Both the position numbers and the translations under genes were made by a program. DNA of 64,000 nucleotides, taken from positions 1 to 64,000 of the forward strand of contig NZ_JADGMY010000011.1 in assembly GCF_015234515.1 (NCBI RefSeq). The letters are read 5' to 3'. Below the pieces are notes generated by a model that saw only the letters and a program-made list of their open reading frames with translations, was not told the origin of the DNA and did not search any database. Positions 1 through 64,000 of the stretch are shown one piece after another. Source of the stretch: Cellulomonas sp. Its GTDB lineage: Bacteria > Actinomycetota > Actinomycetes > Actinomycetales > Cellulomonadaceae. Position 1 is the stretch's first letter. The number at the start of each line of letters is the position of its first letter.

Positions 1-90
1 CCCGGGCGCCCGCGCAGCCCAGGACCCGACGGCGCAGCACGGAGCCCGGGGTCGGTGCGCTGCACCGGTCCCCGGGCCCGACGTGCGTGC

Positions 91-810
91 TCAGTCCGCG
101 GTGCGCCGCAGGACCTCGGTGAGGCGGTTCGCGGCCGAGACCACGGCCGCGGCGTGCAGGCGGCCCGGCTGCCGTGAGAGCCGCTCGAGCGGTCCGGAGA
201 CCGACACGGCAGCGACGACGCGGCCGGACGGCCCGCGGACGGGTGCGGACACCGACGCGACGCCGACCTCGCGCTCCGAGACCGACTGCGCCCAGCCCCG
301 GCGCCGGACGCCCGACAGGATCGTCGCCGTGAACTTGGAGCCCTGCAGCCCACGGTGCAGCCGGTCGGGCTCCTCCCACGCCAGCAGCACCTGCGCGGCG
401 GACCCGGCCTGCATGGTGAGCGTCGCGCCGACGGGGATCGAGTCGCGCAGCCCGATGGGGCGCTCGGCGGCCGCCACGCAGATCCGCTGGTCGCCCTGAC
501 GGCGGTAGAGCTGTGCGCTCTCCCCGGTGTGGTCGCGCAGGAGCGCCAGGACGGGGCCGGCGGCGGCCAGCAGCCGATCCTCCCCGGCCGCGGTCGCGAG
601 CTCCGACAGGCGCGGCCCCAGCACGAACCTGCCCTGCAGGTCGCGCGCCACGAGACGGTGGTGCTCGAGCGCAACTGCGAGGCGATGGGCCGTCGGGCGT
701 GCAAGATGGGTGGCGGCGACGAGCTGTGCGAGGGTCGCGGGTCCGGCCTCCAGGGCGCTCAGCACCGACGCGGCCTTGTCCAGGACGCCGACTCCGCTAG
801 AGTTGTCCAT
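91..810 (-). CDS. ndgR: IclR-family regulator NdgR/LtbR of leucine biosynthesis
   Basis: This 239-aa protein has an N-terminal winged helix-turn-helix (about residues 9-55) and a C-terminal IclR effector-binding domain. The opening MDNSSGVGVLDKAA and the stretch GESAQLYRRQGD are typical of Streptomyces NdgR and corynebacterial LtbR. Those regulators control leuCD and other amino-acid genes, and nearly always sit divergent to leuC, as here. An open frame extends further upstream, but the ATG at 808-810 gives the family N-terminus. A -10-like CAATAT lies 6 nt before it, so the mRNA is probably leaderless. The effector is not evident from sequence. Identification is firm; the target set is inferred from orthologues and position. 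Confidence 0.93.
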   Translation of the reverse strand: MDNSSGVGVLDKAASVLSALEAGPATLAQLVAATHLARPTAHRLAVALEHHRLVARDLQGRFVLGPRLSELATAAGEDRLLAAAGPVLALLRDHTGESAQLYRRQGDQRICVAAAERPIGLRDSIPVGATLTMQAGSAAQVLLAWEEPDRLHRGLQGSKFTATILSGVRRRGWAQSVSEREVGVASVSAPVRGPSGRVVAAVSVSGPLERLSRQPGRLHAAAVVSAANRLTEVLRRTAD

Positions 811-822
811 AGGTCGATATTG
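811..822 (-). promoter_or_regulatory. ndgR -10 element, leaderless start
   Basis: On the minus strand CAATAT (822 down to 817) is followed by six bases and then the ndgR ATG. There is no Shine-Dalgarno. The spacing matches the leaderless pattern seen at many other genes in the window. Confidence 0.5.
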
Positions 823-825
823 GCG

Positions 826-840
826 TCTCGAAGGCTGAGA
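826..840. promoter_or_regulatory. Possible NdgR operator (small inverted repeat)
   Basis: TCTC (826-829) and GAGA (837-840) form a short dyad just upstream of the ndgR -10, inside the divergent ndgR-leuC region. Autoregulation and control of leuC from this interval are known for LtbR/NdgR, but the exact site is a guess from symmetry and position. Confidence 0.3.
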
Positions 841-928
841 TGCAAGCCGGAGGGCACATGGCCCTCGGCGGATGGTCATCGACTCGGTGACCCGGGAGGC
901 CCCCGCCCGGACGAGAGGAACGACGAAC

Positions 929-2392
929 ATGGCCGGCACGCTGGCGGAGAAGGTCTGGGAGGCGCACGTCGTGCGCCGTGGCACGGACGGTGCGCCGGAC
1001 CTGCTGTACATCGACCTGCACCTGGTGCACGAGGTCACGAGCCCGCAGGCCTTCGAGGGGCTCCGCCTCGCCGGTCGGCCGGTACGTCGTCCCGACCTCA
1101 CCCTCGCCACCGAGGACCACAACACGCCGACGCTCGACATCGACCTGCCGATCGCCGACCTGACCAGCCGGACACAGATCCAGACCCTGCGCAACAACGC
1201 GGCCGAGTTCGGCGTGCGGCTGCACTCGCTGGGCGACGCGGACCAGGGGATCGTGCACCAGGTGGGGCCGCAGCTGGGGCTCACGCAGCCCGGGCTGACC
1301 GTCGTCTGCGGCGACTCCCACACCTCGACGCACGGCGCGTTCGGCGCCCTCGCGTTCGGCATCGGCACGAGCGAGGTCGAGCACGTCCTCGCGACGCAGA
1401 CCCTGCCGCTGGCACCGTTCAAGACCATGGCGATCACCGTCAACGGCGCGCTCCCGATCGGCGCGAGCGCGAAGGACATCATCCTGGCGATCATCGCCAA
1501 GATCGGCACCGGCGGCGGCCAGGGCTACGTCCTGGAGTACCGCGGCGAGGCCATCCGCAACCTCTCGATGGAGGGGCGGATGACGATCTGCAACATGTCG
1601 ATCGAGGCCGGGGCCCGCGCGGGGATGATCGCGCCGGACGAGACCACGTTCGAGTACCTCAAGGGCCGCCCGCACGCTCCCGAGGGTGCCGACTGGGACG
1701 CGGCCGTCGAGTACTGGCGCACGCTGCGCACCGACGACGACGCGGTCTTCGACGCCGAGGTCGTGCTCGAGGCCGCCGACCTCGAGCCGTTCGTCACCTG
1801 GGGCACCAACCCCGGCCAGGGCCTGCCGCTGTCCGGCAACGTCCCGGTCCCGGAGGAGATCGCCGACGCCAACGAGCGCGTGGCCGCCGAGCGGGCGATC
1901 GAGTACATGGGCCTGGTCCCGGGACAGCCGCTGCGCGACATCAAGGTCGACACGGTCTTCATCGGCTCCTGCACCAACGGGCGCATCGAGGACCTGCGGG
2001 CCGTCGCCAAGCTCGTCAAGGACCGCAAGAAGGCCGACGACGTGCGCGTCCTCGTGGTCCCCGCCTCGGCGCGCGTGCGGCTGCAGGCCGAGGCCGAGGG
2101 GCTCGACCAGATCTTCCTCGACTTCGGTGCCGAGTGGCGCAACGCCGGCTGCTCGATGTGCCTCGGCATGAACCCCGACCAGCTCGCGCCGCAGGAGCGC
2201 TCGGCGTCGACGTCGAACCGCAACTTCGAGGGGCGCCAGGGCAAGGGTGGACGCACCCACCTCGTCTCGCCGCTCGTGGCGGCGGCCACGGCCATCCGCG
2301 GCACGCTGTCGTCCGTCGCCGACCTCGGCGCCGACGTGGCCGTGCCGGACGGCAGCCCGCTGACGCCCGACGACGCGCTGCAGACCGTCTGA
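929..2392 (+). CDS. leuC: 3-isopropylmalate dehydratase, large subunit
   Basis: This is the 487-aa aconitase-family subunit of isopropylmalate isomerase, which interconverts 2- and 3-isopropylmalate in leucine synthesis. The [4Fe-4S] ligands are visible: Cys348 in GSCTNGR, and Cys408 and Cys411 in NAGCSMC. Length is normal for the family. The ATG at 929 is preferred over an upstream in-frame ATG at 872 because it gives the standard MAGTLAEK start and follows a GAGAGGAAC ribosome site at 913-921. It lies divergent to ndgR and 28 bp ahead of leuD, its obligate partner subunit, so both are probably co-transcribed under NdgR control. Confidence 0.97.
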
Positions 2393-2420
2393 CGCCCCCC
2401 GAGACCCAGGTAGGAACATC

Positions 2421-3089
2421 ATGGAGAAGTTCACCCAGCACACCGGGGTCGGCGTCCCGCTGCGTCGCAGCAACGTCGACACCGACCAGATCATCCCCGC
2501 CGTGTACCTCAAGCGGGTCACGCGCACGGGGTTCGAGGACGCCCTGTTCGCCGCCTGGCGGGGCGACCCTGCCTTCCTGCTCAACCAGGACGCCTACCGG
2601 TCCGGGTCGGTCCTCGTGGCCGGGCCCGACTTCGGCACCGGCTCGTCGCGTGAGCACGCCGTGTGGGCGCTGAAGGACTACGGCTTCCGGGTCGTGATCT
2701 CGGCACGGTTCGCGGACATCTTCCGCGGCAACTCCGGCAAGCAGGGGCTCCTCGCGGCGCAGGTCGCCCAGGAGGACGTCGAGCTGCTCTGGAAGATCCT
2801 CGAGACCAGCCCGGGCACCGAGGTGACGGTCGACCTCGCGTCCCGGACGGTGACGTGCGACGACGTCGTCGTGCCGTTCCAGGTCGACGACTACACGCGC
2901 TGGCGCCTCATGGAGGGGCTCGACGACATCGGGCTCACGCTGCAGCACGCCGACGAGATCACCGAGTTCGAGCAGCACCGGGAGTCCTGGCGTCCGGCGA
3001 CGCTGCCTGCCAAGCACCTGCCGCCGGTGGCCGTCCGGCCCGCACGCCCGGTCGTGACCGTGGACCTCGGTCCGACGCGCGGCGCCTGA
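2421..3089 (+). CDS. leuD: 3-isopropylmalate dehydratase, small subunit
   Basis: This 222-aa subunit completes the LeuCD isomerase. It opens with [27 protein letters not shown], in pieces characteristic of LeuD, and carries the swivel-domain motif [10 protein letters not shown] around residues 74-83. It starts 28 bp after leuC, with AGGTAGG upstream. The C-terminus is slightly longer than in many LeuD proteins and is proline- and arginine-rich. A GC-rich dyad follows the gene. Confidence 0.97.
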
Positions 3090-3124
3090 GCTCACCGACG
3101 CCCCTGACCTGGGGTGTCGCCGGG

Positions 3125-3156
3125 GGCGGGCGCGCGGTTGCGACCGGGCGCCCGCC
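3125..3156 (+). terminator. Possible leuCD terminator hairpin
   Basis: A 9-bp perfect stem (3125-3133 with 3148-3156) lies 36 bp after leuD. There is no T-run, which is common in high-GC actinobacteria. Termination is inferred from position only. Confidence 0.4.
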
Positions 3157-3243
3157 CGCGCCGGTTGTGAGGGTTCTGCGAGGACCGCAGATCAAGACAC
3201 GCAGATGGAGCGCGGGGGCCGCTCCGTGGGAGACGATGTGCAC

Positions 3244-4575
3244 ATGAGCGACCTGCTGTACGTCGACGGTGGCAACCCGCTGAGGGGCGGCATCACCGTC
3301 CGAGGGGCCAAGAACTTCGTCTCCAAGGCGATGGTCGCCGCACTCCTCGGCGAGACGCCGAGCGAGCTGCGCAACGTGCCGCAGATCCGGGACGTCGCCG
3401 TGGTGTCCGGCCTGCTCCGGCTGCACGGTGTGAAGGTCGAGATCGACGACGACGCCGGCACCATCAGCCTCGACCCGACGGACGTCGAGTCCGCACACGT
3501 GGCGGACATCGACGCGCACGCGGGGTCCAGCCGCATCCCGATCCTCTTCTGCGGCCCGCTGCTGCACCGCCTCGGGGAGGCCTTCATCCCCGACCTCGGT
3601 GGGTGCCGCATCGGCGACCGGCCGATCAACTTCCACCTCGACATCCTGCGCCAGTTCGGTGCGGTGGTGGACAAGACCGACAACGGCATCCGGATCCGCG
3701 CGCCGTACCGCCTGCAGGGCACGAAGATCGCGCTGCCGTACCCCAGCGTGGGGGCGACCGAGCAGCTGCTGCTGACCGCGGTGCGCGCCGAGGGCATCAC
3801 CGAGCTGGCGAACGCGGCGATCGAGCCCGAGATCATGGATCTCATCAACGTGCTGCAGAAGATGGGCGCGATCATCTCGGTCGACACCGACCGGGTGATC
3901 CGGATCGAGGGCGTCGACCGGCTCGTGGGATTCCAGCACACGGCGCTGGCCGACCGCATCGAGGCCGCCTCCTGGGCGTCCGCCGCGCTCGCGACCGGCG
4001 GTGACGTGTACGTGCGCGGGGCCACCCAGCCGGAGATGACCACGTTCCTCAACACGTTCCGCAAGGTCGGCGGCGAGTTCGCGATCGACGACGACGGCAT
4101 CCGGTTCTTCCACCCGGGCGGCGACCTGCGCTCGCTCCAGCTCGAGACCGACGTGCACCCCGGGTTCATGACCGACTGGCAGCAGCCGCTCGTCGTGGCG
4201 CTCACGCAGGCGCGTGGACTGTCGATCGTCCACGAGACCGTGTACGAGAACCGCTTCGGGTTCGTCGACGCGCTCGTCGGCATGGGGGCCACCATCCAGG
4301 TCTACAAGGAGTGCCTGGGCGGGCGACCGTGCCGCTTCGGTCAGCGCAACTTCTACCACTCGGCCGTCATCTCGGGTCCCACGCCCCTGTCGGCGGCCGA
4401 GATCGAGGTGCCCGACCTGCGGGGCGGGTTCAGCCACCTGATCGCCGCGCTCGCGGCCAAGGGCACGTCGGCGGTGCGGGGCATCAGCCTGATCGACCGC
4501 GGCTACGAGCGGTTCACCGACAAGCTCGAGGCACTCGGGGCGCAGTTCAGCCGCGAGGACACCGGGCGTCGCTGA
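3244..4575 (+). CDS. murA: UDP-N-acetylglucosamine 1-carboxyvinyltransferase
   Basis: This 443-aa enzyme transfers enolpyruvyl from PEP to UDP-GlcNAc, the first committed step of peptidoglycan synthesis. It matches the Streptomyces-type MurA clade (RGAKNFVSKAMVAALLG near the N-terminus, SSRIPILFCGPLLHR mid-protein). Cys121 in GGCRIGDRP aligns with the catalytic Cys115 of E. coli, the fosfomycin target; mycobacteria have Asp there. The conserved end motif DLRGGFSHL...DRGYER is intact. ATG 3244 gives the family start; a longer in-frame ORF begins at 3205. A weak -10 (GACGAT, 3232-3237) six bases upstream suggests a leaderless mRNA. A second MurA-like gene elsewhere would be usual in this group. 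Confidence 0.93.
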   Translation: MSDLLYVDGGNPLRGGITVRGAKNFVSKAMVAALLGETPSELRNVPQIRDVAVVSGLLRLHGVKVEIDDDAGTISLDPTDVESAHVADIDAHAGSSRIPILFCGPLLHRLGEAFIPDLGGCRIGDRPINFHLDILRQFGAVVDKTDNGIRIRAPYRLQGTKIALPYPSVGATEQLLLTAVRAEGITELANAAIEPEIMDLINVLQKMGAIISVDTDRVIRIEGVDRLVGFQHTALADRIEAASWASAALATGGDVYVRGATQPEMTTFLNTFRKVGGEFAIDDDGIRFFHPGGDLRSLQLETDVHPGFMTDWQQPLVVALTQARGLSIVHETVYENRFGFVDALVGMGATIQVYKECLGGRPCRFGQRNFYHSAVISGPTPLSAAEIEVPDLRGGFSHLIAALAAKGTSAVRGISLIDRGYERFTDKLEALGAQFSREDTGRR

Positions 4576-4610
4576 CCCGGACGGCGGACCGCGAGCGGCC
4601 CCGCCCCGGC

Positions 4611-4624
4611 TACCATCGGTTCCC
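4611..4624 (+). promoter_or_regulatory. -10 element for plsC-gpsA, leaderless start
   Basis: TACCAT (4611-4616) is followed by eight bases and then GTG 4625, with no Shine-Dalgarno. It is the only promoter-like signal between murA and the acyltransferase. Confidence 0.5.
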
Positions 4625-5359
4625 GTGCCGTCGCCGTCGCGCTCCAACCTCGCCTACCGCAACGTCGCACGGATCGTGCGTGCGCTCCTGTTCGCGACGA
4701 CCCGCCCTGACTGGCACGGTGCCGAGCACCTGCCCGCCGAGGGCGGGTTCATCGCCGTGGCCAACCACATGACCGAGGTGGACCCGCTGACGTTCGCGCA
4801 CTACCTGTGGGACCACGGGCACGTGCCCCGCGTGCTGGCCAAGTCGTCGTTGTTCCGCGTGCCCGTCGTCGGACCGCTCCTGCGGGCCACGGGGCAGATC
4901 CCCGTCCACCGTGAGACCGCCGCTGCGGGGGACTCCCTGCGGTCGGCCGTCACGGCCGTCGAGGCGGGGGAGTGCGTCGCGGTCTTCCCCGAGGGGACGC
5001 TCACGCGGGACCCCGACCTGTGGCCCATGACGGGCCGCACCGGTGTGGCCCGTCTGGCGCTGACGACCCGTGCGCCCGTCGTGCCCGTCGCGCAGTGGGG
5101 CATGCAGGACCTGCTGGCGCCCTACGGCAAGGTGCTCAAGCCCTTCCCTCGCAAGAAGGCCACGGTCGTGGCGGGGCCGCCTGTCGACCTGTCCGACCTG
5201 TACGACCGGCCGCAGGACACCGCGACGCTGCGCGAGGCCACCGACCGCGTCATGTCGGCCATCACGGACCTTCTCGAGCAGGTCCGCGGCGAGCAGGCGC
5301 CCGCCGAGCGGTACGACATGCGCCGCAGGCGCGCGGCCGGCGACGAGGCGGCGGCGTGA
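4625..5359 (+). CDS. plsC: 1-acyl-sn-glycerol-3-phosphate acyltransferase (PlsC family)
   Basis: This 244-aa membrane-associated acyltransferase probably makes phosphatidic acid from lysophosphatidic acid. The catalytic HX4D motif is NHMTEVD with His48 and Asp53, and the glycerol-phosphate binding block FPEGTLTRD starts near residue 121. The GTG start is supported by an adjacent -10 hexamer. Its stop overlaps the GTG of gpsA by 4 bp, so an acyltransferase and the enzyme supplying glycerol-3-phosphate are translationally coupled. The exact acyl acceptor cannot be read from sequence. Confidence 0.88.
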   Translation: MPSPSRSNLAYRNVARIVRALLFATTRPDWHGAEHLPAEGGFIAVANHMTEVDPLTFAHYLWDHGHVPRVLAKSSLFRVPVVGPLLRATGQIPVHRETAAAGDSLRSAVTAVEAGECVAVFPEGTLTRDPDLWPMTGRTGVARLALTTRAPVVPVAQWGMQDLLAPYGKVLKPFPRKKATVVAGPPVDLSDLYDRPQDTATLREATDRVMSAITDLLEQVRGEQAPAERYDMRRRRAAGDEAAA

Positions 5360-6375
5360 GCGCGCAGGACGCCCCGCTGCGCGCCACGGTGCTCGGCTCC
5401 GGCAGCTGGGGGACGACGTTCGCGGCGGTCCTGGCCGACGCGGGCTGCTCGGTCACCGTGTGGGGGCGCGATGCGGCGACGGTGGAGGAGATCGCGCGCG
5501 ACGGCCGCAACACGCGCTACCTGCCGGGCATCGAGCTGCCCGCCGGGGTGACGGCCACGCTCGACGCACGCGCCGCCGTGGCCGACGCCGACGTGCTCGC
5601 GGTCGCCGTCCCGTCGCAGCGGGCGCGCGAGGTCCTGGCCCCGCTCGCGGACGCGCTGCCCGCGCACGCGGTGGTCGTCTCCCTGATGAAGGGTGTCGAG
5701 CTGGACACCGACCAGCGGATGAGCGAGGTGGTGGCGCAGAGCCTGCGCATCGACGCGAGCCGTGTCGCAGTGCTGTCGGGGCCCAACCTCGCGCGGGAGA
5801 TCGCGCAGCGCCAGCCGACGGCCACCGTCGTCGCGTCGACGAGCGACGCGACCGCCCAGCTCGTCGCACGTGCGTGCGCCTCCTCGTACTTCCGGCCGTA
5901 CACCAACCCCGACGTCGTGGGCGTGGAGCTGTGCGGTGCCGTCAAGAACGTCATCGCGCTCGCGGTCGGGATCTCGCAGGGCCGGGGGATGGGCTTCAAC
6001 ACGATGGCGACCGTCATCACGCGCGGCCTGGTGGAGATCGCGCGGCTGGGGCTCGCGCTGGGGGCCGACGCGGACACGTTCCCGGGTCTCGCCGGGATGG
6101 GTGACCTCATGGCGACCTGTGCGTCCCCGGACTCGCGCAACCACACCCTCGGTGTGCACATCGGGCGCGGCATGAGCCTCGACGAGGCCGTCGTCGCGAC
6201 GGGCGGCACCGCCGAGGGGGTCAAGTCGTGCCGCTCGGTGCTCGCGCTCGCGACCTCGTTGGGCGTCGAGATGCCGATCACGTCGGCGGTGGTGCAGGTG
6301 CTGCACGAGGACCTGCCGGTCGACCGCCTCGCCGGGCTCCTGCTGGCGCGCCCGCACAAGGCGGAGCGGGTCTGA
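5356..6375 (+). CDS. gpsA: Glycerol-3-phosphate dehydrogenase [NAD(P)+]
   Basis: This 339-aa cytosolic enzyme reduces dihydroxyacetone phosphate to sn-glycerol-3-phosphate for phospholipid synthesis. The N-terminal Rossmann motif GSGSWGTTFA and the catalytic lysine (about Lys197, in AVKNVIALAVGI) are present, and the C-terminal GMGDLMATC block is typical. The GTG start lies inside the plsC stop (GTGA overlap). The open frame extends much further upstream, but that part is the shadow of plsC. Confidence 0.95.
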   Translation: MSAQDAPLRATVLGSGSWGTTFAAVLADAGCSVTVWGRDAATVEEIARDGRNTRYLPGIELPAGVTATLDARAAVADADVLAVAVPSQRAREVLAPLADALPAHAVVVSLMKGVELDTDQRMSEVVAQSLRIDASRVAVLSGPNLAREIAQRQPTATVVASTSDATAQLVARACASSYFRPYTNPDVVGVELCGAVKNVIALAVGISQGRGMGFNTMATVITRGLVEIARLGLALGADADTFPGLAGMGDLMATCASPDSRNHTLGVHIGRGMSLDEAVVATGGTAEGVKSCRSVLALATSLGVEMPITSAVVQVLHEDLPVDRLAGLLLARPHKAERV

Positions 6376-6423
6376 CCGACAGGGGCTCGGACGACGGAGC
6401 GTCAGGTCCCTCGCCCGAAGGGG

Positions 6424-7656
6424 TCAGACCCAGGTCGTGCGCCCCGCCGCCCGCAGTGCGCCGTCCAGGTCCGTCCACAGGTCCTCGACGTCCTCGATCC
6501 CGACGGACAGGCGCACGAGGTCCTCTGGCACGGTCGGTGACTCGGTCGCGAACCGGCGGCGGCGCTCGAGCGTCGACTCGACCCCGCCCAGGCTCGTGGC
6601 CGGCACCCACAGGGCGACCGCGTCGACGAGCGCGTCGGCACCGGCAGGGCCGCCGACGGGCCGCAGCCCGATGATCGCCCCGAAACCGTCCATCTGGGCC
6701 GCGGCACGCGCGTGGCCCGGGTCGTCCGCGAGGCCGGGGTAGCGGACCTCGACGACCTGCGGGTGGGTCGCGAGCCGGCGCGCGAGCTCGCCCGCGTTGG
6801 CCTGGGCCCGCTCGACGCGCAGGGCGAGGGTGCGCAGGCCCCGCAGCGCGAGCCACACCTCGAACGGCCCGGCGATCGCGCCGTGGGTGGTCCGGTGGGC
6901 GACGATCCGCGCGTGCAGGTCGTCGTCGTCCGTCACCGTGGCCCCGAGCACGACGTCGGAGTGCCCCGCGAGGTACTTGGTGACCGAGTGCACGACGACG
7001 TCCGCGCCCAGGGCGAGGGGTCGCTGCACCAGGGGGGTGGCGAAGGTGTTGTCGACCACGACGACCGCCCCGGCGTCGTGCGCCGCCGTGACCAGCGCAG
7101 GGACGTCCGCGACCTCGAGCATCGGGTTGGTCGGGGACTCCAGCCACAGCATCGCGGCGGGCTCGTCCTGCCCGCGCACCGCGGCGACCACCGCGTCCGT
7201 GTCCGCGACGTCGACGGCGTCGACGCGCAGCAGACCGCGCTCCGCCTGCTCGCGCAGCAGCACGAGCGTGACCTGGTACGCGTGCCGCGGCACGACGACG
7301 CGCCCGCCGACCGGCACGAGGGCCAGGACCGCGTCGATGGCCGCCATGCCGGAGGCGAACACGGTGGCGGGCGGACCGTCGACCCGCCGGGCGGTGGCGG
7401 CGTGGTCGGTGCGCTCCAGGGCGGCGAGCGCGTCCTCGAACGGCTCCCACGCAGGGGTGCCGATGCGGCCGTAGAGGTGCTCGCCGGGCGCCGGCGCGCC
7501 CTGGGAGACGAAGGTCGAGGTGAGCACCAGCGGGGGGTTGAGGCTGCCGCCGGGCACCCGGGCGGGACGTCCCGCGCTGACGGCGAGCGTGCGGGGGGAC
7601 ACCCCGGACGGGTGCGCGGGTCGAAGGGCCGGGGAGTCGGGCGCCGGGGTCGTCAC
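6424..7656 (-). CDS. metB: Cys/Met-metabolism PLP enzyme, probably cystathionine gamma-synthase
   Basis: This 410-aa fold-type I PLP enzyme belongs to the transsulfuration family. The Schiff-base lysine is Lys227 in SVTKYLAGHSD, and PRHAYQVT and WLESPTNP are the usual cofactor-binding blocks. The family covers cystathionine synthases and lyases and O-acylhomoserine sulfhydrylases, and substrate choice is not safe from sequence alone. Cystathionine gamma-synthase is the best guess. GTG 7656 is chosen because TACCCT lies 7 nt upstream, giving a leaderless start; the longer frame to 7809 overlaps ddl. It converges on gpsA and diverges from ddl. Confidence 0.82.
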   Translation of the reverse strand: MTTPAPDSPALRPAHPSGVSPRTLAVSAGRPARVPGGSLNPPLVLTSTFVSQGAPAPGEHLYGRIGTPAWEPFEDALAALERTDHAATARRVDGPPATVFASGMAAIDAVLALVPVGGRVVVPRHAYQVTLVLLREQAERGLLRVDAVDVADTDAVVAAVRGQDEPAAMLWLESPTNPMLEVADVPALVTAAHDAGAVVVVDNTFATPLVQRPLALGADVVVHSVTKYLAGHSDVVLGATVTDDDDLHARIVAHRTTHGAIAGPFEVWLALRGLRTLALRVERAQANAGELARRLATHPQVVEVRYPGLADDPGHARAAAQMDGFGAIIGLRPVGGPAGADALVDAVALWVPATSLGGVESTLERRRRFATESPTVPEDLVRLSVGIEDVEDLWTDLDGALRAAGRTTWV

Positions 7657-7730
7657 GCGTCGCAGGGTACGCCGGACGGGACCGCTCGCGGGCGTCCGGG
7701 GGGCGACCGGGAGGGTAGGGTCTGTGCGCG
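7657..7730. promoter_or_regulatory. Divergent metB/ddl promoter region
   Basis: On the minus strand TACCCT (7669 down to 7664) stands 7 nt before the metB GTG. On the plus strand TAGGGT (7716-7721) stands 9 nt before the ddl ATG. Neither gene has a convincing Shine-Dalgarno, so both are probably leaderless or nearly so. Confidence 0.45.
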
Positions 7731-8903
7731 ATGGACGCCACGAGGATCCCCCCGGCCGACGACGGCACACCCACCCACGGTGACGGTCCCACGGCGGCTC
7801 GTCGCCCACGGGTCATGGTGCTCTTCGGGGGACGCTCCGGCGAGCACGCGATCAGCTGCGCGACCGCCGGTGGCGTGCTGCGTGCGATCGACCGGGACCG
7901 GTACGACGTCGTCGCGGTCGGGATCACGCGCGCCGGGCAGTGGGTGCTCGCGGACGACGACCCGGACCACTGGGCCATCCGCGACGGGCGGCTCCCGCAG
8001 GTCGAGGACACGTCGACGCACGTGCTGCTGCCGCAGGGCACCACCGACCGTGAGGTGCAGGTGCTGCGCGACGGGCGGCTGGAGACCCCGCTGGAGGCCG
8101 TGGACGTGGTCTTCCCGCTGCTGCACGGGCCGTTCGGCGAGGACGGCACCCTGCAGGGACTGCTCGAGCTCGCCGACGTGCGTTACGTGGGGTCCGGCGT
8201 GCTGGCGTCCGCGGTCGGCATGGACAAGCACATGATGAAGCTCGTGCTGGCCGGCTCCGGGCTGCGGATCGGTCCGTTCCGCGTGCTGCCGGCGGGTCGC
8301 ACCGTGGACGCGCAGACCGTGGACACCCTCGTCGCGGAGCTCGGTCTGCCGCTGTTCGTCAAGCCCGCACGCGCCGGGTCCAGCCTGGGGATCACGCGCG
8401 TCCAGGACCCGGCCGAGCTGCCGGCGGCGATCGCCGCGGCCCGCGAGCACGATCCCAAGGTCATCGTCGAGGCGGCGCTCGTCGGCCGCGAGATCGAGTG
8501 CGGCGTCCTCGGTGGCCGCGCGGGCTCGCCCGCGCGCGCCTCCCTGCCGGGGGAGATCGTCGTGACGGACGCACGTCACGCCTTCTACGACTTCGAGGCG
8601 AAGTACCTCGACGAGGCGGGTGTGACGCTCGCCTGCCCGGCCGAGCTCGCCCCGGAGGTCGTGGCGCGCGTGCAGGACGTCGCCGTGCGGGCGTTCGAGG
8701 CCGTCGGGTGCGAGGGCCTCGCGCGCGTCGACGTGTTCGTGGGCCACGACGGTGAGGTCGTCGTCAACGAGATCAACACCATGCCCGGGTTCACGCCCTA
8801 CTCGATGTACCCGCGGATGTGGGAGGTCTCGGGACTCGGCTACGACGAGCTCGTCGACGAGCTCGTCGGCCTCGCGCTCGAGCGACCCCTCGGCCTGCGC
8901 TGA
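7731..8903 (+). CDS. ddl: D-alanine--D-alanine ligase
   Basis: This 390-aa ATP-grasp ligase makes the D-Ala-D-Ala dipeptide for peptidoglycan. VLFGGRSGEHAIS is the N-terminal Ddl signature, FPLLHGPFGEDGTLQG is the substrate loop, and NEINTMPGFTPYSMYP ends the ATP-grasp core. The first ~24 residues are a proline-rich extension not needed for the fold. It shares this neighbourhood with murA, and the ddl-DUF3515-thiL order is common in actinobacteria. Vancomycin-type D-Ala-D-Lac specificity is not suggested. Confidence 0.95.
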   Translation: MDATRIPPADDGTPTHGDGPTAARRPRVMVLFGGRSGEHAISCATAGGVLRAIDRDRYDVVAVGITRAGQWVLADDDPDHWAIRDGRLPQVEDTSTHVLLPQGTTDREVQVLRDGRLETPLEAVDVVFPLLHGPFGEDGTLQGLLELADVRYVGSGVLASAVGMDKHMMKLVLAGSGLRIGPFRVLPAGRTVDAQTVDTLVAELGLPLFVKPARAGSSLGITRVQDPAELPAAIAAAREHDPKVIVEAALVGREIECGVLGGRAGSPARASLPGEIVVTDARHAFYDFEAKYLDEAGVTLACPAELAPEVVARVQDVAVRAFEAVGCEGLARVDVFVGHDGEVVVNEINTMPGFTPYSMYPRMWEVSGLGYDELVDELVGLALERPLGLR

Positions 8904-8913
8904 GCCGTCGGCG

Positions 8914-9387
8914 TCACAGGCAGGAGCGCTGCTGCTCCGTCAGCGCGACGGCGGGGCCCAGCAGGTCGACGAACGCCGTCGAGCGCGTCGTCGCGACGGC
9001 CTGCGGGACCACGACCTGCACCGCGGGCTCGCGCCCGTAGGTCGTGAAGGTCCAGTCGCCGTCGTCCTCGACGACCACCCAGTCGATCGTCGGGCCCCGG
9101 GGTGTGCTCACGGACTGGCACCGTTCGGTCGTCGGCCCCAGCGGCTCGACCCCGCACCGCAGGACGACGGCCGACCGCGGGTCGCCCCACGCGGACGTCG
9201 CCTGCGCGTCGGTGTCGACCTGCTCCAGCCCCTCGCCGAGCGACCGCGGCAGGGCCAGCACGACCGAGGCGCACACGGGGTCGGTCGCGAACGGTGCGAC
9301 GCTGACGGGGACGGTGGGTGCGCACGCGGACAGGACGACGAGCGCGCACGCCGCTGCGGTGGTCGCGACGGTGGGGCGGTGGAGCAC
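8914..9387 (-). CDS. DUF3515 family lipoprotein
   Basis: This 157-aa secreted protein has a short positively charged start, a hydrophobic run and a lipobox-like LSAC with the Cys near residue 22, so it is probably a lipoprotein. The mature part contains conserved cysteines (PVCASVV, LRCGVEP, TERCQSV) typical of DUF3515, a family of unknown function found next to ddl and thiL in many actinobacteria. It converges with ddl (10-bp gap) and diverges from thiL. The GTG at 9387 is preceded at 6 nt by a TAGCGT -10. Function unknown. Confidence 0.8.
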   Translation of the reverse strand: MLHRPTVATTAAACALVVLSACAPTVPVSVAPFATDPVCASVVLALPRSLGEGLEQVDTDAQATSAWGDPRSAVVLRCGVEPLGPTTERCQSVSTPRGPTIDWVVVEDDGDWTFTTYGREPAVQVVVPQAVATTRSTAFVDLLGPAVALTEQQRSCL

Positions 9388-9480
9388 GCGTCCACGCTAC
9401 CCGTCGTGGAGGCGGCGCACGGCCGGGTCGTCGCGGCGCGGGTGGGCACGGCGCACGACCCGACGGTCTAGCGTGGGCGG
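9388..9480. promoter_or_regulatory. Divergent DUF3515/thiL leaderless promoters
   Basis: The same hexamer, TAGCGT, occurs on each strand: minus at 9399-9394, six bases before the DUF3515 GTG, and plus at 9469-9474, six bases before the thiL GTG. No ribosome-binding site precedes either start. Confidence 0.6.
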
Positions 9481-10467
9481 GTGCCTGCCGAGAGCCCCGT
9501 CGTCGCCGATCTCTCCGAGCAGGACCTGCTCGACCGCATCTTCCCCCACCTGCCTGTGGGGTCCCGCACCCTCGTGCCGCCCGGTGACGACGCGGCCGTG
9601 GTGGTCGCGCCCGACGGCAGGTACGTGGTGACCTGCGACGTGCTGGTCGAGGACGTGCACTTCCGCCGCCGGTGGTCCAGCGGCGAGGACGTCGGGCGCC
9701 GTGCCGCCGCGCAGAACCTCGCGGACGTCGCCGCGATGGGAGCCCGGCCGGTGGCGCTGGTCGTCGGGCTCGTCGTGCCGGGTGGGACGCCGGTGGCGTG
9801 GGTCGAGGGGCTCGCGCGCGGGCTGGGCGACGCCTGCCGGCCGCTGGACGTCGGGGTCGTCGGGGGAGACCTGTCGGCGGGTCCGGCGATCGTCGTGTCG
9901 GTCACCGCGCACGGCGACCTCGAGGGGCGCCCACCGGTGCTGCGCAGCGGCGCGCGCGCCGGTGACGTGGTGGCGCACGCCGGCCGACGCGGCTGGTCGG
10001 CAGCCGGTCTCGCGCTGCTGAGCGCGGGGCTGCCCGAGCCGGACGCTGGTCTGACCGCCGCCTACCGGGCACCGGCACCACCCCTGGACGCGGGCCCGGC
10101 CGCGGCTCGCGCCGGGGCGACGGCGATGCTCGACGTCTCCGACGGCCTGCTGCGCGACGCCTCCCGGATCGCGCGCGCCAGCGGTGTGACCCTCCGCCTC
10201 GAGGATCCCCTCTCGGCGTTCGCCGAGGACGCCGCGCGACTCGCCGCCGCTGCCGACGTGCTGGGCGCGGACCTCACGCAGTGGCTCCTCACGGGCGGCG
10301 AGGACCACGGGCTGCTCGCGACGTTCCCCCCGGACGTGCCGCTCCCGGAGCCTTTCCGCGCGATCGGGGTGGTGTCGAGCCGCGGGGCGGACGTCGTGCT
10401 CGTCGGCGGTGAGCCGCCGCGAGCGGTCACGCCGGGCTGGGACCACTTCGGCGACCCGGGCGCCTGA
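9481..10467 (+). CDS. thiL: Thiamine-monophosphate kinase
   Basis: This 328-aa kinase of the AIR-synthase superfamily phosphorylates thiamine monophosphate to the active pyrophosphate cofactor. PPGDDAAVV near residue 35 is the ATP/Mg loop, AAQNLADVAAMGARP is the ThiL family signature, and DVSDGLLRDASR is the second metal block. GTG 9481 has a TAGCGT -10 six bases upstream. No other thiamine gene is visible in the window, so this is the housekeeping cofactor step. Confidence 0.94.
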   Translation: MPAESPVVADLSEQDLLDRIFPHLPVGSRTLVPPGDDAAVVVAPDGRYVVTCDVLVEDVHFRRRWSSGEDVGRRAAAQNLADVAAMGARPVALVVGLVVPGGTPVAWVEGLARGLGDACRPLDVGVVGGDLSAGPAIVVSVTAHGDLEGRPPVLRSGARAGDVVAHAGRRGWSAAGLALLSAGLPEPDAGLTAAYRAPAPPLDAGPAAARAGATAMLDVSDGLLRDASRIARASGVTLRLEDPLSAFAEDAARLAAAADVLGADLTQWLLTGGEDHGLLATFPPDVPLPEPFRAIGVVSSRGADVVLVGGEPPRAVTPGWDHFGDPGA

Positions 10468-10492
10468 GCGGGGAGAGGTCGGGCCGCGGCCG

Positions 10493-11017
10493 TCAGCCCC
10501 TGCGGTACCGCACCTCGAGGAGCTCGGCGCCGCCGACGGTCTCGAGGCGCTCGACGCCGTCGGGGGAGAACCCGTGGCGGCGGTAGAAGTGGCGGGCGCG
10601 GGAGTTGTCGGCCAGGACCCACAGCGACATCGGCGTCCGCTCGCCGACCTCGGCCAGGACCGTCCGGATCAGGTCGCGGGCGACACCGTGACCCCACGTG
10701 CCCGGGTCGAGGTAGATGGCGTAGATCTCACGCTCGCCGCGCCGTGCGTCCTCGTCACGGCTCGGCCCGTACGACGCGAACCCGAGGACCCGGCCGTCGG
10801 CCTCGGCGACGTAGGTGCGCACGTGCTTGTCGGGTCCCTGGGCGAGGTGCTCCGTCCAGCCCTCGACCCGGGACGCAGGCTCGAGCGAGCGCAGGTGGTC
10901 GTCGGGGACGATGCCCGCGTACGCCTCCTGCCACGACCGGACGTGCACGCCCGCGATGTCGGCAGCGTCGCGCGTCGTCGCGGGGCGGATGGTGACCTCG
11001 TCGATGTGCTCGACCAT
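10493..11017 (-). CDS. GNAT family N-acetyltransferase
   Basis: This 174-aa single-domain GNAT protein has the acetyl-CoA motif region IYLDPGTWGHGVARDLI (motif A, with GxG replaced by a GHG turn) and the C-terminal NSRARHFYRRHGF motif B. The N-terminus TIRPATTRDAADIAGVHVRSWQEAY resembles GNATs near small-molecule or ribosomal-protein modifiers. It follows rpmB on the same strand but is separated from it by a strong hairpin, so it is probably its own unit. A -10-like CAGGGT lies 7 nt before ATG 11017. Substrate unknown. Confidence 0.85.
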   Translation of the reverse strand: MVEHIDEVTIRPATTRDAADIAGVHVRSWQEAYAGIVPDDHLRSLEPASRVEGWTEHLAQGPDKHVRTYVAEADGRVLGFASYGPSRDEDARRGEREIYAIYLDPGTWGHGVARDLIRTVLAEVGERTPMSLWVLADNSRARHFYRRHGFSPDGVERLETVGGAELLEVRYRRG

Positions 11018-11051
11018 GGCGACCACCCTGCCACAGGTGCTCGGCAGCACG

Positions 11052-11081
11052 AAGGCCCACGAGCAGTTGCTCGTGGGCCTT
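11052..11081 (-). terminator. rpmB terminator
   Basis: A near-perfect 14-bp palindromic stem (11052-11065 with 11068-11081) sits 55 bp past the rpmB stop on its coding strand and before the GNAT gene. The short central bases leave a 4-nt loop in practice. Confidence 0.75.
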
Positions 11082-11136
11082 CGGCGTGTCGGGCGTGCGT
11101 CGCGTCGGGTCACCCCGACGCGATGGTGCGGTGCGG

Positions 11137-11328
11137 TCAGACCGCGCGCTGCACCTTGCCGGCCTTGAGGCACGACGTGCACACGTTGAGGCGCTTCGGG
11201 GTGCCGGCGACGACCACCCGCACACGCTGGATGTTCGGGTTCCAACGCCGCTTCGTACGCACGTGGGAGTGCGAGATGCTGTGCCCGAAGCTCGGGCGCT
11301 TGGCGCAGACGTCGCAGTTGGCAGCCAC
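11137..11328 (-). CDS. rpmB: 50S ribosomal protein L28, zinc (CxxC) form
   Basis: This 63-aa ribosomal protein has two Cys pairs, CDVC near the N-terminus and CTSC near the C-terminus, marking the zinc-binding version of L28. The block SFGHSISHSHVRTKRRWNPN is diagnostic. The GTG at 11328 follows an AGGAGA Shine-Dalgarno; the long in-frame extension to 11676 runs into repeat DNA and is not coding. Actinobacteria often carry a second, Cys-free, Zur-regulated L28, which is not in this window. Confidence 0.96.
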   Translation of the reverse strand: MAANCDVCAKRPSFGHSISHSHVRTKRRWNPNIQRVRVVVAGTPKRLNVCTSCLKAGKVQRAV

Positions 11329-11491
11329 GGTCTTCTCCTGGTTCTGTCCTGTCGCGGGCCGACGGGCGGCCCGGGGGGTCGTGCACGTGTCCCGCGCTCC
11401 TGCGCGTCGACCCGGCCCGAGGGCCAGGACCGCACGACGGTGCGTCGGAAGGGTCTGTGGGGGTGCCGGACGGTGTCCGGGCAACCGGGCA

Positions 11492-11521
11492 AGACTAGCC
11501 CATCGTCGGGGCAGCACCCAA
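11492..11521 (-). promoter_or_regulatory. Probable rpmB promoter
   Basis: On the minus strand TTGGGT (11521-11516) and TAGTCT (11497-11492) are separated by 18 bp, a sigma-70-like arrangement. The predicted start near 11485 gives a leader of roughly 155 nt before rpmB. Confidence 0.5.
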
Positions 11522-11567
11522 ATGTGGGCGGCGTGCGGCACAGTGGGCGCCGACGGTCCCGCGGGCT

Positions 11568-11696
11568 GTGGTCGACACCGTCGGTCGTCGATTCCGTCGG
11601 TCACAGGTTCCGTCGGTCGTCGATCCCGTCGTTCGTCGATCCCGTCGTTGCGTCGATACCGTCGTTCGTCGACCACCGCGGTCGTCGACCCACCGG
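11568..11696. repeat. Eight-unit 16-bp direct repeat array
   Basis: Eight tandem units of 16 bp (the sixth is 17 bp) start at 11568, 11584, 11600, 11616, 11632, 11648, 11665 and 11681. The consensus is close to GTCGTCGATCCCGTCG; unit 3 is the most diverged at its 5' half. Each unit carries a GTCGAY core. The array fills the space between the rpmB promoter and the DAK2-recG genes. A long frame reads through it, but the real DAK2 start lies downstream with a good ribosome site. It could be a multi-site operator, a nucleoid-protein or iteron-like array, or a neutral minisatellite. Confidence 0.85.
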
Positions 11697-11756
11697 CGGA
11701 CGCCGCAGCACGTCACCCGCGCCGGACCGGCGCAGCGAGCGGAGAGGGAGGTGCGC

Positions 11757-13241
11757 GTGGAGGTCGCGGCTCGACAGGTCGTGCTCGACGGCGACGCCGT
11801 GCGCGCGTGGGCGGCCGGGGCGCTCACCGCGTGCCGGGCCGCCCGGGAGCTCATCGACGCCGTGAACGTGTTCCCCGTCCCGGACGCGGACACCGGCTCG
11901 AACGTCACGTTGACCGTCGCGGGCGGTGCGGCGGCCGTCGCAGCGGACCGTGGGCTCGACGGACCGACGGAGCTCCTGGAGACGTTCGCCCACGGTGCCG
12001 CCAGGGCCGCGCGCGGCAACTCCGGGATCATCCTGAGCCAGTGGCTCGTCGGCCTGTCGGCGGGCCTCGCGGCGGGGCCGCCGGCGGGCGGGGACGGCAC
12101 GGCGGCTCTCGTCGGCGGCCTCGAGCGGGCCGCCCGTGCCGCACGGGACGCGGTGCCGGACCCCCAGGAGGGGACCGTCCTCACCATCGCCCGGGAGGTC
12201 GCGACGCACGCGCGCCGCGGCATGCGGCACACCGCGGGTTCGCCCGCCGACGTCCTTGCGGCTGCGACCGAGGCGGCCCGCGCCGACCTGGACCGACTCA
12301 GCGCGAGCCACGACGTCCTGCGTGCGGCGCGCGTGGTCGACGCAGGCGCGTGCGCGCTGCTCGTCGTGCTGGACGCGCTCGTGCACACGCTGCGCACCGG
12401 TGGGCTGGCCCTGCAGGAGGCCGACCTCGACCTCGCGTGGCTGCCCCGGGCGGGTCCGGACGTCGTCGCGGGGTGCGCGCCGGCGTCGGGTGGCGCGTAC
12501 GAGGTGATGATGCTGGTCCGTGCCACCTGGCCGGGAGTCGCCGGCCTCGCCGTCGCGCTGCAGGGCGTGGGGGACGCGGTCGCCGTCGTCGACGCCGGGG
12601 GGTCGCGGCACGCGCACGTGCACTGCGACGACCCGGCCGCCGCGATCGGGCTCGTGCCCGAGGCCGCGCGGGAGCAGGTCGTGGTGCGGCGGGTCGACGA
12701 GCCGACCCCGGCCGACCGGGGGCTCGTCGTGCTCACGCCGTCGCCCGGGTTGTCGGCCTGGTACGCGACGTGCGGTGCGGTGACGCTCGTCGGCCCCGAC
12801 CCCGACGTCGAGCAGGTCGCCCGTGCGGCCGTCGACACGCGCGCCGGTCGGGTCGTCGTGGTCGGCGCGGGCGTCGTGCCGGTGGCCGCTGTGCCCGCCG
12901 ATCCGCGCTTCGACCTGCTGGCGACGGCAGGGGACGGCCCGGCGGCCGTCGCGTGCCTCGCCCTCGTCGCGGACCCGCAGGTCACGCCCGAGGCGGGCGG
13001 TGACGCCCTGCGACGTCTGCGCTGCGGCACGCCCGCCTGCGCCGACGAGGTGCCGGGGGTCGTGGCCGCGCTGCTCGCGGACGTGCACGGTGCGCAGGGG
13101 GTCACGCTCGTGCACGGCGTCGACGTCGACGGCGCGACAGCGCGCGCCGCGGCGGACGTCCTGCGTGCGGCGCACCCTCAGCTGGAGGTGGTCGTCGCCG
13201 GCCCGGCCGCCGGCGCCGCGTGGTGGGTGGGGGTCGACTGA
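11757..13241 (+). CDS. DAK2/DegV-linked kinase, FakA (YloV) family
   Basis: This protein of about 494 aa has an N-terminal DhaL/DAK2 domain with the ATP/Mg loop NVFPVPDADTGSN (the usual PDGDTG is PDADTG) and ARGNSGIILSQ, then a C-terminal FakA-type domain. FakA phosphorylates fatty acids bound to FakB so that they enter phospholipids; no fakB is nearby. The start is set by GGAGAGGGAGGTG (11741-11753), five bases before GTG 11757; GTG 11751 is the alternative. It stops 1 bp before recG. The rpmB-fakA-recG order is also found in Firmicutes. Confidence 0.85.
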   Translation: MEVAARQVVLDGDAVRAWAAGALTACRAARELIDAVNVFPVPDADTGSNVTLTVAGGAAAVAADRGLDGPTELLETFAHGAARAARGNSGIILSQWLVGLSAGLAAGPPAGGDGTAALVGGLERAARAARDAVPDPQEGTVLTIAREVATHARRGMRHTAGSPADVLAAATEAARADLDRLSASHDVLRAARVVDAGACALLVVLDALVHTLRTGGLALQEADLDLAWLPRAGPDVVAGCAPASGGAYEVMMLVRATWPGVAGLAVALQGVGDAVAVVDAGGSRHAHVHCDDPAAAIGLVPEAAREQVVVRRVDEPTPADRGLVVLTPSPGLSAWYATCGAVTLVGPDPDVEQVARAAVDTRAGRVVVVGAGVVPVAAVPADPRFDLLATAGDGPAAVACLALVADPQVTPEAGGDALRRLRCGTPACADEVPGVVAALLADVHGAQGVTLVHGVDVDGATARAAADVLRAAHPQLEVVVAGPAAGAAWWVGVD

Positions 13242-13242
13242 C

Positions 13243-15486
13243 GTGCTCGCCTCGGACCCGCTGACCGTCCCCCTGACGCGCATGAACGCCCGCACCGCCA
13301 AGGCGCTGGGCAAGCTCGGCCTCGAGACCTCCGGCGACCTGCTGCGGCACTACCCGCGCAGGTACGCCGAGCCCGGCACGCTCACCGACATGGCGAGCCT
13401 GCGCGTGGGCGAGCACGTGACGGTCGTGGCGGAGGTCGTGCGGACCTCGCTGCGCCCGACGGCGCAGGGGCGCGGCCTCCTGCAGTCGACCATCACCGAC
13501 GGGCACAGCCGCATCGAGCTGACGTTCTTCGCGTCGCACGTCAAGAAGCTGGAGTGGCGCCAGGGGCAGCTGCGCCCGGGGCGGCGCGGGCTGTTCACCG
13601 GCGAGGTGTCGCTCTACCGGGACACGCTGCAGCTCATGCACCCGGAGTGCCGGCTGTTCGGTGCCGACGACGACGCGCACGAGGAGGACGAGGCGCTGGT
13701 CGAGGCCGGGCGGCCGATCCCCGTGTACCCGGCGGTCGCCGGGTTCGAGTCGTGGAAGGTCGCCCAGGCCGTGCGCACGGTGCTCGACCCCCTGCGTGAG
13801 GAGGACGTGCCGGACCCGGTCCCCCCGCACCTGCGGGCGCGTGACGCGCTGCCGACGCTGGTCGAGGCCCTGCGCCTGGTCCACGTGCCGCAGGACGAGG
13901 CGGACTGGCAGCGGGGTCGCGCGCGGCTGCGGTACGAGGAGGCCCTCGTGCTGCAGGCCGAGCTCGCGCGCCGCCGGGCCCGCGTCGCACGCGAGGAGGC
14001 CGTCGCGCGTCCCGCGCGTGCGGGCGGTCTGCTCGAGGCGTTCGACGCCCGGCTGCCGTTCACCCTGACCGCCGGGCAGCGCGCGGTCGGCGAGGAGATC
14101 GCCCGGGAGCTCGCGGCCCCGCGGCCCATGCAGCGCCTGCTGCAGGGGGAGGTCGGCTCGGGCAAGACCGTCGTCGCACTCCGCGCCATGCTGCAGGTCG
14201 TCGACGCCGGCGGGCAGGCGGCGCTGCTCGCGCCCACGGAGGTGCTGGCGGCGCAGCACGCCCGCACCCTGCGGGGGCTGCTGGGCGATCTCGCCGAGGG
14301 CGGGTTCCTCGGGGGCGCTGCACTGGCCACGCGTGTCGCGCTGCTGACGGGCTCACTGCCGACGGCGGCGCGGCGCGGTGCGATGCTCGACGCCGCGAGC
14401 GGGTCCGCCGGCATCGTGGTGGGCACCCACGCGCTGCTGTCGCAGGACGTGCAGTTCGCGGACCTGGGACTGGTGGTCGTCGACGAGCAGCACCGGTTCG
14501 GGGTCGAGCAGCGTGACGCGCTGCGCGCGAAGGCCGGCCGGACGCCCCACACGCTGGTCATGACGGCGACGCCCATCCCGCGGACCGTGGCCATGACGGT
14601 GTTCGGCGACCTCGAGACGTCGGTGCTCAGCGAGGTGCCCGCCGGTCGGCAGGGCATCACCACGCACGTCGTGCCCGCCGACAACCCGCGGTGGACCGAC
14701 CGCACCTGGCAGCGGGTCCGTGAGGAGGTCGACGGTGGCGGGCGCGCCTACGTGGTGTGCCCGCGCATCGACGGCGACGCGGTGGCCGGCGACGCGGCGG
14801 ACGAGGACGGCACGGACCTGGTGCTGGACGCCGGACCGACCGTCGGTGCCCCCGACGTGGGCGCGCGCCGGCCGCTGCGGGCGGTGCTCGACGTGGCCGA
14901 GGAGCTGCGCGCGCGCCAGGACCTCACCGGTGTGGGCGTCGGTGTCCTGCACGGTCGGCTCGCCCCCGAGGAGAAGGACCGGGCGTTCGCGGCGTTCGCG
15001 ACGGGAGAGGCGCCCGTCCTCGTCTCGACGACGGTCGTCGAGGTCGGCGTCGACGTCCCCGACGCCACGGTCATGGTCGTGCTCGACGCCGACAGGTTCG
15101 GGATCTCGCAGCTGCACCAGCTGCGCGGCCGGGTCGGGCGGGGGACCCGCCCGGGCCTGTGCCTGCTGGTCAGCGCGGCGCAGCCGGGGACGGACGCCCA
15201 CACACGTCTCGAGACGCTCGCGGCGACGACGGACGGCTTCGAGCTCGCCGCGCTCGACCTGGAGCTCCGGCACGAGGGCGACGTGCTGGGCGCCGCCCAG
15301 CACGGGCGCGGCAGCTCGCTGCGGCTGCTGCGGGTCACCCGGGACGCCGACGTCATCGCGCGTGCCCGCACCGACGCACGCGCCCTCGTCGAGCAGGACG
15401 GTGACCTCGAGGCGTGGCCCGCGCTGCGTGCCGCCATCGAGGCGTCGCTCGCGGGGGAGCGGGAGGAGTTCCTCGACCGGGCGTGA
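13243..15486 (+). CDS. recG: ATP-dependent DNA helicase RecG
   Basis: This 747-aa branch-migration helicase remodels stalled forks and Holliday junctions. It shows an N-terminal wedge/OB domain, Walker A GEVGSGKT, the DEQH-type Walker B VVVDEQHRFGVEQR, the TATPIPRT motif III, and the C-terminal QLHQLRGRVGRG motif VI. GTG 13243 lies 1 bp after the DAK2 stop and gives an N-terminus (PLTRMNARTAKALGKLGL) of normal length. An insert of about 30 acidic residues follows the helicase core at CPRIDGDA, as in other actinobacterial RecG proteins. Confidence 0.96.
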   Translation: MLASDPLTVPLTRMNARTAKALGKLGLETSGDLLRHYPRRYAEPGTLTDMASLRVGEHVTVVAEVVRTSLRPTAQGRGLLQSTITDGHSRIELTFFASHVKKLEWRQGQLRPGRRGLFTGEVSLYRDTLQLMHPECRLFGADDDAHEEDEALVEAGRPIPVYPAVAGFESWKVAQAVRTVLDPLREEDVPDPVPPHLRARDALPTLVEALRLVHVPQDEADWQRGRARLRYEEALVLQAELARRRARVAREEAVARPARAGGLLEAFDARLPFTLTAGQRAVGEEIARELAAPRPMQRLLQGEVGSGKTVVALRAMLQVVDAGGQAALLAPTEVLAAQHARTLRGLLGDLAEGGFLGGAALATRVALLTGSLPTAARRGAMLDAASGSAGIVVGTHALLSQDVQFADLGLVVVDEQHRFGVEQRDALRAKAGRTPHTLVMTATPIPRTVAMTVFGDLETSVLSEVPAGRQGITTHVVPADNPRWTDRTWQRVREEVDGGGRAYVVCPRIDGDAVAGDAADEDGTDLVLDAGPTVGAPDVGARRPLRAVLDVAEELRARQDLTGVGVGVLHGRLAPEEKDRAFAAFATGEAPVLVSTTVVEVGVDVPDATVMVVLDADRFGISQLHQLRGRVGRGTRPGLCLLVSAAQPGTDAHTRLETLAATTDGFELAALDLELRHEGDVLGAAQHGRGSSLRLLRVTRDADVIARARTDARALVEQDGDLEAWPALRAAIEASLAGEREEFLDRA

Positions 15487-15564
15487 GCACGTGCGCGCCG
15501 ACTCGGTGTGCAGGCCGGTCGCGGGGCGCCGCACCGCGGGGTCGGCCCACCACCCGACGCTGAC

Positions 15565-15576
15565 TACCCTGGCGGC
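15565..15576 (+). promoter_or_regulatory. -10 element for the ABC-rsmD operon, leaderless start
   Basis: TACCCT (15565-15570) is followed by six bases and the ABC ATPase ATG at 15577. No Shine-Dalgarno is present. Confidence 0.55.
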
Positions 15577-16263
15577 ATGGCTCCCGTGGTGCGTGCTCGT
15601 GACTTGCAGGTCGGCTACGGCACGGCGCCCGTGTGCGGCCCTGTCACCTTCACGCTCGAGGCGGGGGCCGCGGTCGCGCTCGTCGGCGCCAACGGGTCCG
15701 GCAAGTCCACGGTCCTCAAGACCGTCCTCGGGCTGCTCGAGCCGCTCGGCGGGGACGTCCAGGTGCTCGGCCGCCCCGTCGACGAGCGTGAGACGTCGTT
15801 CCGGCGCGAGGTGTCCAGCGTGCTCGACGACGACGCGTACTTCCCCGCCCTGACGGTGTCCGAGCACCTGTACCTCACCGCCCGGGGCCACGGCGTGCTC
15901 GGAGCGCAGACCGAGGTCGCAGCGCTCCTCGAGGAGTTCGGCCTCGCGGACCACGCGCGGGCCACGCCCGTGTCGCTGTCCTCGGGTCAGCGCCGCCGCC
16001 TCCTGCTGGCCGCCGGGTTCGCCCGTCCCCGGTCGTTGCTCGTGCTCGACGAGCCCGAGCAGCGGCTGGACCAGCGCATGCGTGCCCGACTCGCGGATCT
16101 TCTGCGCGCCGAGCGCGACGCCGGCGGCGCCGTGCTCATCGCGACGCACGACCCCGACCTCGTCGCCGCGGTCTGCACGCGGGCCGTGCACGTCGCCGAC
16201 GACGAGTCCCTGCTCCTCGAACCTGCCGACGCGGCCGACCGGATCGCCAGGGTCGCCCTGTGA
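15577..16263 (+). CDS. ABC transporter ATP-binding protein
   Basis: This 228-aa nucleotide-binding subunit has Walker A GANGSGKST (about residues 37-45), signature LSSGQRRRLLLA and Walker B LLVLDEPEQ, with the switch His in IATHDPD. The Q-loop region is SVLDDDAYF. The stop overlaps the GTG of the next gene, a large membrane protein that is its likely permease partner. An export function is likely, since there is no solute-binding protein. The substrate is unknown. Confidence 0.88.
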   Translation: MAPVVRARDLQVGYGTAPVCGPVTFTLEAGAAVALVGANGSGKSTVLKTVLGLLEPLGGDVQVLGRPVDERETSFRREVSSVLDDDAYFPALTVSEHLYLTARGHGVLGAQTEVAALLEEFGLADHARATPVSLSSGQRRRLLLAAGFARPRSLLVLDEPEQRLDQRMRARLADLLRAERDAGGAVLIATHDPDLVAAVCTRAVHVADDESLLLEPADAADRIARVAL

Positions 16264-17894
16264 CCGACGTCGACGCCCTCGCGGACGACCCGGGCGACCT
16301 GCGCGACGATCCTCAGGTCGGCGACTTCGAGCTGGGCGAGGTGCCCTCCGCGCGCGAGATCCGCCGGTTCACGGCCAAGGCCGCGCAGGCCCGCGCCCGC
16401 GTCGGTGCGGGATCGTTGCTGACGGAGCTGTACACCGTGGCGGTGAGCGTCGTGCTGTCGGTGCTCATCGTGCTGGGGATCGTCCAGCAGCTCGGTGACG
16501 GGCTGCCCGACGCACCGCCGACGCTCGAGCCGGGCGGCCTCAGCCTGCCCGTGCTCGTCGCGACGATCCTGCTGGCGGCCGTCGGCGCGCTCCTGTCCAC
16601 CGCCGGACGTCTCGGTCCCGTCGGCGCCGAGGGAGCGCAGGCCGCGTGGTGGTTGCCCCTGCCCGTGGACCGCCGTGGTCTGCTGCGCCCCGCCGCCGCC
16701 CGCGTCCCGCTCGTGGCGGCGCTCGCCGGGGGCGTCGTCGTGGTGGTGCTCGAGGCCGGCCTGCTGGAGCGCGGGGGCGTGGAGCTCGTCCGTGCGGGCG
16801 TGCTGGGCGCGGTGGTCGCCGCCCTCGTCGTCCTCGTGGCGGCCGCCGCGCAGTCCGGTGGAGTGCCGCGGCGCCGGACCGCGCTGGTCGGCGACCTCCT
16901 CCTCGTCGCCGCCCCCGTGCTCGCCGCCCTGGTGGTCCTGAGCGGGCGCACACCCCGCGCCCTGCCGTCGGTGACGTGGGCGGTCGTGGCGGCGGTGGTC
17001 GCCGTCGTGGTCGTGCTGGCCGTGGTCGTGGACCGCCGCCTGGGCGCGCTGCCGGGGCGCACGCTGCGCGAGGGCGGCTCCGCCGCCACCCACGCGGTCG
17101 GCGCCGTCGTGTCGCTCGACTCGCGTGAGCTGGGGCGCGCGCTGTCCGGTGGTGTGGCGGCCGCGTCCCGCCGCCGGACGTCGCGGTTGTCGACCGTCCG
17201 CGGCCCGATGACCGCGCTGGTGACGGCCGACCTGGTCGTCCTGCGCCGGTCGCTGCGGCACGTGGTGCAGATCGTCGTGGCGGCGGGCCTGCCCGTGCTG
17301 GCCACGGTGGTGCCCCAGCTCGCCGGTCCCGTCGGCATCCTGGTGACGGTGCTGCTGGGGGGCTGGATGATGTCGAGCGCGAGCGCCGAGGGTGCGCGGT
17401 GGGCCGAGATGGCGCCCGTGATCGACCGTCTGCTGCCCCTCGGGGACCGCACCGTGCGGCGGCTGCGGATGGTCGTCCCCGGGCTGGTCGCCCTGGTGTG
17501 GTCGGTCGTCGTGTTCTCCGCGGTCGGCCGCTGGGCGGGTGCGACGCAGGACTGGCTCCTGCTGGGGGTCAGCGCAGCCCCGGTGTGGGCTGCTGCCGCG
17601 GTCCGCGCCGCCTACCGGCCGGCCCCACGCTGGGACAAGCCGCTGGTCTCGACGCCCGCGGGCGCGCTGCCCATGGGGGTGCTGCAGGTGATCGCCCGCG
17701 GCCCCGATCTCGTGGCGTTCTGCCTGCTTCCCCTGTGGATCGCGATCGCACTCGGCACGGTGACGACGATCATGGTGACCGGGCAGGTCTGGCTGTCGGT
17801 CATCGCCGTGATGATCGCGTCGTCGACGGCGGAGAAGGGCTGGATGGAGCGCATGCTCGAGGAGCAGGACCAGCGCAAGGCCGGTGCCCCGTGA
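16260..17894 (+). CDS. Large membrane protein paired with the ABC ATPase (DUF6297-like)
   Basis: This 544-aa protein has about ten hydrophobic segments after a charged N-terminus of about 60 residues, with a long polar loop around residues 270-320. It resembles actinobacterial DUF6297 proteins, which sit next to an ABC ATPase; the family name is from memory. The GTGA overlap with the ATPase and the overlap with rsmD downstream imply one operon of three genes. It is probably an ABC-2-like permease of unknown cargo. Confidence 0.65.
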   Translation: MTDVDALADDPGDLRDDPQVGDFELGEVPSAREIRRFTAKAAQARARVGAGSLLTELYTVAVSVVLSVLIVLGIVQQLGDGLPDAPPTLEPGGLSLPVLVATILLAAVGALLSTAGRLGPVGAEGAQAAWWLPLPVDRRGLLRPAAARVPLVAALAGGVVVVVLEAGLLERGGVELVRAGVLGAVVAALVVLVAAAAQSGGVPRRRTALVGDLLLVAAPVLAALVVLSGRTPRALPSVTWAVVAAVVAVVVVLAVVVDRRLGALPGRTLREGGSAATHAVGAVVSLDSRELGRALSGGVAAASRRRTSRLSTVRGPMTALVTADLVVLRRSLRHVVQIVVAAGLPVLATVVPQLAGPVGILVTVLLGGWMMSSASAEGARWAEMAPVIDRLLPLGDRTVRRLRMVVPGLVALVWSVVVFSAVGRWAGATQDWLLLGVSAAPVWAAAAVRAAYRPAPRWDKPLVSTPAGALPMGVLQVIARGPDLVAFCLLPLWIAIALGTVTTIMVTGQVWLSVIAVMIASSTAEKGWMERMLEEQDQRKAGAP

Positions 17895-18463
17895 CGCGGA
17901 TCGTCGCCGGCAGCGCGGGCGGCCGTACCCTCGCGGTTCCGCCATCCGGGACGCGTCCGACGAGCGAGCGCGTGCGCGAGGCGCTGTTCTCGCGGCTGGA
18001 GCACCTCGACGCCGTCGACGGCGCACGCGTGCTCGACCTGTTCGCGGGGTCCGGGGCGCTCGGTCTGGAGGCCGTCAGCCGTGGCGCGGAGCGCGCTGTG
18101 CTCGTCGACGCCGCGCGGGGGGCCGTCGACGTGTGCCGCCGCAACGCCCGCACGCTCGGGCTCGCCGACCGCGTCGACGTCGTCGCCGACAGGGTCGACC
18201 GGTACCTCGCCCGCGTCGCCCCGGACGGGGGACCCGCGGTCGAGGCCTTCGACCTGGTGCTCCTCGACCCGCCCTACGACCTGCCCGACGACGCCCTCGC
18301 GACGGCCGTCGCCGGTGCGGCGCGCTGCACCGCACCGGGGGGCGTGGTCGTCGTCGAGCGCTCGTCGCGCGCGGCGGCGCCGACGTGGCCGCTGCCGCTC
18401 GTCGACCTCGACGACCGGCGCTACGGCGAGACCCGGGTGTGGTTCGCGGAGCACCCCGTCTGA
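17891..18463 (+). CDS. rsmD: 16S rRNA (guanine(966)-N(2))-methyltransferase
   Basis: This 190-aa SAM-dependent methyltransferase modifies G966 of 16S rRNA. The N-terminus RIVAGSAGGRTL, the SAM loop VLDLFAGSGALGLEA and the catalytic LLDPPY motif are all present. Its GTG overlaps the upstream stop (GTGA). In most actinobacteria rsmD is followed directly by coaD; here coaD is 7.4 kb away beyond a mixed-strand block, although both genes are intact. Confidence 0.94.
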   Translation: MTRIVAGSAGGRTLAVPPSGTRPTSERVREALFSRLEHLDAVDGARVLDLFAGSGALGLEAVSRGAERAVLVDAARGAVDVCRRNARTLGLADRVDVVADRVDRYLARVAPDGGPAVEAFDLVLLDPPYDLPDDALATAVAGAARCTAPGGVVVVERSSRAAAPTWPLPLVDLDDRRYGETRVWFAEHPV

Positions 18464-18484
18464 GGGCCGCGGGCCGTGCCGACC

Positions 18485-19669
18485 TCACTCCACGGCGACC
18501 GTGACCACCGCGATGTCGTCGCGCGCGTCGCCACCCTGGTGGCTCATGAGGTCGGCCATGATCGCGTCGGTCACGTCGGCGGCGCACCCCCGGTGCTGGT
18601 CGACGACGGTCTCGAGGCGCTCGTTCCCGTAGAACTCCCCGCGCCGGTGCCTGCCCTCGGTGACGCCGTCCGTGAAGAGCACCAGCGCGTCGCCGGGTCG
18701 TAGGGGGACCTCGGTGTCGGTGAACGTCGGCGCCGGCAGGACCCCCAGCAGCGGGCCGTGCTGCCCGACCGTCGCGGGTCGCCGGCCGCGCCGCCGCAGC
18801 AGCGGCAGCGGGTGGCCGCCGCACGCGACCGTCGCGCTCCACCGGTGGTCGGCGCGGCGCAGCCGCGTGACGACCACCGTGCAGAAGCGGTCCGTGTCGG
18901 CACGCCGCAGCGCCTCGTCGAGCGTGCGCAGGACGTCGCTCGGGGCGTCGTGCTCCACGGACGCCGCCCGCACCGTGTACCGGGCGAGCGCCGTCACGGC
19001 GGCGGCCTCGGCGCCCTTGCCCTGGACGTCGCCGAGCACGACCACCCAGTCGTCGGTGGCGACCTGGAACACGTCGTAGAAGTCGCCGCCGACGTGCCGC
19101 CCGTCGCCGGCAGGCCGGTAGGCGGCGGCGACGTCGAGACCCGGGACGTGGGGCGGCGTCGGGGGGATCAGGGTCTGCTGGAGGGTCTGCGCGAGCTGCA
19201 GCGCGCGCGCCTCGGACTCCTGGGCGCGCCGCTTGGCCGCGAGGACCTCCTGCTCGTACCGCCGCCGCTCGGTCGCGTCGAACACCGCGGTGCGGATGAC
19301 GACCGGCGCACCCTCGGCGTCGCGGTCGAGCACCGAGTTCACCAGGACGGGCAGACGGCTGCCGTCGGCGCAGACGATCTCGAGGGCGATCTCCCGGGCG
19401 GTGCCCTGCATGCGCAGCGTCGGCGCGTAGTGGGTCTCGTGGTAGATCCGCCCGCCGACGGGCAGCAGGTCGACGAACCTCCGGCGTCCCACGAGGTCCG
19501 CGCGGCGCAGCCCGGTCCAGGCCAGGAACGTCTCGTTGACCCGCACGACCAGGCCGTCCGGCGTCGTCGACAGGTAACCGCACGGTGCGCGGTCGTCCAG
19601 CAGCCCGAGGGTGTCCTGTCGCAACGCCTCCTGGAAGGCGGCGTCGGTCGCGTCCGGCGGGGTCGTCAC
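18485..19669 (-). CDS. PAS-PP2C serine phosphatase, RsbP-like
   Basis: This 394-aa protein has an N-terminal PAS domain (about residues 20-140, VRVNETFLAWTG), a short coiled linker and a SpoIIE/PP2C phosphatase domain. DVQGKGAEAA and LFTDGVTEGR hold the metal-binding aspartates. The gene starts 7 bp after an RsbQ-like hydrolase, reproducing the Bacillus rsbQ-rsbP order, where RsbP dephosphorylates the anti-anti-sigma factor RsbV during energy stress. There is no HATPase or STAS domain here or next door, so the target partner switch must lie elsewhere. Confidence 0.85.
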   Translation of the reverse strand: MTTPPDATDAAFQEALRQDTLGLLDDRAPCGYLSTTPDGLVVRVNETFLAWTGLRRADLVGRRRFVDLLPVGGRIYHETHYAPTLRMQGTAREIALEIVCADGSRLPVLVNSVLDRDAEGAPVVIRTAVFDATERRRYEQEVLAAKRRAQESEARALQLAQTLQQTLIPPTPPHVPGLDVAAAYRPAGDGRHVGGDFYDVFQVATDDWVVVLGDVQGKGAEAAAVTALARYTVRAASVEHDAPSDVLRTLDEALRRADTDRFCTVVVTRLRRADHRWSATVACGGHPLPLLRRRGRRPATVGQHGPLLGVLPAPTFTDTEVPLRPGDALVLFTDGVTEGRHRRGEFYGNERLETVVDQHRGCAADVTDAIMADLMSHQGGDARDDIAVVTVAVE

Positions 19670-19676
19670 GGCGACC

Positions 19677-20471
19677 TCAGCGGACGAACCCGGCGATCGC
19701 GGACGTCGTCGCGTCCGGTGCGCTGAGCTGGGGGCAGTGGCCCGTGGCGTCGAGCAGCACGAGGCGGGCGCCGGGGATCGCGTCGCGCACGTACTCGCCG
19801 ACGGCGACGGGCGCGATGACGTCGTCCCTGCACTGCAGGACGAGGGTCGGCACGGTGACGTGCGGCAGGTCGGCGCGGTTGTCGGACAGGAACGTGACGT
19901 GCGCGAACCTCCGGGCGATGTCCGGGTCGGACCGGCAGAAGCTCGCCGTCAGCTCGGCGCCCAGCTCCGGGCGGTCCGGGTTGCCCATGATGACGGGCGC
20001 CGTCGCGGCCGACCAGCCCAGGTAGTTGCTGTCGAGGGAGTCGAGCAGCTCCACGATGTCCGACTGCGTGAATCCACCGGTGTAGCCGTCGTCGTCGATG
20101 TAGCGCGGCGACGGGCCGACGAGCACGAGCTTGTCGAACCGCTCGGGCTCCGCCACCGCGGCCAGGACCCCGATCGTCGCCGACACGGAGTGGCCGACGA
20201 GGACGACGTCGTGCAGGTCGAGCTCGCGCAGGATGGTCAGGACGTCGTCGGCGTACCCCTGCAGGGAACCGTGCCGCACCGGGTCGTACGCGGACGCGTC
20301 CGAGCCGCCGGCACCGACGTGGTCGAAGGTCACGACCGTGAACGCGTCCTCGAAGCGCGGCGCGACGTGGCGCCACATGTTCTGGTCGCAGCCGAAGCCG
20401 TGCGCGAAGACGAGCGGCTGCGCCCCCGCAGCCCCGGAGACGTGGATGTCGTGCCGGTCGACGACGCTCAC
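19677..20471 (-). CDS. rsbQ: RsbQ-like alpha/beta hydrolase
   Basis: This 264-aa alpha/beta hydrolase strongly resembles Bacillus RsbQ. GFGCDQNMW, the nucleophile elbow GHSVSA with Ser95, LVGPSPRYIDDDG, the acid in QCRDD (Asp216/217) and His245 in ATGHCPQ are all in register. RsbQ activates the PAS-PP2C phosphatase RsbP, probably by delivering or processing a small hydrophobic ligand, and is related to plant KAI2/D14 receptors. The GTG start at 20471 has a TAGCCT -10 six bases upstream, which overlaps the stop of the GlxA-like gene. Confidence 0.85.
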   Translation of the reverse strand: MSVVDRHDIHVSGAAGAQPLVFAHGFGCDQNMWRHVAPRFEDAFTVVTFDHVGAGGSDASAYDPVRHGSLQGYADDVLTILRELDLHDVVLVGHSVSATIGVLAAVAEPERFDKLVLVGPSPRYIDDDGYTGGFTQSDIVELLDSLDSNYLGWSAATAPVIMGNPDRPELGAELTASFCRSDPDIARRFAHVTFLSDNRADLPHVTVPTLVLQCRDDVIAPVAVGEYVRDAIPGARLVLLDATGHCPQLSAPDATTSAIAGFVR

Positions 20472-20483
20472 CCGTCGAGGCTA
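20472..20483 (-). promoter_or_regulatory. rsbQ -10 element, leaderless start
   Basis: On the minus strand TAGCCT (20483-20478) precedes the rsbQ GTG by six bases. It overlaps the stop codon of the upstream regulator, so rsbQP may be transcribed both from here and by read-through. Confidence 0.5.
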
Positions 20484-21452
20484 ACCGCCTCCGGACGGTG
20501 CCGCCGGTGCGCCGAACGAGCGCCGGTACGCCGTCGGCGTCGTCCCCAGGTGCCGACGGGTGTGCAGGCGCAGGTTGTCGCCCGTGCCGAGCCCGGTGCG
20601 CCGGGCGACCTCCTCGACCGGCATCGTCGGGTCGGCCTCGAGCAGCTCGCGCGCGCGGTGGACCCGCTGCTCGCTGAGCCAACGGAGCGGCGAGGTCCCC
20701 GTCTCGTCGCGCCAGCGGCGCTGGAGCGTGCGTGTCGAGACGTGGGCGTGGTGGGCGAGGGCGTCCAGCGTCATCGCCTCACCCAGGTGCTCGAGCGCCC
20801 AGGCCCGGGTGTCGGCGAGCGAGCCCCCGGCGACGTCAGGCACCGGTGCCGCGACGAACTGCGCCTGACCGCCCTCCCGGTGGGCGGCGACGACGAGCCG
20901 CCGTGCGACCTCCCGTGCCGTCCGGGCGCCGTGGTCACGGCGGACGACGTGCAGGCACAGGTCGATCCCGGCCGCCATGCCGGCCGACGTGAGCACGTCC
21001 CCCTCGTCGACGAACAGCACGTCGCGCTCGACGACGACGGCCGGGTGGCGCGCCACGAGCTCGTCCGTGTGCCGCCAGTGCGTCGTCGCGCGGCGACCGT
21101 CGAGCACCCCTGCGGCCGCGAGGGCGAACGCGCCGGTGCAGATGGACACGAGGCGGACGCCGCGGTCGTGCGCCGCGCGCAGCAGCTCGAGGGCCGGGCC
21201 CGGAGGCGGCGCCCAGGTGGGCCAGAAGCCCGGGACGACGACGGTCCGAGCCGCCGCGAGCGCCTCGGGCCCGGCGTGCGGGGTCACGCCGTAGCCCGAG
21301 CTCGTGGTCACCGGCGCGCCGTCCGCGGTCACGAGCTGCACGGAGTACGGCGCGTCGGTGCCCGCGAACACCTCGAGCGGGATGGTCATGTCGAACGCGA
21401 CCACACCGGGCAGCGCGAGGACGGCGACACGGTGGCGCTGCGGCTGGCCCAT
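20481..21452 (-). CDS. GlxA-like transcriptional regulator (DJ-1/PfpI plus AraC HTH)
   Basis: This 323-aa regulator has an N-terminal DJ-1/PfpI class I amidotransferase-like domain (residues about 8-170, with the elbow SICTGAFALAAAG) and a C-terminal AraC double helix-turn-helix (about 215-310). The amidotransferase domain usually serves as a sensor, not an enzyme. The gene ends 9 bp before rsbQ on the same strand and diverges from an HD-domain gene, a likely target. A TAGGAT -10 stands six bases before the ATG. Its effector is unknown. Confidence 0.87.
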   Translation of the reverse strand: MGQPQRHRVAVLALPGVVAFDMTIPLEVFAGTDAPYSVQLVTADGAPVTTSSGYGVTPHAGPEALAAARTVVVPGFWPTWAPPPGPALELLRAAHDRGVRLVSICTGAFALAAAGVLDGRRATTHWRHTDELVARHPAVVVERDVLFVDEGDVLTSAGMAAGIDLCLHVVRRDHGARTAREVARRLVVAAHREGGQAQFVAAPVPDVAGGSLADTRAWALEHLGEAMTLDALAHHAHVSTRTLQRRWRDETGTSPLRWLSEQRVHRARELLEADPTMPVEEVARRTGLGTGDNLRLHTRRHLGTTPTAYRRSFGAPAAPSGGG

Positions 21453-21522
21453 GGCGCGATCCTACGGACGTACGGCGTTCACGACACTGGTCCGCGGTGC
21501 GCGAGGGCGCCACGATCGAGCC
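21453..21522. promoter_or_regulatory. Divergent GlxA-like/HD gene promoters
   Basis: On the minus strand TAGGAT (21464-21459) is six bases before the regulator ATG. On the plus strand CACGAT (21511-21516) is six bases before the HD gene ATG. The two -10 elements are about 50 bp apart, so binding of the regulator here could affect both genes. Confidence 0.5.
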
Positions 21523-22203
21523 ATGACGACGCCTGCCGCACTCCCGCCGGCCCTGGACGACCTGCTCGACGCCGGCCGTCTGGTCCTCCCGCCCGGCGAC
21601 GTCCCGCGCGCGGCGCTCGCGCTCGCGCGGGACCTCGAGCCCGACTACCTGCTGCACCACAGCGTGCGCAGCTGGGTCCTCGCACGGGTCGCGGCCGCGG
21701 AGCGGGGGTGGCAGCAGGGCGACTTCGACGACGTAGCGCTGTTCGTCGCGTGCGTCCTGCACGACACCGGGCTGCACCTCCCCTCACGCGCTGACCGGCG
21801 CTTCGAGGTCGAGGGCGCCGACCTCGCGCGGTCCTTCGTGATCTCCCAGGGACTGCCGACGAGCACGGCCGAGACCGTGTGGGATGCCGTCGCCCTGCAC
21901 ACGTCGGTCGGCATCGCCGAGCACAAGCAGGCAGAGGTCGCACTCGCGCGCGCGGGCATCGCCATGGACTTCGGGTTCGGCGCGGACGCCGTCCCGGACG
22001 CCCTGGCGGCGGTGCTCACCACGGAGCTGCCCCGCCTGGACCTGACGCGCCGGATCGTCGACGCGATCGTGGCGCACGCCGCCGGCAGCGACGTGCGCGC
22101 GCCCGCCGCGAGCCTGCCGGGCCTGCTCGTGCGTGAGCGGCGCGAGCCACCGCACGTGACGTCGATGGAGCGCGCGGCCGCGGCGGGGCGCTGGGGCGTC
22201 TGA
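21523..22203 (+). CDS. HD-domain hydrolase, cyanamide-hydratase-like
   Basis: This 226-aa all-alpha HD protein carries HHSVRSW (about residues 46-52), CVLHDTGLH (about 84-92) with the HD pair, and a later LHTSVG, giving the usual metal-binding set. The arrangement recalls cyanamide-hydratase-like HD proteins found beside AraC/GlxA-type regulators. It diverges from such a regulator. The substrate is not known; phosphohydrolase, nitrile or cyanamide hydration are possibilities. Confidence 0.72.
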   Translation: MTTPAALPPALDDLLDAGRLVLPPGDVPRAALALARDLEPDYLLHHSVRSWVLARVAAAERGWQQGDFDDVALFVACVLHDTGLHLPSRADRRFEVEGADLARSFVISQGLPTSTAETVWDAVALHTSVGIAEHKQAEVALARAGIAMDFGFGADAVPDALAAVLTTELPRLDLTRRIVDAIVAHAAGSDVRAPAASLPGLLVRERREPPHVTSMERAAAAGRWGV

Positions 22204-22272
22204 CGTCCGCGGCGGGGGTGGTGCTCCGGCACCGGTTCGACCGTCGCACGGGACCCGAGCCCGCGTGGGCGG

Positions 22273-23250
22273 ATGTCGGTGGCCTGCCGCAGCATGGTCG
22301 CCATGCTCAGCACGTCGATCACGAACCGTGTCCTCGTCGTCCTCGCCACCGCGGGCATCGCCGTGACCGCGGGGTGCGGTGCCCCGTCGCGGGAGGCACC
22401 GACGGCGGTCCCCGCGACGAGCAGCGCCCCGGTCCCGACGACCACGCCGTCGCCGACCGCCACGGAGGTGCCGCTCGAGCTCGAGGAGCTCGAGGCCCGC
22501 TACGACGCCCGCCTCGGCGTCCACGCCGTCGACACCGGCACCGGGGCCGCGGTCGCGTGGCGCCCCGACGAGCGGTTCGCGTACGCGTCGACGATCAAGG
22601 CGCTCGCGGCCGGCGCCGTCCTCGACCTCGTCGGCGTCGACGGTCTCGCCCGCGAGGTGCCGGTCCGGGCCGAGTACATCGTGACGTACTCGCCGGTCAC
22701 CGAGACGCGTGTGGGCGGCACGATGACGCTCGCCGAGGTGGCGGAGGCGGCCGTCACACGCAGCGACAACGCCGCAGGCAACCTGCTCTTCGAGGCGCTC
22801 GGCGGCCCGGCGGCGCTCGACGAGGCGCTCGCGGCCCTCGGCGACGACGTGACCGTCGTCGCCCGCACCGAGCCCGACCTCAACGAGGCGACGCCGGGCG
22901 ACGAGCGCGACACGACGACACCGCGGGTCCTGGCCGCGGACCTGCGCGAGTACGTCCTGGGGACCACGCTGACCGATGACGAGCGTGCCGTCCTGACCGC
23001 CTGGCTCACCGGCACGCAGACCGGCGACACCCTGGTGCGCGCCCAGCTCCCGGCCGACTGGGTGGTCGGTGACAAGTCCGGCACCGGGGGGTTCGGCACC
23101 CGGAACGACGTCGCGGTCGTGTGGCCGACGGACGGTCCGCCGATCGTCGTCGCCGTCATGTCCGACCGCGCGGACCGCGACGCCGAGCCCGACGACGCCC
23201 TCGTCGCCGCGTCGGCGGCCGCCGCGGTCGCAGCCCTCGGGCGGTCCTGA
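22273..23250 (+). CDS. Class A beta-lactamase-like lipoprotein
   Basis: This 325-aa exported serine hydrolase has all class A motifs: Ser106-x-x-Lys109 (STIK), SDN at 164-166, Glu200 in EPDLN, and KSG at 268-270. It has a lipobox (TAGC, Cys35) and a proline/threonine linker before the catalytic domain, so it should be anchored outside the membrane. It could confer beta-lactam resistance or be a low-activity housekeeping enzyme. The start is uncertain; ATG 22294 and 22303 are alternatives and no clear ribosome site is seen. Confidence 0.85.
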   Translation: MSVACRSMVAMLSTSITNRVLVVLATAGIAVTAGCGAPSREAPTAVPATSSAPVPTTTPSPTATEVPLELEELEARYDARLGVHAVDTGTGAAVAWRPDERFAYASTIKALAAGAVLDLVGVDGLAREVPVRAEYIVTYSPVTETRVGGTMTLAEVAEAAVTRSDNAAGNLLFEALGGPAALDEALAALGDDVTVVARTEPDLNEATPGDERDTTTPRVLAADLREYVLGTTLTDDERAVLTAWLTGTQTGDTLVRAQLPADWVVGDKSGTGGFGTRNDVAVVWPTDGPPIVVAVMSDRADRDAEPDDALVAASAAAAVAALGRS

Positions 23251-23281
23251 CGTCGCGCCTCGTCCGCCGTTCCCCGAAGGC

Positions 23282-24511
23282 TCAGCGCACGGACGCCACG
23301 TACCGGTGACCGGCTGCCCGGAGCCGGGCGACCAGCACGTCGCCGACGCCCGTCGCGGGCGTGAGCGACCCCGCACGGTCCGGGAGCCGGTCGCCGTCGA
23401 GCGCCAGCGCCAGCGCCGCCTCCCCGAGCATCACGGCCGTCGCGGAGTAGCCGGGGTCGCCCCGGCCGGCGGCCAGCGCGCGGTAGTGCCGACCGGTCGT
23501 GGTCACCGCGTGGAGGTCCATGCGGAACCACCCGGCGCGTCGGGTCTCGGCGTCCGGGCCCGTGCCCGGGGCCGGCAGCACGCGGTCGAGGAGCGCACGG
23601 GTCGGCGGCACCGCGAGCGCCGCGAGCGCGAGCGGCAGACCGACCGTCAGCCCGGCGGCCCTGGCCGCCCCGCGCAGCCCGGAGCCGGTCGCGGCCACCT
23701 CCTGGTAGCGCAGCTCGCGGCCGTACGCCCAGCCCTGCAGCGCGTTCGACCGCCGCACCACGCGCGTGTTGAACGACCCCATCGGCGACGTCGCGACCCA
23801 GCGGCCGTCGACCGTGCGACCGGGCGCCGGGGTGTCCGAGGGCTGGGGCACGTCCGGCTCGGCGGCGCGGTCCGGGCTCAGTGAGAAGGGGTCGGCGAGC
23901 AGGCGGCGGACGGCCGGGTCCCGCCCGGCCAGCTCGGCGATGCCGCGCACCGACGCGACGGTGCCGCCGCTGACCCCACCGCGCGCGCTCGCGACCAGGC
24001 GGACCCGGCCCAGCGAACCGGCGTCGTCCGCCGCGACCTGCCGGTGCAGCACGAGGACGGCGAGGTCGGACGGGACGGCGTCGTACCCGCACGCGTGGAC
24101 GAGACGCGCCCCGGTCGCGTGGGCCACCTCGTCGTGCGCGTCGGCTGCCTGCCGGACGAACGGCACCTCGCCCGTCAGGTCGGCGTAGTGGGTCCCGGCG
24201 CGGGCGCAGGCCTCGACGACCGGGAGCCCGCGCTGCAGGTACGGGCCCACGGTGCTGACCAGGACGCGCGTCGCCGCCGCCAGCGCACGCAGGGAGGGGG
24301 CGTCCGCGGTGTCCGCGACCAGGACCGGCCACGCGTGGGCGCGCTCGGGCAGGGTCGCCCGCATCCGCACCAGCCTCTCGCGGGACCGCCCGGCCAGCGC
24401 GATGCCGGTCCCGGCAGGGGCGTGCCGTGCGAGGTGCTCGCACAGGAGCGTCCCGACGAACCCGGTCGCCCCGAGGACGACGACGTCGTGCTCGCGTGCG
24501 GTGCCGACCAT
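23282..24511 (-). CDS. Saccharopine dehydrogenase-like oxidoreductase
   Basis: This 409-aa protein has an N-terminal Rossmann fold (VVLGATGFVGTLLCEHL, residues about 10-26), the block STVGPYLQRGLPVVEAC, and HYADLTGE, as in mycobacterial trans-acting enoyl reductases and other saccharopine-dehydrogenase-like proteins. It is unlikely to act on lysine; a lipid or polyketide reductase role is possible. ATG 24511 has a -10-like CAACCT six bases upstream. It follows the DUF4287-like gene by 4 bp and may be co-transcribed with it. Confidence 0.8.
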   Translation of the reverse strand: MVGTAREHDVVVLGATGFVGTLLCEHLARHAPAGTGIALAGRSRERLVRMRATLPERAHAWPVLVADTADAPSLRALAAATRVLVSTVGPYLQRGLPVVEACARAGTHYADLTGEVPFVRQAADAHDEVAHATGARLVHACGYDAVPSDLAVLVLHRQVAADDAGSLGRVRLVASARGGVSGGTVASVRGIAELAGRDPAVRRLLADPFSLSPDRAAEPDVPQPSDTPAPGRTVDGRWVATSPMGSFNTRVVRRSNALQGWAYGRELRYQEVAATGSGLRGAARAAGLTVGLPLALAALAVPPTRALLDRVLPAPGTGPDAETRRAGWFRMDLHAVTTTGRHYRALAAGRGDPGYSATAVMLGEAALALALDGDRLPDRAGSLTPATGVGDVLVARLRAAGHRYVASVR

Positions 24512-24515
24512 GCGG

Positions 24516-25112
24516 TCAGGTTGTCGCTGCCCGCGGGGGAGTGCAACCGCGGGCCCTGTCGGCGGTCGTCGCGACGAAGCGGTCCAGCACGGCGACCCAG
24601 CGCTCACGGGCCTCGTCCCTCGCCTCCGGCGTGGGCAGTCCGGTCTGCGTCGCGACGAGCGAGGCCGTGGTGCCGCGGCGTGGCTCGCTCGTCACGGCGA
24701 CGGGCCACCCCTCGCGCGACCGGGCGCGCCACGTGATCCGCCGTTCGGTGCCGCTGACGCGCGGCTCGCCCACGATGCAGCTGCGCACCTCGTCGTCCTC
24801 GACGGCGAACCGCGTCCACGCCGCCATGAGGTCGGCCATGTCCCACGGTGTCGCTCGGCTCACGCTGGTCTGGAACGTGCCGTCCGACCGTTGGCCGGGC
24901 AGGCGCCGGCCGATGTGCTGCTCGTACGCGACGGTGACGGACTGGGCCCACCACGCGGCGGAGGGCGTCGTGCCCTCGAGCTCGGCGGTCACACGTGCGG
25001 CGATCGCGCCGTGATCGAGGTGCTCGGCACCGCACGACCCGAGAAGCTCGAGCCACGCGTCCCAGGTCCGGCCCGTCGCCCGTTCGACCTGCTCGATCCG
25101 GTGGTGCGTCAT
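24516..25112 (-). CDS. DUF4287/SRPBCC-like protein
   Basis: This 198-aa protein begins with a DUF4287-like helical module (ATGRTWDAWLELLGSCGAEHLDHGAIAARV, then SAAWWAQSVTVAYEQ), in which the alternation of Trp and His is characteristic. The C-terminal half looks like a diverged AHSA1/SRPBCC domain. Such proteins are often annotated as SRPBCC activators without a known ligand. A strong GGAGGG ribosome site fixes the ATG at 25112 over an in-frame ATG at 25136. Function unknown. Confidence 0.65.
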   Translation of the reverse strand: MTHHRIEQVERATGRTWDAWLELLGSCGAEHLDHGAIAARVTAELEGTTPSAAWWAQSVTVAYEQHIGRRLPGQRSDGTFQTSVSRATPWDMADLMAAWTRFAVEDDEVRSCIVGEPRVSGTERRITWRARSREGWPVAVTSEPRRGTTASLVATQTGLPTPEARDEARERWVAVLDRFVATTADRARGCTPPRAATT

Positions 25113-25187
25113 CGTGGTCCCTCCTGCGTCGAGCATGCGCTCTGCACACGGGGACGCACCACCCGGCCGGTCGCCCGCGGCGCCCGC

Positions 25188-25787
25188 TCAGCCGTGCAGC
25201 ACGGTGAGCAGGGGCCCGTCGTCGCCGAGCACGTGGCTGCCTGCCGTCGAGAAGCCGTGCCGCTCGTAGAACGGCACGTTGCGGGGATCCGTCGTCCCGA
25301 GCCACGGCGTCCCGGCGGCGGCGCCCAGGGCGTCGATCCCGTGGTCGAGCAGCTCGCCGCCCCGACCGCGCGACTGGTGCGCCGGGTGCACCGCGAGGTA
25401 GTTGAGGTAAGGACCCGGGGCCGCCGGGGCGAGGGCGGCCGCACCGCCCAGCGCCCCGAGCACCTGCGTCGCCCTCTCCGGGCCGACGAGGGCGCGCAGC
25501 ACGCCGGCGGGTGACGGCAGCGGCGACGCGGCCGGAGCGGCGACGTCCGCACCCGGCAGCCGCCACGCCGCGAGCGCGACCGGGACGTCGTCGACCGTCA
25601 GGATGTCGACCCGGCCCGCCGCGAGGTAGCGCTCGAGGGACGGACCGAGCCAGGCCGCGCACGCGTCGGCCCGCGTGTCGTCGTCCGGCAGCACCCAGCG
25701 CATCAGCGGGTTGTCGCGGTAGGCCAGCGCGCACACCGTGCGCAGGACCGGCAGGTCGGCGCACGTCGCGGGGCGGACGTGGCTCAC
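25188..25787 (-). CDS. GNAT family N-acetyltransferase
   Basis: This 199-aa GNAT protein has motif A as YLAVHPAHQSRGRGGELL (Q/RxxGxG/A type) and motif B as TDPRNVPFYERHGF. It has an alanine-rich insert in the middle. GTG 25787 is preceded six bases upstream by a TAGCGT -10, so the mRNA is probably leaderless. It diverges from coaD. The acceptor substrate is unknown. Confidence 0.82.
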   Translation of the reverse strand: MSHVRPATCADLPVLRTVCALAYRDNPLMRWVLPDDDTRADACAAWLGPSLERYLAAGRVDILTVDDVPVALAAWRLPGADVAAPAASPLPSPAGVLRALVGPERATQVLGALGGAAALAPAAPGPYLNYLAVHPAHQSRGRGGELLDHGIDALGAAAGTPWLGTTDPRNVPFYERHGFSTAGSHVLGDDGPLLTVLHG

Positions 25788-25848
25788 AGCGGAACGCTAG
25801 CGCGTCACCGTCGGGTCCGGCAGGGGCCGGTGACGTAGGTTGGCGTCC
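25788..25848. promoter_or_regulatory. Divergent GNAT/coaD leaderless promoters
   Basis: On the minus strand TAGCGT (25799-25794) is six bases before the GNAT GTG. On the plus strand TAGGTT (25836-25841) is seven bases before the coaD GTG. The second decides the coaD start. Confidence 0.55.
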
Positions 25849-26355
25849 GTGAGCACCGCCGTCTGCCCGGGGTCGTTCGACCCGATCACGCTGGGTCACG
25901 TGGACGTCGTCCGGCGCGCCCGGTCGATGTTCGACGAGGTCGTCGTGGCCGTGGCGCACAACGCCTCCAAGCGGTCGCTGCTGCCCCCCGACGAACGGGT
26001 CCGGCTGGCGGCGGACGCGCTGGCGGGGTGCGAGGGCGTGCGGGTCGTCTCGACGGACGGGCTGCTCGTCGACCTCGTGCGGGACGTCGGGGCGTGCGCG
26101 GTGGTCAAGGGGCTGCGCAGCGGTGCGGACCTGGACGCGGAGCTCGCGATGGCACTGATGAACCGGCACCTGTCCGGCGTGGAGACGGTCTTCGTCCTGG
26201 GCGACCCGGCTCGCGCGCACATCGCGTCGTCCCTGGTCAAGGACGTGGCACGGCACGGTGGACCGATCGACGACATGGTGACGCCCGAGGTGGCGGCAGC
26301 GGTGCGACAGGCACTGGCGCCGTCCCGGGGCGTCGGGGGAGAGGACGGACGATGA
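25849..26355 (+). CDS. coaD: Phosphopantetheine adenylyltransferase
   Basis: This 168-aa nucleotidyltransferase makes dephospho-CoA from 4'-phosphopantetheine, the penultimate step of CoA synthesis. CPGSFDPITLGHVDVV holds the T/HxGH motif (TLGH), and the C-terminal ISSxxV motif appears as IASSLVKDVARHGG. GTG 25849 follows a TAGGTT -10; a TTG three codons upstream is in frame but less likely. Its stop overlaps the next ATG (ATGA). It usually follows rsmD directly. Confidence 0.95.
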   Translation: MSTAVCPGSFDPITLGHVDVVRRARSMFDEVVVAVAHNASKRSLLPPDERVRLAADALAGCEGVRVVSTDGLLVDLVRDVGACAVVKGLRSGADLDAELAMALMNRHLSGVETVFVLGDPARAHIASSLVKDVARHGGPIDDMVTPEVAAAVRQALAPSRGVGGEDGR

Positions 26356-26852
26356 CCGAGCACGTGGACGACGGCGTGGAACGGACGGAAGGCGTCGGCG
26401 GCGTGCTCGACGCGCTCGAGGACGCGGTGACGCAGGCACGGGCGATGCCCATGTCCTCGTCCGTCCTGGTGAACCGGGCGGAGATCCTGGAGCTGGTCGA
26501 CCAAGTGCGCGCGGCGCTGCCCTCCCAGCTGCACCAGGCCGACGAGGTCCTGGCCGACGCGGACGCCGCGCGGGCCGCGGCGCAGGCGGAGGCCGAGGCG
26601 GTCCTGGCCCGTGCACGGAGCCGTGCGGCCGCGCTCGTGGAGCAGGAGAGCGTCGTGACGGCGGCGCAGTCCCGGGCCGCCGAGATCCTCGCCGAGGCGC
26701 AGGAGACGGCCGAGGCGCTGCGCCGGGACGCGGACGACTACTGCGACCGTCGCCTGGCGGACTTCGAGATCGACCTGGGCAAGGTCCTGTCGCAGGTGCA
26801 GGCAGGACGCGCGAAGCTCGCGGGTCGGCTGGTCCCGGGCGAGGGCGTGTAG
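26352..26852 (+). CDS. SepIVA/DivIVA-like coiled-coil protein
   Basis: This 166-aa protein is nearly all alanine- and glutamate-rich coiled coil from about residue 60 (AAAQAEAEAVLARARSRAAA) with a short DivIVA-like N-terminal part (SSVLVNRAEILELVDQVRAALP). It occupies the position of mycobacterial SepIVA (Rv2927c), between coaD and the DUF177 gene, and similar proteins take part in septation and polar growth. It overlaps coaD by 4 bp (ATGA), implying translational coupling. An F0 subunit-b-like annotation would be a misleading coiled-coil match. Confidence 0.7.
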   Translation: MTEHVDDGVERTEGVGGVLDALEDAVTQARAMPMSSSVLVNRAEILELVDQVRAALPSQLHQADEVLADADAARAAAQAEAEAVLARARSRAAALVEQESVVTAAQSRAAEILAEAQETAEALRRDADDYCDRRLADFEIDLGKVLSQVQAGRAKLAGRLVPGEGV

Positions 26853-26881
26853 CGGCCGTGGCCGCGGCGGGCGCCGTCGGT

Positions 26882-26910
26882 TTGGGACAGCGCACCGCGT
26901 GCCGTAGAGT
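26882..26910 (+). promoter_or_regulatory. Promoter for the DUF177-rpmF-rnc-mutM operon
   Basis: TTGGGA (26882-26887) and TAGAGT (26905-26910) are separated by exactly 17 bp. The predicted start near 26917 gives a leader of roughly 97 nt before the DUF177 gene. Confidence 0.65.
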
Positions 26911-27013
26911 TCTCGGTTGGTCCTGCCGGTCGTGGCGTGGACCGAGCCGTCATTGCCGCAACTAGGTGCCGCGCGCCCGCGCACGGTGCCACCTGGAACG
27001 AGGGGAACGGACC

Positions 27014-27589
27014 GTGCGCCCAACCCACCTCGATCCCAGCTCGCCGTTCGTGCTCGAGACACACGAGCTCGGCCGACGTCCGGGATCGATGCGGACGGTG
27101 CAGCGGACCGTCGCGGCACCCGACGAGCTCGGTAGCGGCATGATCGGCATCCCTGCCGGGAGCGACCTGGAGCTGGATCTTCGGCTCGAGGCGGTCATGG
27201 AAGGGGTCCTGGTCTCCGGATCGATCCGCGGCGAAGCCGTCGGGGAGTGCGTGAGGTGCCTGGAGCGGGTGGTCGAGCCAGTCGACGCACCGCTGCAGGA
27301 GCTGTACGTGTACCCCGAGCGTGCCGACGCAGCGGCGGCGAGCGGTGACGAGGACGAGGACGTGCGTGAGCTGGAGGGCGACCTGGTCGACCTCGAGCCC
27401 GCGCTGCGAGACGCGGTCGTGCCTGCGCTGCCCTTCCGGCCCCTGTGCCGGGTGGACTGCCCGGGCCTGTGCTCGGAGTGCGGGGCGCGGCTCGCCGACG
27501 ACCCGGACCACGCGCATGAGACGATCGACCCCCGGTGGGCGGCCCTCGGCGGCCTGCAGGGCACTGACGACGAGAAGAGAGAGAGCTGA
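27014..27589 (+). CDS. DUF177 (YceD) protein, 23S rRNA/L32-linked
   Basis: This 191-aa YceD-family protein has the conserved CxxC-type blocks GECVRCLERV and DCPGLCSECG, the latter near the C-terminus. YceD is nearly always just upstream of rpmF and is linked to 23S rRNA accumulation. GTG 27014 lies 7 bases after AGGGGAACGG; the longer frame to 26966 lacks a ribosome site. It is 2 bp ahead of rpmF. Confidence 0.85.
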   Translation: MRPTHLDPSSPFVLETHELGRRPGSMRTVQRTVAAPDELGSGMIGIPAGSDLELDLRLEAVMEGVLVSGSIRGEAVGECVRCLERVVEPVDAPLQELYVYPERADAAAASGDEDEDVRELEGDLVDLEPALRDAVVPALPFRPLCRVDCPGLCSECGARLADDPDHAHETIDPRWAALGGLQGTDDEKRES

Positions 27590-27591
27590 CC

Positions 27592-27789
27592 GTGGCGGTT
27601 CCGAAGCGCAAGATGTCGCGCAGCAACACCCGTGCGCGTCGGTCGCAGTGGAAGACCACTGCCACGACGCTCACCAGCTGCCCCCAGTGCAAGTCGCAGA
27701 CGCGGCCGCACATCGCGTGCCCCTCGTGCGGTGCGTACAACGGCCGTCGCTACGTCGAGGCCGTGCGCAGCGAGCACGAGACCGTCTGA
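27592..27789 (+). CDS. rpmF: 50S ribosomal protein L32
   Basis: This 65-aa protein opens with [19 protein letters not shown], the L32 signature, and carries a zinc ribbon in [18 protein letters not shown] (four cysteines, C+ form). It follows the DUF177 gene by 2 bp with an AGAGAGAG purine-rich ribosome site. The order DUF177-rpmF-rnc-mutM is the standard actinobacterial one. Confidence 0.97.
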
Positions 27790-27835
27790 CCCTCGCGGTG
27801 GCGATGACCGGCAGATCCGTTCCGACCGGCGTCGC

Positions 27836-28561
27836 ATGAGCACGGCAGCGGACACGCTCCTGGAGAAGCTCGGGGTCCCCCTGGACCCCGAGCTTCTCGT
27901 GCTCGCGCTGACGCACCGCTCGTTCGCCCACGAGGCCGGCGGCATCCCCACCAACGAGCGCCTCGAGTTCCTGGGCGACACGGTCCTGGGGCTCGTCGTG
28001 ACCGAGCACCTCTATCGCACGCACCCCGACAACTCCGAGGGTGACCTGGCGAAGATGCGTGCGGCGACCGTGTCGCAGCGTGCCCTGGCGCAGGTCGCGC
28101 GGACGCTCGACCTCGGCAGCTACGTGCTGCTGGGCAAGGGTGAGCTCGCCACCGGCGGCAGGGACAAGGACTCGATCCTGTCGGACACGCTGGAGGCCGT
28201 CTTCGGCGCCGTCTACCTCGCGCACGGACTCGAGACGGCACGCGTCCTCGTCGACCGGCTCGTCCGGCCCACCCTCACCGCCGCCGCCGGGCTGGGCGCC
28301 GGGCTCGACTGGAAGACGTCGCTCCAGGAGCTGTCCGCCGCGCTCGGTCTCGGTGCGCCGTACTACGAGGTCACGGGCGAGGGCCCGGACCACGCCCGCA
28401 CGTTCACGGCCCACGCCGTCGTCGGTGGCGAGATCCGCGGCTCGGGCACCGGCCCCGCCAAGAAGATCGCCGAGCAGGAGGCGGCGTCCGCCGCCTGGGC
28501 CGCGCTGAGCGCGCTGCGCGACACCGCGACGGACGAGGTCCCCTCGGGCGACGCGGGCTGA
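27836..28561 (+). CDS. rnc: Ribonuclease III
   Basis: This 241-aa double-strand-specific endonuclease has an RNase III domain with the signature [15 protein letters not shown] (about residues 40-54; the catalytic Glu and Asp lie in it) and the second acidic site [10 protein letters not shown]. The C-terminal dsRNA-binding domain ends in [16 protein letters not shown]. It processes rRNA and structured mRNAs. ATG 27836 is 46 bp past rpmF; mutM begins 3 bp after the rnc stop. Confidence 0.96.
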
Positions 28562-28564
28562 CGC

Positions 28565-29536
28565 GTGCCCGAGCTCCCCGAGGTGGAGACGGTCCGCGAC
28601 GGGCTCGCGCGGCACGTCCTGGGCCGGACCGTCGTCGACGTGGACGTGCGGCGCGACTACTCGGTGCGCCGCCACGAGGCCGGCCCGCTCGACTTCGCGG
28701 CGCGCCTGACCGGGCGACGGCTGGAGGCCGCGGTGCGGCGCGGCAAGTTCCTGTGGCTCCTGCTGGACGAGGGCGCCGGGAGGGGTGACGACGCCCTGCT
28801 GGCGCACCTCGGCATGAGCGGGCAGCTGCTCGTCCGCGGTGCCCACCTCGCCGACGCGGGGGCCTCCGGGGGCACCACGGACGTGGTCGTCGCGCCGGGA
28901 TCGGTCGGCTGGGTCGAGCACCCGCACCTGCGGGTCCGGCTCGGGCTCGACGACGGCTCCGCGCTCGACTTCGTCGACCAGCGGACGTTCGGCCACCTGT
29001 CCGTCCCCGACCTGGTCCCGACGCCGGACGGTGCGCCCGGCGGCCTCGGCTCCGCGCGGCAGGCGCTGCCGGTGCCGGTCGCCCACATCGCGCGGGACCT
29101 GCTGGACCCGGCGCTGGACCGGCGCGCGGTCGTCACCGCCATGCGGGCACGACGCACGGAGGTGAAGCGTGCGCTGCTCGACCAGACGCTCGTCTCCGGC
29201 GTCGGCAACATCTACGCCGACGAGGCGCTGTGGCGGGCGCGGCTGCACGGGGCCCGGCCCACGGCGGCGCTGCGCGCCACGGACGTCGAACGGCTGCTCG
29301 ACGCCGCGGCCGAGGTCATGACCCAGGCGCTCGAGCAGGGCGGCACGAGCTTCGACGCGCTGTACGTCGACGTCAACGGGGCGTCCGGCTACTTCGACCG
29401 GTCCCTGGCCGTGTACGGGCAGGACGGCCGGCCCTGCCCCCGGTGCGGGACCCCCGTACGTCGCGACGCGTTCGCCAACCGCTCGTCGTTCACCTGCCCC
29501 CGGTGCCAGCCGCGTCCGCGGCCCCGCCGCGCCTGA
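28565..29536 (+). CDS. mutM: Formamidopyrimidine-DNA glycosylase
   Basis: This 323-aa bifunctional glycosylase/AP lyase removes 8-oxoguanine and Fapy lesions. The catalytic N-terminus PELPEVETV (Pro1 after Met removal, Glu2) is exact, and the C-terminal zinc finger is [10 protein letters not shown]...FTCPRCQ. It is longer than the usual 270-290 residues because of an insert of about 25 residues around 95-120, between the first strands. It is co-transcribed with rnc. Confidence 0.95.
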
Positions 29537-29588
29537 CGGTCCGGTCGGTCGGTGCCCGACCAGCCGCCCGGCGCGCGGGGACCAGGCG

Positions 29589-30533
29589 TCAGCGCGGCAC
29601 GACGTTGCGCAGGGGAGTGCCCGCGAGGAAGCGCCCGACGTTGTCGGCGACGAGCGACTCCCAGCCGACCGGGCGGCCGCCTGCCGCGTGCGGGCTGACC
29701 AGGACGCGGGGCTCGTCCCAGAGCGGCGAGGACGCGGGCAGGGGCTCTGTGGCGAACACGTCGAGGGCTGCGCCGGCGATGCCACCGGTCCGCAGCGCGT
29801 CCACGAGCGCGTCCTCGTCCAGCGTGGACCCGCGACCGGCGTTGACGACGAGCGCGCGTCGCGGCAGCAGGCCCAGCACGTCCCGCCCGATGGCGTGGTG
29901 GGTCGTCTCGAGCGCCGGCAGGAGCCCCACGAGCACGTCCGTGCGGGGCAGGACGTCCGGCAGGCCCTGCGGGGTGACGACGGGGAACCCGTACCGGTCC
30001 CCGGCGGTCGTGGCGACGCCCGTGACGTGCGCACCGAGCCCCACGAGCAGCGGCGCGAGGCGCGCGGCGATCGAGCCGAATCCCCAGACCGTGACGTTGG
30101 CGTCGATCAGCGTGGTCACGCGGTCAGAGGTGTGCAGCGGCTGCAGGCCACCCAGCTCGTCCGCCCAGCGGTGACCTGACTGGGCCTGCACCATCGCGGG
30201 CACCGACCGCACGGACGCGAGCAGGAGGGCCAGCACGTGCTCGGCGACCGTTGCGTCATGCAGTCCGCGTCCGTTCGTCACCACCACGTCGGGGGCGAAG
30301 CCCGCGGCGAGCACGGCGTCGGGCCCGGCGGCCAACGTCTGGACCCAGCGGGCGTGCGGTGTCGCCACCGCGAGCTCGGCGAGGCGGTCGGCGGGGTTGC
30401 CCCACACGACGACCGCGTCGGCGTGCGCCGCCTCCGGCGGGGGCGGGGCTGTCACGTCGTAGCGGACGGCGGTGACGCCCGACGGCAGCGTGGGCGCGCC
30501 GTCGACGGTCGTCGGGAGCAGGATCAGGGTCAT
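29589..30533 (-). CDS. D-isomer-specific 2-hydroxyacid dehydrogenase
   Basis: This 314-aa NAD-dependent oxidoreductase has the Rossmann loop VWGFGSIAARLAPLL (about residues 143-157), NAGRGSTLDEDALVDAL with the active-site Arg, and SPHAAGG with the catalytic His. These features mark the D-lactate/glycerate/phosphoglycerate dehydrogenase family, but the substrate is open. ATG 30533 is only 19 bp from the devR GTG on the opposite strand, so the two share a promoter region. Confidence 0.87.
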   Translation of the reverse strand: MTLILLPTTVDGAPTLPSGVTAVRYDVTAPPPPEAAHADAVVVWGNPADRLAELAVATPHARWVQTLAAGPDAVLAAGFAPDVVVTNGRGLHDATVAEHVLALLLASVRSVPAMVQAQSGHRWADELGGLQPLHTSDRVTTLIDANVTVWGFGSIAARLAPLLVGLGAHVTGVATTAGDRYGFPVVTPQGLPDVLPRTDVLVGLLPALETTHHAIGRDVLGLLPRRALVVNAGRGSTLDEDALVDALRTGGIAGAALDVFATEPLPASSPLWDEPRVLVSPHAAGGRPVGWESLVADNVGRFLAGTPLRNVVPR

Positions 30534-30552
30534 GGGTCGATACGATGCCACG
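30534..30552. promoter_or_regulatory. Very short divergent promoter, hydroxyacid dehydrogenase/devR
   Basis: The interval contains TACGAT on the plus strand (30541-30546), six bases before the devR GTG. The overlapping complement reads CATCGT on the minus strand, eight bases before the dehydrogenase ATG. One nearly symmetrical -10 could therefore serve both genes as leaderless transcripts. Confidence 0.45.
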
Positions 30553-31245
30553 GTGTCAGCCACGAGCCAGTCCACGCCGACGCCCCCCGGGGGCGGTCGG
30601 CCAGGGTCCATCTCCGTCATGATCGTCGACGACCACGAGGTCGTCCGCCGCGGGATAGCCGAGGTCGTCGAGCGCACGGACGGCATGACCGTCGTCGCGG
30701 AGGCGGGCTCGGTGGCCGACGGCGTCCGTCGCGCCACGCTGGTGCGGCCCCAGGTGCTGCTGGTGGACCTGCAGCTGCCCGACGGCACGGGCATCGACCT
30801 GATGAAGGCGGTGCGCGAGACGCTGCCCGACGCGCGTGCGATCGTCCTGACGTCGTTCGACGACGACGACGCCCTCGCCCAGGCCCTGGACGCCGGCGCG
30901 GCCGCCTACCTGCTCAAGAGCGTGCGCGGAGCCGAGATCACCGACGTGATCCGCGCCGTGGCCGCCGGACGCACGCTCCTGGACGACCGGACCGTCGCGC
31001 GTCGCCGGGCCGGGCACGAGGACCCCACCGAGTCGCTGACGCCGAGCGAGCTGCGTGTCCTCGACCTGATCGGTGAGGGCATGTCCAACCGCGAGATCGC
31101 CGAGCGGCTGGGCGTCGCGGAGAAGACCGTGAAGAACCACATCACGTCGCTGCTGTCGAAGATGGGGCTGCAGCGCCGCACGCAGGTGGCGGCGTGGGTC
31201 GCGTCGCGCAAGAACTCCGGCTGGCGCGCCGAGCCCGGGCACTGA
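30553..31245 (+). CDS. devR: NarL/DevR-type response regulator
   Basis: This 230-aa regulator has a receiver domain (about residues 20-140; phospho-acceptor Asp72 in VDLQLPDG, acidic pair in IVDDHE, Lys in YLLKS) and a C-terminal LuxR helix-turn-helix (about 170-225, LTPSELRVLDLIGEGMSNREIA). The helix and linker resemble mycobacterial DevR/DosR. It converges with a DevS-like kinase, its presumed partner. GTG 30553 fits the -10 at 30541; ATG 30532 would overlap the neighbour's start. It probably binds the palindrome upstream of cydA. Confidence 0.85.
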   Translation: MSATSQSTPTPPGGGRPGSISVMIVDDHEVVRRGIAEVVERTDGMTVVAEAGSVADGVRRATLVRPQVLLVDLQLPDGTGIDLMKAVRETLPDARAIVLTSFDDDDALAQALDAGAAAYLLKSVRGAEITDVIRAVAAGRTLLDDRTVARRRAGHEDPTESLTPSELRVLDLIGEGMSNREIAERLGVAEKTVKNHITSLLSKMGLQRRTQVAAWVASRKNSGWRAEPGH

Positions 31246-31252
31246 GGTCGCG

Positions 31253-31283
31253 CGGTGTGGTGCACGCGTCGCGCACCACACCG
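31253..31283. terminator. Bidirectional terminator between devR and devS
   Basis: An 11-bp stem (31253-31263 with 31273-31283) separates the stops of two convergent genes. There is no strong T-run on either side. Confidence 0.55.
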
Positions 31284-31300
31284 GCACCGCCGGCGACGGC

Positions 31301-33073
31301 TCAGCCGAGCGGGGCCTGCCAGGTCAGCAGGGAGCCCTTGCCGCTGGGGGCCGCACCCAGGCTGAACGTGCCCCCGTGCTGACGGGCCCGCGACGCGAGG
31401 TTGCCGGTGCCCGAGCTGCGCTCACGCTCTGCCGGCAGGCCCGCACCGTCGTCCTCGACGTCGACCTCGACGGACCCGGTCGGTCCCGAGCCGCGGACCG
31501 CGACGCGCACGCTCACCGACGAGGCGTGCGCGTGCCGGGCGGCATTGGCCAGGCCCTCCCGGACGACCGCGACGACGTCGTCGGTGAGCTCCTGCTCGAG
31601 ACGCTCGTCGATCCGGTCCTCGGCCTCGCCGTCACCGGGTGACAGGTCCTCGCCGTCCAGCGAGAGGACCAGCGACGGCGCGAACCCGAGCCCCGTGCGG
31701 GCCAGCGACGTCTCACGACGCAGCCTCTCGACCAGACCGGTCGCCGCGTCGGGGTCGCGCAGCGCGTAGACGATCTGGCGGATCTCACGCACCGAGCTGT
31801 CGACGTTGTCGAGGGCATCCTCGACGATGCTCATGAGCTCCTGCGGGTCGACGCCCCGGGCCGCACGCCGACGCACCGTCTCCAGCTGCATGCCCGTGGC
31901 GAACAGCTGCTGGATCGCCAGGTCGTGCAGGTCGCGCGCGATGCGCTCGCGCTCGTCGAGCAGCGCGGCGACGTCCTGCGCGTGCCTGGCCTCGGCGAGG
32001 ACGTACGCGAGCGCCGCCTGCGCCGCGAACGACTCGGCGGTCGCGAGGTCGCTCTCGTCGAACGGGATGGCACCGATGCGCCGCATCAGCACCAGGACCC
32101 CCACGCCGCGTCCGGAGGAGTGCAGCGGCGCGAACATCGCCGGCCCGAAGGCACGCATCTCGTCGAGCTTGACGGTGCGGGACGCCGACAGCGACGGCGT
32201 GAGCAGGCCGTGCCCCTCCTCGAGCACGGTCCAGGCACGGCCGCCGCGGGGCATGACCAGGCCGGTGAGCTCCGCGGCGCGGTACCCGTCGGCGAGCTCG
32301 ATGAACAGCTCCCCGCCCATCCCCGGCAGCGCGAGTGCCGCGGTGTCCGCACCCGCGACCTCCCGCGCGGTGCGGGCGACGTGCTCCAGGGCGGACTCCT
32401 CGTCCACGCCCTCCAGGAGCATCGTGGTGATGTCCTGACCGGCACGCAGCCAGTGCTCGCGCCGCTCGGACTCGGCGTACAGCTGCGCGTTGGCGATGGC
32501 CACCCCTGCCGCCGCGGCGAGTGCCAGGACCATGTGCTCGTCCCGGGTGGTGAACGTCCCACCGCCCTGCTTCTCGGACAGGTAGAGCTGGCCGTAGACG
32601 TGCTCGCCCACCTTCACCGACGCGCCGAGGAAGGACCCCATCGGCGGGTGGTGCGCGGGCCAGCCCTGGAACGACGGGTGCTGGGTGAGGTCGTCGAGGC
32701 GCAGGACGCCGTCCACGGGGATCTGCCCGAGCACACCCTGGGCGTGCGGGGGGTGGCGCATCGCCCGCGCGACGGCCGTCGGGACACCCGTGTAGACGAA
32801 CGTGGTGGACGTGCCGGTGTCGTCGAGGACGTTGATGGCCGCGAACCGGGCGGACGTGAGCTCGGCGCTGACCTGGACGAACCGGTCGAGCACGGCCGGC
32901 AGCTCGAGGTGTCCCGCGACCGCCAGCATCGCCCCGAGCAGGTCGGTCAGCGCGTCACCGGTGAGGGGCGCGGGGTCCGGTGCGGTGTCGACGATGACGC
33001 CCCGTTCGAACGGCGCCCCCGCGACCGGCAGCCGTCCGGCGACCTCACGCATCTCGCCTCGGTGCTCGCTCAC
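31301..33073 (-). CDS. devS: DevS/DosT-like GAF sensor histidine kinase
   Basis: This 590-aa cytoplasmic kinase has two GAF domains (about residues 55-200 and 225-365), a HisKA_3 dimerisation domain with phospho-acceptor His383 (ERIARDLHDLAIQQLF) and a HATPase domain (N-box REGLANAARHAH; GTGNLASRARQHGG). In GAF-A the HHPPMGSFLG segment (141-150) aligns with the DevS region carrying the haem-ligating histidine, so a haem-based O2/NO/CO or redox sensor is likely. It has no membrane segments. Its GTG overlaps the cydC stop by 4 bp, making it the last gene of the cydABDC operon. Confidence 0.87.
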   Translation of the reverse strand: MSEHRGEMREVAGRLPVAGAPFERGVIVDTAPDPAPLTGDALTDLLGAMLAVAGHLELPAVLDRFVQVSAELTSARFAAINVLDDTGTSTTFVYTGVPTAVARAMRHPPHAQGVLGQIPVDGVLRLDDLTQHPSFQGWPAHHPPMGSFLGASVKVGEHVYGQLYLSEKQGGGTFTTRDEHMVLALAAAAGVAIANAQLYAESERREHWLRAGQDITTMLLEGVDEESALEHVARTAREVAGADTAALALPGMGGELFIELADGYRAAELTGLVMPRGGRAWTVLEEGHGLLTPSLSASRTVKLDEMRAFGPAMFAPLHSSGRGVGVLVLMRRIGAIPFDESDLATAESFAAQAALAYVLAEARHAQDVAALLDERERIARDLHDLAIQQLFATGMQLETVRRRAARGVDPQELMSIVEDALDNVDSSVREIRQIVYALRDPDAATGLVERLRRETSLARTGLGFAPSLVLSLDGEDLSPGDGEAEDRIDERLEQELTDDVVAVVREGLANAARHAHASSVSVRVAVRGSGPTGSVEVDVEDDGAGLPAERERSSGTGNLASRARQHGGTFSLGAAPSGKGSLLTWQAPLG

Positions 33074-34950
33074 GACGTCTCCTGCTCCTCGGCCTGCACG
33101 GCCTCACCGTAGCCCGGCACGTCCGCCGTCAGGTCCTCGTGGGTGCCGCGCGCCGCCACACGTCCGCCGGCGAGCCACAGCACCTCGTCCGCCGCGGCGA
33201 GCGGCGCGAGGCGGTGGCTGACCACCAGGACGCCGCGCGCGGTGCCGTGCCGCGTCGCCGGTGCGTGCCACAGCTCGTCGAGGACGGCGTCCGCGGTGCG
33301 CGGGTCGAGGTGCTCGGCAGGTTCGTCGACCAGCAGCAGGGGTGCGTCGGACACGAGCGCGCGGGCCAGCAGGAGGCGGCGGCGCTCCCCGCCGGACACA
33401 GTGCGCGCGTCGGACCCGACGACCGTGTCGAGGCCCTCGGGCAGATCGTCGAGCCACGGCCCCAGGCCGACCCGGCGCAGCGCGTCCGTCGCCTCGGCGG
33501 GCGTCACGTCGCCGCGGGCCACGCGCAGGTTCTCCAGGACGGAGGTGCCGAACACGTGGGCGTCCTCGCCCGTCATGACGACGTCGCCCGCCATGTGCCC
33601 GCCGTCCGCGCTCCCGAGGGCGACCCCGTCGAGCGTCACGGTCCCCGCGACGGGAGGCAGCAGACCCGCGAGCGTCAGCAGGAGCGTCGTCTTGCCCTCC
33701 CCGCTGGGTCCGGCGACGGCCAGGCGCCTGCCGGGCGCGAGCGTGAGGTCGACGTCCGTCACAGCCGGCACGCGACCCGGCCAGCCGCAGGCGAGGCCGG
33801 TCGCGACGAGGACCGGGCCTCGGGGGCGGGCGGTCGTGGTGTCGCCGGCGACGGTCGACGGGGTGCTGCTGGACAGGGTGCTGCCGGACGGGGTGCTGCC
33901 GGACGGGGTGCTGCGCACGGCGGTCCTGGGCTGCGCGGGTCCGGCGCTGTCGACGAGGGCCAGGACGCGAGCCGCGGCGGCCCGCGAGCGCTGCACCTGC
34001 ACGGCGGCCGCCGGCAGCAGGGACGTCGCCTCGAAGGCGGCGAGCGGTGTCAGCACGATGACCGCCAGCTCGACCGGGGTGAGCAGACGCGCGGCGACGG
34101 CCGGCACACCGGTCACGAGTGCGGCGACCACGGCCACGCCGACCGCGAGCTGGCCGATGGCCGCCGCGAGCGCCGTGGGCCGAGCGCCGGCGTCCGTCGC
34201 GCGTGCGAGGTCGGTGTCGGCCGCGTGCAGCGCGTCGAGCTCGCCCCGCAACCGACCGGAGACCGCGAGCGGGCCGGCGTCGTCGAGCACACCGAGCGCC
34301 GTCGCGCTCATGCGCGCCCGCGCCTGCACGCCGCGCTCCTCCGCCGTGCGGGCCCCGCGTGCCGCGAGCCACGGCGCGAGGACGCCCGCGGCCAGCAGGC
34401 AGACCGCGAGGGCGAGCCCCGCAGGCGGCCAGAACAGCGCCATGGCGATCGACGTGCCGGTCCCGAGCGTGACCGCCACGGCGGCCGGCAGCAGGCCGCG
34501 GACCACGACGTCGCCGACGGCGTCGACGTCGGCGCCGACGCGCGCGAGCAGGTCACCGCGGCGCACCGAGAGCAGGGCCTGGGGCGACCCGGCGGCGAGG
34601 CGTTCGTAGAGCGTCACCCGCAGGTCGGCCATGCCGCGCAGGGCGATGTCGTGCGACACCAGGCGCTCGAGGTAGCGCATCAGCCCGCGTCCGATGCCGA
34701 AGGTCCGGACCGCGACGGTCGCGACCGACAGCTCGAGGACCGGAGGCATCTGCGAGGCGCGCGCGATGAGCCACGCGGCCACGGCCGCGAGCGCGACCGC
34801 GGACCCGAGCGCGAGGGTCCCGAGCAGGACCGCCAGGGCGGCGCGCCGCGGGTCGACGTCGAGCAGCCGGACGGCGCGTCGCAGCGTGCCGCGAGGCGGA
34901 GGGGCCGGGGCGGCCGCGGCCGGCGCGGGGGACCGCAGGGACGCGCTCAT
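33070..34950 (-). CDS. cydC: Cytochrome bd assembly ABC exporter, subunit CydC
   Basis: This 626-aa half-transporter has an N-terminal six-helix membrane domain and a C-terminal ATPase (Walker A GPSGEGKTT, signature VSGGERRRLLLARAL, Walker B LLLVDEP). CydDC exports thiols such as cysteine/glutathione in E. coli, or maintains a haem or redox state needed for bd oxidase assembly. A Ser/Thr/Pro/Gly linker of about 30 residues between the domains contains the repeat PSGSTPSGST, encoded by a 15-bp tandem repeat. It overlaps cydD and devS by 4 bp each. Confidence 0.9.
   Translation of the reverse strand: MSASLRSPAPAAAAPAPPPRGTLRRAVRLLDVDPRRAALAVLLGTLALGSAVALAAVAAWLIARASQMPPVLELSVATVAVRTFGIGRGLMRYLERLVSHDIALRGMADLRVTLYERLAAGSPQALLSVRRGDLLARVGADVDAVGDVVVRGLLPAAVAVTLGTGTSIAMALFWPPAGLALAVCLLAAGVLAPWLAARGARTAEERGVQARARMSATALGVLDDAGPLAVSGRLRGELDALHAADTDLARATDAGARPTALAAAIGQLAVGVAVVAALVTGVPAVAARLLTPVELAVIVLTPLAAFEATSLLPAAAVQVQRSRAAAARVLALVDSAGPAQPRTAVRSTPSGSTPSGSTLSSSTPSTVAGDTTTARPRGPVLVATGLACGWPGRVPAVTDVDLTLAPGRRLAVAGPSGEGKTTLLLTLAGLLPPVAGTVTLDGVALGSADGGHMAGDVVMTGEDAHVFGTSVLENLRVARGDVTPAEATDALRRVGLGPWLDDLPEGLDTVVGSDARTVSGGERRRLLLARALVSDAPLLLVDEPAEHLDPRTADAVLDELWHAPATRHGTARGVLVVSHRLAPLAAADEVLWLAGGRVAARGTHEDLTADVPGYGEAVQAEEQETS
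33854..33913. repeat. Four-copy 15-bp tandem repeat inside cydC
   Basis: Four 15-bp units (33854, 33869, 33884, 33899) end in GTGCTG; the last two are identical, the first two differ at a few positions. They encode the flexible Ser/Thr-rich linker between the membrane and ATPase domains of CydC. Being a multiple of three, copy-number change would keep the frame. Confidence 0.9.
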
Positions 34951-36638
34951 CGCCGCACCTCGTCGGCGGCGAGGGGTGCGCCGTGGGCTGCGGCGTCAGG
35001 CGCCGACGTGACGTGCACGACGTCGTCCGCGCGGCTCGCGAGCGACTCCCGGTGGGCGACGAGGAGCACGGCGCAGCCGGCGTCACGCAGCGCCTCGAGG
35101 GTCGCGAGCACGACCTGCTCGCCCGCCGCGTCGAGGTGTGCCGTCGGCTCGTCGAGCACGACGACGGGGCTGGGCCGCAGCAGGGCGCGCGTGAGCGCGA
35201 GGCGCTGCCGCTGGCCCACGCTCAGCCCGGTCCCGCCACCGCCCAGCGCCGTTCCCCAGCCGTCCGGGAGCGACGCGACGACCGTGTCGAGACCGGTGAG
35301 CGCGGCCGCGCGGTCGCGCTCCGCACGCGTGGTCGCCCCGAGGACCTCCTCGACCGTCCCCGGCTCCAGCACGGGCCGTTGCGGCAGCCACGTCACCTGA
35401 CGCCAGTAGTCGTGCACGTCGACGTCGGCCAGGTCCGTCGCCGTGCCGTCGGCGGCGACCAGCGCGACGTGCCCCACGTCCGGCGGGAGGAGGCCGAGGA
35501 GCACCTCGACCGTGGTGGACTTCCCCGCCCCCGAGGGTCCGACGAGCGCGACGACACGCCCCGGGACGAGGTCGATGTCCACGGGCGCCGGTGCCCAGCC
35601 GCCCCGGGAGCGCACCGCCACGCCACGCGCGCGCACCGTCCCGCGCGTGAGGTCCGGCGCAGGTCGTGTCCCTGCCTCCGCGACGGGCACCTCCAGCACC
35701 GCGAACGCGCGGTCCGCCGCCGCGACACCGTCGGCCGAGGCGTGGAAGTGCGCGCCGACCTGACGCAGCGGCTGGAAGACCTCGGGTGCGAGCACCAGCA
35801 CGGCGAGCCCGGTGACGAGGTCGACGTGGCCGTAGACGAGCCGCAGGCCGACGCCGACCGCCACGAGCGCGACCGCGAGCGTGGTCAGCAGCTCGAGCAC
35901 CATGCCGGACAGGAAGGCGATCCGCAGGGTGCCCATGGTGGCGCGCCGGTGCGCGTCCCCGAGCTCGCGGACCCGCGCGGCCGGCCCGCGCTCCCGGCCG
36001 AACGCCCGCAGCGTCGACAGGCCGGCGAGCAGGTCGAGCACCTGGGCGCCGAGCCGCTGCATCGTCGCGAGCCCGCGCTCCGAGCGGCCCTGCGTCATGA
36101 CGCCCACGAGCCACATGAACAGTGGCACCAGCGGCACGGTGCCGGCCAGGATCGCGGCCGAGACCCAGTCCAGACCGAGCACGACGAGCAGCGTCGCGGG
36201 GGTCAGCGTGGCGGCGAGCACGAGCTGCGGCAGGTACCGCACGAAGTACGGCTCGAGGGCGTCGAGGCCGCGTGTCGCCAGCGTCACGAGGCCGGCGCCG
36301 TCGGCGGGCGCGGCGCGCCGGGGACCGACGGCCGCGGCGTGCGCGACCACACGCTCGCGGAGCTCGGCGACGGCCCGCGTCGCGGAACGGTGCGCGTAGC
36401 GCTCCTGGACGCCGGCGGTCAGCGCGCGGAGCACGACGACGACGACGAGCCAGCCCGCCAGCGGGGCGACCTGCGCGAGCGAGGCCCCGTCGGCGACGGC
36501 CGATCCCAGCGCGTGCGCGAGGAGCAGCGCCTGCGCCACGACGAGCGCGCCGGTGAGCAGGCCGAGCGCGACCGTCAGGGCGAGGTACCCGCGTGCGGAC
36601 CGCGCGTACCGCAGGAGCCGGGGATCGAGAGGCTTCAC
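34947..36638 (-). CDS. cydD: Cytochrome bd assembly ABC exporter, subunit CydD
   Basis: This 563-aa half-transporter is the CydC partner. It has six predicted transmembrane helices, Walker A GPSGAGKST, signature LSVGQRQRLALTRAL and Walker B VVVLDEPTAHLD. The N-terminus MKPLDPRLLRYARSARGYL is typical of actinobacterial CydD. It overlaps cydC by 4 bp and starts 19 bp after cydB, so the four cyd genes form one transcript in the order A-B-D-C. Confidence 0.9.
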   Translation of the reverse strand: MKPLDPRLLRYARSARGYLALTVALGLLTGALVVAQALLLAHALGSAVADGASLAQVAPLAGWLVVVVVLRALTAGVQERYAHRSATRAVAELRERVVAHAAAVGPRRAAPADGAGLVTLATRGLDALEPYFVRYLPQLVLAATLTPATLLVVLGLDWVSAAILAGTVPLVPLFMWLVGVMTQGRSERGLATMQRLGAQVLDLLAGLSTLRAFGRERGPAARVRELGDAHRRATMGTLRIAFLSGMVLELLTTLAVALVAVGVGLRLVYGHVDLVTGLAVLVLAPEVFQPLRQVGAHFHASADGVAAADRAFAVLEVPVAEAGTRPAPDLTRGTVRARGVAVRSRGGWAPAPVDIDLVPGRVVALVGPSGAGKSTTVEVLLGLLPPDVGHVALVAADGTATDLADVDVHDYWRQVTWLPQRPVLEPGTVEEVLGATTRAERDRAAALTGLDTVVASLPDGWGTALGGGGTGLSVGQRQRLALTRALLRPSPVVVLDEPTAHLDAAGEQVVLATLEALRDAGCAVLLVAHRESLASRADDVVHVTSAPDAAAHGAPLAADEVRR

Positions 36639-36657
36639 GCCGTCCAGCAGACCACGG

Positions 36658-37707
36658 TCAGGACCGCGAGACGACGCGGGCGAAGGTCAGGCCGGTCGCC
36701 TCGGGGATGTGCTCGATCGTCAGGCGCTTGCGGAAGACCCAGTAGGTCCAGCCCTGGTAGAGCAGCACGACCGGGGTGAGGATCGCGGCGACCCACGTCA
36801 TGACGGTCAGCGTGTAGTCGGTGGACGAGGCGTTGTCGACCGTCAGGGAGTTCGCGGGGTCGAACGCGGGCATGACGTCGGGGAACATCGAGCCGAAGAT
36901 CAGCACGACCGCGGCGACGATGGCGACGGCCGACGCGGCGAACGCGACGCCCTCACGACGCAGCCGGGTGGCGGCGACGACCAGGACGAGCGCAGCGGCG
37001 GCGACCAGCACGGCCGCCCACGTCCAGCCCTTGCCGCTGTACGCCAGCTGGGCCCACACGGCCCACACGCCGGCGACGACGAGGGTCACGACGGAGCTGC
37101 GTGCGGCGAACGCCCCGGCGCGCTCACGCATCTCGCCGTCGACCTTCATCGCCAGGAAGACCGCACCGTGGGTGAGGAAGATGCTGAGCGTCACGACCCC
37201 GCCGAGCAGGGCGAACGGGGACAGCAGCGCGAAGAAGCCACCGACGTACTGGTGGTTCGCGTCGAGCTCGACACCCCGCACCAGGTTGGCGAACGCGACG
37301 CCCCAGAGCAGTGCGGGGAGGAACGAGCCGAAGATCAGCGCGCGGTCCGCCCAGCCCCGCCAGACGTGGGAGTCGATCTTGCCGCGCCACTCGAACGCGA
37401 CGACGCGCACGATGAGGGCGATGAGGATGAGGAACAGCGGGAGGTAGAAGCCGGAGAACAGCGTGGCGTACCACTCGGGGAAGGCCGCGAAGGTCGCGCC
37501 GCCCGCGGTCAGGAGCCACACCTCGTTGCCGTCCCAGACGGGACCGATGGTGTTGATCATCAGCCGGCGCTCCTTCTCCCGGCGGGCCTTGTCGCCCCGG
37601 GGCAGGATCGCGAGCAGCATGCCGACACCGAAGTCGAACCCCTCGAGCACGAGGTAGCCGGTCCAGAGCACGGCGATGAGGAGGAACCAGACGACGGGGA
37701 GGTCCAT
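36658..37707 (-). CDS. cydB: Cytochrome bd ubiquinol/menaquinol oxidase, subunit II
   Basis: This 349-aa integral membrane protein has eight to nine hydrophobic helices and the subunit II motifs GFDFGVGMLL and GPVWDGNEVWLLTAGG. It pairs with CydA to form the high-affinity terminal oxidase and stabilises haem binding. It starts 10 bp after the cydA stop, in the same operon. Confidence 0.96.
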   Translation of the reverse strand: MDLPVVWFLLIAVLWTGYLVLEGFDFGVGMLLAILPRGDKARREKERRLMINTIGPVWDGNEVWLLTAGGATFAAFPEWYATLFSGFYLPLFLILIALIVRVVAFEWRGKIDSHVWRGWADRALIFGSFLPALLWGVAFANLVRGVELDANHQYVGGFFALLSPFALLGGVVTLSIFLTHGAVFLAMKVDGEMRERAGAFAARSSVVTLVVAGVWAVWAQLAYSGKGWTWAAVLVAAAALVLVVAATRLRREGVAFAASAVAIVAAVVLIFGSMFPDVMPAFDPANSLTVDNASSTDYTLTVMTWVAAILTPVVLLYQGWTYWVFRKRLTIEHIPEATGLTFARVVSRS

Positions 37708-37717
37708 GGCGGGCTCC

Positions 37718-39241
37718 TCAGTAGGCGAAGGACAGCGGACGGTCGATGCCGTCGGTGTCGTCGGCGGGTGGGTTGGCCTCGGGGCTGGGGTCGTGCTCGG
37801 TGTCCGCGACGCCCTCGACGGCGTACCGCTTCATCAGCCGGAACCAGACCACCATGAGCACGCCGTACAGCAGCGTGAAGCCGATCATCGAGAACAGGAC
37901 CATGCCGGGGCTCACGACCTCGCTGACGCCGCGTGCGGTCAGCAGCCACACGCCGTCGACGCCGGACGCGTCCGGGTTGGGGGCGACCACCCACGGCTGA
38001 CGGCCCATCTCGGTGAAGATCCAGCCGAACGCGGACGCGAGGAACGGTGTGGCGATGGCCGCGAGCCCGAGCCGCCCGAACCACACGTTGCCGGTGACGG
38101 AGCCCTTGCGGCGCAGCAGCCACAGCGCGGCGAGGGACAGGGCGGCCGAGCCGGCGCCGAACCCGATCATCAGGCGGAAGGACCAGTAGGTCACCGCGAG
38201 GTTCGGGTAGAAGCGCGTGTCCTCGTCGATGCCGGACGAGACGCCGTTGGCCTCGTCCCACTCGGTGATCCAGTCCCGGTACTGCTCCTGCAGCTCGTTC
38301 ACGCCGCGGATGGGTGCGTCGAAGTCGTTCGTCGCGAGGAACGAGGTGAGGCCGGGGACCTCGAGGAGGTGCCGCACGCCCTCGCAGTCGTTCGTGAAGT
38401 CGCCGATCGCCAGGATCGAGAACGGTGCACCCTCCTGCGAGACGCACAGGCCCTCGGCTGCGGCCATCTTGGCGGGCTGCTGCTGGAACATGAGCTTGGC
38501 CTGCCAGTCGCCGGACAGTGCGACGCCGGCGCCGGAGACGAGCATCGTGACCAGCCCGAGGACGACCGCCGGCCGGTAGACGTCGCGCGCCTTGTCGACC
38601 TGGCCCGAGCGCACCAGGCGCACCATCCACCAGGCGGCGATGCCCGCGACGAACGTGCCGGCGGTGAGGAACGCGGCCGCGATCGTGTGCGGGAACGCGG
38701 CCAGGAGCGTCGGGTTGGTGAGGACCGCGACGATGTCGGTCATCTCCGCACGGCCGGACTCCATGTTGAAGGTGGTGCCCACCGGGTGCTGCATCCACGA
38801 GTTCGCCGCGAGGATGAAGTAGGCCGAGAGGTTGGTCGCGATCGCCACCGCCCAGATGCACGCGAGGTGGATCTTCTTGGGCAGCTTGTCCCAGCCGAAG
38901 ATCCACAGGCCCAGGAACGTCGACTCGACGAAGAACGCGGCGAGCGCCTCCATGGCCAGCGGCGCCCCGAAGACGTCACCGACGAATCGCGAGTACTCGG
39001 ACCAGTTCATGCCGAACTGGAACTCCTGCACGATCCCGGTGGCGACGCCGATCGCGAAGTTGATCAGCAGGAGCTTGCCGAAGAACTTCGTCAGCCGCAG
39101 CCAGCGCTCGTTGCCCGTGCGGACCCAGGCGGTCTGCATGATGGCGACGAGCGGCGACAGCCCGATCGTCAGGGGGACGAAGATGAAGTGGTAGACGGTC
39201 GTGATGCCGAACTGCCAGCGGGCCAGGTCGAGGGCGTCCAC
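37718..39241 (-). CDS. cydA: Cytochrome bd oxidase, subunit I
   Basis: This 507-aa subunit carries haems b558, b595 and d and oxidises quinol while reducing O2 to water. His18 in VYHFIFVPLTIG corresponds to E. coli His19, and a His in AAFPHTIAAAF to His186; GRQPWVV is the C-terminal signature. The quinol loop is of the shorter type. GTG 39241 is chosen because the protein then begins MDALDLARWQFG; a longer frame to 39316 lies in the leader. It is the first gene of the cyd-devS operon and has a DevR-like operator upstream. Confidence 0.96.
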   Translation of the reverse strand: MDALDLARWQFGITTVYHFIFVPLTIGLSPLVAIMQTAWVRTGNERWLRLTKFFGKLLLINFAIGVATGIVQEFQFGMNWSEYSRFVGDVFGAPLAMEALAAFFVESTFLGLWIFGWDKLPKKIHLACIWAVAIATNLSAYFILAANSWMQHPVGTTFNMESGRAEMTDIVAVLTNPTLLAAFPHTIAAAFLTAGTFVAGIAAWWMVRLVRSGQVDKARDVYRPAVVLGLVTMLVSGAGVALSGDWQAKLMFQQQPAKMAAAEGLCVSQEGAPFSILAIGDFTNDCEGVRHLLEVPGLTSFLATNDFDAPIRGVNELQEQYRDWITEWDEANGVSSGIDEDTRFYPNLAVTYWSFRLMIGFGAGSAALSLAALWLLRRKGSVTGNVWFGRLGLAAIATPFLASAFGWIFTEMGRQPWVVAPNPDASGVDGVWLLTARGVSEVVSPGMVLFSMIGFTLLYGVLMVVWFRLMKRYAVEGVADTEHDPSPEANPPADDTDGIDRPLSFAY

Positions 39242-39340
39242 GGGAGTCTCCGGGCGTGTGCGAGGGCGGGTCGTGCTGCCGGACGGGTCGCGGCGTGCGC
39301 CGCAGCGGGCGCGCACCTCGGGTGCACGTCCTTCAACGAA

Positions 39341-39346
39341 ACGCTA
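39341..39346 (-). promoter_or_regulatory. cydA -10 element
   Basis: TAGCGT on the minus strand (39346-39341) places the transcription start near 39334 and gives a leader of roughly 92 nt before cydA. No consensus -35 is visible, as expected for an activator-dependent promoter. Confidence 0.5.
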
Positions 39347-39368
39347 GGACGAGCGTGTGCGGGCGAGG

Positions 39369-39382
39369 GGGACGAAGGTCCC
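39369..39382. promoter_or_regulatory. DevR/DosR-like operator upstream of cydA
   Basis: GGGAC-GAAG-GTCCC is a perfect 5+5 dyad with the core spacing of the mycobacterial DosR box (GGGACT-WW-AGTCCC). Its centre (39375.5) lies about 41.5 bp upstream of the predicted cydA start site, the usual position for a class II activator. The outer AT-rich positions of the mycobacterial consensus are G/A here. The devR and devS genes next door make the assignment plausible. Confidence 0.65.
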
Positions 39383-39385
39383 GGG

Positions 39386-39711
39386 TGCTGACGACACGTC
39401 GCGAAACTCACCCACGTGCGGACGGCGGACGCGGGGTCCTGTGCGATACTCGTCACTGGTCCTGACGCCCACACCGTCGGGGCCAGTGAGCTCGCCGCAG
39501 CAGTGACCGTGCAGGCCAGCCGCCGCCCCGCCCTCGGCGGGCTCCAGCCCGGAGCCCCGAGACGGCCTGGCAGGCGATGGCGCCGGACGGGCGGCAGCCG
39601 CAACCGACGACTTCCGTCGCCGTACCGGGTCACACCGGCCGCGAGCGACGACCGACCGCCCGGGGGCGCACGTCGTGTGGGCGGGGCCACCGGTGCTCAG
39701 GAGTACGCGCT
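39386..39711 (+). other. Intergenic region and long leader of rne
   Basis: There is no convincing gene in this 326-bp stretch. GATACT (39445-39450) is a possible -10 for rne, implying a 5' leader of about 255 nt with several GC-rich dyads. Long structured leaders are plausible for RNase E because it often controls its own mRNA, but no known motif was recognised. Confidence 0.4.
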
Positions 39712-42700
39712 TTGTCTCCCGTGAACAGCCCCGAGAACTCCGACGCAGCGAACGCACCCGATGCCGCCGAGGCGGCTCCCCGGAAGCGTCGTCGCCGCGT
39801 CGTCCGTGACGTCGTGACACCGGGCGCCGACGCCCCCGTCGCGACGCAGGACGCCGAGACCGTACCCACCGAGCCCACCGGCGGCGGCGATTCCGTCGCA
39901 CCCGAGGTGGCGCCCCAGGTGCAGGTGCCCGACGTCGAGGCGCCCGAGGAGCCCGAGCCGGTACAGGCACCTGCGCCGACCCGCGCACGCCGCTCGCGCC
40001 GCGTGACGCGCACGGTGGTGCTCGACGACGTCGCCGCTGCCCCGGTGCAGCAGACGCCCGTCCAGGACGCGCCCGTGGATGTCGAGACGCCCGACGACGA
40101 GGTGACCGCACCGGCCGAGGTCGAGGAGCCGGCGACCGACGACGATGCCTCCGTCGACGTCGCGCCCGCCGACGAGCCCGAGGCCAGCGGTGTCGCCGAC
40201 GCACTGGCCGAGGACGCCGCCGAGCGCGCGCCGCGCCGGCGCCGCTCCGGTCGGCGTGGTGGCCGCACCGGCCGCTCCGCGCAGGACGCGGACGACGAGC
40301 AGCCGACCGCAGCCGACGTGCCGGCCGACGAGGCCGTCGTCGCGTCGGACAAGGAGCGGTCGGACGCGCCGCTGGACGTGCTCGCCGAGCTGGGCCCGGT
40401 GCGGACGGAGGAGCCGGTGTCGCGTACGCGCCTGGCGACGACGGCCCTGCTCTTCCAGGCACCCGACCCGGAGCCGCGCACGCGCAGGCGGCGGGCGCAG
40501 GCCTCGGCAGGCTCCCCGCAGGAGATCTCGGACGCCGCACGCACCGACGTGGACGAGGCCGCCCGGTCGGGTGCCGAGGAGTCGGGCGCGGACGCGGCCG
40601 TCGAGGCCGCCGCGGAGAGCGCCCCCGCCGAGGGTGCCGGCCGTGCGCGCCGCCGCCGCGGCGGACGGGGTCGCAAGGCCCAGGTGGAGGACGAGGCCAC
40701 CGAGCCCGAGAACCAGGACGAGAGCCAGGACGAGCCGCAGCCGGACGTCGTGGAGACCGACGTGACCGACGGTGACGACGACGGTGCCGACGACGACGGT
40801 GACGACGACGGCACGTCGCCGCGTCGCCGTCGGCGTCGTGGCGGTCGAGGACGCCGGGGCCGGGCCGACGCGCCGGGCGGCGACGACACCGCCGACGAGC
40901 CTGCGGCGCAGGACGAGCCGGACACCGAGGCCGAGGCGCCGGCGAGCGAGGACGCGGGCGAGGACGACTCGACCGGGTCGAGCCGTCGTCGCCGTCGCCG
41001 TCGCCGTGGCGCTCGCGGCGAGGTCGCCGACGAGCCCCGCCGCCGTTCGAGCGGTGACGAGGTCACGGCGCTGCGGGGGTCGACGCGTCTGGAGGCCAAG
41101 CGCCAGCGCCGCCGTGAGGGGCGTGACGCGGGACGGCGTCGCCAGGTCATCACCGAGGCGGAGTTCCTTGCACGGCGTGAGGCGGTCGAGCGCGCGATGG
41201 TCGTGCGCGAGGTCGACGCGCGCACCCAGATCGCCGTCCTCGAGGACGGTGTGCTCGTCGAGCACTACGTGTCGAACCAGGCGCAGGCGTCGATGGTCGG
41301 CAACGTGTACCTGGGCCGCGTCCAGAACGTGCTGCCGAGCATGGAGGCCGCGTTCGTCGACGTCGGCAAGGGTCGCAACGCGGTCCTGTACGCGGGCGAG
41401 GTGAACTGGGACGCCGCCGGTCTGGACGGGGGGCAGCCGCGCCGCATCGAGCAGGCGCTGAAGTCCGGTGACGCGGTCCTGGTCCAGGTGACGAAGGACC
41501 CGATCGGTCACAAGGGTGCTCGGCTCACGAGCCAGATCACGCTCGCGGGCCGGTACCTCGTGTACGTGCCCGGGGGCGGCATGACGGGTATCAGCCGCAA
41601 GCTGCCCGACATCGAGCGCTCGCGCCTCAAGAAGATCCTGCGCGACCTCGTCCCCGACTCCGCCGGCGTGATCGTGCGCACCGCGGCCGAGGGCGCCACG
41701 GAGGAGGAGCTGCGCGCCGACGTCGCGCGCCTGCAGGGCCAGTGGGAGGCGATCGAGAAGAAGCGGAAGACCGCGAACGCACCGGCGCTCCTGCAGGGCG
41801 AGCCCGACATGGCGATCCGGGTCGTCCGCGACATCTTCAACGACGACTTCTCGTCGCTCGTCGTGCAGGGGGACGACGCGTGGTCGACGATCTCGACCTA
41901 CGTGGGCGAGCTCGCCCCGGACCTCGCCGCGCGCATCGAGAAGTGGACGGGCACGCAGGACGTCTTCACGGTGCACCGCGTGGACGAGCAGCTCGCCAAG
42001 GGCATGGACCGCAAGGTCTGGCTGCCCTCGGGCGGTTCGCTCGTCATCGACCGCACCGAGGCGATGACCGTCGTGGACGTCAACACCGGCAAGTTCACCG
42101 GTGCGGGCGGCACTCTCGAGGAGACCGTCACACGCAACAACCTCGAGGCGGCCGAGGAGATCGTGCGTCAGCTGAGGCTGCGCGACATCGGCGGCATCAT
42201 CGTCATCGACTTCATCGACATGGTGCTCGAGTCCAACCGCGACCTCGTCCTGCGCAGGCTCGTCGAGTGCCTGGGGCGTGACCGGACCAAGCACCAGGTG
42301 GCCGAGGTCACGTCGCTGGGGCTCGTGCAGATGACCCGCAAGCGTGTCGGCCAGGGTCTGGTCGAGGCGTTCAGCGAGACCTGCGAGCACTGCCACGGGC
42401 GCGGGTTCATCGTCCACACCGACCCGGTGGGCAAGGGCGGGCGTCCCGAGACGCACGCGCAGCCGGCCGCGGAGCCGGGCGAGTCCAAGCGTGCGCGACG
42501 CAAGCGCGGCTCGGCCGAGCCGGCCGGTGTGCAGCATGCGACCGTCCCGGTGCTGCCGGAGGCGCGCGAGGCGGTCAAGGCGACGCTCGCGACGATCGCG
42601 GCCGCGGCTGCCCACGCCCACGAGCAGGGGGTCGGCCCGGACGACCTGGGCACGGACCCGGGGGCGGGTGAGGGTCCCGCCGGCGACGCGTCGGTGGGCC

Positions 42701-43002
42701 TCGCGACGGCGCCCGACGAGACTCCCGTCGCCGGTACCAGGCGGCTGGGGACGCTCGACGTCATGGCCGAGCTGGGCACCGCAGGCGTCCAGCCTGCTGC
42801 GACAGCGGGCCCCGCGACGGCGGCAGCCGACGCGGGCGCGGTCGAGACGGACGCGCCGCTCGAGCTGCACACGGTCGCCCCCGAGGTGTTCGAGGACACC
42901 GACGGGGAGCCCGAGGCCGACGGTGGGCACGACGCCGACGGCACGCCGCAGGCGGCGAGCGACGCGGCCACGGACGGCGCTCCGGCGCCGGCCGACGGCT
43001 GA
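39712..43002 (+). CDS. rne: Ribonuclease E/G family endonuclease
   Basis: This protein of about 1096 aa has a long disordered N-terminal arm (to about residue 480) alternating acidic stretches with Arg-rich patches ([14 protein letters not shown]), the catalytic core with S1 domain ([20 protein letters not shown]), the metal site DVNTGKFTG...IDFIDM and the Zn-link CEHCHGRG, and an acidic Ala/Pro tail. It initiates mRNA decay and rRNA processing. TTG 39712 is chosen because AGGAG (39699-39703) is 8 bases upstream; GTG 39721 lacks a spaced ribosome site but is the alternative. Confidence 0.92.
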
Positions 43003-43048
43003 CCCGTCGCGCGACCACCGTCCGACAGGGCGGTCCCGCCTCGCTCGT

Positions 43049-43077
43049 TTGACCGGGCGCGAGCGGGTCCGTACCCT
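43049..43077 (+). promoter_or_regulatory. rplU-rpmA promoter
   Basis: TTGACC (43049-43054) and TACCCT (43072-43077) are separated by 17 bp, the best sigma-70-like promoter in the window. The start near 43084 gives a leader of about 214 nt before rplU. Confidence 0.72.
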
Positions 43078-43112
43078 AGAACGTCGGTGCGTCGCGCGCG
43101 TGCCGGGAGCCG

Positions 43113-43155
43113 TGCGTACCGGGTTCCCCGAGGATTCTCGGGGTGGGCGTACGCA
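43113..43155 (+). ncRNA. Structured leader element upstream of rplU
   Basis: A two-part hairpin: the outer stem is 43113-43119 with 43149-43155, the inner stem 43126-43132 with 43137-43143 around a GATT loop. Both stems are perfect 7-bp helices. Its place in the leader of the L21 operon suggests an autoregulatory ribosomal-protein leader, which is inference. Confidence 0.55.
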
Positions 43156-43297
43156 GGTCCCGGTCCAGGCGCCGCGGATGACACCGCCGACGCGAACCCC
43201 TTGCCCTCGTGGCTGGGCGGTGCGCGGGTACCGGCGGGTCCGCGGCACCGACGAGCAGGACGCACGAAGCACCGATGAGCAGGTCCGACGAGCAGAG

Positions 43298-43618
43298 ATG
43301 AGCAGCAACGTGGTGTACGCGATCGTGAAGGCTGGCGGCCGCCAGGAGAAGGTCGCCGTCGGCGACGTCGTCGTCGTCGACCGCCTCGCCGCCGGGGCGG
43401 GTTCGTCGGTCCAGCTGCCGGCGCTCCTGCTCGTCGACGGTGAGAAGGTCACCACCGACGCCGCGGCGCTGGCCAAGGTGACGGTGACGGCGGAGGTCGT
43501 GCGGGACGAGAAGGGTCCCAAGATCGACATCCTCAAGTACAAGAACAAGACCGGCTACCGCAAGCGCCAGGGTCACCGTCAGAAGCTGACCCGCCTGAAG
43601 GTCACCGGCATCAAGTGA
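43298..43618 (+). CDS. rplU: 50S ribosomal protein L21
   Basis: This 106-aa protein begins [23 protein letters not shown] and ends with [17 protein letters not shown] basic residues ([15 protein letters not shown]), both L21 hallmarks. ATG 43298 is used; GTG 43310 is possible. It lies 58 bp before rpmA, the invariant L21-L27 pair. Confidence 0.96.
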
Positions 43619-43676
43619 GCCCGCGCCGCTCACGCGGCCGTCCACCCTTTCGCAGCATCCGGAGAGCAGGTCAGTC

Positions 43677-43931
43677 ATGGCACACAAGAAGGGCGCGAGC
43701 TCCTCGCGCAACGGTCGCGACTCGAACGCCCAGCGTCTCGGCGTCAAGCGCTTCGGCGGTCAGGTCGTCAAGGCCGGCGAGATCATCGTCCGCCAGCGCG
43801 GCACGCACTTCCACCCCGGCGAGAACGTCGGCCGTGGCGGGGACGACACCCTGTTCGCGCTGACCGCCGGCTCGGTGGCGTTCGGCACGCGTCGCGGCCG
43901 CAAGGTCATCGACATCGTCGCGTCCCTCTGA
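43677..43931 (+). CDS. rpmA: 50S ribosomal protein L27
   Basis: This 84-aa protein starts [29 protein letters not shown], the near-invariant L27 sequence (split here only by description); its N-terminal tail reaches the peptidyl-transferase centre. There is no Firmicute-type N-terminal pre-sequence. A terminator hairpin follows. Confidence 0.98.
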
Positions 43932-43961
43932 GGTCGCGACACACCCCAGCTTTGCGGTCGG

Positions 43962-43988
43962 AGGGGCGCACCGGTCCGGTGCGCCCCT
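43962..43988 (+). terminator. Terminator after rpmA
   Basis: An 11-bp perfect stem (43962-43972 with 43978-43988) closes a 5-nt loop and is followed by TT. It separates the ribosomal-protein pair from obgE. Confidence 0.75.
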
Positions 43989-44039
43989 TCGGCGTATGAA
44001 CGATCGAGATCTGCACCCGCAGACGAAGGAGGTCCAGCC

Positions 44040-45557
44040 GTGGCGACGTTCGTCGACCGTGTCGTGCTGCACGCGACCGGCGGTGACGGTGGGCACGGCT
44101 GTGCATCCATCCACCGCGAGAAGTTCAAGCCGCTCGCCGGCCCCGACGGCGGCAACGGCGGCAACGGCGGGTCGGTGATCGTCGAGGTCGACCCGCAGGT
44201 CACCACGCTGCTGCCGTTCCACCACCAGCCGCACCGGCGCGCCGCGTCGGGCACCCAGGGGATGGGGGACCACCGCAGCGGTTCGACCGCGGAGGACCTC
44301 GTCCTGCCCGTCCCGGACGGCACGGTCGTCAAGTCGCCCGACGGCACGGTCCTCGCGGACCTGGTCGGTGCGGGCTCGCGGTACGTCGTCGCAGCAGGCG
44401 GTCGCGGGGGCCTCGGCAACGCGGCGCTCGCGTCGCCGCGCCGCAAGGCGCCCGGGTTCGCCCTCCTCGGCGAGCCGGGCGACGAGGCCCAGGTCGTCCT
44501 CGAGCTCAAGACCATCGCCGACGTCGCCCTGGTCGGCTTCCCCTCCGCGGGCAAGTCGAGCCTCGTCGCGGCCATCTCCGCGGCGCGGCCGAAGATCGCC
44601 GACTACCCGTTCACGACGCTCGTGCCGAACCTCGGGGTCGTCCAGGCCGGTGACTTCCGCTACACGGTGGCTGACGTGCCCGGGCTCATCCCCGGGGCGT
44701 CGCAGGGCAAGGGGCTCGGTCTGGAGTTCCTGCGGCACATCGAGCGGTGCGCGGTCGTCGTCCACGTGCTCGACTGCGCCACGCTGGAGTCGGGGCGGGA
44801 CCCGGTCTCCGACCTCGACGTGATCGAGGCAGAGCTCGCCGCGTACTCCGAGGACCTCGAGGTCGCTGCGGGCGGCGTGCCGCTCGTCGAGCGTCCCCGC
44901 GTCGTCGTCCTCAACAAGATCGACGTGCCCGAGGCGCGCGAGCTGGCCGACCTGGTCCGCGCGGAGCTCGAGGGGCGCGGCCTGCCCGTGTTCGAGATCT
45001 CCGCCGCCAGCCACGAGGGCCTGCGCACGCTGACGTTCGCGCTCGCCGAGCGGGTCGTGGCCGCACGCCGGGCCGCCCCGGCCCCCGAGGCGACGCGGGT
45101 CGTGCTGCGTCCGCGCGCCGTCGACGACTCGGGCTTCACGGTCAAGCGCCGCGAGGGCGGCGGTCAGGTGTGGTTCTCGATCCGCGGCGAGAAGCCCGAG
45201 CGGTGGGTGCGCCAGACCGACTTCGCGAACGACGAGGCCGTCGGGTACCTCGCGGACCGGCTCGCGCGGGCCGGCGTCGAGGACGCCCTCTACAAGGCCG
45301 GTGCCGTCGCGGGCGACGAGGTGCGCATCGGACCGGACGAGAACTCGGTCGTGTTCGACTGGGAGCCCACGCTGCTGACCGGGTCGGAGCTGCTCGGCGG
45401 GCCCCGCGGCAGCGACGTCCGGCTCGAGGACCGGTCGCGGCCCACGCGCGGCCAGAAGCGTCGCGAGTACACCGAGCGCATGGACGCCAAGGCGGCCGCG
45501 CGTGCCGAGATGTGGACGGAGCGCGAGCAGGGCGTCTGGACGGACCCGGACTCCTGA
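44040..45557 (+). CDS. obgE: GTPase Obg/CgtA
   Basis: This 505-aa GTPase has the glycine-rich Obg fold ([14 protein letters not shown] early on), a G domain (G1 [11 protein letters not shown]3 [11 protein letters not shown]4 LNKID) and a C-terminal OCT domain followed by a basic tail. It is an essential ribosome-assembly and stringent-response GTPase that binds the 50S particle. GTG 44040 is preceded by AAGGAGG (44026-44032). It follows L27, as in most bacteria. Confidence 0.96.
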
Positions 45558-45633
45558 CGACAGCCTCCCGGACGTGCCCGAGGCGCGTCCGGGAGCCGGT
45601 CGCTGCACGAAGCGGCCCACGGGGCGAGGCATC

Positions 45634-46782
45634 ATGGGTGCCGTGAGTGCCGCCGCCCTGTCGGGACGTGACCAGCTGCCCGTCGCGGGCCGCATCGTCG
45701 TCAAGGTCGGTTCGTCGTCCCTGACGACGACTGACGGGCACCTCGACCCGCAGCGGCTCGCCGCCGTGGTCGACCTGCTCGCGGCGCGCCGCGCCGCCGG
45801 CACGCAGGTGGTGCTGGTGTCCTCGGGTGCCATCGCGGCGGGCATCGGCCCGCTCGGTCTGGCCGCGCGGCCGCGGGACCTCGCCACGCAGCAGGCGGCG
45901 GCGTCCGTGGGCCAGGGCCTGCTCGTGGCCCACTACACGCGGGCGTTCGCGGCCCACGGCACGACGGTCGCCCAGGTGCTCCTCACGGCCGAGGACACCT
46001 GGCGTCGCGGGCAGTACCGCAACGCGCACCGCGCGCTGACCCGGCTGCTCGACCTGGGCGTCGTGCCCATCATCAACGAGAACGACGCCGTGGCGACCGA
46101 CGAGATCCGCTTCGGCGACAACGACCGGCTCGCGGCGCTCGTCTCCCACCTGGTCCACGCCGACGCGCTCGTGCTCCTCACGGACGTCGACGCGCTGTAC
46201 ACGGGCCCGCCCTCGCGGCCGGGGTCCGAGCGCATCGGGGAGGTGCGCACGCTGGGCGAGATCGAGGGGATCGACGTCACGGCGCGCGGCAGTGCGGTGG
46301 GCACGGGCGGCATGGTCACCAAGCTGGAGTCGGTGGCCATCGCGACGCAGTCGGGCATCCCCGTGCTCCTCACGTCCGTGGCGCACGCCGCGGCAGGGCT
46401 GACGGGTGCCGACGTCGGCACGTGGTTCGCCGCGACGGGACGCCGGCGCTCGATCCGCCTCCTGTGGCTGGCGCACGCCGCGCGGACACGGGGCCGGCTC
46501 GTGCTCGACGAGGGCGCCGTGCGTGCGGTCGTCGAGCGGCGCACGTCGCTGCTGCCCGCCGGGGTCACGGGTGTCGAGGGCGCGTTCGAGGCAGGCGACC
46601 CCGTCGAGCTGGTCGACCCGGCGGGCGAGGTCGTCGCCCGCGGCCTCGTCGCCTACGGCGCCGAGGAGGTGCCGCAGCTGCTGGGGCGCAGCACGGGGGA
46701 GCTCCGCGCGGCGCTGGGTCCGGGGTACGACCGTGAGCTCGTGCACCGCGACGACCTCGTCCTCGTGCGTCGACGCCGCTGA
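45634..46782 (+). CDS. proB: Glutamate 5-kinase
   Basis: This 382-aa kinase phosphorylates glutamate, the first and feedback-controlled step of proline synthesis. The amino-acid kinase domain has [11 protein letters not shown] and [18 protein letters not shown], and the C-terminal PUA domain ends in [13 protein letters not shown] residues. ATG 45634 or GTG 45643 may be the start; a weak CATCAT -10 (45630-45635) is 7 bases before the GTG and would make that one leaderless. It lies 76 bp after obgE and 76 bp before proA. Confidence 0.95.
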
Positions 46783-46845
46783 GCGGCCACCCGGCGCGAC
46801 CCGGCCCGAGGCGCGGACGGTCGCCGTCCCGCGCCGGTGCGCGGC

Positions 46846-46858
46846 TAACCTGGACGGC
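46846..46858 (+). promoter_or_regulatory. proA -10 element, leaderless start
   Basis: TAACCT (46846-46851) is followed by seven bases and the proA ATG at 46859, with no Shine-Dalgarno. So proA may be transcribed apart from proB. Confidence 0.6.
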
Positions 46859-48163
46859 ATGACCACGTCGCTGGAGCAGTCGACGCCCGCCGTCCTGGAC
46901 GACCCCGAGGTCGCCGTCCTCGCCGTCGCGCGTCGCGCGCGGGAGGCGTCGCGCGCGCTCGCGACCGCGACCCGTGCCACGAAGGACGCCGCCCTGCGCG
47001 CGCTCGCCGATGCGCTCGTCGCCGCCACGGACCGGGTCCTGGCCGCGAACGCCCTGGACCTGGAGCGGGGACGCGCCAACGGCATGTCGCCCGGGCTGCT
47101 CGACCGCCTCGCGCTGAGCCCCGAGCGCGTCGCCGCGATCGCCGACGCCCTGCGCGAGCTCGCGGCGCTGCCCGACCCGGTGGGCGAGGTGGTGCGTGGC
47201 TCCACCTTGCCCAACGGGCTGCGGCTGCAGCAGCTGCGGGTGCCGATGGGCGTGGTCGGGATGATCTACGAGGCCCGCCCCAACGTCACGGTCGACGCCG
47301 CCGGACTCGCGCTGAAGAGCGGCAACGCGGTGATCCTGCGCGGCGGGTCTGCGGCCGCGAGCAGCAACGCGGTCGTCGTGGAGGTCCTCGCGGACGCCCT
47401 CGTCGCCCAGGGGCTGCCCGGTGACCTGGTCCAGTCGGTGGACGCGTGGGGGAGGCCCGGCGCGGTCGCGCTGATGCACGCGCGCGGCCTGGTCGACGTG
47501 CTGGTGCCGCGCGGCGGCGCCGACCTCATCGCGACCGTCGTGCGGGAGGCAACGGTCCCGGTGATCGAGACGGGGGTCGGCAACTGCCACCTGTACGTGG
47601 ACGCGAGCGCCGACCAGGCCGACGCCCTGGCCATCCTCCTCAACTCCAAGACGCAGCGCGTCGGGGTGTGCAACGCGGTGGAGACGCTGCTGGTGCACCG
47701 CCAGGTCGCCGACACGTTCCTGCCGTCCGCGCTCGCGGCGCTCACGCAGGCGGGGGTGACGGTGCACGGCGACGACGCGACGCTGCGTCATGCTCCGCAG
47801 GGCTCGACGACCGCCCCGGCGACGGACGCGGACTGGGGTACCGAGTACCTCTCCCTGGACCTCGCGGTGCGTGTGGTCGACGGTCTGGACGCGGCGATCG
47901 AGCACGTGCGGCGGTGGTCGACCGGTCACACGGAGGCGATCGTCACGCAGGACCTGCGCGCGGCCGAGCGGTTCGTCGCGGAGGTCGACGCCGCCGCGGT
48001 GATCGTCAACGCCTCGACGCGGTTCACCGACGGCGGCCAGTTCGGCCTCGGTGCGGAGATCGGCATCTCCACCCAGAAGCTGCACGCGCGCGGTCCGATG
48101 GGCCTGGCCGAGCTCACGACGACCAAGTGGGTCGTCCACGGCGACGGCCACGTGCGCCCCTGA
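46859..48163 (+). CDS. proA: Glutamate-5-semialdehyde dehydrogenase
   Basis: This 434-aa NADPH-dependent enzyme reduces glutamyl phosphate to the semialdehyde. The catalytic cysteine lies in [17 protein letters not shown], and [18 protein letters not shown] is the ProA cofactor-domain signature; the C-terminus ends [13 protein letters not shown]. With proB it commits carbon to proline, also an osmoprotectant. Confidence 0.97.
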
Positions 48164-48284
48164 CCGGCCCGTGGCGTGGTCCGCGCTCCCAGGGCGGCGT
48201 GCGAGACTGGGTCGTTGCGGCACCGGGGGAGCGACGCCAGCCGCGACCACGGAAGAGACCGAAGAGGACCAGCAGGAGGACGAT

Positions 48285-48440
48285 GTGCACGCCACCCTGA
48301 TCGCCGCAGCCGAGACGGCCGCCGAACACTCCGATGCGCTGCCGTTCGCGCCCGCCGTCTTCGGCGTCGGCGCCTTCGCGGGGCTCGTGGCGATGCTGCT
48401 GGTCACGTATGCCTTCCGGTCCGTCGGGACGCGCCACTGA
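48285..48440 (+). CDS. Small single-pass membrane protein
   Basis: This 51-aa protein has one transmembrane helix ([22 protein letters not shown], about residues 19-41) after an acidic-alanine N-terminus and ends with a few basic residues. The GTG follows an AGGAGGA ribosome site (48274-48280). It sits 2 bp before nadD, a location where other actinobacteria also carry a short membrane protein. Function unknown. Confidence 0.75.
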
Positions 48441-48442
48441 CG

Positions 48443-49060
48443 GTGCCGGCCACCGGAGAGGTCCCCATTCGCCCACGCCTCGGTGTGATGGGCGGCACGT
48501 TCGACCCCGTGCACCACGGGCACCTGGTGGCCGCCAGCGAGGTCGCCGCCCGGTTCGACCTCGACGAGGTCGTGTTCGTCCCCACGGGCAACCCCACGTT
48601 CAAGCAGCACATCGACGTGTCGCCCGCCGAGCACCGCTACCTCATGACGGTGATCGCGACCGCGTCGAACCCCCGGTTCACGGTGAGCCGCGTGGACATC
48701 GACCGCGCGGGACTGACCTTCACGGTCGACACCCTCCGTGACCTCAAGAACGAGCGTCCGGACGCCGACCTCTTCTTCATCACCGGTGCGGACGCCATCG
48801 CGCAGATCCTGACGTGGAAGGATGCTGCGGAGCTGTTCGACATGGCGCGGTTCGTGGCAGTCACCCGTCCGGGCCACGCGTTGTCGGTGGACGGCCTGCC
48901 CGCCGGGCGGGTCGACGTGCTGGAGGTCCCCGCCCTGGCGATCTCCTCGTCCGACGTCCGTGCGCGTGCGCGTGCAGGGGCGCCGGTGTGGTACCTCGTC
49001 CCGGACGGGGTTGTCCAGTACATCGCCAAGCACAGGTTGTATCGAGGTCGTCATGAGTGA
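48443..49060 (+). CDS. nadD: Nicotinate-nucleotide adenylyltransferase
   Basis: This 205-aa enzyme makes deamido-NAD from nicotinate mononucleotide and [21 protein letters not shown] carries the HxGH motif, and the C-terminal [10 protein letters not shown] matches the ISSTxxR motif. GTG 48443 follows the small membrane gene by 2 bp; the longer frame upstream is a shadow. It overlaps the next gene by 8 bp. Confidence 0.95.
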
Positions 49061-50321
49061 ACCCGGAGAGCGCCGTCGCCGTCGTGAGATGGAGCGTGCG
49101 GCCCAGGACGGTGGGCAGGCCCCTGGCGGCCCGCCCTCCCCGCCCGCGGGGGACGACGCGGCGCCGAGCTCGCGTCGTGCCATGCGCAGCAGGTTGGTGA
49201 CGCCACCGGCCGGCACCACGTCGGCAGGGCCGACGGGCACACCGGCATGGTCGTCCGCAGCCGGGCAGCAGCCGGCGCGACCCGGGCCGGTCTCGGCGGG
49301 CCCCGCGATGCCCGGGCCGGTCTCGTCAGGCCCCGGTGCGTCGGGGCCGGCCGCCGGTGACGGCTCACGGTCGCGGCGGTCGTTCCGCGACTCCGCGCTC
49401 GATCCGACGTCCGCGCCGCGCGCCGCGACGCCCCGTCCGGCGCCGGCCCCGTCGGCGCAGCAGCGGTCCGCTTCCGCTCCCGCGCCGCGGCCCGCACCGG
49501 CTCCCTCAGCCGGTGCGCCCGCCTGGGGCGCGAGGGGAGCGGCCGCGGCCGACCCGCGCACGACGTCCCGGCCTGCGGCCGCGCAGCCCGCGCCGGACCC
49601 GGCCTGGGGCCAGCGGTCGGCGCCCGGTGCGGCACCCCGCCCTGGCGACGGCTCCGGCTGGCGTCGCGAGAGCGCGCCCGCGTCCGGTGGGCCCAGCTGG
49701 GCGGGCGGAGCGGCGGCTGCTCCTGCCACGCCGCCGCGCACGTCCGCGTGGGGTGCAGGGACGGCGGCGGCACCGCCGGCGCCCGTGCCCACGCCGACAC
49801 CCGCACCCTCGGCGTGGACGCCCGCGACCCCCGCGAGCGCGCCGTCACAGCCGCCCGCTGCGCCGTCGGTGACGTCGTTCCGGGCGGAGCCGCCGGCGGC
49901 CGCCCCGCAGCAGGCGAGCGCCGGGCCGGCTCTCTGGACCCCTGGTGGTCCACCGGCCGCCGCGGCCCCGTCCCAGCCGGACGTGGCAGGCGTGTCCGCT
50001 CCCGCGGCGGAGCGGCCGGCCGATGCCTGGCCGCGGACGCCCGACGCGACGACCGCCGACGAGAAGCCCGCTCCGCCGTGGGCCACCGCGCGGTCCGCCG
50101 GCGCGACGCACGACGACGACCTGGACGACGAGGACGACGACGAACCGTCGCGACGCCTGCACCCCTACACCTGGTTGCACGTGCTCGTCCTGGCCGTCGT
50201 GGCGTTCGTGCTCGGCTTCCTCATCATGCTGCTCGTCATCCAGACGCGCCCCGACGGTGGCGGGGCCGAGGCGCAGGCTGCGCCCGCGTTCACCACCGCC
50301 GTCGTGGCCGGACCCGCCTGA
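49053..50321 (+). CDS. Ala/Pro-rich membrane-anchored protein
   Basis: This 422-aa protein has an arginine-rich start ([17 protein letters not shown]), about 300 residues of disordered Ala/Pro/Gly/Ser sequence with recurring PAW and PSAW patches, an acidic stretch ([11 protein letters not shown]) and one transmembrane helix ([22 protein letters not shown], about 370-395), leaving a short outer tail. The position between nadD and rsfS is shared by hypothetical proteins in related genomes. Function unknown; a scaffold or envelope role is possible. Confidence 0.7.
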
Positions 50322-50389
50322 CGTCTCCCGCAATCCCTGCGGCGTCGCACCATCCGGTCGACGCCGTCCCCCGAACACGAGGAGCCCAC

Positions 50390-50773
50390 GTGCCCGCGAG
50401 CACCCGCGCGATCGAGCTGGCCCATGCGGCCGCACGCGCCGCATCGAATCTCAAGGCGCAGGAGATCATCGCGCTCGACGTGAGCGAGCAGCTCGTCCTG
50501 ACCGACGTCTTCCTCATCGCCTCCGGCACCAACGAGCGGCAGGTCGGCGGCATCGTCGACGCCGTCGAGGAGGCGTTGCACCACCTGGGCGCCAAGCCGG
50601 TGCGTCGCGAGGGCAAGGCGCAGGGGCGGTGGGTCCTCATCGACTTCGGCGAGATCGTGGTGCACGTGCAGCACGCCGAGGACCGCGTCTACTACGCGCT
50701 CGAGCGGCTCTGGAAGGACTGCCCGCTCATCGAGCTGCCCCCGGAGGAGCGAGGCGAGCAGGCGGACGCGTGA
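50390..50773 (+). CDS. rsfS: Ribosomal silencing factor RsfS
   Basis: This 127-aa protein binds L14 on the 50S subunit and blocks subunit joining under nutrient limitation. ALDVSEQLVLTDVFLIASG and GRWVLIDFGEIVVHV are its signatures. GTG 50390 follows GAGGAG by six bases. Its stop overlaps the next GTG (GTGA). Confidence 0.95.
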   Translation: MPASTRAIELAHAAARAASNLKAQEIIALDVSEQLVLTDVFLIASGTNERQVGGIVDAVEEALHHLGAKPVRREGKAQGRWVLIDFGEIVVHVQHAEDRVYYALERLWKDCPLIELPPEERGEQADA

Positions 50774-51468
50774 CGCAGCGGCTGCTGCTCTGGCGGCACG
50801 CCCGCACGGCGTACAACTCGCAGGCGCGGCTGCAGGGGCAGATCGACATCCCGCTGGACGAGGTGGGCCACTGGCAGGCCCGGACGTCGGCGGCCCGGCT
50901 GGCGGTCCGGCACCGGCCGGCGCGCATCGTGGCGTCCGACCTGACACGAGCCGTGGAGACGGCGACGTACCTGAGCCGCGCGCTCGACGTCCCCGTCGAG
51001 GTCGACCCCCGGCTGCGCGAGCGGGCCTTCGGTGCCTGGGAGGGCCTGACCGGTCAGGAGATCGAGGTCGGCTGGCCGGGGGAGTTCACCGCGTGGCGTG
51101 CGGGTGGTGACCCGGCCGGGGTCGGCGCCGAGTCCCGCGCCGACGTGGCCGCACGCGTGTCCGCGGCCGTGCTGGACCAGGTCGCGCGCACGCCCGGCCG
51201 CGGCGACGTCGTCATCGTGTCCCACGGCGCGGCACTGGGGTCCCTCGTGGCGGAGCTGCTCGGCCAGGCCCCCGCATGGCGTGGCCTGGTCGGCATGCAC
51301 AACGCCCACTGGGCGGAGATGACGACGTCGGGCCCGGCCGTGGAGCCCGCCTGGCGGCTGCTCGGCTACAACATCGGGCCGACCGACGCGTCGTCCGACT
51401 GGAACGCCGGGCCCGACCCGGAGCCGGCGGAGCGGGACGCGGACGACGCGACCCGTGACCCGGACTGA
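50770..51468 (+). CDS. Histidine phosphatase (phosphoglycerate mutase-like)
   Basis: This 232-aa protein of the histidine phosphatase superfamily has the motif LLWRHARTAYN (RHA in place of the usual RHG) at residues 6-16 and a second catalytic His in VSHGAALGSLV. It is coupled to rsfS by a 4-bp overlap and ends just before tRNA-Ala, an order seen widely in actinobacteria, where it is annotated as phosphoglycerate mutase-like. The real substrate is not known; GpgP-like glucosylglycerate phosphatase is one option. Confidence 0.85.
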   Translation: MTQRLLLWRHARTAYNSQARLQGQIDIPLDEVGHWQARTSAARLAVRHRPARIVASDLTRAVETATYLSRALDVPVEVDPRLRERAFGAWEGLTGQEIEVGWPGEFTAWRAGGDPAGVGAESRADVAARVSAAVLDQVARTPGRGDVVIVSHGAALGSLVAELLGQAPAWRGLVGMHNAHWAEMTTSGPAVEPAWRLLGYNIGPTDASSDWNAGPDPEPAERDADDATRDPD

Positions 51469-51582
51469 CGACGCGTCGCACGTCACACCGCGATCGGGGG
51501 GACGCGATTGGCGCTTCGCCGCTCGTTCGTCCTAGACTCACCGGGCGCCCTTCGGGGCGACTGAGGTCCGGCAACGGGCAAC

Positions 51583-51655
51583 GGGGCTGTGGCGCAGCTG
51601 GTAGCGCACCTGCATGGCATGCAGGGGGTCAGGGGTTCGAGTCCCCTCAGCTCCA
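51583..51655 (+). tRNA. tRNA-Ala (anticodon GGC)
   Basis: A complete 73-nt cloverleaf. The acceptor stem GGGGCTG pairs with CAGCTCC (one G-T pair), the anticodon stem CCTGC/GCAGG encloses ATGGCAT with anticodon GGC, and the T arm is GGGGTTCGAGTCCCC. The CCA end is not encoded; ACC follows. It reads GCC codons. Confidence 0.97.
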
Positions 51656-51661
51656 CCCGAG

Positions 51662-51694
51662 ACGACGACCTGCGAATCGCAGGTCGTCGTTTTG
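51662..51694 (+). terminator. tRNA-Ala terminator
   Basis: A 13-bp perfect stem (51662-51674 with 51678-51690) with a 3-nt loop is followed by TTTT, a classic intrinsic terminator and rare in this GC-rich window. Confidence 0.92.
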
Positions 51695-51722
51695 CTGTTC
51701 CGCTACGTCACGACACCGCCGG

Positions 51723-52613
51723 TCAGGCCGCGACGAGCGTGACCATCAGGGGCGTCGTGAGCGCCGACAGGGCGGTCGAGAGCACCAGGCTCGCGGCGAC
51801 CGGTCCCTGCAGCGACTCGAAGCGGTTCGCCATGAGGTAGACGTTCGTCCCCACGCTGACGGAGGCGAGCAGTGTCACGACCTGCGTCTCGAGCGGCGGG
51901 AGCCCCAGCGCGACGGCGAGCCCCCAGACGACGAGCGGGCACGCCACGAGCTTGAGGATGGTGATGCCCGTGCTCACCTGCCACCGGGATCGCACGTCGT
52001 GCTGCACGAGGCCGGCGCCGAGCGCCACCAGAGCGAGGGGGATGGCTGCGCCCGCGAGCTGCCGGAGCGGTTCGTCGAGGACCGTGGGCAGCGAGGCGCC
52101 GGTGAGCCCGAACGCGGTTCCGGCGAGGATGCCGGCGATGACGGGGTTCGTCGGGACGCTGCGCACGGTGCCTGCGGGCGCGGACCGCGAGACGGCGCCG
52201 TGTCGCGCCCACTCCACCGAGGCTGTGACGAGGGTCCACAGCACGAGCGAGTTGAAGACCAGGACGAGCGCCACGGAGGGCAGGGCGTCCTCCCCGAGCA
52301 GTGCCGCGGCGAGCGGGAGACCCAGCAGGACGTTGTTCGACAAGATCCCGCCCAGCGCGAATCGCCTGTTCGACCCGGTCCAGGTCGAGGCGCGAGGCGA
52401 TGACACGGCCGACGACGAAGACGACCAGGCACCCGCCGAAGAAGGCCACGAGCAGGCGTGCGTCGACCGGCGGAGCCTCGGACAGTGCCGCCATCTGGCG
52501 GAAGAGAAGGGGATCGTTTCGTCTCGTATCGCGAACATGGCTCGGGCGAGAGGCCGCAGCGCGCCGGTTTGCCGCTCTCCCCAGGAGCCCGGCGCCGCAG
52601 CCGTCGCTCGCAC
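51723..52613 (-). pseudogene. AEC-family transporter, frameshifted and N-terminally damaged
   Basis: The C-terminal ~210 residues (GGILSNNVLLGLPLAAALLG onward, then GTNVYLMANRFE) form the last helices of an auxin-efflux-carrier-like permease. The upstream helices (FGGCLVVFVVGRVIASRL) lie in another frame: the break is near 52355-52370. A second break near 52510-52535 separates PLLFRQMA from MFAI. The first one or two helices cannot be recognised. Either the gene is decaying or the assembly has errors; two shifts make decay more likely. Confidence 0.75.
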
Positions 52614-52839
52614 CGACGTGCCGCGCCTTCACACGCACTCGGCGTGGCACCGAGCGCGCGGGTGCTGTAAGCCCACCACTTGACTCCTGTGTCATGACCT
52701 TGCACACTCGCCGGGCGGCTGCGGCCCGTCGGCGGGAGCCGTCGGCCCCGGCCGCCCGGAAGGCGCGGGCTGCCGGTCCCGATGTGGGGGCACGGCGGAC
52801 TTCCGAGGACGTTCGACCTTTCGCACGAAGGAGTGCTTC
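52614..52839 (+). promoter_or_regulatory. Xylanase upstream region and promoter
   Basis: No gene fits here. TTGACT (52680-52685) and CACACT (52703-52708) are separated by 17 bp and could be the xylanase promoter, with a leader of about 125 nt. AAGGAG lies about 8 bases before the ATG. No LacI/CebR-type palindrome was found. Confidence 0.5.
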
Positions 52840-53868
52840 ATGTCCTCTGTCCCCACGCGCACCGCGGTCCGGACGCGCCGTCCGGTCCGCTCGCTGATCG
52901 GCGCTGTCGCCGCCGGCGCGCTCCTGGCAGGCGGTGTCGCCGTCGCGGCGCCCGCCATGGCCGCCACGATCAACAGCAACCAGACCGGCACGAGCGGCGG
53001 GTACTGGTTCTCGTTCTGGACCGACAGCCCCGGCACCGTCTCGGCCGGCATGAACGACGGCGGCAACTACACGACGAACTGGCAGAACACCGGCAACTTC
53101 GTCATCGGCAAGGGCTGGTCCAAGGGCGACAGCTCGAAGGTCGTGAGCTACTCCGGTCAGTTCAATCCCTCGGGCAACGCGTACCTGACGCTGTACGGGT
53201 GGACCAACGGTCCGCTGATCGAGTACTACATCGTCGACTCGTGGGGCACGTACCGCCCGACCGGCACCCACAAGGGGACCGTCACGAGTGACGGCGGCAC
53301 GTACGACATCTACGAGACGACGCGCGTCAACGCCCCCTCGATCGAGGGCAACAGCTCGACGTTCAAGCAGTTCTGGTCGGTCCGGCAGTCCAAGCGCGTG
53401 GGCGGCACCATCACCGCCGGCAACCACTTCTCCGCGTGGGCGTCCAAGGGCATGCAGCTGGGCAACCACAACTACATGATCCTGGCGACCGAGGGCTACC
53501 AGTCCTCCGGCAGCTCGAACATCACGATGTCGACGGGGTCGGGTGGCGGTGGCAACACCGGGGGCGGCAACACCGGCGGTGGCAACACCGGCGGTGGGAA
53601 CACCGGCGGCGGCAGCACCGGCTCGTGCACCGCGACGGCGACCAAGGCCGAGAGCTGGGGTGACCGGTTCAACGTCACCTACACGGTCTCGGGCAAGTCG
53701 AACTGGTCGGTGACGGTCTACCCGAGCAACGGGCAGTCGATCCAGAACTCGTGGGGGGCCAACCGCAACGGCAACACCTTCACGCCCAACGGCTCGAACA
53801 GCTTCGGTGTGACGTACTACAAGGGCAGCAACAACGTCGACTGGACGCCCACCGGCGTCTGCTCGTAG
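52840..53868 (+). CDS. Secreted GH11 endo-1,4-beta-xylanase with CBM2b-like module
   Basis: This 342-aa enzyme has a signal peptide (cleavage after PAMA, about residue 41), a GH11 beta-jelly-roll with nucleophile Glu128 (PLIEYYIVD) and acid/base Glu218 (ATEGYQSS), a GGGNT-repeat linker (about 235-260) and a C-terminal ~80-residue module bounded by Cys263 and Cys341. That module ([20 protein letters not shown]) matches the xylan-binding CBM2b of Cellulomonas fimi Xyn11A. It degrades xylan outside the cell. The linker DNA is a 15-bp tandem repeat. It is the only polysaccharidase in the window. Confidence 0.94.
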
Positions 53869-53877
53869 TCCTGCCGT

Positions 53878-53913
53878 GCGGGGGCGTCGGGGCCACGGCC
53901 CCGGCGCCCCCGC
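53878..53913 (+). terminator. Terminator after the xylanase gene
   Basis: A nested dyad: outer 9-bp stem (53878-53886 with 53905-53913) and inner 7-bp stem (53888-53894 with 53897-53903). There is no T-run. Confidence 0.65.
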
Positions 53914-53968
53914 CGCACGTCCGGGGTCGCGCGCCTGCCGTCCACCGGTCTGCCGCGAGCAGCGCGGG

Positions 53969-54205
53969 TCAGGTCGTGGCGTCGTCCGGCGGGCCGGCCG
54001 GGTCCTCGCTGCTCTCGCGCCCGGCGAGGAAGGCGGTCAGCGCGGGGCCGTCCGCCTCGACCCGGTCGACGACCTCGTCGCCCGTGCACGTCCACAGGCC
54101 GACCGTGACCTGCGTGCCGTCCCGGTCGAGCACGCGCCACACCGCACCGGAGTCCTCCCACCGGCGCAGGGCGTCGGCGGCGTCCGCGGCGGTGTGGGTG
54201 GTCAC
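53969..54205 (-). CDS. Small conserved protein following a MarR gene
   Basis: This 78-aa protein begins VTTHTAADAADALRRWEDSG and has no recognised domain; DGTQVTVGLWTCTGDEVVDRVEAD looks like a small beta-rich fold. GTG 54205 overlaps the MarR stop by 4 bp, so it is translationally coupled and probably co-regulated. Similar short proteins occur in other actinobacteria. Function unknown. Confidence 0.7.
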   Translation of the reverse strand: MTTHTAADAADALRRWEDSGAVWRVLDRDGTQVTVGLWTCTGDEVVDRVEADGPALTAFLAGRESSEDPAGPPDDATT

Positions 54206-54702
54206 GCGGGCCCCACCTCGTCGAGCGGCGGCGTGAGGCGTCCGTCGGGGTCGAGGCGCTGGAGCATCGTGCGGGTGACGTCCTCGAGGCGACCGACCTG
54301 CTCGGGCGTCAGTGCGTCGAGGACGAGCTCGCGTGCGGTGGCGACATGCCCGGGTGCGGTGCGCACCACGAGGTCCCATCCCGCGTCGGTGAGGTGCGCG
54401 TTCGTCGCCCGCCGGTCGTCGGCGCAGGGCGCCCGCTCGACCAGCCCGCGGCCCTCCAGGCGCCGCACGACGTGCGAGAGCCGGGGGAGCGTGGCGTTCG
54501 TGCGCCGCGCGAGGTCCGACATGCGCAGCGTCCGGTCGGCAGCCTCGGACAGCATCGCGAGGACCTGGTACTCGAAGTGCGTGAGGCCCGCGTCGTGCTG
54601 TAGCTGGGAGTCGAGCTGGGCGGGCAGGAGCTCGGCGACGGCGACGAGGCCGAGCCAGGCGCGCAGCTCGGCGGGGGTCAGCCAGCGGGTCTCGGGGGGC
54701 AC
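54202..54702 (-). CDS. MarR-family transcriptional regulator
   Basis: This 166-aa winged-helix regulator has HFEYQVLAMLSEAADRTLRMSDLARRTNATLPRLSHVVRRLEGRGLV (residues about 42-88, helix-turn-helix) followed by the beta-wing DDRRATNAHLTDAG. GTG 54702 has a TAGGCT -10 six bases upstream. It diverges from ppc across 128 bp and could regulate itself and that gene; the ligand is unknown. Confidence 0.9.
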   Translation of the reverse strand: MPPETRWLTPAELRAWLGLVAVAELLPAQLDSQLQHDAGLTHFEYQVLAMLSEAADRTLRMSDLARRTNATLPRLSHVVRRLEGRGLVERAPCADDRRATNAHLTDAGWDLVVRTAPGHVATARELVLDALTPEQVGRLEDVTRTMLQRLDPDGRLTPPLDEVGPA

Positions 54703-54830
54703 GGTGCCAGCCTATCTCCACGGTTGACGCGACAACTGGAACCGGTGCGGGACGGCTCGGCCGGGTTCCGGGCCGCCCACCCGTCGGGCACCCCGGCGGA
54801 CCACGCCGGAAAGTCAACTACCTTTCTCCC
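54703..54830. promoter_or_regulatory. Divergent MarR/ppc leaderless promoters
   Basis: On the minus strand TAGGCT (54714-54709) precedes the MarR GTG by six bases. On the plus strand TACCTT (54819-54824) precedes the ppc GTG by six bases. No Shine-Dalgarno is seen at either gene. Confidence 0.6.
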
Positions 54831-57506
54831 GTGACTGAAGCGGAGATCGGGTCGGACGTCCCTCGCGGCGTCGTCAGCCATGAGGTACCGGAGCTCCTGC
54901 GCAACGACGTCCGGCTGCTCGGAGAGCTGCTCGGCCGCGTGCTGCGCGACGCCGGCGGCGAGGATCTGCTCGCCGACGTCGAACGGCTGCGCGAGCTGGC
55001 GATCGCCTCCCACAGCGAGCCGAACGGCCGCGCGCTGGCCGAGGCCGAGGCGCTCGTCGCCGGCTTCAGCCACGAGCGCGCCGAACAGGTGGCTCGCGCC
55101 TTCACGTGCTACTTCCACCTCGCCAACCTGGCCGAGGAGTACCACCGGGTGCGCGTGCTGCGCGACCGCGAGTCGCAGCTCTCGCCGCACGAGCTGGCCC
55201 CCGACGACTCGCTGCCCACCGCGTACCAGCAGCTGGTCGCCGAGGTGGGCGAGGAGACGGCCCGGGCCCGCCTGCGCGACCTCGAGTTCCGTCCCGTCTT
55301 CACCGCCCACCCGACCGAGGCGCGCCGGCGCGCCGTCTCCCGGTCGATCCGCCGCGTCGCGGAGCTGGTCGCGGAGCGCGACACGCTGCACATCGGCGGC
55401 ACGACGCTGGCGGAGAACGAGCGGCGGCTGCTGGCCGAGATCGACACGCTGTGGCGCACGTCACCCCTGCGCGCGGAGAAGCCGACCGTCCTCGACGAGG
55501 TCGCCACGGTGCTGTCGATCTTCGACGCGACCCTCGCGGACGTCCTGCCGACGGTCTACCGCCGGCTCGACGACTGGCTCCTCGAGGACCAGGCGGGGAC
55601 CACGGCACCCGTCGTCGCCCCGTTCGCTCGGCTCGGCTCGTGGATCGGCGGCGACCGGGACGGCAACCCCAACGTCACGGCCGAGGTCACGCGCGCGGCC
55701 GCAGCGATGGCGTCCGAGCACGCGCTCGACGCGCTGCTGGCCTCGGCGGGCCGCACCGCCGACGGCCTCACCCTCGACGCTGCGGGCACGCCCGCCTCGC
55801 CCGAGCTCAGTGCGCTGTGGCAGCGCCAGCGCTCCCTGTCGGATGCGATCACGTCGCGCATCGCCGGGTCCGCGCCCAACGAGCCGCACCGCCGCGCCCT
55901 GCTCGGGATCATCGAGCGGGTCGCCGCGACCCGGCGCCGGGACGCCGACCTGGCGTACGCGAGCGCCGACGAGCTCCTGACGGACCTGCGCATCGTGCAG
56001 CGCTCGCTCGAGAGCGCGGGAGCGAGGCGGGCCGCCTTCGGGGACCTGCAGCGGCTCATCTGGCAGGTGCAGACGTTCGGCTTCCACCTCGCCGAGCTCG
56101 AGATCCGCCAGCACTCCCAGGTGCACGCCGCCGCGCTCGCGGACATCGAGGCGAACGGCGTCGACGGCGACCTGCAGCCCATGACCGTCGAGGTGCTCGA
56201 CACCTTCCGGGCGCTCGGCACAGTCCAGCGTCGTCTCGGCGTGGCGGCCGCGAGGCGCTACATCGTCTCGTTCACGCAGTCGCCCGAGCACCTCCCGGCC
56301 GTGTACCGCCTCGCCGACCTGGCCTTCGATGGTCCCGAGCACGCACCGGTCATCGACGCCATCCCGCTGTTCGAGACGTTCGCCGACCTGCAGAACAGCG
56401 TCGAGATCCTCGACGCCGCGCTCGAGCACCCGCGGGTGCAGGAGCGGCTGGCGGCCAACGGCCGCCGCGTCGAGGTCATGCTCGGGTACTCCGACTCCTC
56501 GAAGGACGTCGGCCCCCTGTCCGCGACGCTCGCCCTCGACGACGCGCAGCGGCGCATCGCCGAGTGGGCGCGTCGCAACGACATCGTCCTCACGCTGTTC
56601 CACGGGCGCGGGGGGGCGCTCGGACGCGGGGGCGGTCCGGCCAACCGTGCCGTCATGGCGCAGCCGCCGGGATCCGTCGACGGGCGCTTCAAGCTCACCG
56701 AGCAGGGCGAGGTCATCTTCGCGCGCTACGGGGACCCGGACATCGCCGCCCGGCACATCGAGCAGGTGACGGCGGCGACGCTGCTCGCGGACGCCCCGAG
56801 CGTCGTGCGCCGCAACGACGAGGCGGCGGGCCGGTTCGCCGACCTGGCGTCCCGCCTGGACGTCGCCTCCCGCGAGCACTTCCACGAGCTCGTGCGCGCC
56901 GACGGCTTCCCGTCCTGGTTCGCCCAGGTCACGCCCCTCGAGGAGATCGGCCTGCTGCCGATCGGCTCGCGCCCCGCACGGCGCGGGCTGTCGGTGTCGT
57001 CGCTGGAGGACCTGCGCGCGATCCCGTGGGTCTTCTCCTGGTCGCAGGCGCGCATCAACCTGGCCGGCTGGTACGGGCTGGGCACGGCGCTCGCGCAGGT
57101 CGGGGATGTCGAGGAGCTGCGCGCCGCGTACGCCGAGTGGCCGTTGTTCGCGACGATCATCGACAACGTCGAGATGTCGCTCGCCAAGACGGACGAGCGC
57201 ATCGCCGCGCGCTACCTGGCACTGGGTGACCGGGACGACCTCGCGCAGCTCGTCCTCGAGGAGATGCGGCGCACGCGCGAGTGGGTGCTCGCCACGACCG
57301 GGAGCACGGGCGTCCTGTCGCGCCGCCGCATCCTCGGCCGCGCCGTGCAGCTGCGCAGCCCGTACGTCGACGCGCTGTCCCTGCTGCAGCTGCGGGCCCT
57401 GCGCGGGCTGCGGACCGGCGGGGAGCAGGCGTCGACCGACGACCTGCAGCGGCTGCTGCTGCTGACCGTCAACGGCGTCGCCGCGGGTCTGCAGAACACC
57501 GGCTGA
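54831..57506 (+). CDS. ppc: Phosphoenolpyruvate carboxylase
   Basis: This 891-aa enzyme carboxylates PEP to oxaloacetate and refills the citric-acid cycle. FTAHPTEARRRAVSR carries the catalytic histidine, WIGGDRDGNPNVT the PEP-binding site, and FHGRGGALGRGGGP the glycine loop; LQNTG ends the protein as in nearly all PEPC. The GTG start agrees with a TACCTT -10 six bases upstream. A strong dyad follows the gene. Confidence 0.97.
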   Translation: MTEAEIGSDVPRGVVSHEVPELLRNDVRLLGELLGRVLRDAGGEDLLADVERLRELAIASHSEPNGRALAEAEALVAGFSHERAEQVARAFTCYFHLANLAEEYHRVRVLRDRESQLSPHELAPDDSLPTAYQQLVAEVGEETARARLRDLEFRPVFTAHPTEARRRAVSRSIRRVAELVAERDTLHIGGTTLAENERRLLAEIDTLWRTSPLRAEKPTVLDEVATVLSIFDATLADVLPTVYRRLDDWLLEDQAGTTAPVVAPFARLGSWIGGDRDGNPNVTAEVTRAAAAMASEHALDALLASAGRTADGLTLDAAGTPASPELSALWQRQRSLSDAITSRIAGSAPNEPHRRALLGIIERVAATRRRDADLAYASADELLTDLRIVQRSLESAGARRAAFGDLQRLIWQVQTFGFHLAELEIRQHSQVHAAALADIEANGVDGDLQPMTVEVLDTFRALGTVQRRLGVAAARRYIVSFTQSPEHLPAVYRLADLAFDGPEHAPVIDAIPLFETFADLQNSVEILDAALEHPRVQERLAANGRRVEVMLGYSDSSKDVGPLSATLALDDAQRRIAEWARRNDIVLTLFHGRGGALGRGGGPANRAVMAQPPGSVDGRFKLTEQGEVIFARYGDPDIAARHIEQVTAATLLADAPSVVRRNDEAAGRFADLASRLDVASREHFHELVRADGFPSWFAQVTPLEEIGLLPIGSRPARRGLSVSSLEDLRAIPWVFSWSQARINLAGWYGLGTALAQVGDVEELRAAYAEWPLFATIIDNVEMSLAKTDERIAARYLALGDRDDLAQLVLEEMRRTREWVLATTGSTGVLSRRRILGRAVQLRSPYVDALSLLQLRALRGLRTGGEQASTDDLQRLLLLTVNGVAAGLQNTG

Positions 57507-57518
57507 GGCCTGACCCTG

Positions 57519-57563
57519 ACGACGCCCCCGCACCGGTGCCAGAGCCCGGGGCGGGGGCGTCGT
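57519..57563. terminator. Bidirectional terminator between ppc and the AAA gene
   Basis: A 13-bp perfect stem (57519-57531 with 57551-57563) with a 19-nt loop lies between two convergent genes. Confidence 0.7.
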
Positions 57564-57600
57564 GCGTGCAGGCCGTGCCGCGGTCCCGTGCGCCGGCGCG

Positions 57601-59097
57601 TCAGCGCGCCGGGACCGTCCGCGTCGCCGCCCAGGCACGCAGGGCCGCGACCCGCTCCGCCATGACCACGGCGAGCGGACGCGTCGCACGCAGCTCGCGG
57701 AGCACGGCCGGCGCGTCCAGCTCCCCGCCGTGCGCGTGCGCCGCGTAGGTCGCCGCCACCACCGCCTGCTCGATCTCGGCACCGGAGAACCCGTCCGACG
57801 CGGCCACGAGGGGCGCAGTCTGCGCGTCGCCCAACGTCAGGCCGCGACGTGCGGCGTGCAGTCGCAGCAGCCCGGAGCGCGCGTCCGCGTCGGGCAGGTC
57901 GACGAAGAAGAGCTCGTCGAACCTCCCCTTGCGCACGAGCTCGGGCGGCAGCGCGGAGATGTCGTTGGCGGTCGCCGCGACGAAGACGCGGGAGCCACGG
58001 TCGGCCAGCCACGTCAGCAACGTCCCGAGCACGCGGCGTGCGGACCCGCCGTCGGACTCGCTGCTCGCGATGGCCTTCTCGATCTCGTCGACCCACAGCA
58101 CGCACGGCGCCAGGGCGTCCGCCGCGGCCAGCGCGTCCCGCAGCCGGCGCTCGGACTCGCCGACGTACTTGTCGTGCACGCCGGCCAGGTCGAGGCGCAG
58201 GAGCGGCACACCGAGGATCGCCGCCGCCGCACGGGCCGCGAGCGACTTGCCGCACCCCTGGACGCCGAGCAGCAGCATGCCCCGTGGTGCGTCGAGGTGG
58301 GGCGCCGAGCCGTCCAGGGCGGGGCGTCGCAGCAGGAGCCACTGCACGACCCGGTCGAGGCCCACGACGTCGCCCGGCGCGACCGTGGCGTACTCGTACG
58401 ACAGCACGCCGTCTGCCGCGAGCGCGTCGAAGCGGGCACGCTCGACGGCCGGCACGTCGCGCACGGTCAGCGCGCCGTCGTCGACGATCGCCCCGTGAGC
58501 CAGACGGCCGACGTCGGACCGCGACAGCCCCGCGAGCCGCTGCACGAGGAGCTCACGGGCGTGCGGCTCGACGTGCGGCATCAGGCCCGTGACGTCCGCC
58601 CAGGCGGTGACCGTGCGGTCGACGATGAGGGCGCGCTCGGCGGGTGACGGGAACGTCACCGGCACCCGCACCGCGAGGTGCTCGACCTCGCGCGGCAGGG
58701 TGAGCGTGCGCGAGACGAGCACGAGCGTGCTGCGGCGGCCGGCGGGTTGCAGCGCGACGTCCTTGAGCAGGCGCACGACGACCGGGTCGTCGAACCACGG
58801 GTGCAGGTCGAGCAGGACGTGGACGGCCGGTGCGACGCCGTCGACGATCGACCTCAGCAGGGTCGCCGGCTCGGTGTTGTGCAGCTGGGCGCCCCCGAGG
58901 TCGACGTCCATGCGCCGCAGGCCGTCCGTGACGCTCCAGCGGAAGACGGGTTGGGCTGGACGGCCTCCCGGGGGCCGCGCGGCGGCACGCAGGACGAGCT
59001 CCACGGCCTCGGCCTCGTCCTCGGTCTCCAGGGCGATGATCGGCGTGCGCGCGGACACGAGCGCCGCGAGGTCGTCGCGGGTGGGTTCGGGGTGCAC
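57601..59097 (-). CDS. AAA ATPase, Ycf46-like
   Basis: This 498-aa protein has an N-terminal divergent ATPase-like domain (TPIIALETEDEAEAVELVLRAA; VFRWSVTDGLRRMD) and a C-terminal classic AAA module: Walker A LLGVQGCGKS, Walker B CVLWVDEIEKA, sensor ATANDISALPPELVRKGRFDE. That architecture fits Ycf46, a plastid/cyanobacterial AAA family linked to inorganic-carbon use. GTG 59097 has a TAGCGT -10 seven bases upstream; 59106 is an alternative. It converges with ppc. Its remodelling target is unknown. Confidence 0.75.
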   Translation of the reverse strand: MHPEPTRDDLAALVSARTPIIALETEDEAEAVELVLRAAARPPGGRPAQPVFRWSVTDGLRRMDVDLGGAQLHNTEPATLLRSIVDGVAPAVHVLLDLHPWFDDPVVVRLLKDVALQPAGRRSTLVLVSRTLTLPREVEHLAVRVPVTFPSPAERALIVDRTVTAWADVTGLMPHVEPHARELLVQRLAGLSRSDVGRLAHGAIVDDGALTVRDVPAVERARFDALAADGVLSYEYATVAPGDVVGLDRVVQWLLLRRPALDGSAPHLDAPRGMLLLGVQGCGKSLAARAAAAILGVPLLRLDLAGVHDKYVGESERRLRDALAAADALAPCVLWVDEIEKAIASSESDGGSARRVLGTLLTWLADRGSRVFVAATANDISALPPELVRKGRFDELFFVDLPDADARSGLLRLHAARRGLTLGDAQTAPLVAASDGFSGAEIEQAVVAATYAAHAHGGELDAPAVLRELRATRPLAVVMAERVAALRAWAATRTVPAR

Positions 59098-59110
59098 GGC
59101 GGTCACGCTA
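59098..59110 (-). promoter_or_regulatory. -10 element for the AAA gene, leaderless start
   Basis: On the minus strand TAGCGT (59110-59105) is followed by seven bases and GTG 59097. No Shine-Dalgarno is visible. Confidence 0.55.
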
Positions 59111-59173
59111 GCGGCACGGGTGCGCGTCCCGACGCGTCCGGACCGGCGGGTGCGCGACTTCCACCCGCACGCC

Positions 59174-59680
59174 TCAGCCGGGCACCGACATGACGGCAGG
59201 CACAGGCCGGTTCGTCGCGAGCAGGTCGAGCACGAGGCGCTCGTGCGGCACCACGTCCTCGGGCAGTGCGTCCAGCGGGAACCAGCGCATCGCGGAGGTG
59301 CGGTCCGGCTCGCGCAGCGCGGGCTCACCGGTCCAGGCGGTCACCTCGAAGAAGACGTCGACGCGCTGCTCCACCTGCGGGCCTCCTCGTTGGAAGCGGT
59401 GCAGCGCGGTCAGCGGGCGCAGCGCGTCGACCTCCACGACGACGCCGGACTCCTCCGCCGCCTCGCGGACCGCGGCCTCGTGCACCGACTCACCGGGCTC
59501 CACGTGGCCGGCCAGGACGGCCCACCAGCCGTCCATGTAGCCGGTGCCGGTCCGCCGCTGCAGCAGGACTGCGTCGCCGTCCGCGTCGGACCGGCGCAGC
59601 ACGACGTAGGCGGCGGCGACGAGGAGCGTGCGCCCGTGGAGGTGGTCGTCCGGGGCGTACCCGTCGGCGTGCGCTGGCAT
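59174..59680 (-). CDS. Nudix hydrolase
   Basis: This 168-aa protein carries the complete Nudix box GHVEPGESVHEAAVREAAEESGV (described in parts: GHVEPGES with the later REAAEESGV) near residues 54-76, binding Mg for pyrophosphate cleavage. It may clean up oxidised nucleotides or hydrolyse nucleoside-diphosphate derivatives. ATG 59680 has a CAGACT -10-like hexamer seven bases upstream. It follows the VOC gene by 35 bp on the same strand. Confidence 0.88.
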   Translation of the reverse strand: MPAHADGYAPDDHLHGRTLLVAAAYVVLRRSDADGDAVLLQRRTGTGYMDGWWAVLAGHVEPGESVHEAAVREAAEESGVVVEVDALRPLTALHRFQRGGPQVEQRVDVFFEVTAWTGEPALREPDRTSAMRWFPLDALPEDVVPHERLVLDLLATNRPVPAVMSVPG

Positions 59681-59715
59681 GGGCGCGAGTCTGGCACGGG
59701 GGTGCGACGCGCGGT

Positions 59716-60117
59716 TCACGCGCCGCCGCCGAGGTCCATGTGCAGGAGCTCCCACACGTGCCCGTCGGGGTCGCACACCGCGCGGGCGTACATCGAGCCG
59801 TCGTCCTGCGGGGGCCGAAACTCGCGCCCGCCGTGCGCGCGCGCGTCGCGGACGACCTGGTCGACCTCGGATCGGGACCCGGCGGTCAGGCAGAGCAGGA
59901 CCTGCGTGCTCGCGCGGGCGTCGGCGACGGGCAGGTGCGTGAAGTCGGCGAACCTGTCGCGCTCCAGGAGCATCACGCAGATCGTGTCGGAGACCACGAC
60001 GCACGCCGCGTGCTCGTCGCTGAACATCTCGTTCAGGTCCAGCCCGATGCCCGTGTAGAAGGAGCGCGACGCCGCGAGGTCGTGGACGGGGAGGTTGACG
60101 AAGATCATGCGGTCCAC
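59716..60117 (-). CDS. VOC-family (glyoxalase/bleomycin-resistance-like) protein
   Basis: This 133-aa protein has the paired beta-alpha-beta-beta-beta fold of the VOC superfamily: FVNLPVHDLAASRSFYTGIGL at the start and CDPDGHVWELLHMD at the end. Members bind metals or drugs; the substrate is not evident. GTG 60117 is chosen since AGGAG lies 5 bases upstream; ATG 60108 would be 14 bases away. Confidence 0.85.
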   Translation of the reverse strand: MDRMIFVNLPVHDLAASRSFYTGIGLDLNEMFSDEHAACVVVSDTICVMLLERDRFADFTHLPVADARASTQVLLCLTAGSRSEVDQVVRDARAHGGREFRPPQDDGSMYARAVCDPDGHVWELLHMDLGGGA

Positions 60118-60215
60118 GGGTGCTCCTGAGGCGCAAGGGCTTGGTGATGACAACCGTTCCGACCGCCCACGAGGCTCAGGATCGTCGGGGGGTGTGCGAT
60201 GTCGGTGGCCCCGGT

Positions 60216-60227
60216 TACGGTCGTGAT
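60216..60227 (+). promoter_or_regulatory. -10 element for the ECF sigma gene, leaderless start
   Basis: TACGGT (60216-60221) is followed by six bases and GTG 60228. It settles this start over an in-frame ATG far upstream. Confidence 0.6.
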
Positions 60228-61250
60228 GTGACGACGACCACACCCGCACAGCCGTCGGGTACCGCACCGGGTGCGGGCCCTGGAGATCTGACCGCCGACG
60301 AGTTCGCCGAGCGGCTCGCACCGATGCGGCGCGAGATCCTCGCGCACTGCTACCGCATGACGGGCTCGGTGCACGACGCGGAGGACATGCTGCAGGAGAC
60401 GTACCTCAGGGCCTGGCGCGCGATGCGCGGCTTCGAGAACCGTTCGTCGCTGCGCACCTGGGTCTTCCGGATCGCGACCAACACCTGCCTGACGCATCTC
60501 GAGGGCCGGCGTCGCCGGCCGCTGCCCACGGGGATCGGTGCGCCGGCCGCCGACCCGCGGGACCAGCCACGCGAGGACCTCGGCACGCCGTGGCTCGAGC
60601 CCCTGCCCGACGCGCTGGTGTGGTCGCAGCCCGCCGCCGACCCCGCCGAGACGACGGTCCACCGCGACTCGGTCCGCCTGGCGTTCGTTGCGGCGCTGCA
60701 GCACCTCACCGCCCAGCAGCGCGCCGTGCTGCTCCTGCGCGACGTCCTCGCCTGGTCGGCGGCCGAGGTCGCCGACGCCCTGGCGCTGTCGGTCGCCGCG
60801 GTCAACTCCACACTGCAGCGGGCCCGCGCGCACATGGCGAACGTCCAGCACCTGACGCCCATGGAGCCGACCGACCCGCGCCACCGGGCACTGGTCGAGC
60901 GGTACGTCGCGGCCTTCGAGGCGTACGACGTCGCCGCCATCGTGGAGCTCCTCGCGGCCGACGTGGTCTGGGAGATGCCCCCGTTCCCCGGCTGGTACGC
61001 CGGGCCGCAGGCCGTGGGCGAGCTCATCGGCACGTGGTGCCCGGCGCAAGGTCCGGGGGACATGCGGATGGTGCCGACGTCCGCGAACGGGCTGCCGGCG
61101 TTCGCGCTGTACATGCGTAACGAGGAGGGAAGGCACGAGGCCTTCCAGGTGCAGCAGGTCACCGTCACCCAGGACGGGGTGCGGCACGTGACCGCGTGGT
61201 TCGGGGCGGAGCTGTTCGCACGTTTCGGTCTGCCGGCGCACCTGGCCTGA
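60228..61250 (+). CDS. ECF sigma factor with SnoaL-like C-terminal domain
   Basis: This 340-aa sigma factor has region 2 (EILAHCYRMTGSVHDAEDMLQETYLRAWRAM, in the N-terminal third), region 4 (LTAQQRAVLLLRDVLAWSAAEVADAL) and a C-terminal SnoaL-like extension (about 215-335, VERYVAAFEAYDVAAIVELLA). It matches the SigG-type/TIGR02960 group, in which the extension is thought to regulate activity without a separate anti-sigma factor; none is encoded nearby. Target promoters are unknown. Confidence 0.87.
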   Translation: MTTTTPAQPSGTAPGAGPGDLTADEFAERLAPMRREILAHCYRMTGSVHDAEDMLQETYLRAWRAMRGFENRSSLRTWVFRIATNTCLTHLEGRRRRPLPTGIGAPAADPRDQPREDLGTPWLEPLPDALVWSQPAADPAETTVHRDSVRLAFVAALQHLTAQQRAVLLLRDVLAWSAAEVADALALSVAAVNSTLQRARAHMANVQHLTPMEPTDPRHRALVERYVAAFEAYDVAAIVELLAADVVWEMPPFPGWYAGPQAVGELIGTWCPAQGPGDMRMVPTSANGLPAFALYMRNEEGRHEAFQVQQVTVTQDGVRHVTAWFGAELFARFGLPAHLA

Positions 61251-61274
61251 GCCAGCGGACGCCCCGGACGGCAC

Positions 61275-61328
61275 CGAGCCCGGAGGTCGAGGTCCCTGAT
61301 CTCTCAGGAACCCCGACCTCCGGGCTCG
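61275..61328. terminator. Bidirectional terminator between sigma factor and RNA helicase
   Basis: A 15-bp perfect stem (61275-61289 with 61314-61328) encloses a 24-nt loop with a smaller internal dyad. It lies between convergent genes. Confidence 0.8.
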
Positions 61329-61343
61329 CTCGTGCGTGAGTGC

Positions 61344-62981
61344 TCAGGCGGCGGGCTTGGCGGCGCCGGACCTGCTGCGACCGCGACCGCCGCGGCGGCG
61401 GCGGGGAGCCCCCGACGGGTCGGACGGCGAGGTGCCCGCGTCGCGGCCGGCCGCCGGGCCGGTCGTGCGCTGCGGCGCCGCGGTGGTCCGCACGTCGTGG
61501 CTGCGCACGGCGTCCGGTCCGCCGGAGGTCCAGACGACAGCGGGCCCTGCGGGACGCGACGCGGCACGCGTGCCCGGACGGCGGCGTGCGCCGTCGGCCG
61601 GTGCGGCGGTCCGGGTGCTGTCCTGCGCGGCGCGGCCGGGAGCCGCCTGCCCGCGCGGTGCGTTGGACCGGCCACGCGTCGTCGCCTGGCCACGGCCCGC
61701 GCCCTGCTGGCCGCCACCGGACCGCCCGCGGCCCGCGGAGGTGGGGCGGTCGTCCGACGTCGCGGGTGCGGCCACGTACGTCGTCGGGGCGGGCGTGCCG
61801 CCGTTGTCGGCGCCGACCGTCCCGGGTGCGTCGGCGAGCTGACGCACGAGCGCGTCGCCGGGGCGCACCGAGACGGGCGTCACGGTGATGCCTGCGGCGC
61901 GGGTCATCGCCCGCACGTCGGCACGCTGCTCCGGCAGCTGGAGCGTCAGCACGGTGCCCGAGGCACCCGCGCGGGCCGTGCGACCCGAACGGTGCAGGTA
62001 CGCCTTGTGCTCGGCCGGCGGGTCGACGTGCACGACCAGCTCGACCTCGTCGACGTGGATGCCACGCGCCGCGATGTCGGTTGCGACGAGCACGCGGGCC
62101 TCGCCGGAGGAGAACGCTGCGAGGTTGCGCTCGCGCGCGCCCTGACCGAGGTTGCCGTGCAGGTCGACGGCCGGGATGCCGGCCAGCGTGAGCTGCCGCG
62201 CGAGCTTCTTGGCGTGGTGCTTGGTGCGCATGAACAGGACCCGCCGGCCGGAGCCGGCCGCGAGCATCTCGACGACGGCCTTCTTGGCGGCGGCGTCGGC
62301 GACCTCGAGCACGTGGTGGGTGCTGGCGACCACGGTCTGCGCGGCGGGGTCGACGGCGTGCTCGACCGGCGTCGTCAGGTAGCGGTCGACGAGCGTGCCG
62401 ACACCGTTGTCCAGCGTCGCCGAGAAGAGCAGGCGCTGGCCACGCTTCGGCGTGCGGTCCATGAGGCGGCGCACGACCGGCAGGAAGCCCAGGTCGGCCA
62501 TGTGGTCGGCCTCGTCGAGCACGGTGATCTCGATGCCGTCGAGCGTCACCAGGTTCTGGCGGAGCAGGTCCTCGAGACGGCCGGGGCACGCGACGAGCAC
62601 GTCGACGCCGCGGTCGAGGGCCGTGACCTGGCGCGACTGCGCGACGCCACCGAAGATCACGGCGGTGCGCAGGCCCGCGGCCTTGGCCAGCGGGGCGAAC
62701 ACGGCCTCGATCTGGGTCGCGAGCTCACGCGTGGGGCACAGCACCAGGGCACGGGGGCGGCGGGCACGGCGGGGCGTGCCGGACACGGCCAGGCGCGTCA
62801 CGACGGGCAGGGCGAACGCGAGGGTCTTGCCCGAGCCGGTGCGGCCGCGGCCGAGCACGTCGGCGCCGCGCAGCGTGTCCGGCAGCGTCGCGGTCTGGAT
62901 CGGGAAAGGGGTGGTGATCTGCTGGTCCGCGAGCGCGCGGACCAGCGCCTCGGGCACGCCGAGGTCGGTGAAGGTCGTCAC
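61344..62981 (-). CDS. DEAD-box RNA helicase
   Basis: This 545-aa ATP-dependent helicase has the Q motif (TTPFPIQTATLP), GRTGSGKT, VLDEAD, the SAT motif LLFSATLD, and the second RecA domain ending in HRSGRTARAG. The C-terminus (about 380-545) is a disordered Gly/Arg/Pro/Ser tail ([29 protein letters not shown]) suited to RNA binding. It probably acts in cold adaptation, ribosome assembly or RNA decay with RNase E. GTG 62981 gives the family start TTFTDLGVP. Confidence 0.93.
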   Translation of the reverse strand: MTTFTDLGVPEALVRALADQQITTPFPIQTATLPDTLRGADVLGRGRTGSGKTLAFALPVVTRLAVSGTPRRARRPRALVLCPTRELATQIEAVFAPLAKAAGLRTAVIFGGVAQSRQVTALDRGVDVLVACPGRLEDLLRQNLVTLDGIEITVLDEADHMADLGFLPVVRRLMDRTPKRGQRLLFSATLDNGVGTLVDRYLTTPVEHAVDPAAQTVVASTHHVLEVADAAAKKAVVEMLAAGSGRRVLFMRTKHHAKKLARQLTLAGIPAVDLHGNLGQGARERNLAAFSSGEARVLVATDIAARGIHVDEVELVVHVDPPAEHKAYLHRSGRTARAGASGTVLTLQLPEQRADVRAMTRAAGITVTPVSVRPGDALVRQLADAPGTVGADNGGTPAPTTYVAAPATSDDRPTSAGRGRSGGGQQGAGRGQATTRGRSNAPRGQAAPGRAAQDSTRTAAPADGARRRPGTRAASRPAGPAVVWTSGGPDAVRSHDVRTTAAPQRTTGPAAGRDAGTSPSDPSGAPRRRRGGRGRSRSGAAKPAA

Positions 62982-63134
62982 AGGATGGTGCCTCTCGGGC
63001 TGTTGAAGTCGGGGTCCGCCGCACGATTCCCGGGGGGACTCCACGACGCGGGCGCGCGGTCGATCGCGCTGCCTCTCGGGACCACTGTCTCACACCCGGC
63101 GTCCGGGGCCCGGTGGGGCGCGCGTCGTCGCAGG

Positions 63135-63650
63135 TCAGCGCGCCGCGATCGAGCTGCCCTGCGGCTCGTCCAGCAGCGTGCGCAGCGTGGAGGTGGCCGC
63201 TGGGGTCCACCCCGCAGGGGGCGCCACGGCCGCCCACGCGTCGGCCGACTCGCCGACGTGCGTGTGCCCGTGCCCCGCCGGTGCCTGCCCGGCGACGAAG
63301 AAGTCGATCGTCACCCGGAAGAAGGCTGCCACCGGGAACCAGGCCATGTCGGGCACCTGCGCCGCGAGCGCCGGCGCGGCAGCGACCCACCGCACGAGGG
63401 GGCGCCGGCGCTCCGGCCACGGCGCACGCAGCCCGATCCGGCGTCCGCCCCACCCGACGGCGGTCCCGACCGCGTAGCCGATCGCGGCGCAGGTGCCCGC
63501 GCGGTGCGGGGTGCGTCGTCCGTGCTCCGCGGGCGGCGACGGTCCTGCCGTGCACTGTGCCACGCCACGTGCGACCGCGCGGCACGTCCCCCACGGTGTG
63601 GAGAGGGTCGGTACGGTGTGCGCAGGCGGCCGCCGGGGCCGCCGGGGCAC
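63135..63650 (-). pseudogene. Internally deleted remnant of an alpha/beta-hydrolase-family membrane protein
   Basis: An open frame of 171 codons. Its middle part (GYAVGTAVGWGGRRIGL) resembles the N-terminal membrane region of the Abhydrolase_9 family, and its end (FRVTIDFFVAGQAPAGHGHTHVGESADAWAAV, in parts) resembles that family's C-terminus. The catalytic hydrolase domain expected between them is absent. So it looks like a deletion remnant, though a short real protein cannot be excluded. The start is uncertain. Confidence 0.45.
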
Positions 63651-63661
63651 GGACGGTGGCC

Positions 63662-64000
63662 ATGAGCGACACGGGTAACGGCGACTTCGAGTTCGAGCGG
63701 CGGTTCCTCGCGCGCGACGTCCCGGCCGAGCTGCTCGACGCGGAGCCCGCGCTGATCGTCCAGAGCTACTACCTGGCCGACGAGGGATACGCGCTGCGGG
63801 TGCGCGCGCAGGCCTCCGCGGTCGCGGGCGTCGACGTCGGGCTCGACGAGGTGTCCCTCCTGGAGCAGTACGCCGACCGGGTCGACTTCTGCGCGGTCAC
63901 CGTCAAGGGCCCGATGAACGGCGGGACCCGGTACGAGGCGGAGCGGGAGATCGACCCGCTCGTGGGCGTCCAGATGGTGCGCCGCGGGGGCGCGCGGGTC
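63662..64000 (+). CDS. CYTH-domain protein (5' part)
   Basis: The first 113 codons run off the window end. FEFERRFLARDVPAELL is the EXEXK-like opening of the CYTH/triphosphate-tunnel-metalloenzyme fold, and VKGPMNGGTRYEAEREID continues the beta-barrel with acidic and basic metal/phosphate ligands. These enzymes hydrolyse triphosphates or thiamine triphosphate or make cAMP. ATG 63662 is the natural start. The C-terminal part and any fused domain cannot be seen. Confidence 0.8.
   Translation, partial: MSDTGNGDFEFERRFLARDVPAELLDAEPALIVQSYYLADEGYALRVRAQASAVAGVDVGLDEVSLLEQYADRVDFCAVTVKGPMNGGTRYEAEREIDPLVGVQMVRRGGARV

Follow-up and report, generated by a model that had tools for sequence, protein, structure and literature searches.

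A DevS-like sensor kinase within the cytochrome bd operon of Cellulomonas, with a convergent DevR-like regulator and a DevR-type site at the cydA promoter

A cytochrome bd oxidase operon of Cellulomonas sp. probably carries its own sensor. The window analyzed here (the whole stretch of DNA, 64,000 nucleotides, from a source genome of 4.21 Mb) encodes a DevS-like kinase that would act through a DevR-like regulator on a site at -41.5, and thereby control both the cyd genes and the kinase gene itself. The observation that Cellulomonas-type cyd genes carry their own DevS-like kinase is confirmed and exceeds chance, and comparison with relatives strongly supports the core of the earlier prediction. 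A dedicated regulator of the DevR-like kind probably switches on the bd oxidase and its sensor jointly. Dormancy is the process with which DevRS-type systems are associated; the present one appears to be wired straight to a high-affinity oxidase, with the sensor in the operon, in several families.

The operon occupies the minus strand in the order cydA-cydB-cydD-cydC-kinase, as proposed in a first-pass annotation of the sequence; its coordinates were re-derived, and Pfam and NCBIfam models place the four cyd genes securely. The cydA gene for cytochrome bd subunit I (37718..39241; PF01654, E 4.7e-162) starts at GTG 39241 (residues MDALDLARWQ), a position conserved among relatives. It is followed by cydB for subunit II (36658..37707; PF02322, TIGR00203 above cut-off), by the ABC exporter subunit genes cydD (34947..36638; TIGR02857 above cut-off) and cydC (33070..34950; TIGR02868 above cut-off), and by a gene encoding a DevS/DosT-like sensor kinase of 590 amino acids (31301..33073). 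Gaps of 10 and 19 nt separate the first three genes, and the last two junctions are 4-nt overlaps, including the one already noticed between the kinase GTG and the cydC stop. Such overlaps recur: with the nearest in-frame kinase start, cydC and the kinase gene share 4 nt in 23 of 58 loci and 8 nt in another nine (together 32/58). Scans of positions 30300-39500 for sigma-70 promoters and terminators found nothing, as in shuffled sequences. The cyd genes and the kinase gene probably form the single transcript that had been proposed for them, as supported by comparison (tight spacing, recurrent overlaps and conserved linkage). The four nearest named loci are those of Cellulomonas avistercoris, C. 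phragmiteti, C. sp. KH9 and C. composti; the type strains of C. composti (L005) and C. phragmiteti (L003) share this gene arrangement.

Kinase matches at 1e-60 or better are present in 62 of the 119 genomes of the order, and in at least 33 of the 119 (4 of Cellulomonadaceae and 29 of other families) the kinase gene follows the cyd genes at a short distance, on the same strand of the same contig. The first-pass annotation had suggested looking for the same gene order in related genomes; it recurs in at least 8 of the 20 families sampled and is not a local oddity. One genome counted among the linked ones (G160) has a cydAB-kinase arrangement without cydDC in between. In a CydAB tree of 105 loci, 11 changes of linkage label are needed, at least 10 of them by well-supported branches, numbers that are inflated by draft assemblies and refer to the CydAB tree, not to a species tree.

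The kinase has the GAF-GAF-HisKA_3-HATPase architecture of the DevS/DosT haem sensor kinases (GAF_2, GAF, HisKA_3 and HATPase_c), and its putative haem domain GAF-A (32492..32905, minus strand) matches the PDB structures of DosT (2vzw, E 1.7e-30) and DevS (2w3d, E 1.2e-29). In the alignment with DevS and DosT GAF-A, the HHPPM region pointed out earlier is retained together with a distal tyrosine, and His142 (codon 32648-32650, minus strand) and Tyr164 (codon 32582-32584, minus strand) stand in register with residues that we take, from their roles in DevS/DosT, to be the proximal haem ligand and the distal residue. The haem-pocket signature of the source kinase is thus intact, and haem-based sensing is the likelier reading of it. 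A second input domain, GAF-B (32006..32404, minus strand), is retained even in kinases that lack GAF-A, and the phosphoacceptor histidine is kept in 60 of 61 cyd-near kinases.

Convergent to the kinase gene and 55 bp from its stop lies a gene for a DevR-like response regulator (30553..31245, plus strand; GTG 30553, stop 31245). Its product has the features of DevR/DosR, namely a NarL-type receiver (Response_reg), a GerE domain and an EKTVKN recognition stretch, and DevR (3c3w, E 4.7e-51) is its closest match in the PDB. The EKTVKN stretch is present in 54/54 regulators from cyd loci, the source-genome regulator included. The convergent position and the DevR likeness bear out the earlier naming of this gene as the partner devR, but its implied identity with DosR does not hold. 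In a midpoint-rooted tree of 88 regulators, built without an outgroup and containing some long branches, a cyd group of 59 members stands opposite 29 that include M. tuberculosis DevR and separately located DevR-like regulators (support 100/100); the 59 consist of 56 regulators from kinase-linked or near cyd loci and those of G123, G047 and G005, in which the pair lies elsewhere. As M. tuberculosis DevR falls outside the clade of the cyd-linked regulators, orthology with DosR/DevR was rejected; the regulator probably acts in a DevR-like manner on a DevR-type site without being a DevR orthologue. Among the matches listed, it is the only one of its kind in the source genome, the other five of the 6 of 13 listed being 38-40% identical.

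Upstream of cydA, a DevR-type dyad, GGGACCTTCGTCCC, occupies positions 39369..39382 (minus strand) with both palindromic half-sites exact. This DosR-like dyad had been recognized before, and it is the sole exact GGGAC-N4-GTCCC in the window; such a GGGAC-type palindrome matches the DosR core consensus. A predicted -10 box, TAGCGT (39341..39346, minus strand), which follows the TANNNT rule for -10 boxes, begins 22 bp after the dyad and places the predicted transcription start at about 39334, so that the dyad is centred at about -41.5. The distance of about 41.5 bp originally given to the predicted cydA start is therefore right for the predicted transcription start but not for the GTG start codon, as 134 bp separate that codon from the centre of the dyad. 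With at most one mismatch, the dyad has 4 matches in the window versus 10 expected from shuffles; the motif by itself is not significant in one window, and its weight comes from position and conservation. In an information-content profile of 33 promoters with a spacing of 22 bp (all families), the half-sites, part of the centre and the TANNNT form the peaks, and no conserved -35 box stands out. The cydA promoter fits activation from about -41.5 relative to the predicted start, with a site over the -35 region, a good -10 box and no conserved -35 box. To judge from sequence, this pattern is the picture of an activator-dependent promoter, and a DevR-type site in activator position at cydA is supported.

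The family sample comprised 61 genomes (including G030, with only a distant CydA) and four named Cellulomonas loci. Loci with the kinase gene 3' of cydC were classed as linked (32, with G001 and G022 from split contigs) and 33 as unlinked; G001, G022 and G072 were set as linked from a cydC-kinase junction located on another contig. The promoter architecture was defined as a dyad with at most two mismatches followed by TANNNT at 22-25 bp (any of four spacings). It is present upstream of cydA in 31/32 linked versus 1/33 unlinked loci and in 0.3% of dinucleotide shuffles, and the Fisher values for the linked versus unlinked comparisons in this family (3e-16 and 9e-13) overstate the differences because loci of one family are not independent. 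The TANNNT sits 22-24 bp after the dyad in the linked loci except G020, the single linked locus without the architecture, whose kinase has also lost the haem histidine. The best dyad is exact in 12, has one mismatch in six and two mismatches in two of the 20 loci with two-GAF kinases, and is exact in one and has one mismatch in the other of the two split-contig loci. In the 33 unlinked loci, the best dyads have zero (2 loci), one (6), two (9), three (15) or four (1) mismatches.

The near-perfect association of the site with the linked kinase and regulator within Cellulomonadaceae makes it very improbable that another palindrome-binding factor occupies the dyad and that its link with the kinase is coincidental. 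Such a factor would fit the distribution of the 27 exact dyads in the source genome: of the 26 besides cydA, 19 were called intergenic and 7 lie inside genes, and TANNNT at 20-26 bp accompanies only the cydA dyad and one other (L018). Against it, the dyad also matches the DosR core. Moreover, it matches the palindrome type of OsdR given in the excerpted text of PMC5069765. The use of the dyad as a general regulon marker was rejected: with about 50 oriented sites, a single extra -10 match is near chance, and a wide regulon is therefore not claimed. A reversed-pattern control in G000 gave 27 versus 7, which is a weak control since codon composition differs, and genome-wide dyad counts, judged by eye, did not clearly separate genomes with and without a linked regulator.

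Outside Cellulomonadaceae, the spaced site was found in 20/30 linked loci, chosen by kinase-cydB distance before their promoters were seen, and in 5/6 unlinked loci, hand-picked from about 70 genomes with a cydB match and without a close kinase. It was also found in 2/2 draft loci (G071, G148) and 2/2 split loci (G112, G166), which were kept apart in the promoter comparison and scored as unlinked in the CydAB tree. Promoter site and kinase linkage are thus not tied outside Cellulomonadaceae. Seven of the ten linked loci without the architecture belong to one family (f3), and in the f3 loci G150, G137, G109 and G062 the start codon has dyad-like sequences at a distance of about 200 bp. The site in five of the six chosen unlinked loci, and the persistence of site and regulator in genomes such as G123, which have the pair at another place, agree with a pure position effect, in which the kinase gene is a passenger of the operon, the amount of kinase is not limiting and no useful feedback arises. 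However, linkage in 8 families and the recurrent overlaps of 4 or 8 nt argue against this explanation, which we consider unlikely.

In the preferred reading, an operon that carries its own sensor, a drop in oxygen (or NO, CO or a reduced state reaching the sensor) would cause the DevS-like kinase to phosphorylate the convergent DevR-like regulator. The phosphorylated regulator dimer would then bind GGGACCTTCGTCCC at about -41.5 and recruit RNA polymerase to a promoter that has a -10 box but lacks a conserved -35 box, and the cyd transcript would yield bd oxidase, the CydDC assembly exporter and more kinase. The regulator would be supplied separately, from its own promoter. A -10 box just ahead of the start codon is the rule for leaderless transcripts, and a possible -10 box of this leaderless type, TACGAT (30541..30546, plus strand), lies 6 bp before the regulator GTG, suggesting a leaderless transcript for this gene. 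Dyads with at most one mismatch were found in 0/52 loci within about 400 bp upstream of the regulator gene, and autoregulation of this gene through a consensus site was rejected on that basis. The feed-forward loop predicted in the first-pass annotation may therefore persist in part: the kinase gene appears to be under the cyd promoter with its DevR-type site, but the regulator gene has no such site upstream, and positive feedback would run through the sensor only. If the signal is oxygen, more bd oxidase would mean less oxygen and a sharper switch, whereas with quinol or NADH state as the signal, a negative loop would be closed through the activity of bd oxidase. Near many separate DevR-like pairs, dyads with at most one mismatch also occur, a count made without a chance control.

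The source genome encodes a second, orphan DevS-like kinase (C23:611039-612691), which is 51% identical to the in-operon kinase and retains both His and Tyr, and whose gene is preceded at about 60 bp by an exact dyad of its own. These properties would allow the regulator to control cyd chiefly via the orphan, with the in-operon kinase as a minor or phosphatase partner, and there is a precedent in the M. tuberculosis regulator, which takes signals from the two kinases DevS and DosT (PMC3029386, excerpted text). We find this arrangement improbable, as only 5/61 family genomes (G000, G013, G047, G050 and G053) have two or more kinase matches at E <= 1e-60, so that most linked genomes must manage with the in-operon kinase.

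Among known systems, the closest likeness is to M. tuberculosis DevR-DevS/DosT, which shares the two-GAF HisKA_3 kinase with haem His and distal Tyr, the NarL-type regulator with EKTVKN and a GGGAC-type palindrome over the -35 region. According to the excerpted text of PMC3029386, the start-proximal DevR site in M. tuberculosis overlaps the -35 element, which is the same geometry as predicted at cydA here. Unlike in DosRST, the kinase gene here belongs to the cyd operon, and the regulator sits in a clade of its own. A devR mutation left cydA induction unaffected in M. smegmatis (a result that the authors state without showing the data), and cydAB lies outside the DevR regulon (PMC7739888, excerpted text). 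The DevRS-type pair OsdK-OsdR of Streptomyces coelicolor has the palindromic site AGGGCCGATCGGCCCT, but osdR-osdK form their own separate operon, and the main text of that paper contains no word beginning with cyd or cytochrome (PMC5069765). In Corynebacterium glutamicum, where cyd control involves HrrSA, SigC and OxyR, the two-component system HrrSA binds upstream of cydABDC and activates cydAB; it differs in its membrane-embedded haem-responsive kinase and more than 200 genomic targets, and the excerpted text does not present it as a member of the cyd operon (PMC7337898). Oxygen- or respiration-linked control of mycobacterial cydAB is exerted by Crp and SenX3-RegX3, regulators other than the DevR type that the excerpted text does not place in the cyd operon (PMC7719681). 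Among the matches listed, titles and abstract openings yielded no paper that describes a cyd operon with a DevS-like kinase, which does not prove that none exists.

The input side of the circuit is variable. GAF-A is missing in 11/61 cyd-near kinases and the haem His is lost in 8/50 of those with two GAF domains, and the promoter dyad is nevertheless kept in 10/10 Cellulomonadaceae loci with the short, GAF-A-less kinase (9 exact, 1 with one mismatch). The output thus appears to be conserved and the input not, and haem gas sensing is plausible for the source kinase without being a conserved property of the circuit. The circuit may then be real and its signal not a haem-bound gas, the shared input being GAF-B or cell redox and the GAF-A haem an optional add-on. 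This account draws on the losses just described, on the GAF-B stretch that aligns in 61/61 cyd-near kinases, and on related genera with an operator of Rex (NADH/NAD+) at the same gene. We regard it as possible but rather doubtful, because His and Tyr are both kept in 42/50 two-GAF kinases, the source kinase among them, and no Cys or His of the source kinase's GAF-B is widely conserved among the 61, a result by which GAF-B Cys/His were rejected as redox or haem ligands. Naturally occurring relatives that share the output but have kept, disarmed or deleted the haem domain would help to ask what GAF-A and GAF-B each sense.

At the cydA promoter, the Rex operator is the mirror image of the DevR-type site. 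In Streptomyces, Rex controls the cydAB promoter when respiration is limited (PMC7739888, excerpted text). Searching 300 bp upstream of cydA for TTGTGAA-N4-TTCACAA with at most 3 mismatches in 14 positions, a level reached by 6 of 2100 mononucleotide shuffles, identified a Rex operator in 27/33 unlinked versus 0/32 linked family loci, and none in the source genome. Rex is a repressor that reads NADH/NAD+, unlike the DevR-type system of the linked loci. The Rex-type DNA-binding domain PF06971 scores above cut-off in 20/28 linked sampled genomes (source genome included) and 30/33 unlinked ones, indicating that the part missing in most linked genomes is the operator, not the Rex protein. On balance, we lean towards a dedicated bd-oxidase two-component lineage in this order, distinct from DosR and with a kinase encoded in the cyd operon. 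The output of this lineage (regulator, site and spacing) would be largely fixed, its input exchangeable, with the haem GAF-A kept, disarmed or deleted, and it would have been swapped with Rex as the cytochrome bd switch within Cellulomonadaceae. Such an exchange between Rex and a DevR-type regulator at one promoter would be a clean regulator replacement, with a likely direct gas signal on one side and a redox signal on the other. In G011 and G032, an exact dyad and a Rex operator occur together, without the spaced -10 box.

Upstream of cydA in Cellulomonadaceae, the presence of a Rex operator contrasts with the linkage of the DevS-like kinase gene to the cyd operon. The operator precedes cydA at 27 of the 33 loci without an in-operon kinase (unlinked loci among L145-L193), whereas none of the 32 loci with an in-operon kinase carries it. 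Several cyd-linked kinases (L150, L155, L156, L168, L173, L174, L176-L179, and L210) lack the entire GAF-A, the putative haem domain, while retaining GAF-B and the kinase core, and the promoter dyad (GGGAC-N4-GTCCC, a candidate DevR-type site) is retained at all ten Cellulomonadaceae loci with such a kinase. Among linked loci of the family, the promoter site is absent only at L146, in genome G020, where the haem His position of the kinase is occupied by Ala and the regulator forms a long branch in the regulator tree, as if the circuit were decaying. A further, separately located DevR-like pair (L243) is present in G020, which also encodes a second CydA (46% identical).

In the CydAB tree, the proteins of G123 (L229, L255), a genome of another family, fall inside Cellulomonadaceae, adjoining G050; its cydA promoter carries the dyad and the -10 box, and its kinase and regulator genes are located elsewhere; the cyd operon looks like an acquisition by transfer. 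In G160 (L211), a kinase of a more distant DevS-like type directly follows cydAB, without cydDC in between, and an exact dyad lies 43 bp upstream of cydA.

A second DevS-like kinase is present in some genomes. The orphan kinase of the window's own genome (G000:C23:610966-612691; L034 6001-7732) is 51% identical to the in-operon kinase, and both the haem His and Tyr are present in the sequence alignment. About 60 bp before this gene lies an exact dyad, which would overlap with the gene's own promoter. The second kinase of G013 (L268) has a dyad 75 bp upstream, and that of G050 (L267) has none nearby. In addition, a genome-wide scan placed exact GGGAC-N4-GTCCC sites upstream of several other genes (L041, L042, L027, L026, L036, and L039), whose translations, judged by reading, resemble acetyl-CoA synthetase, thiolases, succinate dehydrogenase, AdhE, and succinyl-CoA ligase; the spaced -10 box is absent at these sites.

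In the window, the regulator gene (GTG 30553) and a divergent 2-hydroxyacid dehydrogenase gene (likely ATG 30533) form a pair (30531-30555) whose starts are separated by only about 20 bp, and the regulator transcript is likely leaderless.
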